A stretch of DNA of 36,146 bases. Origin: Gammaproteobacteria bacterium (GTDB lineage Bacteria > Pseudomonadota > Gammaproteobacteria > Arenicellales > UBA868). The notes beneath the pieces are model-generated. The model worked only from the letters and a program-made list of their open reading frames with translations. It was not told the DNA's origin and made no database searches. Location of the stretch: NCBI GenBank assembly GCA_016776875.1, contig JADHSN010000005.1, forward strand, positions 1-36,146, written 5' to 3'. A program made the translations under genes and the position numbers. This document shows, one piece after another, positions 1 to 36,146 of this stretch (positions are counted from its first letter, which is position 1; the number at the start of each line of letters is the position of its first letter).

Positions 1-657
1 GGCAAAGTATTTGATCTGACCATTCAGATATTGATTGTGGTGTCCGCCGTGAGCTTTGCAATCGAGACGCTTCCTGGCCTGTCATCTACTACGATACGTC
101 TGTTGGCAATATCTGAAGCCGTCATTATTGGGGTGTTTACGGCTGAGTATCTTCTGCGTCTTTATTTCAGTCAGAAAAAACTGTCTTTCGTCTTCAGTTT
201 TTATGGCCTGATTGATTTGGCGGCTGTTCTGCCGTTTTATTTAGCGCTGGGACTGGATCTTCGATCGCTCAGAATATTCAGACTCGCGCGACTTGCGATT
301 CTCCTCAAAATTTTTCGGTTCAGTAAGGCCGCAAGACGTTTCCAGCTCGCATTTAAACTGGTGAAGGAAGAAATTCTGGTTTTTGGCCTGTTTTCTCTCG
401 CACTTATTTATCTGAGTGCGGTGGGTATCTACCACTTTGAGCATGAAGCACAGCCCGAGGTTTTTGTTTCCGTATTTGATGGCATTTGGTGGGCGACTGT
501 AACGTTGACAACGGTTGGCTATGGGGATGCTGTCCCCATTACGACCGGCGGGAAGGTGTTTACCTTTTTTGTGTTTATAGTGGGGTTGAGTATGATCGCG
601 GTTCCATCAGGCTTGGTGGCTTCAGCATTATCAAAAGTTCGAGAGTTAGAGAAATGA
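1..657 (+). CDS. Voltage-gated-type potassium/ion channel, 5' end missing
   Basis: The frame is open from base 1 through the stop at 657, so the gene very probably starts left of the window; a TTG at 31 is only an internal possibility. The visible 218 residues show several membrane segments and an S4-like stretch with basic residues at every third position (SLRIFRLARLAILLKIFR, about nt 259–318). They end with a pore loop carrying the potassium selectivity filter TVGYGD (nt 511–528) and a final inner helix. This is the six-helix, one-pore layout of voltage-gated K+ channels in the inner membrane. The stop codon overlaps the ATG of the next gene (ATGA at 654–657), which suggests translational coupling. 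The S1 start and any N-terminal domain cannot be seen. The family call is firm; the gating stimulus is unknown. Confidence 0.88.
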   Translation, partial: GKVFDLTIQILIVVSAVSFAIETLPGLSSTTIRLLAISEAVIIGVFTAEYLLRLYFSQKKLSFVFSFYGLIDLAAVLPFYLALGLDLRSLRIFRLARLAILLKIFRFSKAARRFQLAFKLVKEEILVFGLFSLALIYLSAVGIYHFEHEAQPEVFVSVFDGIWWATVTLTTVGYGDAVPITTGGKVFTFFVFIVGLSMIAVPSGLVASALSKVRELEK

Positions 658-1175
658 AACGTTTCAGCACCTTGTTTTATCTTGGCATCACCTGGTTGAT
701 GGCCGCTTGCGCCAGTTCGTCGACTAGCGGGATCGATCTGACCGTGTCGCGCGGGGACGCAACAGCCGCATACTCTGGAAGTTACATTGGCACGATTTCG
801 TTAACGTCTACGGCCGATGTGGTGGGGATAGGATCTTCGACTGATCAGCGAATAGAAACCGCGCTAATCGAGGTGACAGCAGATGGCTTGGTATTCCTCA
901 ACGTGCGAAATGTGACCATGACAGGCGTCGTCGATAACAGTGGAAATTGGGGCGTTCAGGCCTCCATTAACGATCTTAGCTCATTAATTAGCGCAGAAAA
1001 TATTTCTAATTTAAACAACGCGGGGTGCTCTCTTGCTACGAAAGCGGCTCGTATTCAAGGTGTGATTAGTCCACCTGCCATGCAGGGTAACGTCAGTGGC
1101 TCGATCAAGTGTAAGCGTGCGGGTTTGACGGTGGCGACGCTTGCCACATCGGGTACGCTGACCGCGAATCGTTAG
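654..1175 (+). CDS. Small putative lipoprotein, unknown function
   Basis: A 173-residue protein starting at the ATG that overlaps the channel stop codon. An upstream extension in the same frame is possible, but it would lie inside the channel gene. The N-terminus is a typical lipoprotein signal peptide: MKRF, a hydrophobic stretch, then the lipobox LMAAC with the lipidated Cys at residue 19, followed by a Ser/Thr-rich linker. The mature part is rich in Ser, Thr, Gly and Val with alternating hydrophobic residues, so it is probably beta-rich. Two cysteines late in the protein (AGCSL and SIKCK) could form a disulfide. I do not recognise a domain. It is followed 4 bases later by the YeeZ-like gene, so the three genes may be co-transcribed. 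Localisation to an envelope membrane is inferred from the lipobox only. Confidence 0.75.
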   Translation: MKRFSTLFYLGITWLMAACASSSTSGIDLTVSRGDATAAYSGSYIGTISLTSTADVVGIGSSTDQRIETALIEVTADGLVFLNVRNVTMTGVVDNSGNWGVQASINDLSSLISAENISNLNNAGCSLATKAARIQGVISPPAMQGNVSGSIKCKRAGLTVATLATSGTLTANR

Positions 1176-1179
1176 TCAA

Positions 1180-2064
1180 ATGGATAGCGTATTTGCGGGT
1201 TGTGGTTATGTGGGACGTCAGGTCGCGCGGCGTGAGCGAGATTTAAGCGGACGTGTTTTTGCGGTTGTTCGCAGCCCCTCTAGTGCCGAACAATTAATTC
1301 GTGAGGGTATTCAGTCGATAGCACTCGATCTTGAGGAAATTTCTGCCCTTGAATTCTCGTTGTCCGATAAAGTGCTTTATTGGTTTGTGCCTCCACAGCC
1401 TGAGGGTATGCAGGATCGGCGGTTACGAAGATGCCTTGAGCTTGCCGCCCAGATTGGACAGATCCCCAAGCGAATTGTGCTCATTAATACGACGGGTGTT
1501 TACGGCGATTGTCAGGGGGATTGGGTAACGGAGACCCGCCCTCGTAGACCTCAGACGGGTCGGGCGACGAGACGAGTTGATGCAGAAGATTTTGCTCGGA
1601 GTTGGTGCGATTTTCACGCCGTTACTTTAGTGGTCTTAAGGGTGCCGGGCATATATGGTTTCGGCAAACTTCCGCTTGATCGAATTAAAAACGCCCGGCC
1701 GGTTCTGGCACCTGAGCTGTGTCCCTGGAGTAACCGTGTACACGTGGAAGATTTAATTACTGCTTGTATGTCGGCGGCTCGGATTAAAGCGCCGGCGCCG
1801 GCTTACAATATAAGTGATGGTCATCCATCCACAATGACTGATTTTTTCTTCAAAGTGGCTGATGCCGCAGGATTACCTCGCCCCCCGATTCTGACAACCC
1901 AAGAAGCTTCGGCACAACTCAGTAAAGAGATGCAGTCTTATCTGGCAGAATCCAAAAGAATCGATAACACACTGATGAAGGAGCATCTTGGTGTGGTGCC
2001 GCGCTTTCCAGACCTGGAGCGTGGGCTGAATGCTATTTTCTCTGGTCTTGCTAACGACGGATAA
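1180..2064 (+). CDS. YeeZ-like SDR / NAD(P)-dependent epimerase family protein
   Basis: A 294-residue protein with an N-terminal Rossmann nucleotide-binding motif GCGYVG (residues 8–13), as in extended short-chain dehydrogenases of the atypical YeeZ group. Further in are the NTTGVYGD stretch, which corresponds to the catalytic Ser/Thr–Tyr region, and the RVPGIYG motif of the epimerase family. The C-terminal half has YNISDGHPSTM, typical of the substrate domain. The ATG at 1180 lies 4 bases after the lipoprotein stop and gives full family length. The substrate is unknown; sugar-nucleotide work is the family habit but is not shown here. The gene converges on the IMPDH-family gene with about 65 bases between them, in which I see no convincing terminator hairpin. 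Confidence 0.85.
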   Translation: MDSVFAGCGYVGRQVARRERDLSGRVFAVVRSPSSAEQLIREGIQSIALDLEEISALEFSLSDKVLYWFVPPQPEGMQDRRLRRCLELAAQIGQIPKRIVLINTTGVYGDCQGDWVTETRPRRPQTGRATRRVDAEDFARSWCDFHAVTLVVLRVPGIYGFGKLPLDRIKNARPVLAPELCPWSNRVHVEDLITACMSAARIKAPAPAYNISDGHPSTMTDFFFKVADAAGLPRPPILTTQEASAQLSKEMQSYLAESKRIDNTLMKEHLGVVPRFPDLERGLNAIFSGLANDG

Positions 2065-2128
2065 GGGATTTCTTAAGCGGATCTACTTGTTTTGACGTGG
2101 AAATGTGCTCGCGCTCCGGCTGGTATTT

Positions 2129-3598
2129 CTAGCGTTCATATGATTCTCGCCGAGCGGATTCGGAGAGGGGCACAAGAAACTCCAGCGGGTTATCAAGAAT
2201 CGCATTGCGTGCGTCCTCAAGCGATGTACAGCCCGCATAACTGACGGCTGAACGCAGGTGACCTCGAATGCGGTGCAGAATATCAACAACGCTACCCCGG
2301 TAGGGCACCTGAATTTCCTGACCTTCCGGCGGGGTGGCGAGTGCTTCATCAATCGCATCTGAATCCTCGGAGTCATACAGCGATTCCATTACGGCTTCGG
2401 GAGAGGTCATTCCCCTGTAGATTTTTTTCTTGGTATGGGAGGCAGGATCTTCGATTACTCGCCCGGGCGCCTCGTCTGTGCCCGATAGAGCACTTCCCAG
2501 CATCACGGTGTCGGCGCCACAGGCAAGCGCGAGGAAAATATCTTTGTCGTAACGGACTCCGCCATCCGCCATGATCGAGATTTCACCCCCTACTTCACAC
2601 CACGCTTCGCGAATCGCTTGCAGTTGGGGAACGCCGGCCGCAGTTTCCAAGCGGGTTCGACAGCCTCGCCCCGGACCCACACCTACTTTTACGGCATCGG
2701 CGCCGATATCCGCCATAAAGCGTGCCCCTGCAGCAGTCGCAATGTTTCCGCAGACAAGCGGCGTAGTGGGAAATTCGGCCCTGAGTTTTTCAATGCCGGT
2801 TTGCATGATTTGTGAATGCCCATGAGCAATGTCGACAAATAAAGAATCAGCACCCGCAGACAATAACGCTGTGGCGCGCTCCATGAAATCCCCCGCACAT
2901 CCGACGGCCGCACCAGTCAAAAGTCGACCTTTTTCGTCTTTACTGGCAAACGGTCGCTCACGAAGGAAGCGCACGTCTTTTCGGGTAATGAGGCCACAGA
3001 TTCGATGCTCTTGATCTATCAGCGGCAACCTTTCAATGCGGCCTTCAAACATGATTTTTGCGGCTTCCTCGGTTGCGACATCCGGAGGCGCGGTCTTCAA
3101 TCTCGAAGTGGGCGTCATGAACGTTTCGACACTTTCCTTATCCCGAGACCGATCCCAGGGAATATCCCGGCGAGTCAGAACACCTGCCAAAATTCCACTT
3201 CCGGCTTTTGTTTCAATCAATATCCCGTTTATCTTATGGCGTCGTGCAAACAGTCGAGCCTCTTCAATTGTTGACCCCACTGGCAGCGTTCGGGGTTGTT
3301 CAATGACTGCACTGTGACTTCGTTTGACGCGACTGAGCGTTTCACACTGGCGCTCAATGCTTTGGCCACGATGAATAACACCAAGACCGCCTTCGAGCGC
3401 CATGGTCTCTGCCATGTCTCCCCCAGTAACGCTGTCCATATTCGAGGAAACGATGGGGAGATCAAGCGCGATATGCTGAGTGAGCCTTGACCGTAACGGG
3501 ATGCCAGCACGCGTTGAGGTGATTCCTTTTTGCGGTCTGAACAAAAAGTCATCAAACGTTTTGCCAATCCATTGAGGATCGAGAAGATTGGAAGCCAT
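2129..3598 (-). CDS. IMP dehydrogenase / GMP reductase family protein with CBS pair
   Basis: A 489-residue protein of the IMPDH/GMPR (beta/alpha)8 family, catalysing NAD(P)-linked interconversion at the IMP–XMP or GMP–IMP step of purine metabolism. Seen in order: an N-terminal barrel piece (FDDFLFRPQKG, NMDSVT, GGLGVIHRG); two CBS domains at about 95–215; the catalytic loop GPGRGCRTR with the active Cys at 313; the phosphate-binding MADGGVRY (343–350) and MLGSALSGTDEAPG; and YRGMTSP leading into the flap. In true IMPDHs the flap carries an Arg-Tyr dyad (DRYF in E. coli) that activates water. Here residues 405–425 contain no Arg-Tyr pair, although PPEG and VPYRG after it are kept. The catalytic loop is also unusual (RGC in place of SIC). 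It could be a GMP reductase of the CBS-containing type or a diverged IMPDH, so no gene symbol is given. A sigma-70-like promoter lies just upstream. Confidence 0.85.
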   Translation of the reverse strand: MASNLLDPQWIGKTFDDFLFRPQKGITSTRAGIPLRSRLTQHIALDLPIVSSNMDSVTGGDMAETMALEGGLGVIHRGQSIERQCETLSRVKRSHSAVIEQPRTLPVGSTIEEARLFARRHKINGILIETKAGSGILAGVLTRRDIPWDRSRDKESVETFMTPTSRLKTAPPDVATEEAAKIMFEGRIERLPLIDQEHRICGLITRKDVRFLRERPFASKDEKGRLLTGAAVGCAGDFMERATALLSAGADSLFVDIAHGHSQIMQTGIEKLRAEFPTTPLVCGNIATAAGARFMADIGADAVKVGVGPGRGCRTRLETAAGVPQLQAIREAWCEVGGEISIMADGGVRYDKDIFLALACGADTVMLGSALSGTDEAPGRVIEDPASHTKKKIYRGMTSPEAVMESLYDSEDSDAIDEALATPPEGQEIQVPYRGSVVDILHRIRGHLRSAVSYAGCTSLEDARNAILDNPLEFLVPLSESARRESYER

Positions 3599-3655
3599 GA
3601 TTTAAGGTCGGTTAGGCATGACTCTTTTGAGACACGCGGGATGAAACAACGTCAA

Positions 3656-3684
3656 ATCATAAGACGGTAGCCGGTAACTCTCAA
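3656..3684 (-). promoter_or_regulatory. Candidate sigma-70 promoter for the IMPDH-family gene
   Basis: On the minus strand, TTGAGA (-35, at 3684–3679) is followed after exactly 17 bases by TATGAT (-10, at 3661–3656). This would place the transcription start near 3649, about 50 bases before the IMPDH-family start codon at 3598. Both boxes match consensus at five of six positions. It lies in the short gap after the stop of the upstream SDR gene. Confidence 0.55.
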
Positions 3685-3696
3685 GCGATCATGACT

Positions 3697-4518
3697 TTAA
3701 GCGGCGTTGGGATGCCATCCCGCATCTGCCCAGAGTTGTCCACTGACCGCGGAGTTCCGAATCATGAAGCAGATTGCGTCAGCAATTTCTTCAGGTCGAA
3801 TCAGGCGTCCGAGCTGAGTGTCCGGCAGAATATTTTTTTCGACAAAACCCTCAGGCATGCCCTGGAGAAGGGGTGTATCTACAAAACCCGGATGAATCAC
3901 CCCCGTTCGTACGCCATGAAACATGGCTTCCTTAGTCAGTGTTGACGCTGCACCTTCGAGTCCTGCTTTTGTGCTCGCGTAAGAGACCTGGCCTCGATTT
4001 CCCTGTGAGGAAACCGATCCAATAAAAATAATAGTGCCCTGAACAGTTTCTTCGGCTCGCCATTTTTTAAGCCCTCTCTGATTCCGATCGACGGCGATTC
4101 TGGCAATCATCTCCATTGCCCAATAGACTGGATGAATCAGATTGACCTCTAAGACCTGACGAAATATATCGACCGGATATATGTTTGCAACACTACTTTC
4201 GTGATCAATTTTCACGGCCAATCGATCACGAAAAATACCAGCTGCCGGGACAACAATTTGCGCAATGCCGTAACGCTCAGTGACCAAGTCAAAAACACTT
4301 TGCCGAAACGTCTCGTCGGTAACATCCCCTGCGCAGGCGATCGCGACTTCTTTGCCGGCATCAATGTTGATTTCCTGGGCCAGTGTTGTTAACGATTCCT
4401 CATTGATATCAACCAACGCGATGCCTTTTACGCCTTGGTTGATCAATTCAAACGCAGTGGCCCGGCCAATGCCGCTAGCCGCGCCCGTTACAATGCCGAC
4501 CTTGTCTTTTATCTGCAT
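3697..4518 (-). CDS. SDR family NAD(P)-dependent oxidoreductase
   Basis: A 273-residue classical short-chain dehydrogenase. It has the cofactor motif TGAASGIG (residues 11–18), DV at about 65–66 for adenine binding, PAAG (91–94) in place of the usual NNAG, and catalytic Ser at 168/170 with YASTK (Tyr180, Lys184). HPGFVDTPL after the active site is also typical. An acidic residue at the end of strand 2 (ALVDINEE) favours NAD(H) over NADP(H); this is inference. The stretch around residues 140–160 is longer than in minimal SDRs and could be a substrate loop. SDR genes often accompany light/singlet-oxygen gene sets, but this one is about 4 kb from that cluster and on the other strand, so I do not link them. 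The substrate is unknown. Confidence 0.87.
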   Translation of the reverse strand: MQIKDKVGIVTGAASGIGRATAFELINQGVKGIALVDINEESLTTLAQEINIDAGKEVAIACAGDVTDETFRQSVFDLVTERYGIAQIVVPAAGIFRDRLAVKIDHESSVANIYPVDIFRQVLEVNLIHPVYWAMEMIARIAVDRNQRGLKKWRAEETVQGTIIFIGSVSSQGNRGQVSYASTKAGLEGAASTLTKEAMFHGVRTGVIHPGFVDTPLLQGMPEGFVEKNILPDTQLGRLIRPEEIADAICFMIRNSAVSGQLWADAGWHPNAA

Positions 4519-4724
4519 GCCGCCTCCCGACGATTTGAGGCTGGGTAGGGTACCCTTGAGTCGCCTCAGATAGGCGATAGATGGTGCATCGCAACAATAA
4601 TAATGTCAACTTGAAAAAGGGGTTTACTCGAAAATATTTATTATTTGATGCCGATAAAAAGAATCTGATCAAACGGCGTCAATCTGAAATTTCTGCGTCG
4701 CACCATTAATAATTCGAGATTAGA

Positions 4725-5333
4725 TTAAACGATGACTGTAACTGCAAGACCGATCAGGATGACGCCAAAAAGACGGTCGAGCAGACGGGCTTTAGCCCGA
4801 AGACGATTGATAACCATCGAATGGGACAAGACAAGCGCGACAATGATGTACCAAAGCGCATCAACTACACCTGCAGTAAGCGCCATGATAAATTTTTCGG
4901 CCATACCTGCTTCAGATCGAACAAATTGACTAAACAACGCGAGAAAAAACAGCGCAATCTTTGGATTCGCGATGGCGATGAGAAACCCGTCTCGAGCAGG
5001 TGAAGTTTTAGGGAGACTTTGATCCGTATTCAGCACATCTTTCATGCCGGCCTCACTTCGCAGACTGCGAATGCCAAAATAGATCAGAAGTGCTGCGCCA
5101 CCAAAACGCAAGGCATCAAACAGGGCTGGCGTTTGTTGGATTAAAAGCCCGATACCGGCTGCGGTGAGTCCAGCCCAGATCACGATTCCGAAGCCATGAC
5201 TGATGCCAGTGATTACGCCATCCAGCCGCCCGCCCGAAAGGGTATTTTGCACAACGACGGCGAGACTCGGTCCGGGTGAAATGGCGCCGAAGATACAGAT
5301 CAGCGTCATCGACAGCCATAATGTCAGTGGCAT
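4725..5333 (-). CDS. LysE/RhtB family amino-acid exporter
   Basis: A 202-residue inner-membrane protein of the LysE/RhtB translocator family, which exports amino acids or related small metabolites using the proton gradient. The N-terminus has the family hallmark SPGPS (residues 19–23) in the first helix, followed by five further hydrophobic segments. The mid-protein motif FLIAIANPKIALFF is the conserved second-half signature. Length and start agree with the family at about 200–210 residues. It is divergent from the glutaredoxin-like gene at 5410 across a 76-base gap that probably holds both promoters. It is separated from the SDR gene downstream by about 200 bases, so the two are unlikely to be tightly coupled. 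The exported substrate cannot be told from sequence. Confidence 0.88.
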   Translation of the reverse strand: MPLTLWLSMTLICIFGAISPGPSLAVVVQNTLSGGRLDGVITGISHGFGIVIWAGLTAAGIGLLIQQTPALFDALRFGGAALLIYFGIRSLRSEAGMKDVLNTDQSLPKTSPARDGFLIAIANPKIALFFLALFSQFVRSEAGMAEKFIMALTAGVVDALWYIIVALVLSHSMVINRLRAKARLLDRLFGVILIGLAVTVIV

Positions 5334-5396
5334 AAATATATTCTTCGACTACAAAATCTTAGAGTAATCGTTTACGTGATTAAATGTTAGGGGTTG

Positions 5397-5404
5397 AAAG
5401 GAGG
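5397..5404 (+). promoter_or_regulatory. Strong Shine-Dalgarno deciding a GTG start
   Basis: AAAGGAGG ends five bases before the GTG at 5410. This near-perfect ribosome binding site supports GTG as the real start of the glutaredoxin-like gene. Confidence 0.75.
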
Positions 5405-5409
5405 AATCC

Positions 5410-5655
5410 GTGATTACATTTATCTTGTACAGCCGAGCGGGCTGCCATCTTTGTGAAGACATGCAGATCCATTTAAGCTCGCTTCAAAACGACTATTCGT
5501 TCGCTTTAGAGGTGAGAGACGTCGATCAAGACCCGGAGTGGGCCGAAAAATTTAACGACAAGGTGCCGGTGTTGTTTTGGGGCGATCAGGAAATTTGCCG
5601 TTATTTTCTCGATCTCGTAAAATTTAAAGATATATTTTTAAAAAATAACACATAA
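5410..5655 (+). CDS. Glutaredoxin-like thioredoxin-fold protein (DUF836 type)
   Basis: An 81-residue protein with a thioredoxin/glutaredoxin fold. A beta strand (FILYSRAG) leads directly into the redox motif CHLC (residues 13–16), and the cis-proline loop is KVPVLFWG. This matches the DUF836 glutaredoxin-like family, small cytosolic proteins presumed to handle thiol–disulfide exchange. The start is GTG, supported by a strong ribosome binding site. It ends in a Lys/Asn-rich tail just before a very AT-rich stretch. It lies alone between the divergent LysE gene and a lipoprotein gene about 70 bases downstream; its partners are not known. Confidence 0.82.
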   Translation: MITFILYSRAGCHLCEDMQIHLSSLQNDYSFALEVRDVDQDPEWAEKFNDKVPVLFWGDQEICRYFLDLVKFKDIFLKNNT

Positions 5656-5670
5656 AAACATATACTTATA

Positions 5671-5688
5671 AAATTATTCGAATAATTT
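5671..5688. repeat. 18-bp perfect AT-rich palindrome
   Basis: AAATTATTCGAATAATTT reads the same on both strands and sits in an AT-rich gap of about 70 bases between the glutaredoxin-like gene and the PASTA lipoprotein gene. It is not followed by a T run on the plus strand, so it is not a standard terminator for the upstream gene. It may be a regulator-binding site for the downstream gene or a weak hairpin. Confidence 0.6.
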
Positions 5689-5726
5689 AAATTAATTGGT
5701 ATCATTCGTTGCCGAATTTTTTGGCA

Positions 5727-6626
5727 ATGTCGCGTATGTTTTTTGAAAACCGTTGGCTTGAAAGATATTTTCTCGATCGAGCCGTATCAACGATTTTTTT
5801 CCTGTGTGGTTTAGGCCTGATCTTCGTCGTTTCAGCATGCTCGGATCGTTCCTCATCGACCTCATCAAGCGTCGCTCAGACGCTTGATGCTGGGGAAGAA
5901 ACAAGTCTTTTCGTGATTCCTGAGGTCAAAGATCTGCTTTTCGAGGATGCGGTGGCACAGTTAAGACAAAGCGGCTTCTCTGGAGAGATATCCCGAACCA
6001 GTAACGGCAAATGCCAGAGTGGTGATAGTCAGGGGAAAGTCTACAAGCAGTTGCCCGGGGTGCATGAGAGCGTAGTTTCATCTGCCGGGATTCATCTGTT
6101 TGATGGCTGTTTTGATGTCCGGTTCGTTGTTTCAGAAGGGGGGCTTTTTCAGCCGATAATTGACTCGCCCGATGAGCGTACAGGAGAGGATAGCCGGTTT
6201 AATATTAGCGCTTACAACAGTCTCGATTTTTCTCTCCTCCCCAATCAGGGCTATGAGGTTAGCCAACTTAAAATAAATGGGCAAGCGATGACCTTGACAG
6301 CCTCGCATGTATATCGCCTCTCGGAGATTACAGCAGACCAGAAAGTTGAGATAAGTTTCTCCCCGGTTCCGGAACCGGAACAAAAAACAGTCGCTACGTT
6401 TACCATCAGGGCGAACGTACTGTTCGGAGACTGCGCAATTTCTCCTTCGGGAGATGTTGTTTTGTCCGCTGGAGAGAGCCAGATTTTTAAAATTACATCG
6501 GGCACTTTGATCAATGTGGTCAATGTCGATGGCGTCATGGATGCCGCCTGTAGTAACGTCGCGAGCTGTTCGTACACGTTTGCCAACGTTTCGCAGAACC
6601 ACGATTTGGACGTGATTTGCAATTAA
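5727..6626 (+). CDS. PASTA-domain lipoprotein with InlB-repeat-like C-terminus
   Basis: A protein of about 299 residues from the ATG at 5727; a TTG at 5709 and an ATG at 5736 are alternatives, and none has a clear ribosome binding site. A long N-terminal stretch (about 20 residues) precedes a hydrophobic core and the lipobox VVSAC (Cys38), so it is probably a lipoprotein with an extended n-region. Residues about 61–128 resemble a PASTA domain: VIPEVKDLLFEDAVAQLRQSG, then KVYKQLPG and a final strand. Two cysteines (Cys96 and Cys128) are added, possibly as a disulfide. The rest consists of two modules like the divergent InlB B-repeat/bacterial-repeat fold (YEVSQLKING; TINVVNVDG-like; YTFANVSQNHDL), also with paired cysteines. 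PASTA domains usually bind muropeptides or beta-lactams. A role at the cell wall or surface is inference. Confidence 0.7.
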   Translation: MSRMFFENRWLERYFLDRAVSTIFFLCGLGLIFVVSACSDRSSSTSSSVAQTLDAGEETSLFVIPEVKDLLFEDAVAQLRQSGFSGEISRTSNGKCQSGDSQGKVYKQLPGVHESVVSSAGIHLFDGCFDVRFVVSEGGLFQPIIDSPDERTGEDSRFNISAYNSLDFSLLPNQGYEVSQLKINGQAMTLTASHVYRLSEITADQKVEISFSPVPEPEQKTVATFTIRANVLFGDCAISPSGDVVLSAGESQIFKITSGTLINVVNVDGVMDAACSNVASCSYTFANVSQNHDLDVICN

Positions 6627-7456
6627 GGCGGCCGCGGCAATCGTTATGGGTCATCCTTTTTCAAATTTCAAATTCGATTGCGATTTGGCGCGAGGATAAA
6701 ACTATCGCAGTTCTTTACCGGAAGAAAGAAGGTCGTCGTCTTTACGAGATCCGAGCCGCGGGTTCGACTCGTCGTCTTTACACTGACGGAGTACTTCATA
6801 GTCAGTTTAATCCTCGGCGACTGATCACCGGCAGCGTTTGGGATCTTCTTTGGCTGGGTCTATTTTTTCGACCCGATCCGAATCCCAAGCGGGTGCTTGT
6901 CCTGGGATTAGGTGCGGGCACGGTTGTGCGGCAGTTGCAGACCCTTTTCCCGTTTGTACAAATTATCGCTGTGGAGATTGACCCTGTTCATATTGAGCTT
7001 GCTGAGTTGCATTTTGGTGTTGATATGGGTCGGGTGAAGATTTTCCAAGACAGTGCTCAAGCATTTATTGCCGGTTATCGAGGTCCAAAATTTGATCTGA
7101 TCATTGATGATCTTTTTTCGGGCGCGGCCGGGATTCCGCACCGGGCGGTAAAGTGTTCCGGACCCTGGTTATCAAGACTTGAAAAATGCTTAATGCCCGA
7201 GGGTTTTCTGGCAATAAATTTTGCTGATTTCGCAGAACTCAAAGAGTCGGCAGTGTTTAAGTGCCTCGGGGATGGCAGTCGATTTAAAAGCGGTTTTGAG
7301 CTACGATCGCCTTCAACCGAGAACGTAATTGCCATACTGATGCCGGAGTCAATGTACAGCGTTGATCTTCGGCGACATTTATCCGAAACGCCGGTGCTTT
7401 CGAAAGCCCTGGAAAAAGGACAGTTGCGATACCAGGCGCGACGACTACGCGTTTAG
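6617..7456 (+). CDS. Spermidine-synthase-like SAM-fold protein
   Basis: A 279-residue protein with the class I methyltransferase/spermidine-synthase fold. Motif I is VLVLGLGAGTVVRQL, followed by the acidic strand-2 end IAVEIDP and FQDSAQAFI. IIDDLFSG is where spermidine synthases place their catalytic Asp. The N-terminal beta domain (YEIRAAGSTRRLYTDGVLHSQF) is like SpeE homologues that act as stand-alone proteins. The start is uncertain: TTG at 6617 overlaps the end of the preceding gene, and no ATG or GTG lies in frame near the N-terminus. An ATG at 6646 is out of frame. No speD or other polyamine gene is nearby, so true aminopropyl transfer is not assured. Confidence 0.72.
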   Translation: MQLRRPRQSLWVILFQISNSIAIWREDKTIAVLYRKKEGRRLYEIRAAGSTRRLYTDGVLHSQFNPRRLITGSVWDLLWLGLFFRPDPNPKRVLVLGLGAGTVVRQLQTLFPFVQIIAVEIDPVHIELAELHFGVDMGRVKIFQDSAQAFIAGYRGPKFDLIIDDLFSGAAGIPHRAVKCSGPWLSRLEKCLMPEGFLAINFADFAELKESAVFKCLGDGSRFKSGFELRSPSTENVIAILMPESMYSVDLRRHLSETPVLSKALEKGQLRYQARRLRV

Positions 7457-7496
7457 CAACGTGGCACCAAACACCCTGTTGAAATTGAGGTGACAG

Positions 7497-7745
7497 ATGC
7501 GCGGATGTGTGCCCCCTGATGCACAAACAGACGTCTCAAGTGAGCATTGGGCTATTATCCATATGCCTGGGCGGAACCGGAAACGCTATCCGGCTAATTG
7601 TGTGCAGATTGTGGCGACCGAAAAGGAGGCCAGAGCGGGCGCCAAACCCGCGCAACGACTGTTTCCTGCAAAGGTGTTGGGTCCGTCTAAATCGTCCGAG
7701 GGTCAGATTATTTACTATCTCGTCGAGTGGATCGCCCCGTCTTAA
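7497..7745 (+). CDS. Small conserved-looking protein, unknown function
   Basis: An 82-residue protein starting at ATG 7497 with GAGG six bases upstream. It is basic in the middle (MPGRNRKRYP) and ends GQIIYYLVEWIAPS. The composition and the regular alternation HWAIIHMPGR and YYLVEWI suggest a small folded beta domain rather than chance. I think similar small proteins occur in other proteobacteria, but I cannot name a family with certainty. It converges on the photolyase gene with 10 bases between the stops. There is no signal peptide or membrane segment, so it is probably cytosolic. Confidence 0.6.
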   Translation: MRGCVPPDAQTDVSSEHWAIIHMPGRNRKRYPANCVQIVATEKEARAGAKPAQRLFPAKVLGPSKSSEGQIIYYLVEWIAPS

Positions 7746-7755
7746 TCGAGTTCGC

Positions 7756-9183
7756 CTATAACTTCTTTAATTGTGCGAGAGCATCGAGCGCTCGTTTTCG
7801 ACCTGCATCAGGCTGAATGAGCGGCGCCGGGTAATCTTTGCCAATCTCGAGGTTTGCATCTTTAAGCACCTCCGCTGGAGCCAGCCACGGGGTGTGCAGA
7901 TATTTTTTTGGCAAATCCATGAGTTCGGGTACCCACTGCTTGATGTAATCCCCGTCTGGATCGAATTTCTGTCCCTGAAGCACCGGATTGAAAACACGGA
8001 AATAGGGTGCGGCATCTGCGCCGCAGCCCGCCACCCACTGCCACCCCGCCGAATTGCTCGCGAGATCAGCGTCCACCAATGTGTCCCAGAACCATTGCTG
8101 CCCGTGTTTCCAGTGGACCAGAAGATGTTTGACAAGCACGGACGCTGCGACCATTCGCACCCGATTGTGCATCCATCCGGTTTGCCAGAGTTGACGCATG
8201 CCGGCGTCAACAATTGGAAAGCCGGTACATCCTTTTTGCCAATCCGCGAGCGCATTGTCATCTTCGATCCATGGGAACTTTGAAAACTCTGGCCTGAAGC
8301 TTTTCTCAGGCATTTGAGGGAAATGAAACAAAAGATGTGCGCAGAATTCGCGCCACCCAAGCTCGCGCTGAAAGGACAAGGCGCCTTCGCTGGTCAGGTT
8401 CTGTTGATTGGTCGCGGCAAAAGCCTGAGCGGCGCTGATGTTTCCAAAATGGAGGTAAGGGGATAGACGTGAGGTGTTATCTTTCGCTGGGTAGTTGCGA
8501 TCCTGTTCATAATCAGGCGCGCGATGTACAAAGTTGGAAAGAGCCGCTTGCCCGCCGTCTTCGCCCGGTTGCCATACCGAATCGAATTGTTTCCCCCAGT
8601 TGGGTCGTTCTGGAAGCAAATTCCATGAGTCAAGGGATTCACTCTCCAAAGCGGTTTGAGAGAATACGGGCATCGACGACTGTTGAACGGCCCGCATGCT
8701 GGCTTGGGCTTTAAGACAATTTTTCCAAAACGGGGTGAACACCCGAAAAGGTGTACCGCTCTGGCTTTTAATCTCGGCGGGATCAAAAAGTAAATTGCCT
8801 TCAAAACCCTCTGAGCCGATCGCGTTTTTTTCCAACTCAGCGCGCAACAATAATTCATCCTTACGATCTGAAGGTTCGATTGCATTCGTCCAGTAGACGG
8901 CAGAGGCCCCGCTTTCTATTGCAATACTGGTTATTTCCTCGGCGGGATTACCGCTGCGAAGTACTATTTTTCCACCCGCATTTTGAACTTTTTGGCTGAT
9001 CTCACGCAAACTATGATGAAGCCACCAGCAACTGGCGGCACCCGGCAGCCAGGGGCGATCGGTTGCCGTATTCCGGATAAAACAAAGAATAACAGGACGG
9101 CCGTTCGCGCCCGCCGCTGCTAGTGCGGGGTGATCTTTCAGCCTCAACTCTTGTCGCAACCAAACGATAACGGGAGATTTCAT
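7756..9183 (-). CDS. phrB: Deoxyribodipyrimidine photolyase (class I CPD type)
   Basis: A 475-residue flavoprotein that uses near-UV/blue light to split cyclobutane pyrimidine dimers in DNA. The N-terminal antenna domain begins SPVIVWLRQELRLKDHPAL. The FAD domain shows TSRLSPYLHFGNIS (238–250), LGWREF (275–280), WMHNRVRMVAASVLVKHL (337–354) and DADLASNSAGWQW (371–383). Asn377 falls at the position of the E. coli flavin-N5 Asn, and Trp381 at the surface Trp of the electron-transfer triad. The ATG at 9183 is preferred over an in-frame one at 9231 because family proteins start directly at this strand. It is divergent from the DUF1295 gene, sharing a 99-base gap. It forms the left edge of the proposed light-response cluster. 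Confidence 0.93.
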   Translation of the reverse strand: MKSPVIVWLRQELRLKDHPALAAAGANGRPVILCFIRNTATDRPWLPGAASCWWLHHSLREISQKVQNAGGKIVLRSGNPAEEITSIAIESGASAVYWTNAIEPSDRKDELLLRAELEKNAIGSEGFEGNLLFDPAEIKSQSGTPFRVFTPFWKNCLKAQASMRAVQQSSMPVFSQTALESESLDSWNLLPERPNWGKQFDSVWQPGEDGGQAALSNFVHRAPDYEQDRNYPAKDNTSRLSPYLHFGNISAAQAFAATNQQNLTSEGALSFQRELGWREFCAHLLFHFPQMPEKSFRPEFSKFPWIEDDNALADWQKGCTGFPIVDAGMRQLWQTGWMHNRVRMVAASVLVKHLLVHWKHGQQWFWDTLVDADLASNSAGWQWVAGCGADAAPYFRVFNPVLQGQKFDPDGDYIKQWVPELMDLPKKYLHTPWLAPAEVLKDANLEIGKDYPAPLIQPDAGRKRALDALAQLKKL

Positions 9184-9282
9184 GACGATACCGGGACTTT
9201 CGAGAAACAGAGTGTAGCGCCGGCGGTGCAAATTTATGTCGTGTTACCGTTCATTCACATTGGCGATGACAAAATAGTAAAT

Positions 9283-10065
9283 ATGAATATGATCGCTTCT
9301 CATTTACTAATTGCATCCGCGGCCTGGTGCTTAGCGCTTTCCGTTGTCGCCTGGTTTTTCAGCGTCGTCCGCAGAGATGCGGGTATCGCCGATGTTTTTT
9401 GGCCGTGGTTCAGCGTGGGTAGCGCTGTGGTCTACGCGCTGGATGCATGGCCGCTGCCTGCAATATCTCTGGGATTTCTGGGTCTTCTGGCGGTTTCTGC
9501 GAGCCGTCTTTCCCTCGCCGTCATTCGGCGAACTCGTCGAGCGGGTGAGGACCGTCGATACTCTGATATCCGAAACCAGTGGGGGAAGGGGTTTGCGATA
9601 AAAAGTTTGCCCGGTATTTTCCTAATGCAGGGACTGATGGGTTTTACGCTAGCGGTGCCACTGGCTTACGCCGTCACGGGATTTGAAAATGCGTCGATCT
9701 TAAGTTTTCTATTTATCATCATATGGTCTTCAGGTTTCTTGGTCCAGGCGGTCGCAGATCGTCAACTTGCCGTATTCTCACGCACCGATGATGGAACCGG
9801 CGTGCTTTCGACTGGCCTTTGGCGATACAGTCGCCATCCTAATTATTTCGGCGAGCTTTGCATGATTTGGGCTATTTTCGCTCTGGCCGCTGCGAATGGC
9901 GGCGTTTGGACCCTGTTTGCACCGCTTTTGATGACCTGGTCTATCTTTCGATTTACCGGTATCACGAGAATGGAGGACGGTATATCGTCACGACGGCCTG
10001 GATATGAGAGTTATATGAAGAAAACGAGCGCCCTAATTCCACTCCCACCGCGTAAACACGTGTAG
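9283..10065 (+). CDS. DUF1295 membrane protein (steroid-reductase/ICMT-like)
   Basis: A 260-residue polytopic membrane protein from the ATG at 9283; ATG 9289 is equally possible, and an upstream in-frame ATG at 9130 lies inside the photolyase gene and is unlikely. The C-terminal motif GLWRYSRHPNYFGE is the signature of DUF1295 and the related 3-oxo-5-alpha-steroid 4-dehydrogenase/isoprenylcysteine methyltransferase fold, where it contributes to the cofactor site. About six hydrophobic segments are visible. DUF1295 proteins recur with photolyase, CFA and lipocalin genes in light-stress loci, which fits this position. The reaction is unknown; a lipid double-bond reduction is a reasonable but unproved guess. 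Confidence 0.85.
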   Translation: MNMIASHLLIASAAWCLALSVVAWFFSVVRRDAGIADVFWPWFSVGSAVVYALDAWPLPAISLGFLGLLAVSASRLSLAVIRRTRRAGEDRRYSDIRNQWGKGFAIKSLPGIFLMQGLMGFTLAVPLAYAVTGFENASILSFLFIIIWSSGFLVQAVADRQLAVFSRTDDGTGVLSTGLWRYSRHPNYFGELCMIWAIFALAAANGGVWTLFAPLLMTWSIFRFTGITRMEDGISSRRPGYESYMKKTSALIPLPPRKHV

Positions 10066-10130
10066 ATTCACGCTTGATTGACTCTCAAAGTTGACAATAC
10101 AAGCAGTTTTTTAACGAAAAAGGTGTCCAT

Positions 10131-10838
10131 ATGGAAGTGCAAAGCAAGGGAAGCGTATTGTTGGTTGAAGACCATCAGGATATCGCGGAATTGGTCTACG
10201 ACTACATGGAAGGCGAGGGCTACGAACTTGACTATGCGCCGGATGGCGAAGTCGGCATCAATCTTTGTGCGCAAAATGAGTACGATGCGATCATCCTGGA
10301 TTTAATGCTTCCACGAAAGGACGGTCTTTCCGTATGTCGCGAACTTCGCGACAAGATGGGAAAGACCACACCGGTATTAATGCTAACCGCTCGCGATACT
10401 CTGGAAGACAAGTTGAAAGGATTTGAACTCGGTGCCGACGATTATTTGGTCAAGCCTTTTGAGATACAGGAGTTAGAGGCCCGGGTTCGTGTGCTGATCA
10501 AGCGGGGCCATGCCTCACCGTCGACCACGGATTCCTTGCAGGTCGGCGGGATTGAGTTTGATCAGCAGTCGTTGGTGGTGACGCGCGATGGCCAGGAACT
10601 GGTGCTTTCCCCTATTGGCTTTAAGCTGCTTAAAATCCTGATGGAGCGGTCGCCATCGGTCGTGTCGAGACAAGATATTGAAAGAGAGATTTGGGGGGAT
10701 ATGCTCCCAGATAGCGACACACTTCGCAGCCACATGTATAACCTTCGTAAAGTCATTGATAAGCCGTTTGACTCAGCCTATTTGCAAACACTACCCGGAA
10801 TTGGCTATCGATTCTGTGAGCCCGATGCCGCCCATTAG
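10131..10838 (+). CDS. OmpR/PhoB-family response regulator
   Basis: A 235-residue two-component response regulator. The receiver domain has the acidic pair E13/D14, the phospho-acceptor Asp57 in IILDLMLPRKDG, Thr86 in MLTARD, and Lys108 in YLVKPF. A winged-helix DNA-binding domain follows, with the FDQQSLVVTRDG wing lead, SRQDIEREIWGD and the RSHMYNLRKVID recognition helix. The ATG at 10131 has AAAGGTG just upstream. Its end overlaps the start of the histidine kinase gene by 14 bases, so the pair is translationally linked. It is the first gene of the long overlapping chain with lipid-modifying genes, and is therefore the best candidate for that cluster's regulator. Its target sites are not identifiable by eye. 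Confidence 0.93.
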   Translation: MEVQSKGSVLLVEDHQDIAELVYDYMEGEGYELDYAPDGEVGINLCAQNEYDAIILDLMLPRKDGLSVCRELRDKMGKTTPVLMLTARDTLEDKLKGFELGADDYLVKPFEIQELEARVRVLIKRGHASPSTTDSLQVGGIEFDQQSLVVTRDGQELVLSPIGFKLLKILMERSPSVVSRQDIEREIWGDMLPDSDTLRSHMYNLRKVIDKPFDSAYLQTLPGIGYRFCEPDAAH

Positions 10839-12108
10839 GGCAGGAATTGTCCGACGCTTCACCCGCGTCGTTACCTTTCAACTCCTTCTCGTCGGATTAG
10901 CGGCGGCCCTCGGGACGTGGGGAGCCGGATGGATCATGAAAGAGATGCTCGTTCGGCAGGCACTTTCCACCGAGGCCGAGTATTTCTGGTCCGCTCGTGC
11001 TAATGATGATGCATTTCCGGCGCCCGATACCCGAAATTTAACCGGGTTCCTTTCGGGCTCTCCTGAGCTACCGGACGATCTCCGTTCATTGTCAACCGGC
11101 TTTCACGAAATGCCGAGCCCGGATCATTTTTCGGTTGTTCATGTGTCCGAGCGAGGCGGTGAAAGACTAACGCTCATATTTGAAGGCGAGCAGGTTCGGT
11201 CATTGGCACTTTGGTTTGGACTCGTTCCTCTGATGATTGTATTGGTAATTGTTTATGTTTCGCTTTATCTGGGCTATCGCTTCTACCGAGGGTCCGTTTC
11301 TCCGGTTGTCCGGCTTGCGCATGAAGTCGAGAATCTCCAGCTCGAATCAACCCAGCATCCGGATTTTGATGTCTCTGACCTGCCCCAAGGTGCTGATCGA
11401 GAAATTATGGTGTTGAGTGGTGCGCTTAAACATTTGGTTGAAAGGGTTAAGGAATTTATTGCGCGCGAGCGCGAATTTACGCGTGACGTGAGTCATGAAT
11501 TACGAAGTCCTTTGACGGTGGTTCGCGTGGCCTGCGATGTCGCATTAAAAGAGCCGTCGCTGGATGATCGGGTTCGAAAATCAATCACCAAAATACATCG
11601 AGCAGCAGCGCAGATGACAAATCTGATCGAAGCTTTTTTATTGCTCGCAAGAGAGCCCGATCGACACATTGAATCGAGCGTCGTTTGTTTAAACGATCTG
11701 CTGATGGAAGAGATTGATCGCGGGCGGACGCTTCTTGAGGGACGTTCTGTTTCTATCGAAACAAGTTTTTCTGACCGAATTATGGTTCGGGCACCTGAGC
11801 GGGTGCTTTCTGTATTGCTCGGCAACTTACTGAGAAACGCCTGTACCTATACAGACGAAGGAACAGTAACCGTGTCGATTTCAGGGCACTGCGTTACAAT
11901 TGAAGATACCGGGATCGGAATGTCAACACATGATCAGGATGTGGCGTTTCATGCCTTTAGCCGAGGAAGTCAAGCTAGACCGGGTGGCCACGGTGTGGGA
12001 CTTAATATAGTGAGAAAGTTGTCAGAGCGATTCGGCTGGCCTGTTAGTCTTACTAGCAGTCCGGGAAAGGGCACAAAGGCTGTTGTTGAATTTCCCGATG
12101 CCTTATGA
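10825..12108 (+). CDS. Sensor histidine kinase
   Basis: A 427-residue membrane sensor kinase, partner of the response regulator whose end it overlaps. The start is ATG 10825 (MPPIRAG); an upstream in-frame ATG at 10678 lies within the regulator gene. Seen in order: TM1 at about 14–38, a short periplasmic part of about 90 residues, TM2 at about 129–152, a HAMP-like linker, the HisKA H-box DVSHELRSP with His224, the N-box GNLLRNAC (Asn338), the G1 box DTGIGM (361–366) and the G2 box GGHGVGLNIV (387–396). The periplasmic part has no named sensor domain that I recognise. It contains an aromatic-rich beginning (EYFWSARANDD). The stop overlaps the next gene, a desaturase. A membrane-state or light-stress signal is inferred from context only. 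Confidence 0.92.
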   Translation: MPPIRAGIVRRFTRVVTFQLLLVGLAAALGTWGAGWIMKEMLVRQALSTEAEYFWSARANDDAFPAPDTRNLTGFLSGSPELPDDLRSLSTGFHEMPSPDHFSVVHVSERGGERLTLIFEGEQVRSLALWFGLVPLMIVLVIVYVSLYLGYRFYRGSVSPVVRLAHEVENLQLESTQHPDFDVSDLPQGADREIMVLSGALKHLVERVKEFIAREREFTRDVSHELRSPLTVVRVACDVALKEPSLDDRVRKSITKIHRAAAQMTNLIEAFLLLAREPDRHIESSVVCLNDLLMEEIDRGRTLLEGRSVSIETSFSDRIMVRAPERVLSVLLGNLLRNACTYTDEGTVTVSISGHCVTIEDTGIGMSTHDQDVAFHAFSRGSQARPGGHGVGLNIVRKLSERFGWPVSLTSSPGKGTKAVVEFPDAL

Positions 12109-13093
12109 GCAACTTAGACCAGATAATTTCGTGACTGACACTGAAGAAACCTCCGAAGACACTCCTTCCCGTTGGCAGACCTTCGTTTTTTGGCTCGTTA
12201 ATGACGCGCGCTATCTAGAGCGCACACGTTTTAGACCGCCACGCTCGCTCGACCTGTGGCGATTGATTCCGTTCTTAGCAATTCATCTTGGATGCTTCGC
12301 TGTTATCTGGGTCGGCTTCAGCTGGTTTGCGGTGGCGCTTGCTTTGTTGCTTTATTTGGGCCGGATGTTCCTGATTACTGCGTTTTACCATCGGTTTTTC
12401 GCACATCGCGCCTTCGAGAGCAGTCGTTCTTTTAGACTATTGGTGGCAATACTTGGGTGTACCGCGGGTCAGCGAGGTCCGATCTGGTGGGCCAGTCACC
12501 ATCGACAGCATCATCTTCACTCCGATACCGAGCTCGATCCGCATTCCCCTCAGACCGATACATTCTGGTTTAGTCATGTGCTTTGGTTTTTGACGCGAGA
12601 TGCATTTCCGATTCGCTGGAAACAAGTGAAAGACCTAAAAAAGTGTCGCGAACTGGTCGTTTTGGAAAGACTGGATTGGGTACCACTAATGGCGCTCGGA
12701 TTGCTTTGTTTTTTTATTGGAGAGTGGGTGCAATCGTCATATCCCAGCCTTGAAACGAGTGGCTGGCAGACACTAGTTTGGGGATTTTTCATTTCGACCA
12801 CTGCGCTTTATCACGCAACGTATACCATCAATTCTTTGGCGCATCGTTATGGGCGTCGACGGTTTGATACGCCGGACCATAGCCGAAATAATTTTCTACT
12901 TGCGCTGCTGACGCTGGGGGAGGGTTGGCATAACAACCATCATCGTTACCCAGGTGCGGCTCGGCAAGGATTCTATTGGTGGGAAGTTGATTTGTCCTAC
13001 ATGGGTTTAAGAGTGTTGAAGACTTTTGGTTTGGTTTGGAACCTGCGACCGGTACCCAGCAAGATTCTTGAGGCCGGTCGGGCTCGACGTTGA
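12098..13093 (+). CDS. Membrane fatty-acid desaturase (acyl-CoA delta-9 type)
   Basis: A 331-residue integral membrane di-iron desaturase. The three histidine boxes are HRFFAH (98–103), HHRQHH (134–139) and HNNHH in GEGWHNNHHRYPGA, the pattern of stearoyl-CoA/acyl-lipid delta-9 desaturases. TINSLAHRYG carries the additional His of this class. Four hydrophobic segments flank the boxes. ATG 12098 is chosen; it overlaps the kinase stop by 11 bases, and a TTG at 12083 is the only longer option. The stop overlaps the TTG of the COG2907 gene (TTGA at 13090–13093). It would supply the cis double bond that the downstream CFA-type methyltransferases need as substrate; this is inference from established CFA chemistry. 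Confidence 0.9.
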   Translation: MPYEQLRPDNFVTDTEETSEDTPSRWQTFVFWLVNDARYLERTRFRPPRSLDLWRLIPFLAIHLGCFAVIWVGFSWFAVALALLLYLGRMFLITAFYHRFFAHRAFESSRSFRLLVAILGCTAGQRGPIWWASHHRQHHLHSDTELDPHSPQTDTFWFSHVLWFLTRDAFPIRWKQVKDLKKCRELVVLERLDWVPLMALGLLCFFIGEWVQSSYPSLETSGWQTLVWGFFISTTALYHATYTINSLAHRYGRRRFDTPDHSRNNFLLALLTLGEGWHNNHHRYPGAARQGFYWWEVDLSYMGLRVLKTFGLVWNLRPVPSKILEAGRARR

Positions 13094-14343
13094 AAGTCGC
13101 TGTTGTGGGGGCCGGGGTATCAGGCCTGGTTTGTGCGCTCGGACTAAAACGCGATCACCAAGTCACCATATTTGACGCAGATCATCGCGCGGGTGGGCAT
13201 GCCAATACGCGTGTTGTGAAAGAAAACGGTCGGTCTATCGGAATCGATACCGGCTTTATTGTTTTTAACTTCAAAAATTATCCTCATCTCAGCGGGTTAT
13301 TTGATCGCTTAGGGGTTTCCTCCCAACCTTCGGATATGAGTTTCAGCGTCCGTTGTGAAAAAAGTGGATTCGAGTTCAGTGGTTCAAATCTGAACACTTT
13401 TTTTGCACAACGAAGGAACTTGTTCCGACTAGAGGCATGGCAATTGCTGCGATCTATTTTTGCTTTTCATCGCGACGGTAATGACGCCCTTAGGACAGAT
13501 ATAAGCGATGAGATTACCGTTGGCGAGTTCGCGAAGTATCGAGGCTATCGCCAGAATCTGATTGAACACTATTTATTACCGCTGGGCGGCGCGCTATGGT
13601 CGTGCTCCAGTGAATCTTTCAGTCAATTCCCTGTGCGTTTTTTTCTGGAGTTTCTTCGCAACCATTCGATGCTGCAGATGGAGGATCGACCGGTCTGGAG
13701 AACCGTCTCTGGGGGATCGCAACAATATGTGAAAAAGATAGTGAAGCAGTTGGAAAGCCAATTGCAGCTGGACCATTGTGTATCCCGCGTGACCCGCGTC
13801 GGCACGGGCGTTGACCTTGAATTTCATAATGGTAAACGCGAACATTTTGATGAGGTCGTGCTTGCTACGCATGCGGATACCAGTCTTGATCTGATGCAGG
13901 GGCCTGATGCGGAGGAGTCTGAAATCCTCGGCGCTTTTCCTTATCAGGATAACGTGGTCACACTGCACACGGATACCCGTGTGTTGCCCAAAGCGCAACG
14001 CGCGTGGGCCAGTTGGAATTATCGCGTTCGTGAGAATGCTTCAGCAGGTACCGGTGTCACCTACAACATGAATAAGTTGCAAGCGCTTGATGCGAAACAG
14101 ACCTATTGTGTTTCGCTAAATCAACACGATGAACTAGATCAGGATCGTATTTTGCGCCGTGAGGTCGTTAGGCATCCGCTGTTTACCCCAGGTCGCGACG
14201 AATTTCAAAAACGTCACCATCAGGTGATTCGCCGGCGGGCGATCAGCTTTTGTGGTGCGTATTGGGGGTTTGGATTTCATGAAGATGGTGTGCGCAGCGC
14301 GATTGCGGTTTGCGACGCTTTTGGTGTCGAGCGCCCATGCTGA
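13090..14343 (+). CDS. COG2907 FAD-dependent amine-oxidase-type protein (UfaD-like)
   Basis: A 417-residue flavoprotein. It starts at TTG 13090 with the dinucleotide motif VVGAGVSGLVCAL and the acidic FDAD at the end of strand 2, then RAGGHANT (the GG doublet of the amine-oxidase/desaturase superfamily). The C-terminus CGAYWGFGFHEDGVRSA is the FAD-closing motif. This is the COG2907 family. From memory of published work, the Rhodobacter sphaeroides member is UfaD, which desaturates a methylated acyl chain on the way to furan fatty acids. COG2907, DUF1365 and CFA genes are regularly adjacent, as here. There is no ATG at the start, but TTG gives the Rossmann strand its normal position. The furan-acid role in this organism is inference. 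Confidence 0.87.
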   Translation: MKVAVVGAGVSGLVCALGLKRDHQVTIFDADHRAGGHANTRVVKENGRSIGIDTGFIVFNFKNYPHLSGLFDRLGVSSQPSDMSFSVRCEKSGFEFSGSNLNTFFAQRRNLFRLEAWQLLRSIFAFHRDGNDALRTDISDEITVGEFAKYRGYRQNLIEHYLLPLGGALWSCSSESFSQFPVRFFLEFLRNHSMLQMEDRPVWRTVSGGSQQYVKKIVKQLESQLQLDHCVSRVTRVGTGVDLEFHNGKREHFDEVVLATHADTSLDLMQGPDAEESEILGAFPYQDNVVTLHTDTRVLPKAQRAWASWNYRVRENASAGTGVTYNMNKLQALDAKQTYCVSLNQHDELDQDRILRREVVRHPLFTPGRDEFQKRHHQVIRRRAISFCGAYWGFGFHEDGVRSAIAVCDAFGVERPC

Positions 14344-15092
14344 ATAGCAAGGTTTACGTGGGCCGTGTTTGCCATACTCGTATATGGCCTCAGCGGCATC
14401 AATTTTGCTATCGCCTGTTTATGCTCTATCTGGATCTTGATGAGATTCCGGATGTGTTTGACGCCTTTTGGTTATGGTCTGCACGCTCCACAGCACTTGC
14501 GCGCTTTAGGCGCTCTGATCATACGGGTAATCCGTCGCATTCCCTTGACCAGAGTATTCGTCATCTTGTTGAAAGTCAGTCCGGCGATAGGCCGGGCGGA
14601 CGAATTACATTGCTAACGCACCTGCGTTATTTTGGTTATTGCATGAACCCGGTTAGTTTTTATTTTTGCTGGGATGACTCAGGGCAGAAAGTGACACATG
14701 TTGTTGCTGAGGTAAACAATACCCCTTGGGGTGAGCAGCACTGTTACGTGCTGAAATGTCCTGAAAATGTAGCGTTGGGCGAAAAAAATTTCGAGTTTGA
14801 CAAGGTTTTTCACGTTTCGCCTTTTATGGAGATGAATCAACGCTATCACTGGCAGTTTTCACAGCCGGACCACGGCTTGGAGGTGACAATGCGCTCGTTT
14901 CAAGAGGGTCATTTAATGTTTTCTGCCAATCTATCGATGCAAGCCAGACCGATCACAAGCCGGAATTTGGCGCTTTGCCTCCTGCGTTTTCCAATAATGA
15001 CCGCCCGTGTTGTCGTCGCGATTTACTGGCAGGCAATGCTACTGTGGCTAAAACGTATCCCGTTTGTGCCGCATCCCAAATCCAATATTTAA
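14337..15092 (+). CDS. DUF1365 protein
   Basis: A 251-residue protein. ATG 14337 overlaps the stop of the COG2907 gene by 7 bases; an in-frame start at 14310 is less likely. The N-terminus SKVYVGRVCHTRIWPQRHQFCYRLFMLYLDLDE is the hallmark start of DUF1365. The core motif HLRYFGYCMNPVSFYFCWD is followed by VAEVNNTPWGEQHCYVL, also family-specific. No catalytic residues are known to me. DUF1365 consistently travels between COG2907 flavoproteins and CFA synthases, which suggests a role in modified fatty-acid synthesis; the exact step is undetermined. It is followed after 11 bases by the CFA synthase gene. Confidence 0.88.
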   Translation: MLNSKVYVGRVCHTRIWPQRHQFCYRLFMLYLDLDEIPDVFDAFWLWSARSTALARFRRSDHTGNPSHSLDQSIRHLVESQSGDRPGGRITLLTHLRYFGYCMNPVSFYFCWDDSGQKVTHVVAEVNNTPWGEQHCYVLKCPENVALGEKNFEFDKVFHVSPFMEMNQRYHWQFSQPDHGLEVTMRSFQEGHLMFSANLSMQARPITSRNLALCLLRFPIMTARVVVAIYWQAMLLWLKRIPFVPHPKSNI

Positions 15093-15103
15093 TAGCATTC
15101 CTG

Positions 15104-16384
15104 ATGATGAGTGATAATGCGAGAACATTTTTGGAACCTTCGAATGCGGCGGAACTCTCGTGGTTTCAGCAACAATGCCGGCGCATGTTGTTTCGTAGGC
15201 TGTCAGACCTGAATGGTCGACTGGTGATTGAAGAGGCAGGGATCTCGCATTCATTTGGTGACGATATGGGTATCAGTGCCCATATTGAAGTAAAAGATCC
15301 CGATTTTTTTTCCGACATCGCTTTGCGCGGTAGCCTGGGCGCCGCAAAAGCGTGGATGGATGGAACGTGGTCTAGTCAAGACTTAACACAGGTGTTCGCA
15401 ATTCTGGCCCAGAATCCAGCGCTCACTGACGGTTTTGATCGGGGATGGTCTCAAGTCGCAGCACGAGCCGCGAGCCGGTTTCATGAAAAACGACGTAACT
15501 CCCCTAGGGGCAGTCGTCAAAATATCGCCGATCACTATGATCTCGGCAATGCGCTGTTTGATCTGTTTCTGGATCGATCAATGAATTATTCCAGCGCATT
15601 CTTCAATTCCGACCGTGACTCACTTGATACAGCCGGGCAGAACAAATTAGAGCGGATTTGCAACAAGCTTTCGCTTGATGCCTCTCATCACGTCCTTGAG
15701 GTCGGTTGCGGATGGGGCGGGTTTGCGATTCATGCAGCCTCTCGATTCGGATGTCGAGTGACGGGTATTACGATTTCGCAAGAACAATTTGAGTTCGCCA
15801 AAGCGAAAGTGATCGAGGCTGACTTGACAGATCAAGTTGAGATTGTGCTTTGTGATTATCGGGATCATCAAGGTCAATATGATCGCGTGGTTTCGATTGA
15901 GATGATAGAGGCGGTGGGACAGGAATTTTTGGGCGATTATTTTTCGAAAGTTCAATCGTTTTTGAAGGATAACGGCGCCGCTTTATTGCAGGCGATCACA
16001 ATGCCTGATCAGCGATATGCGCAATATCTCAAAGGCTGTGATTTTATTCAGCGGTATATATTCCCCGGGAGTTGTGTGCCATCTTTAGGCGCGATCAATG
16101 AGGCCGTTCGTCAGCGCACTGATCTCAAATTGGTGGATCTTGAGGATATCGCGCCTCACTATGCAGAAACTTTGCGCCGGTGGCGGGACAATTTTAATGC
16201 GCATCGGGAAGAGATTCGGGCTTTGGGCTACCCTGAGCGTTTTATTCGACTTTGGAATTATTATTTTTGCTACTGCGAGGCGGGGTTCGACGAGCGTTAT
16301 TTATCCGATCTTCAAATCGTACTGACCCGTCCGAAATGGCGTGGTGAGGTTCCCCGCCGCCTGGGTAACCGGAGTTCGTGTTGA
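15104..16384 (+). CDS. cfa: Cyclopropane-fatty-acid-phospholipid synthase family methyltransferase
   Basis: A 426-residue SAM-dependent enzyme that adds a methylene or methyl carbon to double bonds of phospholipid acyl chains. ATG 15104 (or 15107) lies just after the DUF1365 stop; the frame is open further upstream, but that part lies in DUF1365. The N-terminal lipid-binding domain has GAAKAWMDGTWSSQDLT. NIADHYDLGNALFDLFLD and MNYSSAFF precede the SAM motif VLEVGCGWGGFA. DRVVSIEMIEAVG and FIQRYIFPGSCVPS follow, then HYAETLRRWRDNF, the family's C-terminal signature. In related loci this gene is called cfaA or ufaM; whether the product is cyclopropane or methylated/furan acyl chains cannot be read here. 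The stop overlaps the DUF2878 start. Confidence 0.9.
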   Translation: MMSDNARTFLEPSNAAELSWFQQQCRRMLFRRLSDLNGRLVIEEAGISHSFGDDMGISAHIEVKDPDFFSDIALRGSLGAAKAWMDGTWSSQDLTQVFAILAQNPALTDGFDRGWSQVAARAASRFHEKRRNSPRGSRQNIADHYDLGNALFDLFLDRSMNYSSAFFNSDRDSLDTAGQNKLERICNKLSLDASHHVLEVGCGWGGFAIHAASRFGCRVTGITISQEQFEFAKAKVIEADLTDQVEIVLCDYRDHQGQYDRVVSIEMIEAVGQEFLGDYFSKVQSFLKDNGAALLQAITMPDQRYAQYLKGCDFIQRYIFPGSCVPSLGAINEAVRQRTDLKLVDLEDIAPHYAETLRRWRDNFNAHREEIRALGYPERFIRLWNYYFCYCEAGFDERYLSDLQIVLTRPKWRGEVPRRLGNRSSC

Positions 16385-16944
16385 GTCGCACTGTCATTAT
16401 TAACTTTGTTGCCTTTCAAGCGGCCTGGTTTATTGCAGTGCTCGGCGCAGCCGGAGGTTATCCCTGGATGGGCCCGATCGCTGTTCTGGGTTGGATAGCC
16501 GCTTTTTGGGTTTGGCATCCACCAGCCCGGGATGACTTGGTGTTATTGGTAGGGGCTGGCTTGATTGGATTTGCGGCGGACTCTCTATCGGTACTGACCG
16601 GCGTGATCAGCTTTCCTCAGGCTGCGGGTCCCGGCTTCCCAACCACCATCTGGATGATTGCGCTCTGGATTAATTTTGCAGCGTCGATCAGGCACAGTCT
16701 CAACTGGATTCGGGGTCGATACGCATTAGGCCTGGTGTTTGGTGGCATTGGTGGACCGTTGGCCTATTTTGCGGGCGAAAAGATGGGAGCGCTTGTGATT
16801 CATTCCCCGTTGGGTGTGGTGCTGGCATGGGTAGTTGCGATGCCGCTTATGCTTTTGCTGGAACAAGCGTCAGACCGAAGCCTTTCGCGTCAGTCAGTCT
16901 CGGCTGACCGCTATGCTTTGGATACGGATCAGGAGAAATTATGA
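16378..16944 (+). CDS. DUF2878 membrane protein
   Basis: A 188-residue polytopic membrane protein. GTG 16378 (or the adjacent TTG 16381) overlaps the CFA synthase stop. It has about five hydrophobic helices, with conserved-looking PTTIWMIALWINFAASIRHSLNW and FGGIGGPLAYFAGEKMG, the pattern of DUF2878. The C-terminal tail is polar and cytosolic. DUF2878 genes recur next to CFA synthase, lipocalin and COG2907 genes in light-response loci of gammaproteobacteria. No activity is established. Its stop overlaps the next ATG (ATGA at 16941–16944), continuing the coupled chain. Confidence 0.85.
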   Translation: MLSRTVIINFVAFQAAWFIAVLGAAGGYPWMGPIAVLGWIAAFWVWHPPARDDLVLLVGAGLIGFAADSLSVLTGVISFPQAAGPGFPTTIWMIALWINFAASIRHSLNWIRGRYALGLVFGGIGGPLAYFAGEKMGALVIHSPLGVVLAWVVAMPLMLLLEQASDRSLSRQSVSADRYALDTDQEKL

Positions 16945-17978
16945 GCGTGTTTTCGCAATTCGCTTTTTGGGCAGTGGACTCGGGCTATGTGCCTGATCTC
17001 GCCATTCGGGCAGGCATACGGGCACTTTGTAGGCAACGACTGAAAGACATCAGCGTGTCAGATGAGCATTTGCCTCAACGTTTGCAGGGATTTATTCAAG
17101 ATCTCGATCGGGCGCCTGTCGCCCCTCTTGTCGAGAAAGCAAACGAGCAACATTACGAAGTGCCAGCGCGATTTTTTGAGTGCGTATTGGGTACTCATCT
17201 GAAATACAGCAGTGCGCACTGGGATGGTGTCGATGCTTTGGATGATGCCGAAGCGCAGGCATTGACTTTGTCATGCGATCACGCCGGTCTTGAAGATGGG
17301 CAGGAAGTGCTGGAGCTCGGCTGTGGTTGGGGTTCGCTGACGCTTTGGATGGCAGCCGCATATCCAAATTCCAAAATAACAGCGGTCTCGAATTCTGCGT
17401 CCCAACGGGAATTTATTGAATCCCGGGCAATCGAGCGAAAGTTAACAAACCTCCAGGTGATTACAGCGGATATCAATCACTTGGCGCTGGATCAGAGTTT
17501 TGATCGCATAGTCTCGGTTGAGATGTTTGAACATCTTCGAAACTATCGCGAGATTTTTGACCGGGTAGGGGCTTGGTTGAAACCTGAAGGCCGGTTTTTT
17601 ATGCATATTTTTTGTCATAAGACCATTCCTTATTTTTTTGAGGACAACGATGGATCAGATTGGATGAGCCGTCATTTTTTTTCAGGCGGAATGATGCCAA
17701 GTGCAGACCTCCCATTGAAATTTCAAGATTCGCTTTGCTTTGAAAAAAGATGGGACTGGAGCGGCGTTGAATATCAAAAAACGTCAGAGGCTTGGTTGAA
17801 TAAATTAGACGCGGCTCATGATGATGTTTTTAATATTTTTTCTGAAACCTATGGGAGAGCAAACGCGAAGATGTGGGTGAACCGTTGGCGCGTATTTTTT
17901 ATGGCATGTGCCGAGTTATTCGGAATGCACGGAGGAGATGAATGGCGGGTTTGTCATTATCTTTTTACTAAACGTTGA
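16941..17978 (+). CDS. CFA-family SAM methyltransferase resembling coclaurine N-methyltransferase
   Basis: A 345-residue SAM-dependent methyltransferase, second of the CFA superfamily in this cluster but shorter and clearly different from the first. Seen: NEQHYEVPARFFECVLG, LKYSSAHW, motif I VLELGCGWGSLTLW, AVSNSASQREFIE, DRIVSVEMFEHLRNY, FMHIFCHKTIPYFFED, DWMSRHFFSGGMMPSADL, TSEAWLNKLD, and the tail WRVFFMACAELFG. As I recall them, these motifs match plant (S)-coclaurine N-methyltransferases and their bacterial relatives much more closely than E. coli CFA synthase. The substrate could be a lipid double bond, a lipid amine or a small amine. It starts in a 4-base overlap with DUF2878 and is followed 9 bases later by a lipocalin, so it is firmly part of the operon. 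Confidence 0.85.
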   Translation: MSVFSQFAFWAVDSGYVPDLAIRAGIRALCRQRLKDISVSDEHLPQRLQGFIQDLDRAPVAPLVEKANEQHYEVPARFFECVLGTHLKYSSAHWDGVDALDDAEAQALTLSCDHAGLEDGQEVLELGCGWGSLTLWMAAAYPNSKITAVSNSASQREFIESRAIERKLTNLQVITADINHLALDQSFDRIVSVEMFEHLRNYREIFDRVGAWLKPEGRFFMHIFCHKTIPYFFEDNDGSDWMSRHFFSGGMMPSADLPLKFQDSLCFEKRWDWSGVEYQKTSEAWLNKLDAAHDDVFNIFSETYGRANAKMWVNRWRVFFMACAELFGMHGGDEWRVCHYLFTKR

Positions 17979-17987
17979 GGAGTTTGA

Positions 17988-18542
17988 GTGAAACAAATTT
18001 TTGGGCGCAAGAGCGCGTTAATAGCAGTCCTTATGGCGGCAGTCGGGACTGCCGCATGTTCTTTTCATGCCATGGCGGTTGAGCCACTTAAGCCCGTTGA
18101 TTATGTGGACCTGGAGCGCTTTATGGGGCCTTGGTATGTGATCTCGTCGACGCCTACCTTTATCGATAAGGAAAGTTTTAACGCGATTGAGGAGTACACC
18201 CTCACGGACGACGGCACGATTCAAACAAAATTTTCATTTTTTGACGGCGGTTTTGATGGACCGCTAAAAACTTATCATCCCAAGGGGTTTGTGAAGGAAG
18301 ATGGCTCAAATGCAGTGTGGGGCATGCAGTTTGTTTGGCCGATAAAGGCGGATTATCAGATCGTTTATCTCAATGACGACTACTCACGCGTCATTGTGGC
18401 TCGCGAAAAACGAGATCTCGTATGGCTAATGGCGAGGGAGCCATCGATTCCGGACGATGAGTATCAGGCGCTGTTAGCCCAAATTGTCGCGCTGGGTTAC
18501 GAGGAGTCCAGTTTGCGCCTGACACCTCAGAAATGGGATTAG
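17988..18542 (+). CDS. Blc-like lipocalin lipoprotein
   Basis: A 184-residue bacterial lipocalin. GTG 17988 has GAGGAG six bases upstream. The N-terminus is a lipoprotein signal with lipobox GTAAC (Cys24). The first lipocalin motif is DLERFMGPWYVISSTP, where GxW closes the barrel. Strands such as IQTKFSFFDGG and DYQIVYLNDDYSRVIVAR follow, and LVWLMAREPSIPDDEYQALLAQIVALGY is the Blc C-terminal signature. Blc proteins sit in the outer membrane and bind fatty acids or lysophospholipids. In this cluster it could store, shuttle or repair modified or peroxidised lipids; that is inference. Its last 10 bases overlap the start of the cryptochrome-like gene. Confidence 0.9.
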   Translation: MKQIFGRKSALIAVLMAAVGTAACSFHAMAVEPLKPVDYVDLERFMGPWYVISSTPTFIDKESFNAIEEYTLTDDGTIQTKFSFFDGGFDGPLKTYHPKGFVKEDGSNAVWGMQFVWPIKADYQIVYLNDDYSRVIVAREKRDLVWLMAREPSIPDDEYQALLAQIVALGYEESSLRLTPQKWD

Positions 18543-20071
18543 CGCCCGTCGGTGAAAAACCCGGTTCGGCTACAGGAAGCCTTTTTTTGGTCCTTCCTGG
18601 ACAATGCTTTTCGATTCGAGAGTTAAAGCCCTGGCTGAATTGCACTTTTATTCTGTCTGAGTGCAGCTTTACGATTGTTGGAGAAAACCATCATCAACTC
18701 AAAATGGTGATGATGCTGGCGTCCTTGCGTGAGTACGCGGACACCCTCCGAACCGCCGGCGCGCAGGTTTGCTATTACCCTCTTGATGGGCTGGAAGGTG
18801 ATACGTTTTTAGAGCAAATGAATCGAGCGATGAAAGCGGCGGGTAGTAAGGACCTTATCCATTTTGAGATTGAAGACCAACCGGCGGCTCAGGAAGTCAG
18901 GGATTGCGCAAATCATTTAGGGTTAAAAACCAGGATACTTCCCAGTCCAATTTTTCTTTGCTCTCGAGAAGGGTTCGCTGATTATTTGGCAAAAGAATCC
19001 CGCCCTCGAATGGTCAGTTTTTATCGCCAGCAACGGGTTCGTTTGGGCATGCTGGTTGATGAAGATGGTGCGCCGACCGGTGGTCAATGGAGTCTGGATG
19101 CGGAGAATCGGCGACCGTTAGCGAAGGCGGTTGAACCTCCACCGCCCAGTTTCCCGCGCCCCAGTCCGTCCACCCAGAAGGTGATGCGTTTGGTTGCGGA
19201 GCGTTTCCCGACTTATCCTGGTGATGCCAGTCGATACCAATACCCCGTTAATCATCGTCAAGCGAAGCGCTGGTTGGATGCATTTATAAAAGAGCGCCTC
19301 AACCTGTTTGGTGACTTTGAAGACGCGCTGACTACCCGCTCAGATGTTGTTTTTCACTCTTTGATCTCGCCTTTAATGAACTTCGGATTGCTCGATCCCC
19401 GACAAGTCCTGGCGGCAGTATTTAAGTTTCATCAAAAAAATCCGGTGCCGCTGAATAGTTTGGAAGGCTTTATTCGACAGGTGATTGGTTGGAGAGAGTT
19501 TGTGAGAGGCATTTATCATAATTTTGGTGATGAACAACGAAGCGGTAATTTTTTTGAACATTCCTCAGGACTGACCGATGATTGGTATAAGGGGACGACG
19601 GGTATTGACCCCTTGGATCATGTCATCCAAAAGACGCAATCTATGGGTTGGGCGCACCACATCGAGCGTTTAATGGTGGTGGGCAACCTGATGAATCTGG
19701 CTCGTATTCATCCACAAGCGGTTCATCAATGGTTTATGGAGATGTATGTTGACTCGGCTCACTGGGTCATGGGCCCTAATGTCTATGGAATGGCGCTTTT
19801 TAGCGACGGCGGGATTTTTGCGACAAAGCCCTATATTTGCGGTTCCAGCTATATCCGAAAAATGGGCGACTATGGAAAAGGCGATTGGTGTGACGTGGTC
19901 GACGGCCTGTATTGGCGTTTTGTGCATGACCATCAGGCGTATCTCGCAAAAAATCATCGAACGGCGATGATGCCAAGAAACCTGGCACGATTAAAGGCCG
20001 ATCGTCGCGAGACTATTTTTAGCGCGGCAGATGATTTCCTGAAGCGAAAAACTATTATCCAGTCCGTCTGA
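18533..20071 (+). CDS. Photolyase/cryptochrome of the Fe-S (FeS-BCP, COG3046) family lacking cluster cysteines
   Basis: A 512-residue protein of the deoxyribodipyrimidine photolyase-related family, whose known members are prokaryotic (6-4) photolyases/cryptochromes with FAD, a lumazine antenna and a 4Fe-4S cluster. Seen: SLREYADTLRTAGAQVCYYPL in the antenna domain, FIRQVIGWREFVRGIY, AHHIERLMVVGNLMNL (His375/His376, matching the catalytic-region histidines), WVMGPNVYGMALFSDGGIFATKPY, SYIRKM and LYWRF. Four cysteines normally bind the cluster, including a CxxC after SYI..M and ACPF before LYW. Here CxxC reads GKGD (448–451), the stretch before LYW is about ten residues shorter and lacks ACPF, and the upstream Cys position is Pro360. 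The cluster is therefore probably absent. ATG 18533 overlaps the lipocalin end. Confidence 0.88.
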   Translation: MGLAPVGEKPGSATGSLFLVLPGQCFSIRELKPWLNCTFILSECSFTIVGENHHQLKMVMMLASLREYADTLRTAGAQVCYYPLDGLEGDTFLEQMNRAMKAAGSKDLIHFEIEDQPAAQEVRDCANHLGLKTRILPSPIFLCSREGFADYLAKESRPRMVSFYRQQRVRLGMLVDEDGAPTGGQWSLDAENRRPLAKAVEPPPPSFPRPSPSTQKVMRLVAERFPTYPGDASRYQYPVNHRQAKRWLDAFIKERLNLFGDFEDALTTRSDVVFHSLISPLMNFGLLDPRQVLAAVFKFHQKNPVPLNSLEGFIRQVIGWREFVRGIYHNFGDEQRSGNFFEHSSGLTDDWYKGTTGIDPLDHVIQKTQSMGWAHHIERLMVVGNLMNLARIHPQAVHQWFMEMYVDSAHWVMGPNVYGMALFSDGGIFATKPYICGSSYIRKMGDYGKGDWCDVVDGLYWRFVHDHQAYLAKNHRTAMMPRNLARLKADRRETIFSAADDFLKRKTIIQSV

Positions 20072-20247
20072 CATGCCATGGAATACGCTTCGGGGCGCGC
20101 AGAACCAAAGCAATATAAGGACTTTTTAAGAGGATCGAAAGATCGGGATAACTAGGTTTTTGTGATTGATCGGGTTCATCAGGGCAAAACTTGCTTAGGG
20201 TAGACTATCTTCAGTTTTAAACTTACTCAACCAAATTAAAAACTCAT

Positions 20248-20967
20248 ATGGCTAATCGTTTCGCTACATTTCTTTTATTATTTTTAGTTGGCACCGCCGC
20301 GTTTGCTCAATCTATTCCCCAGCAGGTGATCGATAAGGCCGCGACTCTTATTCCGAATACATTGCCAGATTCGGTTGAGACGACACCCGTGTCTGGCTTA
20401 TATCAGGTCAGTTTTGGAATGCAGGTTGTTTACTTATTCGAAGACGGCAAGCATCTCCTCAGTGGTGATCTGATCAATTTGGAGGCGGGCGCTAATCTCA
20501 CCGAAGACGCTCGAAAATCTGGACGCAAGTCGGTGATTGATAGCCTTGACGAACAGGGTATGGTGATTTTTACACCTAGCGAGACTCAAAGCACAATTAC
20601 GGTGTTTACGGATACCGAGTGTGGGTACTGCGTGCGTTTGCATCAAGAATTACAGCAGATATTAGACGGCGGGGTTCGAGTTCGGTATCTCGGCTATCCG
20701 CGAGCCGGATTGGGTTCCGAGTCTCATAAGACATTAGTGTCGGTCTGGTGTGCCGAAGATCCCCAGGATGCGATGAACGATGCCAAAAGCGGGCAGCGGA
20801 TCAAGCCGGTGGTTTGTGAAACGCCGATTGAGCAACACATGCAGGCCGCCGAGGCGGTTGGCGTTCGAGGAACCCCGACCATAGTGCTACAAGACGGCAA
20901 GCTGATCCCTGGTTATGTTCCTGCCGGTGAGTTAATTCCAATGGCCAATGCGGCGGCGCTCAATTAG
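20248..20967 (+). CDS. dsbC: DsbC-like periplasmic disulfide isomerase
   Basis: A 239-residue protein with a signal peptide cut near AAFA-QS. It has the N-terminal DsbC dimerisation domain (SGLYQVSFGMQVVYLFEDGKHLLSGDLINL), a linker helix, and a thioredoxin domain with active site CGYC (Cys125, Cys128) and cis-Pro loop GTPTIVLQDG. This is the DsbC/DsbG layout: a periplasmic isomerase that shuffles wrong disulfides and needs DsbD for reduction. No dsbD is in the window. It is the first of three thioredoxin-fold genes in a row. A 176-base gap lies upstream, so it probably has its own promoter, although I find no clear consensus boxes. A pair of cysteines (WCAEDP and VVCETP) matches the second disulfide of DsbC. 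Confidence 0.88.
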   Translation: MANRFATFLLLFLVGTAAFAQSIPQQVIDKAATLIPNTLPDSVETTPVSGLYQVSFGMQVVYLFEDGKHLLSGDLINLEAGANLTEDARKSGRKSVIDSLDEQGMVIFTPSETQSTITVFTDTECGYCVRLHQELQQILDGGVRVRYLGYPRAGLGSESHKTLVSVWCAEDPQDAMNDAKSGQRIKPVVCETPIEQHMQAAEAVGVRGTPTIVLQDGKLIPGYVPAGELIPMANAAALN

Positions 20968-20974
20968 TTTGTCT

Positions 20975-21529
20975 ATGCGATTTATCAGGCACCTAGGCTT
21001 TGCAGGGGTCGTTTTGGCTGCGATGTTTTTTTTGGGCCTGAATAGTCCGATTGCTTCAGCCGGACAGGCACTTACCCCTGTTGATAATGAATTAATTTTC
21101 CGACCCGAGCTCGCGTTGTTAAATATCCAAGGCGAGCGACGAGACCTTGAGGATTACAAGGGAAGCGTTTTGCTGGTTAACTTTTGGGCAACCTGGTGTC
21201 CGCCCTGTGTTAAGGAGTTGCCCTCGATTGCCAAGGCACGAGAATTACTCTCTGATGAACCGTTTGATGTTTTAGTGATTAATGTGGGCGAAGATAAGAC
21301 GCAAATCGAGCGCTTTTTGCGCACTCGTCTTGGCGGTGTTTTGAATCTAGAGGTATTAGTTGACGATAACCTGGTGGCGGTAAAAGACTGGAAAGTTCGC
21401 GCTTTACCAACAACCTATATTGTGGATCATACCGGTCGAGTCGTTTATTCCGCCATGGGCGAGCGTGATTTTTCAGAGGCTGTGGTTATTGATAAAATTC
21501 GCGAATTGATTCGGAAGATTCCGGGTTAA
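20975..21529 (+). CDS. TlpA-family thioredoxin-like protein
   Basis: A 184-residue protein from ATG 20975, 7 bases after the dsbC stop; an in-frame ATG at 20948 inside dsbC is possible. The N-terminus is a signal peptide or anchor (hydrophobic to about residue 28, ASA before GQ). The thioredoxin domain has NFWATWCPPCVKELPSI with active site CPPC and the cis-Pro loop ALPTTYIVD. It belongs to the TlpA/ResA family, periplasmic thiol reductases used in cytochrome or metal-centre maturation and general repair. The redox partner is not known. Close spacing with dsbC suggests co-transcription. Confidence 0.86.
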   Translation: MRFIRHLGFAGVVLAAMFFLGLNSPIASAGQALTPVDNELIFRPELALLNIQGERRDLEDYKGSVLLVNFWATWCPPCVKELPSIAKARELLSDEPFDVLVINVGEDKTQIERFLRTRLGGVLNLEVLVDDNLVAVKDWKVRALPTTYIVDHTGRVVYSAMGERDFSEAVVIDKIRELIRKIPG

Positions 21530-21560
21530 CCTTTTGGCCCTGTAAATTACCGTCAACGTG

Positions 21561-22091
21561 ATGAGATCGATCCGATACTTAATGCCCTTGCTGATTTTTG
21601 TGGTGATCGGGGGATTTCTTGCTGCCGGGCTAAAACTCGACCCCAGAGAAGTCCCTTCCCCCTTAATTGATAAACCCGCGCCCGCGTTTAGTTTGCCTCA
21701 GCTGTTGAAAATGGACGGCTTAATTGACACAGCGGACTTGAAAGGCGAAGTTTGGATACTGAACGTATGGGCGTCCTGGTGCGTGGCGTGTCGGGCTGAA
21801 CATCCGCTATTGAATCAGTTCGCCGCTCGCCAGCTGGTGCGATTAGTGGGCCTGAACTATAAAGATGCGCCATCGGATGCACGTTCGTGGTTGCGGGAGC
21901 TTGGCAACCCTTATGATATTGTCGCGGTTGACCGAGAGGGTAAGGTGGGGATTGATTGGGGGGTATACGGAGTGCCCGAGACCTTTGTCATAGACCAATC
22001 AGGCTTGATTCGATACAAGCACATTGGCCCGCTTGATTTTAAATCCATAGAAGAGGATATTTTGCCTTTAATACAACAACTTAAAGGTTAA
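21561..22091 (+). CDS. ccmG: CcmG/DsbE-like thiol-disulfide oxidoreductase
   Basis: A 176-residue membrane-anchored periplasmic thioredoxin. ATG 21561 is chosen; a GTG directly before it (21558) is equivalent. One N-terminal membrane helix is followed by the DsbE/CcmG pattern: PSPLIDKPAPAFSLPQL, NVWASWCVACRAEHP (active site CVAC), NYKDAPSDARSWL, GVYGVPETFVID with the cis-Pro, and IRYKHIGPL. CcmG reduces the apocytochrome CXXCH or CcmH during c-type cytochrome maturation. No other ccm gene is near, so this is either a detached ccmG or a paralogue used elsewhere. It comes 31 bases after the TlpA-like gene. Confidence 0.87.
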   Translation: MRSIRYLMPLLIFVVIGGFLAAGLKLDPREVPSPLIDKPAPAFSLPQLLKMDGLIDTADLKGEVWILNVWASWCVACRAEHPLLNQFAARQLVRLVGLNYKDAPSDARSWLRELGNPYDIVAVDREGKVGIDWGVYGVPETFVIDQSGLIRYKHIGPLDFKSIEEDILPLIQQLKG

Positions 22092-22123
22092 ATAGTATGC
22101 ACGCGATTAAGATCGTCGGGTTA

Positions 22124-22132
22124 TGACATAAT
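22124..22132 (+). promoter_or_regulatory. Candidate extended -10 promoter of hisG
   Basis: TGACATAAT matches an extended -10 (TG, one base, then CATAAT). It lies about 34 bases ahead of the hisG ATG, and transcription would start near 22139. No good -35 is seen, which is normal for extended -10 promoters. Confidence 0.45.
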
Positions 22133-22165
22133 CGCCGGTCGTTTTCTGTAGCAAACCCCGAAACT

Positions 22166-23038
22166 ATGACTCAACTGAAGCTCGGCGTTCCCAAGGGAAG
22201 CCTGGAAGAGGCGACGATTGCCTTGTTTCGTCAGGCCGGCTGGCAAATTCAGCCCCGATCCCGAAATTATTTCCCAACCATCGATGATCCGGAAATCTCC
22301 TGTGCGCTGGTACGTTCGCAGGAAATGGCAACTTATGTGTCCAAAGGGGTCCTAGATGTGGGTTTGACAGGCCTTGACTGGATTCTGGATAGTGGCGCGC
22401 AGGTTGAAGAGGTCTGTGACCTTATTTATTCGAAAAGCTCCGATCAGCCGTGTCGATGGGTGCTGGTTGTCCCGCAGGACTCGGATATTCAACGTCTTGA
22501 GGATTTACAGGGTAAACGTGTTGCAACCGAGCTTGTGAATTTTACCCGCACTTATATGCAGGAGCGGGGTATTGACTGTGAGGTTGAATTTTCATGGGGT
22601 GCGACTGAAGCTAAAGCGGTAGAGGGCCTGGTTGATGCCGTAGTGGAAATCACAGAGACCGGTAGCACAATCCGAGCGCACGGGCTGCGGATTGTATGTG
22701 ATCTTCTGCACACTCATACCCGCTTGATCGCGAGTCCGGCTGCGATGGCAGATCCCTGGAAAAAACAAAAAATTGAAGATATTGCGTTACTGCTTCAGGC
22801 GTCCCTGGCGGCCCATCAAAAAGTCGCGCTTAAAATGAACGCACCGAAGGCCAAACTGGGCGAAATTACCGCTTTGCTGCCAAGCCTTCATGCCCCTACC
22901 GTGAGCGACTTAGCCGATACGGATTGGGTGGCGCTTGAGACGGTTGTCGACCGTGATCAGGTTCGTTCGTTGATCCCCGACCTTCGCAAGCGCGGTGCTG
23001 AGGGGATTCTTGAATACGAGCTGCGGAAAATAATCTAA
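22166..23038 (+). CDS. hisG: ATP phosphoribosyltransferase, long form
   Basis: A 290-residue HisG, which joins ATP and PRPP in the first step of histidine synthesis. The N-terminus LKLGVPKGSLEEATI, then ALVRSQEMATYVSKGVLDVGLTGLDW and GKRVATELVNFTRTYM, are family motifs. VDAVVEITETGSTIRAHGLRIV is the PRPP-binding signature. The last 75 or so residues (KVALKMNAPKAKLGEITALLPSLHAPTVSDL) are the histidine-binding regulatory domain that marks the long, self-sufficient form, so no HisZ is needed. No other his gene follows, so hisG is unlinked from the rest of the pathway here. The flavin-reductase gene begins 52 bases later. Confidence 0.94.
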   Translation: MTQLKLGVPKGSLEEATIALFRQAGWQIQPRSRNYFPTIDDPEISCALVRSQEMATYVSKGVLDVGLTGLDWILDSGAQVEEVCDLIYSKSSDQPCRWVLVVPQDSDIQRLEDLQGKRVATELVNFTRTYMQERGIDCEVEFSWGATEAKAVEGLVDAVVEITETGSTIRAHGLRIVCDLLHTHTRLIASPAAMADPWKKQKIEDIALLLQASLAAHQKVALKMNAPKAKLGEITALLPSLHAPTVSDLADTDWVALETVVDRDQVRSLIPDLRKRGAEGILEYELRKII

Positions 23039-23090
23039 TCGACAAATAATCAGTTTCACGACTCCAGTCAAGGGATCAAGGAAAGCAGGC

Positions 23091-23705
23091 ATGTATATTG
23101 ATTTTGGGAAAATGACCGCCCAGCAGGTCTATATTACGATGACCCAGACAATCGTTCCCCGACCGATTGCCTGGGTGCTGTCCGAGAATCCCGATCAGAG
23201 TTTGAACCTAGCGCCGTACTCCTATTTCAACGCGGTTTGCAGTGACCCCCCGTTACTCATGATTTCAGCTGGATTGAAGCCTGATGGGGCGACGAAAGAT
23301 ACGCGCGACAACATTAGGGACCGGAAAGAGTTTGTCGTTCATATCGCAAGCCTTGACCAGCTTGATGAGATGAATGCCTCGTCCGCAAACTTTGCCCGCG
23401 ATGTATCGGAAATTGAAGCCCTAGGACTTGAGACGGAAAAATTTGAGGGATCACGTCTTCCCCGACTTTCCTGCGCGAAAGTTGCCTTTGCCTGCAGCGT
23501 TTACGATATTCAAACTCTTGGCGATTCCTTGCAATCTTTAATCTTGGGTGAGGTTAAAGGGGTTTTTGTCGACGACGGCGCAATCGGGGAAGATGAAAAA
23601 GGGCGTTCCAAGATTCTTGCTGACAAGATCAATCCGATTGGTCGACTGGGTGCCAGCGAGTACGTTAGCTTTGGTGAGATTTTGACTCGTCGTCGACCGG
23701 ATTGA
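23091..23705 (+). CDS. Flavin reductase / FMN-binding split-barrel protein
   Basis: A 204-residue protein of the flavin-reductase-like FMN-binding family. The family start is TQTIVPRPIAWVLSENP, then LNLAPYSYFNAVCSDPPLLMISAG, TKDTRDNIRDRKEFVVHIAS, and the end DKINPIGRLGASEYVSFGEI. It probably binds FMN and passes reducing power to a partner oxygenase or to free flavin; the partner is not visible nearby. The upstream ATG at 23091 follows AAGGAAAG. It is followed by the long gene-poor interval. A short inverted repeat (ATGAC, four bases, GTCAT) starts just after its stop at 23703–23705. Confidence 0.87.
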   Translation: MYIDFGKMTAQQVYITMTQTIVPRPIAWVLSENPDQSLNLAPYSYFNAVCSDPPLLMISAGLKPDGATKDTRDNIRDRKEFVVHIASLDQLDEMNASSANFARDVSEIEALGLETEKFEGSRLPRLSCAKVAFACSVYDIQTLGDSLQSLILGEVKGVFVDDGAIGEDEKGRSKILADKINPIGRLGASEYVSFGEILTRRRPD

Positions 23706-24074
23706 TGACATACGTCATAATCTTGTGCCAGTTCTTCGCGCTTGATCTGTTTCTGAAAATTTGCGAACTACTTTGATATCGGCGCGTTTGATGTAGGCTC
23801 TATAGGTGAGTCAGTTTTCAGGGCTGACGATGGCTCGCTCTCTGATGATCTATGTTTATTGGGAAGGCCGCGATCAAATTTCCTCGAAGGGGTCAAAGCA
23901 ACCCAAAATAATGCTCAATTCGAGAGCAATAAGGTTCTAACGCTAAACGCCAGATTAGTGATATGTTCGAAGGGCACATGCGTGATTTATCTATCGCGGT
24001 ATTTAAGGATTTGGGGCTAACTCACTGATCATAAACAGCAACTCGCACACCGATTGGAGCCAAGAGTTTTATGG

Positions 24075-24083
24075 TTGTTCACA
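24075..24083 (+). promoter_or_regulatory. DnaA-box-like site, one mismatch
   Basis: TTGTTCACA differs from the TTATNCACA consensus at one position. Supported mainly by its nearness to the perfect box 180 bases downstream. Confidence 0.3.
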
Positions 24084-24250
24084 GATCAGCCGATGCGGGT
24101 TACTTTGATCTTCACAGGGAAGACGAATTTCAGATAAAGCGGCTAACCAGACCTAAGTAGTTGAAAAAATGTTCGAAATTATATGCCTAAAAAATAGGCA
24201 AACTATAAAAGGCTATCTCAGGTCCCGAAAAAAGTTTTGGGATGATCTAG

Positions 24251-24260
24251 TTGTGCACAA
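24251..24260. promoter_or_regulatory. Palindromic DnaA-box-like site
   Basis: TTGTGCACAA is a perfect palindrome and gives a one-mismatch DnaA box on each strand. It is three bases from the perfect box at 24263. Confidence 0.35.
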
Positions 24261-24262
24261 AG

Positions 24263-24271
24263 TTATCCACA
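24263..24271 (+). promoter_or_regulatory. Perfect DnaA box
   Basis: TTATCCACA is the strongest form of the DnaA-binding consensus (TTATNCACA). It lies 112 bases upstream of priA, the replication-restart helicase gene. It may regulate priA or belong to a larger DnaA-binding locus. Confidence 0.5.
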
Positions 24272-24383
24272 GAATATGTGCGCAAACCGAAAACCTCACT
24301 AACTCTCAATTATTTACGCGCGACAACTTGAGTGTGTCAAAAGCAGTTAGCGGTAAATTACTCATCAAGCGAACTTCTAATTA

Positions 24384-26591
24384 ATGGCATCAGAAGAGAA
24401 GATTCTTCGAATCGCTTTGCCTGTGAAACTGCGGCGATTGTTTGACTACAAGGTCGAAGAAGGGCGGGCAGCGCCCCCGCTGGGTAGTCGAGTGCTTGTT
24501 CCCCTTCAAAAGCGTTTTGTTGTTGGAATTGTTTGTGACGTTTCAGACACAAGTTCGCTTCCAGATTCGAAACTTCGTCCAATAAAGAAAACACTTGATT
24601 CTGAAGCTGCACTACCGCCAGCGTTATTTGATCTCCTAAATTGGGCGTCTCGGTACTATCACCATCCAATCGGAGAAGTGATGCAGGCGGCCCTGCCGAC
24701 TAAGCTCCGGCAGGATTGCGCGATTGAACCTGTGGTGCCAAAGCACTATCGTGTTCGAAAAGAGGGCTTAAGCGCACTAAGTCAGATTTCGGCGAGATCT
24801 CACGTTCAAAAGCGGGTGATCGAACTACTGGCGAATGCGGGCGCTGAGGGCTTGTCGGCTCGTGATATTGCCGAGCACGTGTCATCGGGCGCGTCTACGG
24901 CGCTTGGTCGCCTCGTGAAGCTGGAGTGGATAGAGACCTGTGATCCTCCGGCGTTGCCGAACGTTGAGGCTGGGTCGAGCATTGAGCTCAATTGTGAGCA
25001 GCTCGAGTCGTCTCTCACGATCGCTCGTTCAATAGGGTCTTATGCGCCGTATCTTCTGGAAGGCGTCACGGGTAGTGGCAAGACCGAGGTTTACCTCGAT
25101 TGCGTAAAGAAAGTAGTAGCTGAAGGTAAGCAGGCACTCGTTCTGGTTCCAGAGATTTCGCTCACCCCTCAACTAATTAAGCGTTTTAGCGCAAATATCC
25201 CTGGAGGATTAGCTGTTTTTCATTCGGGTCTTACGGCGTTTCAGCGTCATCAATCATGGTGGAGATGTCGCCAGGGCGCGGCTTCGGTCATTTTGGGTAC
25301 GCGATCAGCGATATTTGCGCCGTTTTGTCGACTCGGCCTTATCGTGGTTGATGAGGAGCACGATCTATCTTACAAGCAAAAGGAAGGCTTTCGTTATAGC
25401 GCTCGCGATGTCGCGGTGAAACGCGCGCAAATGTCCAAGATACCGATTGTTCTCGGCTCTGCGACGCCATCGCTAGAAAGTCTTGCTAATGCGGGCGCTG
25501 GCCGATATCAGCACCTCAGACTCTCAACGCGTCACGGGGGTAGCCAGATGCCGCGGGTTGCGGTGGTAGATGTCAATCATCAGTCGATAAACGAAGGTCT
25601 TTCTGCCGCGGTTGTCGAGGCGCTTAAAGATTGTCTTGCAAAAAGAGAGCAGAGTATTGTTTTTGTAAACCGAAGGGGTTTTGCACCTGTTGTCAGTTGC
25701 GCCGCTTGCGGCTGGCAGGCAATGTGTCAGCGCTGTGACGCAAGGCTTACGCTTCATCGTCGATCGCAAAGACTGATTTGCCATCATTGTGGGAGCCAAT
25801 CCCGCTCTCCTGAAGCCTGCCCCGAGTGCGCGAGTTCGGATTTATTCTTCTCCGGAGACGGCACTCAGCGCGTTCAAGAGGCTTTGGCCCAAATTTTTCC
25901 AGCGGCCAGAGTGGCTCGATTGGATAGTGATATCACCGCTTCACCTCATCGCCTTACTGAGATTCTGACTGCAGTCAATGAGCGACAAATTGATATTCTG
26001 GTCGGGACTCAAATGCTCTCAAAGGGCCATGATTTTGAGGGGGTGACCCTTGTTTGTGTTCTCTCTGCTGACCAGAGCCTGTACAGCGTGGACTTTCGGG
26101 GTCCTGAACGGCTATTTCAGCAGTTGATTCAGGTGTCGGGGCGTGCGGGGCGGCGTAAGCGCCGTGGAGATGTGTTGATACAAACTGCGCATCCGAATAG
26201 CGAAGTGCTCTCTCGCGTCGTGCAACATGATTTCGATGGTTTTGCCAAAACAATTCTGACGGAGCGTCAGCAGGCAGGCTATCCGCCATTTGCTCGCTTT
26301 GCGCTTCTTAGGGCTGAGTCGCCAAAGCCCCAGGCACCGATATCCTTTCTTCGGCGTGCGCTTTCAGCATCTCGGACCGTAGCCGAAATCGAGTCGGTGG
26401 AGGTGTTTGACCCGATTCCGTCTCCTATGGAGCGCCGGGCAGGGCGTTTTCGGGCGCAGCTTCTGATCCAAAGTGTGAATGAGAAAGCATTTCATTTATT
26501 TCTCGACGAATGGATTGCAATACTGGAGTCATTGCCGGAGTCTTCCCGAGTTCGGTGGTCGGTAGATATCGACCCTCAGGATATGTATTAA
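24384..26591 (+). CDS. priA: Primosomal replication-restart helicase PriA
   Basis: A 735-residue PriA, the 3'-to-5' DNA helicase that recognises stalled forks and reloads the replisome. The N-terminal DNA-binding domain begins ILRIALPVKLRRLFDYKV. The helicase core has Walker A GVTGSGKTEVYL (about residue 227), LVPEISLTPQL, the DEEHD Walker B (about 322), GSATPSLES and the RAGR motif VI. Two pairs of zinc-binding cysteines follow the pattern CAACGW, CQRC, CHHC, CPEC between about 433 and 480. ATG 24384 gives the normal length; no strong ribosome binding site is visible. It is preceded by the DnaA-box-bearing interval. Confidence 0.95.
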   Translation: MASEEKILRIALPVKLRRLFDYKVEEGRAAPPLGSRVLVPLQKRFVVGIVCDVSDTSSLPDSKLRPIKKTLDSEAALPPALFDLLNWASRYYHHPIGEVMQAALPTKLRQDCAIEPVVPKHYRVRKEGLSALSQISARSHVQKRVIELLANAGAEGLSARDIAEHVSSGASTALGRLVKLEWIETCDPPALPNVEAGSSIELNCEQLESSLTIARSIGSYAPYLLEGVTGSGKTEVYLDCVKKVVAEGKQALVLVPEISLTPQLIKRFSANIPGGLAVFHSGLTAFQRHQSWWRCRQGAASVILGTRSAIFAPFCRLGLIVVDEEHDLSYKQKEGFRYSARDVAVKRAQMSKIPIVLGSATPSLESLANAGAGRYQHLRLSTRHGGSQMPRVAVVDVNHQSINEGLSAAVVEALKDCLAKREQSIVFVNRRGFAPVVSCAACGWQAMCQRCDARLTLHRRSQRLICHHCGSQSRSPEACPECASSDLFFSGDGTQRVQEALAQIFPAARVARLDSDITASPHRLTEILTAVNERQIDILVGTQMLSKGHDFEGVTLVCVLSADQSLYSVDFRGPERLFQQLIQVSGRAGRRKRRGDVLIQTAHPNSEVLSRVVQHDFDGFAKTILTERQQAGYPPFARFALLRAESPKPQAPISFLRRALSASRTVAEIESVEVFDPIPSPMERRAGRFRAQLLIQSVNEKAFHLFLDEWIAILESLPESSRVRWSVDIDPQDMY

Positions 26592-26688
26592 TCAGCATTC
26601 TTTTGATTAGGGGCAGCAAAAAAGATGTCCTGATTTAAAAAAAGAGGTCAAAATTGAAAATCTATTTGCTACGCCTAGAGGACTCGCG

Positions 26689-27828
26689 ATGAGGACAGTT
26701 GCCGGATGGGATAAAGTGAAAGGTCCTGTAGAGACAGCTTACACGTTGCCGCCATCTTGCTATTTTTCACCCGATATTTATACATCCGAGCGCAAGCGGA
26801 TTTTTTCAGGTGGTTGGGTGAGCTTTGGAAGGGCCGAGGATCTGGGTAATGCGGGTGAGTATTTCGCATCGACGGTTTCGGATACGCCACTAGTTGCAGT
26901 CCGAGGAGATGATGGGGAAATTCGCGTGTTCGCAAATACTTGTCGGCACCGCGGGATGCAACTTTTATCTGAAGGTCGAGGATGCGTTCGACAGATCGCC
27001 TGCCCGTTTCACGGGTGGGGATATGCCCTTGATGGCGCCTTGACAGCCACGCCGCGGATGAAATCATCGATAGATTTTAATAAGTCGGATTTTGGTTTGA
27101 TTCAGATCTCAAGCGCTGTCCGGGAAGGATTTATATTTGTTAATCTCGATGGGGCAGCTGGATCCGTCGATGACTGGCTGAGCGGTTTTTCTGATTTACA
27201 TCAACCTTGGAATCTTGAGGCTTTAAGAACAGCGAGCCAGCGCGAATTCAGAGTACGGTGCAATTGGAAACTTTTTCTTGAAGTTTTTAATGAGTACTAT
27301 CATTTGAAGAAAGTTCATCCAGGGACATTTGGCTCGCTTTATCAGGATCCTGATCCGCCCGAACCTATTACCGGTTGTTTCGTGAGCCAGTTTGGGGAGC
27401 ATGTCAAAAAGGGAAGTGTCGGCGTGCTTGAGAAAGATCATAATGAATTGCCGTTGCTGCCTGGCTTAACCGGTCGTCTTTCCAATGGGACGCGTTATTC
27501 CTGGGTTTACCCAAATCTTAGCTTTGCCGCATCCCGCGATGCCCTTTGGATGCTGGAGGTTACGCCTATTGATCCCACCGAGACCCAGGTTCGTATGCGG
27601 TTAATGTTTGATGCGGATGTAATGCAATCGAGAGGTTTTGCGGCGAAGCTTGCGACCTATGAGGAACGAATGAAAATCGGGATGGCAGAAGATATCGTGG
27701 TCTTGGAAGCCCAACAAATTGGAGTATCCTCGCAATTTGCTCGACAAGGTCGTTTTTGCCCTGAGCTTGAGCCCAGCGTTCACGCCTTTCAAAAATGGTA
27801 CGCTGAGCGAATGTCTGCCGTCATTTAG
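26689..27828 (+). CDS. Rieske aromatic-ring-hydroxylating-type oxygenase alpha subunit
   Basis: A 379-residue oxygenase. The Rieske 2Fe-2S ligands are CRH (Cys85, His87) and CPFH (Cys105, His108). The mononuclear iron site is NEYYHLKKVH (His205, His210) with the late acid Asp335 in AEDIVVLE. Three residues before the first histidine is Glu202, where most ring-hydroxylating dioxygenases have the electron-bridging Asp. As I recall, a Glu here is typical of the carnitine/betaine (CntA/GbcA) group, so a quaternary-amine substrate is possible. No reductase or ferredoxin gene is adjacent, so electrons must come from elsewhere. The upstream AGAGGA is a fair ribosome binding site for ATG 26689. Confidence 0.87.
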   Translation: MRTVAGWDKVKGPVETAYTLPPSCYFSPDIYTSERKRIFSGGWVSFGRAEDLGNAGEYFASTVSDTPLVAVRGDDGEIRVFANTCRHRGMQLLSEGRGCVRQIACPFHGWGYALDGALTATPRMKSSIDFNKSDFGLIQISSAVREGFIFVNLDGAAGSVDDWLSGFSDLHQPWNLEALRTASQREFRVRCNWKLFLEVFNEYYHLKKVHPGTFGSLYQDPDPPEPITGCFVSQFGEHVKKGSVGVLEKDHNELPLLPGLTGRLSNGTRYSWVYPNLSFAASRDALWMLEVTPIDPTETQVRMRLMFDADVMQSRGFAAKLATYEERMKIGMAEDIVVLEAQQIGVSSQFARQGRFCPELEPSVHAFQKWYAERMSAVI

Positions 27829-27845
27829 GAAAATGTAAAAAGAAA

Positions 27846-28973
27846 CTAGGGCCGATGCGCAAGTGCGAGATACTCGGATGACTGAATTTCTATTAATCGA
27901 CTCGCAGTACGCTTAAAGTCTTCTTTTAATCGTGTGCCGCGGTAAAGCCTGTTTGGCGCTGACTTGGCTACAATAAATATATTGACCTTTCGGTCGTACA
28001 ATTCATCGATTAGATCGATAAAACGGCGGGCGGCATCATCATTTTCTTCCGTTAGTATCGGCACCTCACTTAGCAATAGCGTGTGGAAAGTCTTCGAGAG
28101 CTCAACGTAATCTGATTTGGAACGAGTGCCACCACACAAGGCTTCAAAGTCAAACCAGATGACTCCCTTCCCAACCCCTTTAGCCAATATTGTTCGATCA
28201 TTGATAGACACGGTCTTGGCGGGATATACCGATTGAGGATCAATGTTGTTTAGTAAATCCAACATTTTTTCGGCAGACTGTTGATCATCTAAAACGTCAT
28301 AAGCAGGCTGAAGGCTAATTTTTTCGAGCCGGTGATCCCGATTCCCTTTGACCTGAATCACTTTTGTAATGGATTCGATTAGGGAGATGGTGGGTACAAA
28401 GTAGTTACGTTGCAGACCATCAGCATACAGTGCAGAGGGGGGCGTGTTCGACGTCATAATCAGGACGACTTTATTTTGAACAAGAGCATGAAGCAGTTCA
28501 GAGAGAATCATGGCGTCACCAATATCGGAGACATGAAACTCATCCAGTCCCAATATTTGAACGTGCTGTGCAATTTCTCGCCCGACCTGTTGGAGGGGAT
28601 CTGACGTTTTAAGCCGAGCCTTCTTCAGACGCTGATGGACGTCCAGCATGAATCGGTGGAAGTGCGTGCGTTGAATCTCAAAACCAGAGAGTTCATCGAG
28701 CACAGCATCCATCATCACAGTTTTCCCGCGACCCACTGAACCCCAAAGATAGATTCCCTGGAATTGAGATTGAACTTTTCTATGAAATTTTGAAAAAATC
28801 AGGTCAAGAGGGTTGGCGGCTCGTCTTCTATCTCGTTCGAGTCCTTGTGTAATCTGCTCAAGCGCAATGGCGCAGGCATTTAACGCGAGGATCTGGTTCT
28901 CATCCGCTTCCGAGTCGGCGCCGGCAAGCTTTTTGATGAATTGAGCCTGAAGACTTTGATTAACCTTCAACAT
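27846..28973 (-). CDS. zapE: Cell-division protein ZapE (AFG1-like ATPase)
   Basis: A 375-residue P-loop ATPase of the AFG1/ZapE family, which associates with the FtsZ ring late in division, notably under stress or low oxygen in E. coli. Seen: GIYLWGSVGRGKTVMMD (Walker A GSVGRGKT), THFHRFMLDVHQRL, LGLDEFHVSDIGDAMIL (Walker B), and TSNTPPSALYADGLQRNYFVPTI, a sensor-1 region typical of the family. The C-terminus ends with SAPNRLYRGTRLKEDFKRTASRLIEIQSSEYL, another family signature. It lies 6 bases downstream of yrfG and is probably co-transcribed with it. It converges on the Rieske gene. Confidence 0.93.
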   Translation of the reverse strand: MLKVNQSLQAQFIKKLAGADSEADENQILALNACAIALEQITQGLERDRRRAANPLDLIFSKFHRKVQSQFQGIYLWGSVGRGKTVMMDAVLDELSGFEIQRTHFHRFMLDVHQRLKKARLKTSDPLQQVGREIAQHVQILGLDEFHVSDIGDAMILSELLHALVQNKVVLIMTSNTPPSALYADGLQRNYFVPTISLIESITKVIQVKGNRDHRLEKISLQPAYDVLDDQQSAEKMLDLLNNIDPQSVYPAKTVSINDRTILAKGVGKGVIWFDFEALCGGTRSKSDYVELSKTFHTLLLSEVPILTEENDDAARRFIDLIDELYDRKVNIFIVAKSAPNRLYRGTRLKEDFKRTASRLIEIQSSEYLALAHRP

Positions 28974-28979
28974 ATGAAT

Positions 28980-29657
28980 CTAGTCGCGATTGGTGTGCGT
29001 GCCAAGTTGAGCCGTAAGTGTCTCAAAGTTCTCCAGACTCTCAAATTCTGCGGTATCCACCACGCCTTTTGTTGAGTCCGGATTACAGATAGCCAGCAGA
29101 TGTTTAATGCCATATTCGCGCGCCGCGCGCAGGACGCTTAAATTGTCATCAATAAATAGTGTCCGATGAGGATCGAACGGTTCAAGCCCGGCGAGGTTGT
29201 TCCAGAATTGTTGATGCTCTTTTGGATATCCGATTTCATGGGAGCTGATGATTCGATCAAATCGATCAGCAATTCGGGTCTGTTCCATTTTGAGCGCAAT
29301 GGTTTCAGGGTGAGCATTGGTTGCCATAATGACCCGGTGTCTACTTTTGTTGAGTCCAGATAAGAATTCTTCTGTGCTCGGCCTCACTCGAATGAGATCC
29401 CGCATTTCTTTTTTTAAAACGATGATTTCAAGATCAAGTTGTTCACTCCAGAAGTCGATGCAGTACCAGTCAAGCGTGCCTTGAAGAGATTTCATCAACG
29501 CGGTTAGATCTGATTTGGCTTTTGCAGCTGGCAGTTTATGTTGCTTGGCATAATGCGCAGGGATGAACTCGGTCCAAAAAAAATTATCGAAACGAAGGTC
29601 AAGGAGGGTGCCGTCGAGATCAAGAAAAACGCTGTCGATTTTTTGCCAGTCAACCAT
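28980..29657 (-). CDS. yrfG: GMP/IMP nucleotidase YrfG, HAD superfamily
   Basis: A 225-residue HAD hydrolase. ATG 29657 (MVDWQKID) is chosen over a longer in-frame start at 29726, because it matches the usual family length and places the first strand normally. Motif I is FLDLDGTLLDL with nucleophile Asp and acid Asp, followed by FDNFFWTEFIPAHYA, specific to the YrfG group. TNAHPETIALK gives motif II, GYPKEHQQFW the motif III Lys, and FIDDNLSVLRAA motif IV. The E. coli protein removes phosphate from GMP and IMP. That substrate is taken from the family, not seen here. It precedes zapE on the same strand with a 6-base gap. Confidence 0.9.
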   Translation of the reverse strand: MVDWQKIDSVFLDLDGTLLDLRFDNFFWTEFIPAHYAKQHKLPAAKAKSDLTALMKSLQGTLDWYCIDFWSEQLDLEIIVLKKEMRDLIRVRPSTEEFLSGLNKSRHRVIMATNAHPETIALKMEQTRIADRFDRIISSHEIGYPKEHQQFWNNLAGLEPFDPHRTLFIDDNLSVLRAAREYGIKHLLAICNPDSTKGVVDTAEFESLENFETLTAQLGTHTNRD

Positions 29658-29788
29658 TGGGAAATTTGAGTTGTTTTTTGTGACTTCGGATGAAGAGGGC
29701 TTAACGCAATATATCGTAGCGCACATGGAAAATTCTATGTTTGCACATGTTTGATGCGGATATATCTAAGTCATGAAGTCCAGTACCG

Positions 29789-29797
29789 TGAGATAAT
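29789..29797 (+). promoter_or_regulatory. Candidate extended -10 promoter of nudE
   Basis: TGAGATAAT (TG, one base, GATAAT) lies about 43 bases before the nudE ATG in the gap divergent from yrfG. No clear -35 is seen. Confidence 0.35.
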
Positions 29798-29839
29798 CGA
29801 CCCTAGCTCCGAACGCCCAGTTGGCTTCCTGATATTTTT

Positions 29840-30385
29840 ATGAGCGAAGACCCTAAAATTCAAAATATTAAAGTACTCGCGAGTACTCGTCTTTTTTCGA
29901 TTGAAAGTGTGGATCTTCATTTTGCGAATGGTGAGGCGCGAACGTTTGAAAGGCTGATGGGCGCAGGTCAAGGTGCGGTGATGGTGGTTCCGTTAATCAA
30001 AAATGATCAGGTGTTGCTGATTCGTGAGTTTGCAGCCGGAATGGAGCGATATGAACTTGGTTTTGTCAAAGGAAAGATTGATAACGGGGAAGCGCCTGAA
30101 GCGGCTGCGAGACGAGAATTGCGAGAGGAGACAGGATTCGATGCAAAGTCTCTTAAACGTCTCGCCACCGTTGGGCTCACCCCTTCTTATTCAAACTATC
30201 AGACCCATATATTTCTGGCAGATGAGCTATTTAGCGCGCCGCTGCCTGGCGATGAGCCAGAAGCGCTTGAAACAATTTCATGGCCGCTCGCGGAACTTGA
30301 TACGCTTCGGCGACAAGAAAATTTTTCAGATTCAAGAAGCGTCCTTGCCACTTTTTTAATTGCAGAAGAGTTAATTAATGAATAA
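29840..30385 (+). CDS. nudE: ADP-compounds hydrolase NudE (Nudix)
   Basis: A 181-residue Nudix hydrolase acting on ADP-ribose, NADH and similar ADP compounds. The Nudix box runs from GKIDNGEAPEAAARRELREETG (residues about 77–98), matching Gx5Ex7REUxEExGU. MVVPLIKNDQVLLIREFAAGMERYELGFVKG just before it is NudE-specific, and TPSYSNYQTHIFLAD follows. ATG 29840 is the only sensible start. The end overlaps the cysQ start by 8 bases, a coupling common in gammaproteobacteria. The gene is divergent from yrfG. Confidence 0.93.
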   Translation: MSEDPKIQNIKVLASTRLFSIESVDLHFANGEARTFERLMGAGQGAVMVVPLIKNDQVLLIREFAAGMERYELGFVKGKIDNGEAPEAAARRELREETGFDAKSLKRLATVGLTPSYSNYQTHIFLADELFSAPLPGDEPEALETISWPLAELDTLRRQENFSDSRSVLATFLIAEELINE

Positions 30386-31205
30386 ATCAGATGTTGTAGC
30401 CGTAGAGCCTGTGATCGCCCTTGCTAAGGCAGCCGGTGAAGTGATTCTCGAAGTGTATGAAAAAGAGTACGAGATTATCCAGAAAGCAGATGGCTCGCCG
30501 GTGACGACGGCCGATCATCGGGCACATCATGTGATCGTTGAGGGCTTGAAGAACTTGACACCAGACATTCCAATTGTCTCTGAGGAGTCAGATGATCTTG
30601 ATGACCTTACTCGATTGGAAAGTGATCGGGTATGGCTCGTGGACCCTCTTGACGGCACTAAAGAGTTTATTAGTCGCAACGGGGAATTTACCGTAAATAT
30701 CGGGTTGTCAGAAAAAGGCCGCCCTGTTTTAGGTGTTGTCTATTGCCCTTATCTTGATGTTTGCTATTTTGCGGCAGAAGGACAAGGCGCGTGGCGGCAA
30801 AAGGGCGATGGAGCACCTGAAAAAATGTCAGTGACGACGTTTGATCCTAAATCACCTCGGATGGTCGCAAGTCGTTCTCACTCGGGTAAGCCCGTCGAGT
30901 TCTTTCGTGAGCGACTGGCTGAGTGGAGTGGCAGCCAGCCTCAGATTGTGAGCATGGGCAGCGCGTTGAAGGTTTGCGTGCTTGCGCAGGGCGACGCCGA
31001 TGTTTATCCAAGACTCGCTCCAACATCCGAGTGGGACACCTGCGCATCACATTGCGTGTTGGATGAAGCGGGTGGACAACTTCTGGACTGTAACGGACTT
31101 GTCTTGCGGTACAACAAAGAAAATATTTTAAACCCCTGGTTTGTCGCCATTGCTGATGGTGAAATCGACTGGCTGTCTTTTTGTCCTGCGGATCATGGCG
31201 AATAA
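30378..31205 (+). CDS. cysQ: 3'(2'),5'-bisphosphate nucleotidase CysQ
   Basis: A 275-residue inositol-monophosphatase-fold enzyme that turns PAP into AMP in sulfate assimilation and salvage. Metal-binding motifs are visible: VSEESDD (first metal Glu), VDPLDGTKEFISRNGEFTVNIGL (the DPLDGT signature), and the late SEWDTCASHCVLDEAGG (WDxxA-type motif). GDADVYPRLAPT is typical of CysQ rather than SuhB. It starts inside the last codons of nudE. Both genes deal with nucleotide by-products, which makes a joint housekeeping role plausible. It is 80 bases from dapF. Confidence 0.93.
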   Translation: MNKSDVVAVEPVIALAKAAGEVILEVYEKEYEIIQKADGSPVTTADHRAHHVIVEGLKNLTPDIPIVSEESDDLDDLTRLESDRVWLVDPLDGTKEFISRNGEFTVNIGLSEKGRPVLGVVYCPYLDVCYFAAEGQGAWRQKGDGAPEKMSVTTFDPKSPRMVASRSHSGKPVEFFRERLAEWSGSQPQIVSMGSALKVCVLAQGDADVYPRLAPTSEWDTCASHCVLDEAGGQLLDCNGLVLRYNKENILNPWFVAIADGEIDWLSFCPADHGE

Positions 31206-31270
31206 CTTTTATCGATTGACCGGGCGTGGGTTAGTCGGTTGATACCGCCTTATATTAATATGTCTTGTCC

Positions 31271-31277
31271 AAAAGGA
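31271..31277 (+). promoter_or_regulatory. Shine-Dalgarno deciding the dapF start
   Basis: AAAAGGA lies 8 bases before the GTG at 31286 and fits it as a ribosome binding site. It would be inside the gene if the upstream TTG at 31265 were used. An ATG at 31281 is out of frame and closes at once. Confidence 0.55.
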
Positions 31278-31285
31278 CTTATGTC

Positions 31286-32125
31286 GTGACCCTAGAACGT
31301 CGTTTACCATTTACTAAAATGCACTCCCTGGGCAATGACTTTGTCATGCTCAACGGTATTGATGAGTCCATCGATTTAAGCGCCGAACAAGCTAGGCAAA
31401 TAGCAGATCGTCATTATGGTGTTGGGTGTGACCAGATAATTCTGGTGCAGCCTGCTGACGGGGAGGCAGATTTTTTAATGCGGGTGTTTAACACCGATGG
31501 CAGCGAGTCAGGTCAATGCGGGAATGGGGCAAGATGCTTGGGCGAGTTTCTTCGGGACCAGGGATTGACCTCGCGAGAGTCGGTTCACATTCAAACCCAA
31601 AGCACTCAATTTGAACTCAAGATGCAAGAGAAAGGCGTAGTAAGTGCCGCACTCGCTGCACCCAATTTCGAGCCGTGCGATATTCCACTGATCGCCCAGA
31701 CTCAGGAAGACTATTACGATCTTAAAATTAAGGATCAATCTTTTCGGGTGGGTGCTGTTTCCATGGGTAATCCCCACGCCGTCATACTGGTTGATGATGT
31801 AAGTATTGCGCCGGTTGCTGAGATTGGATCGGCAATCGAATGTCACGCTGCTTTTCCTGAGAACGCCAACGTTGGATTTCTAGAGATTTCGGGTAGAGAC
31901 CAACTGCGATTGCGGGTCTGGGAACGGGGTGTTGGTGAGACACTCGCATGCGGTAGTGGTGCTTGTGCCGCGGTGGCTGTGGCACACCGTTGGGGCAGAA
32001 TCGAGGCGTCAGTGACGGTTACTCTCCCTGGCGGAAGACTCGCGATGTTTTGGCCCGGCAGCGGACCTGTTTGGATGACGGGTCCAACGACAACTGTTTT
32101 TCAAGGGGATTGGGGTTGCGACTGA
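31286..32125 (+). CDS. dapF: Diaminopimelate epimerase
   Basis: A 279-residue enzyme that converts LL- to meso-diaminopimelate for lysine and peptidoglycan. GTG 31286 is preferred because AAAAGGA sits just upstream and it gives the usual family length; a TTG at 31265 would add seven residues. Seen: FTKMHSLGNDFVML at the N-terminus, then the two catalytic cysteines in CGNGARC and in ETLACGSGACA, together with RVWERGVGE and GNPHAV. It leads the dapF–DUF484–xerC block known from many gammaproteobacteria, with 1 base to the next gene, so the three are very likely one transcript. Confidence 0.94.
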   Translation: MTLERRLPFTKMHSLGNDFVMLNGIDESIDLSAEQARQIADRHYGVGCDQIILVQPADGEADFLMRVFNTDGSESGQCGNGARCLGEFLRDQGLTSRESVHIQTQSTQFELKMQEKGVVSAALAAPNFEPCDIPLIAQTQEDYYDLKIKDQSFRVGAVSMGNPHAVILVDDVSIAPVAEIGSAIECHAAFPENANVGFLEISGRDQLRLRVWERGVGETLACGSGACAAVAVAHRWGRIEASVTVTLPGGRLAMFWPGSGPVWMTGPTTTVFQGDWGCD

Positions 32126-32126
32126 T

Positions 32127-32843
32127 ATGAATCCTGTCAATTCAAAGCAAAAACGTGCCGTCATGGGAGTCAAAGAGGCCGAGGTCTCTGATTTTTTACG
32201 CGCCCACCCTGATTTTTTTGAGCGTCATTTGGCGTTGTTAACCGAGCTTGTTATTCCTCACTCTGCGAGAGGGCGGACGGTATCTTTGCTTGAGCGCCAG
32301 GTGGTTGCGCTGAGAGATCAATTGACCATTGAGCGCAAAAATCTTAAGGGACTGGTTAATGCCGCGCTAGATAACACCCGGCTGCAGCAGCGACTACAAA
32401 AATGTTTTGAATTAATCGCAAGATCCGATGATCTACACATATTGCTCGAAACACTGCCCAGTCTTTTGCAGGCAGAGTTTGACCTAGGGGTTGTGGATAT
32501 TCGACTGCTGGATGGGAAAACGTGGCCAGCGGTTCCCGTCGAGCACATGATTGCGCGCGACGATAGTCGAACTGAGGCGCTCATTAAACGGCTTGCGGGG
32601 AAGCGATGCTTAATTGAGGCTCCGGTCTCGGATCTTTTGATCTCATTGCTTAAAAATGACTCTTCTTTCAATCCAGGTTCTTGCGCGGTTTTGCCCATGC
32701 TGACTGCAGAGCACTCATTGATTGGTTGGATTGTTTTAGTCTCAGAGGATCGGGACCACTATCGACCTGATATGGACACGGTCCTGCTCGAGGGACTCGG
32801 CGGCCTTTTAAGCGCCACAACTCAGCGGTTCAGGTTAGCCTAA
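32127..32843 (+). CDS. DUF484 family protein (GAF-like)
   Basis: A 238-residue protein of DUF484. The N-terminus has VSDFLRAHPDFFERHLALLTELVIPHSARGRTVSLLERQV, the family signature, then a coiled-coil-like helix (about 55–100). A GAF-like domain follows (LQAEFDLGVVDIRLLDG to the C-terminal GLGGLLSATTQRFRL). It is always found between dapF and xerC in gammaproteobacteria; no function is established. It starts 1 base after the dapF stop and ends 10 bases before xerC. It has no signal peptide, so it is probably cytosolic. Confidence 0.92.
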   Translation: MNPVNSKQKRAVMGVKEAEVSDFLRAHPDFFERHLALLTELVIPHSARGRTVSLLERQVVALRDQLTIERKNLKGLVNAALDNTRLQQRLQKCFELIARSDDLHILLETLPSLLQAEFDLGVVDIRLLDGKTWPAVPVEHMIARDDSRTEALIKRLAGKRCLIEAPVSDLLISLLKNDSSFNPGSCAVLPMLTAEHSLIGWIVLVSEDRDHYRPDMDTVLLEGLGGLLSATTQRFRLA

Positions 32844-32853
32844 GCAGGTCCCG

Positions 32854-33756
32854 ATGACCCCAATTCAACCACTCATTGACCGCTTTCTTGACCATCTTAA
32901 GTTTGAGCGGCGTGTATCTGATCACACGGTATCGGCGTACCGTATTGATCTTCTCCGTCTTCAGGAGTTTGCTGTACAGCGCAAGATCCAGAGCATCGCT
33001 CGGTTGGCGCCACCCCAGGCCAGACTGTTTGCGGCCGGTCTCCGTCATTTGAATCTGTCGAGTCGGTCAATTGCCCGCACGCTCTCAGCGGCCCGCTCGT
33101 TTTATAAATTCTTGATTCGTGAGGGTGAAGGCAAGACAAACCCTTTTGAAGGTATTTCGACGCCTCGTGGTGAGCGCAAGTTGCCACGTACGCTGAATAT
33201 CGAGCAAGCGGCGCAGTTAGTTATGATCACGCCTGATTCTGATTTAACTTTCCGTGACCGGGCTATCCTCGAATTACTTTACTCCTCAGGATTGCGTCTC
33301 TCCGAGATCGAACGCAGCAACGTCTGTGATGTTGATCTTGCGGACAGGACAATGACGATCCTGGGGAAAGGCGGCAAGACCCGAATTGTGCCGGTAGGGC
33401 GGCATGCGATTACCGCGATTAAATCGTGGCTTCAGAGGCGACAAGCGCTGGTTTCTAATATTGAAGAGAAAGCGCTCTTTGTCAGCCGATCGGGCAACCG
33501 ATTGGGCGCGCGCGCGATTCAAAAAAGAGTTGAGTACTGGGCCAAACGCCAAGGACTTGATCGATCCGTGCATCCGCATATGTTGCGACACTCTTTTGCA
33601 AGCCATATGCTGGAGTCAAGCTCGGATTTAAGGGCGGTTCAGGAATTATTGGGCCATTCTGATATCTCGACGACACAAGTTTATACCCATCTTGATTTTC
33701 AGCATCTTGCAAAAGTCTATGATAAGGCGCATCCGAGAGCTCGAAGACGAAAATAG
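32854..33756 (+). CDS. xerC: Tyrosine site-specific recombinase XerC
   Basis: A 300-residue tyrosine recombinase that, with XerD, resolves chromosome dimers at the dif site during division. The catalytic set is complete: Arg148 (SGLRLSEI), Lys172 (LGKGGKTRIVP), His242 and Arg245 (HPHMLRHSFA), His268 (LGHSDISTTQ) and Tyr277 (VYTHLD). The N-terminal SAM-like core-binding domain is normal. Length and neighbours (dapF, DUF484) argue for XerC rather than XerD or a phage integrase. No dif-like site was recognised in the window. It ends the operon; no strong terminator hairpin follows before hppA. Confidence 0.95.
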   Translation: MTPIQPLIDRFLDHLKFERRVSDHTVSAYRIDLLRLQEFAVQRKIQSIARLAPPQARLFAAGLRHLNLSSRSIARTLSAARSFYKFLIREGEGKTNPFEGISTPRGERKLPRTLNIEQAAQLVMITPDSDLTFRDRAILELLYSSGLRLSEIERSNVCDVDLADRTMTILGKGGKTRIVPVGRHAITAIKSWLQRRQALVSNIEEKALFVSRSGNRLGARAIQKRVEYWAKRQGLDRSVHPHMLRHSFASHMLESSSDLRAVQELLGHSDISTTQVYTHLDFQHLAKVYDKAHPRARRRK

Positions 33757-33941
33757 TTTTTAACTGGTTTTGGATACTTTGGATGTTGTTTGGCCGCAAC
33801 CGGTTCCGGGTTTTTGGCTGAAAGGTGGGTCTCAATGACGCTTGAGCCGGTACCGACATGATTCCTAATCTGTCCAATTTATATCAAGTGATCAGGCGTA
33901 AAGCGCTGATATTTATGATAACATCGGCGCCGTCGTGGGCC

Positions 33942-33955
33942 CCAAGGGCCCTTGG
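33942..33955. promoter_or_regulatory. 14-bp perfect palindrome ahead of hppA
   Basis: CCAAGGGCCCTTGG reads the same on both strands and ends 32 bases before the hppA ATG. A second GGGCCC lies at 33937–33942. It is GC-rich, within the presumed leader, and has no following T run, so it is more likely an operator or RNA hairpin than a terminator. Confidence 0.4.
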
Positions 33956-33987
33956 TTTGGCGATTTAATGTCTATCTGGGAGTAGCC

Positions 33988-36003
33988 ATGTCTTCTATTG
34001 CTCTGATTCCTGTTGTTTTGGGTGTCGTTGGTTTGCTAGCGGCATTTATAGTGTATCGGTCGGTTTTATCGTATTCGCCTGGCAGCGGGAAGGTTGTCGA
34101 AATTGGCGAAAAGATTCATCGCGGCGCAATGGTGTTTATGCGTCGGGAGTATTCCTATCTCGCCATTTTTGTCATTGTGGTTGGCGCCCTGATTTTTATA
34201 TCAGATCTCGGCTGGAAAACGGCAGTCGCTTTTTTCGTCGGCGCCCTTGCTTCTGCATCCGCTGGCTACATTGGGATGTACACCGCCACCAGGGCAAATG
34301 TTCGGACAACAACGGCCGCAGCAGAAAACGGTGCGTCAGCAGCGCTGACTGTCGCGTTTTTTGGTGGGTCAATTATGGGCCTTACAGTCGCGGCGATGGG
34401 TTTGCTGGGTCTTGGCGCACTTTATCTGGCTTTTGGAGGTGATCCCCATACGGCTCATGTGATTCACGGCTTTGGAATGGGAGCGTCATCCGTTGCACTT
34501 TTCTCCCGAGTCGGGGGCGGTATTTTCACCAAGAGCGCTGACGTTGGCGCGGATCTTGTGGGCAAGGTTGAAGCCGGCATTCCGGAAGACGATCCCCGTA
34601 ACCCCGGTGTGATCGCAGATAATGTCGGTGACAATGTGGGTGATGTGGCCGGTATGGGCTCAGATATTTTCGAATCCTACTGTGGCGCTATTATTGCTTC
34701 AATCGCGATTGCCGCAACACTGACCCCCGAAGTCCTCGGCCTTCTGGCAAACGGCGATCAATCCAAGCTCATGTTTATGCCGCTGGCATTAGCATCAGTC
34801 GGGCTTTTGTGCTCGCTCGCAGGAATTGCGATCGTGAAGGGATCGTCCGGTAGCGCGCCTGATAAAGCGCTTCGAACCGGGACTATTGGATCAACCGTTA
34901 TATTTATTATTGCTGCACTGGCCCTGGTTTACTGGTCAGATGTGAGTTTGAATATTTGGTGGGCAGTTGTTGTTGGCGCAGTCGGCGGTATCATCATTGG
35001 GCTGGTGACTGAGTATTACACGGCAGGCAGTCCCGTCAGAAAGATCGCGGGTGCCGGAGAGACTGGACCGGCAACCGTGATGATCGCGGGCCTTTCGGTT
35101 GGTATGCAGTCTGTTGTTGTGCCGGTTTTGGTGTTGTGCGCCATTATTCTTGTTTCAAGCCATTTAGCCGGCCTTTACGGCGTGGGTATTGCGGCTGTTG
35201 GTATGTTGGGCACGGTGGGTATCACGATGGCGATTGATGCCTACGGTCCGGTTGCAGATAACGCCGGTGGTATTGCAGAAATGGCTGGACTGGGCGAAGA
35301 GGTTCGTGAGATTACCGATACTTTGGACGAGCTGGGTAACACAACCGCTGCTATTGGTAAGGGTTTTGCGATTGGCGCGGCTGCGCTTGCGGCACTCGCG
35401 ATTATCTCTGCTTATATAGAAACGGTGGCTTTGCATGTTTCTGACTTCAGTTTGCAAATCAATGATCCGATCGTGCTGGCGGGCATGTTTCTCGGCGGCA
35501 TTTTCCCGTTTCTCGTCAGCAGTATGACAATGACAGCAGTCGGGGATGCGGCATTCGATATGATTCGAGAAATTCGTCGGCAGTTTAAAGAAATTCCCGG
35601 CCTCCTTGAGGGGACCGGAGAGCCCGATACTGATCGATGCGTGGAAATTGCAACAACAGCAGCGCTTAAGCGAATGGTGCCACCTGGCGTTCTTGCGGTT
35701 GGCGCGCCAGTTGTGGTCGGCTTCACTTTAGGACCCGCAGCTTTAGGCGGCATGCTGGGCGGCGCACTGTTGGGCTGCGTGTTGCTCGCATTGACCATGG
35801 CGAATGCGGGCGGTGCCTGGGATAACGCTAAAAAATACGTTGAAAAGGGCAACCTTGGTGGAAAAGGCTCTGATGTGCATAAGGCGGCTGTTGTAGGAGA
35901 TACGGTTGGTGATCCGTTTAAAGATACCTCTGGTCCCGCGATGAATATCTTGATTAACGTCATGGCCATTGTTTCACTGGTGATCGCTCCATTGCTAGGC
36001 TAG
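33988..36003 (+). CDS. hppA: Membrane-bound ion-translocating pyrophosphatase (K+-dependent type)
   Basis: A 671-residue integral membrane pyrophosphatase that couples PPi hydrolysis to H+ or Na+ pumping across the inner membrane. ATG 33988 is chosen because GGGAG lies 5 bases upstream; an in-frame ATG-type start at 33952 would add 12 residues ahead of the first helix. The signature [22 protein letters not shown] runs into [14 protein letters not shown], the substrate site. [10 protein letters not shown] has Ala454 and Gly457 where K+-independent enzymes have Lys and Thr, so it should be K+-stimulated. The family pumps H+, Na+ or both, and the pumped ion is not settled by eye. The C-terminal [19 protein letters not shown] is conserved. 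A strong terminator follows. Confidence 0.95.
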
Positions 36004-36041
36004 CGCAGCATGAGTTGATTGCTATCGTTGTTATTGTTTTG

Positions 36042-36072
36042 AAAAAGGCCGGCGAAATGCCGGCCTTTTTTT
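36042..36072. terminator. Strong Rho-independent terminator, likely bidirectional
   Basis: AAAAAGGCCGGC, a 5-base loop (GAAAT), then GCCGGCC with a run of seven T. The 7-bp GC stem extends with A–T pairs. The A run on the left gives a U run for minus-strand transcripts, so it can end hppA and a convergent minus-strand gene. Confidence 0.9.
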
Positions 36073-36115
36073 ATAACGAATCAGGCAATAGTCAAAATAG
36101 CCAGTTGGGAGAAAC

Positions 36116-36146
36116 TCAGTCATCAAACCAAAGAGTATTTTCGAGT
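36116..36146 (-). CDS. Possible C-terminal end of a minus-strand gene
   Basis: Reading the minus strand from the window edge gives an open frame encoding LENTLWFDD followed by TGA (36118–36116), about 44 bases outside the bidirectional terminator. This fits a gene converging on hppA, but ten codons are too few to identify it. Confidence 0.3.
   Translation of the reverse strand, partial: LENTLWFDD

Follow-up and report, generated by a model that had tools for sequence, protein, structure and literature searches.

A PhrB-type photolyase without iron-sulfur cluster ligands in a marine gammaproteobacterium belongs to a multi-phylum clade

Introduction

A gene of a marine gammaproteobacterium (Arenicellales, UBA868) encodes a PhrB-like photolyase that possesses none of the four cysteines with which its characterized relatives hold a [4Fe-4S] cluster, and it raises the question of whether such a protein still repairs DNA and whether the missing ligands are the property of one sequence or of a lineage. 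What the cluster does in PhrB-type photolyases is still described as unknown (PMC12082625). Family members without the cysteines have been recorded in several surveys. They account for about 7% of 464 family members (PMC4619345), they include several orthologs of the PhrB-type enzymes (PMC12082625) and most picocyanobacterial Phr2 proteins (PMC9426592), and among 110 prokaryotic (6-4) photolyases the only ones lacking all four cysteines are the 20 members of subgroup M, including PromaPL of Prochlorococcus (PMC9178010). An earlier note on this DNA described the protein as one that had lost all cluster ligands, and suggested that it had either changed from repair to light sensing or continued to repair without the cluster. 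The cluster-free clade was thus already published, and the note could not see that the state is clade-wide.

Here, we describe a sequence, structural and phylogenetic analysis of this protein and its gene neighbourhood. The window comprises the whole stretch of 36,146 nucleotides (GCA_016776875.1, contig JADHSN010000005.1, positions 1 to 36,146, forward strand). We present evidence that the protein belongs to a large clade from which the ligands are uniformly absent, and that it very probably still repairs UV-damaged DNA.

Results

The open reading frame at 18533..20071 (forward strand) encodes a cluster-free photolyase of the PhrB/CryB, or prokaryotic (6-4), type. The 512-residue product contains the DPRP N-terminal domain (PF04244, 161 bits) and the FAD-binding domain FAD_binding_7 (PF03441, 33 bits), and its closest sequences in the PDB are Caulobacter Cc(6-4)PL (9hnk, 1e-85), Rhodobacter CryB (3zxs, 4e-84) and Agrobacterium PhrB (4dja, 1e-80). 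An AlphaFold model with a mean pLDDT of 94.7 superimposes on PhrB 4dja with an rmsd of 2.2 Å over 493 residues (Z 44.6). In the PDB, the model finds its top structural matches exclusively among prokaryotic (6-4) photolyases (Z 42-45), and other photolyases reach Z values of at most 27. The reading frame and residue numbers given in the earlier note (P360, HH375-376, C436, GKGD448-451 and C453) all proved correct on translation.

Alignments with 4dja and 3zxs, as well as an alignment of 234 homologs, place Pro360 (19610..19612, forward strand) at PhrB Cys350, the first cluster ligand, Gly448 at Cys438, a gap at Cys441 and Asp454 at Cys454, so that the four cysteines defining the FeS-BCP subtype (PhrB 350, 438, 441 and 454) are represented by P, G, a gap and D. 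This agrees with the note's description of a CxxC motif replaced by GKGD, a deleted segment and a proline at the upstream cysteine position. The site of Cys350 is occupied by proline in 99% of cluster-free sequences and by cysteine in 100% of cluster-type sequences. The region of residues 436-461 (CGSSYIRKMGDYGKGDWCDVVDGLYW; 19838..19915, forward strand), where cluster-type enzymes carry Cys438, Cys441 and Cys454, contains a loop that is 10 residues shorter. The deletion is real, because the interval from PhrB Tyr430 to Tyr460 spans 20 residues here and 30 in 108 of the 121 cluster-type sequences. The structure prediction that the note had called for shows residues 436-461 at a pLDDT of about 95-98, forming a short turn that leads into a helix (451-466). 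Since PhrB proteins with single cluster cysteines replaced are insoluble or unexpressed (PMC4619345), the cluster-free proteins must have a rebuilt loop, modelled here as this turn and helix; the shortened loop and the new helix cap would presumably fulfil a structural role.

The distribution of the ligands was determined in homologs from evenly drawn genomes, in which 49 of 274 Gammaproteobacteria, 67 of 240 Alphaproteobacteria and 23 of 199 Planctomycetota had a match, and in the best 80 of 587 matching stretches of a named genome collection (mostly SAR11, with Woeseiaceae, Phycisphaerae, Bdellovibrionota and Methylophilaceae also represented); the remaining gamma- and alphaproteobacterial matches were likewise fetched and checked for ligands. 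The 234 usable sequences fell into 121 with all four cysteines and 113 with none, with no mixed case. Within the random draws, with the centres left out, cluster-free sequences made up 7 of 48 gammaproteobacterial and 9 of 66 alphaproteobacterial homologs. The 113 cluster-free sequences span Gamma-, Alpha- (mostly SAR11) and Betaproteobacteria, Planctomycetota and Bdellovibrionota. The homolog of Persicobacter (Bacteroidota) also has no cluster cysteine and joins the cluster-free branch. All four cysteines are present in named plasmid-borne homologs of Halarchaeum, Haladaptatus, Pseudanabaena, Nostoc, Synechocystis, Streptomyces, Rhizobium and Vibrio.

Two contigs filed as viral also encode photolyases of cluster-free character. 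IMGVR_UViG_3300006481_000154 encodes one with the full cluster-free motif and may be a misfiled cellular contig; IMGVR_UViG_3300016474_001053 (83 kb), which may likewise be cellular, encodes one with proline at the first ligand site. A search of phage records for the photolyase gave no match.

The note had proposed a tree as the means of deciding whether cysteine loss marks a clade, and the absence of the ligands does define one. In a tree of 88 rows computed without the ligand columns, the cluster-free rows occupy one side of a single branch (SH-aLRT 100), and the ligand state changes once, compared with a mean of 29.5 changes after shuffling. Support for the clade was 99/100 after the addition of haloarchaeal, cyanobacterial, actinobacterial and class I outgroup sequences. 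The position of the root is less certain. In the first outgroup-rooted tree the cluster-free set was sister to the cluster-type set (SH-aLRT 94 and 86), and with the haloarchaeal, cyanobacterial and actinobacterial members included the cluster-type set fell on one side of a branch in 14% of bootstraps only. The branch leading to the outgroup has a length of about 5 changes per column, and consequently both loss and primary absence of the cluster are compatible with the tree. The ligand change goes back to the ancestor of a clade spanning several phyla, and its direction, which hangs on the uncertain root, is not proven; the note was right that the ligands are absent, and its word "lost" goes beyond this.

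The same arrangement is found throughout the genus. Besides the genome of origin, 12 of 19 same-genus genomes searched contain an ortholog, and all 11 orthologs that can be read over the region (62-94% identity) lack the ligands. The twelfth, in genome G004, is broken by runs of N that represent assembly gaps, and a splitting of this gene by insertions was rejected on that ground. The ratio dN/dS between genus members is about 0.07-0.16 (about 0.1), indicating purifying selection. The agreement of 11 same-genus genomes and the dN/dS of about 0.1 led us to reject a pseudogene or a sequencing error. The missing ligands are therefore not an individual oddity; they are the state of the whole clade.

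Two other cysteines near the old site are typical of the clade. Among cluster-free sequences, 95% have Cys436 and 89% have Cys453; both are almost never found in cluster-type sequences, and Cys453 aligns one residue ahead of PhrB Cys454. This pattern could indicate that the pair holds a cluster, or some other metal, in the former ligand site, and the earlier note had named Cys436 and Cys453 as residues that might fill it. A [4Fe-4S] cluster normally takes three or four cysteine ligands. The protein has two cysteines C-terminal of residue 340, and 103 of the 113 cluster-free sequences have at most three. Nor is the pair obligate, as the two positions read C/N in seven sequences, S/C in four and S/Q in one, and Persicobacter has neither cysteine. 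The cysteines are thus too few for a [4Fe-4S] site, and judged by the sequences a refilled metal site is hardly credible.

The residues on which repair depends are, in contrast to the ligands, fully retained. The pair His375-His376 (19655..19660, forward strand), which the note had reported as kept, is invariant in 234/234 sequences, and His376 corresponds to PhrB His366, which is essential for (6-4) repair (PMC4619345). In PhrB, (6-4) repair is abolished or reduced when His366, Tyr424 or Tyr430 is mutated (PMC4619345). None of the 234 sequences differs from PhrB at His366, Leu370, Trp390 or Met410, and wherever the position is covered the same holds for Tyr424, Tyr430, Asp179 and Asp254; the protein studied here accordingly has His376, Tyr434, Tyr440, Asp189 and Asp264.

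These residues bear on the substrate. A cluster-free photolyase could act on cyclobutane pyrimidine dimers (CPDs) instead of (6-4) photoproducts, as the authors of PMC9426592 suggested for cluster-free Phr2, the phr2 form of Synechococcus RS9916 protecting against UV-B and UV-C. However, His376, Tyr434 and Tyr440, whose PhrB counterparts are needed for (6-4) repair, are invariant in the clade, the genome already encodes a class I photolyase beside the gene block described below, and the cluster-free PromaPL is named a (6-4) photolyase in PMC9178010 and PMC9426592. CPD repair is therefore an unlikely reading, and (6-4) photoproducts are the probable substrate.

The electron chain is conserved in part. 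Trp400, equivalent to the medial electron-transfer residue Trp390 of PhrB, never changes in the clade, whereas the distal Trp342 of PhrB is replaced by Tyr352, with a tryptophan (Trp351) one residue before it. Tyr352 is among the positions that distinguish cluster-free from cluster-type sequences, as are Pro360, Met387, Met413, Cys436, Trp452, Asp457 and Gly458. Most of the clade has the Trp351-Tyr352 pair, Phe-Tyr is found in some SAR11 and other sequences, and three cluster-free members from Planctomycetota have tryptophan at both positions. The electron route therefore probably varies within the clade, to judge from these residues. Four cluster-free Planctomycetota sequences (L090, L134, L173 and L174) retain tryptophan at the Trp342 position, and thus the ligands and the distal tryptophan did not change together everywhere.

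The putative antenna site differs as well. The motif at residues 21-25 (18593-18607, forward strand) reads GDQ in cluster-type sequences, GNQ in most cluster-free sequences and PGQ in every member of the genus; Glu43, by alignment the antenna-site glutamate of the family, is invariant. The PGQ motif may reflect an antenna that is different or absent in the genus. CofH, an enzyme of F420/FO synthesis that bears on an 8-HDF antenna, scored above the cut-off in two genomes of the genus that do not have the photolyase (G001 and G012) and in none of eight searched genomes with it; the genomes are incomplete, which may explain this split.

The photolyase gene is the last of a conserved block. It is preceded by a Blc-type lipocalin gene (PF08212; 17988..18542, forward strand), the last 10 bases of which overlap the start of the photolyase gene, and the two genes are adjacent in 10/10 same-genus contigs examined. 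Upstream lies the membrane-modifying part of the block, encoding a DUF1365 protein, cyclopropane-fatty-acid (CFA) synthase, a DUF2878 protein and a second CFA-type methyltransferase (14310..17978, forward strand), and before it are genes for a DUF1295 protein, an OmpR-type response regulator, a histidine kinase, a fatty acid desaturase and an FAD amine oxidoreductase (9130..14343, forward strand). As far as the contigs reach, this order holds in the genus from the DUF1295 gene at the block start through the DUF1365 gene to lipocalin and photolyase. Divergent from the block is a gene for a class I type photolyase/cryptochrome of 491 residues (PF00875 and PF03441; 7756..9231, reverse strand), found at the same position in genomes G010 and G009. 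The interval 9130-20071 is thus a genus-conserved membrane-modifying and photoprotection block with its own two-component system and a divergent class I photolyase alongside. In Vibrio cholerae, blue light induces a CFA synthase gene as well as operons that contain photolyase genes (PMC5241685). The block supports a role in photoprotection, with gene order, not co-transcription, as the basis; promoter and terminator scans gave a signal no higher than in shuffled sequence.

The two-component system within the block could also be taken to favour a cryptochrome-like blue-light sensor without repair activity, as could the regulatory role of Rhodobacter CryB, a cluster-type relative, and the exchange of the distal electron-transfer tryptophan for tyrosine, which could alter flavin photochemistry. 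Cryptochromes often have lost repair residues or acquired a C-terminal extension. In this protein the repair residues are all kept, the gene is under purifying selection, and the match of its 512 residues to the whole fold leaves no added signalling domain or C-terminal extension. A cluster-free relative, moreover, confers light-dependent UV protection in vivo. We found no positive support for a change from repair to light sensing, and consider a sensor without repair very improbable.

Discussion

We conclude, with a probability of roughly 0.85, that the protein belongs to the cluster-free branch, subgroup M, and works as a light-driven (6-4) photolyase. Repair without the cluster, the second possibility raised by the earlier note, is well supported by the invariant (6-4) residues, purifying selection, the predicted PhrB fold and the photoprotection neighbourhood, all of which, like the absent ligands and the clade, were computed for this protein, and by the light-dependent UV protection conferred by a cluster-free relative. 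In such an enzyme, blue light would excite the reduced flavin, which would then hand an electron to a (6-4) lesion that has flipped into the pocket; His376 would serve as proton donor, and Asp189 and Asp264 would form the Mg site. No [4Fe-4S] cluster would be bound, the cysteine loop being replaced by the predicted short turn into helix 451-466, and electrons would probably travel through the retained medial Trp400 and a distal site where Tyr352, preceded by a tryptophan, stands for PhrB Trp342.

Genomes with a cluster-free copy are smaller (median 1.4 Mb) than those with a cluster-type copy (median 3.4 Mb; Mann-Whitney p 3e-6, kinship uncorrected), and iron saving behind the cluster-free form in small genomes is only a suggestion. 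A bolder and so far doubtful proposal is that the clade possesses a coherent replacement of the cluster, consisting of a Trp452-Cys453/Asp457-Gly458 helix cap together with Cys436, along with a re-routed electron chain and iron saving in small-genome marine lineages such as SAR11. If this were true, the clade would be a natural control for what the PhrB cluster does and does not do. The cluster cannot simply be removed from PhrB, because the single-cysteine mutants are insoluble, and a large natural clade without it, SAR11 included, in which every tested (6-4) residue is kept provides ready-made comparison enzymes. The present protein adds one member to a known clade; more useful are the all-or-none pattern of the ligands and the changes in the electron chain that are linked to it.

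The protein fits the published subgroup M on the basis of its defining trait, a PhrB-like protein without any of the four cysteines, and of the literature, PromaPL and Phr2 having been compared by description. Like them it has PhrB-like N-terminal and FAD domains, no cluster cysteines and relatives in several phyla with which it groups, but its genus carries the unusual PGQ antenna motif and not GDQ or GNQ. Synechococcus RS9916 survives UV less well when its phr2, described as cluster-free, is disrupted, and phr2 shields Escherichia coli against UV in a light-dependent manner (PMC9426592). The same paper describes a V. cholerae Phr2-like protein as lacking the cluster cysteines, but a homolog from Vibrio tritonius has all four, and the V. 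cholerae enzyme is listed as an FeS-BCP (PMC9178010). The cluster-free photolyases of SAR11 (Pelagibacteraceae), at about 40-44% identity, share the clade and the missing ligands and differ in their GNQ motif and gene neighbourhood. The FeS-BCP enzymes PhrB (4dja), CryB (3zxs) and the Caulobacter enzyme (9hnk) share the fold (2.2 Å, Z about 45), and PhrB His366, Tyr424, Tyr430, Trp390 and the Mg-site aspartates 179 and 254 all have their counterparts here. In contrast to these enzymes, at 33-34% identity, the protein lacks the four cysteines, has a loop 10 residues shorter, and carries Tyr352 in place of Trp342 and Phe401 in place of Tyr391.
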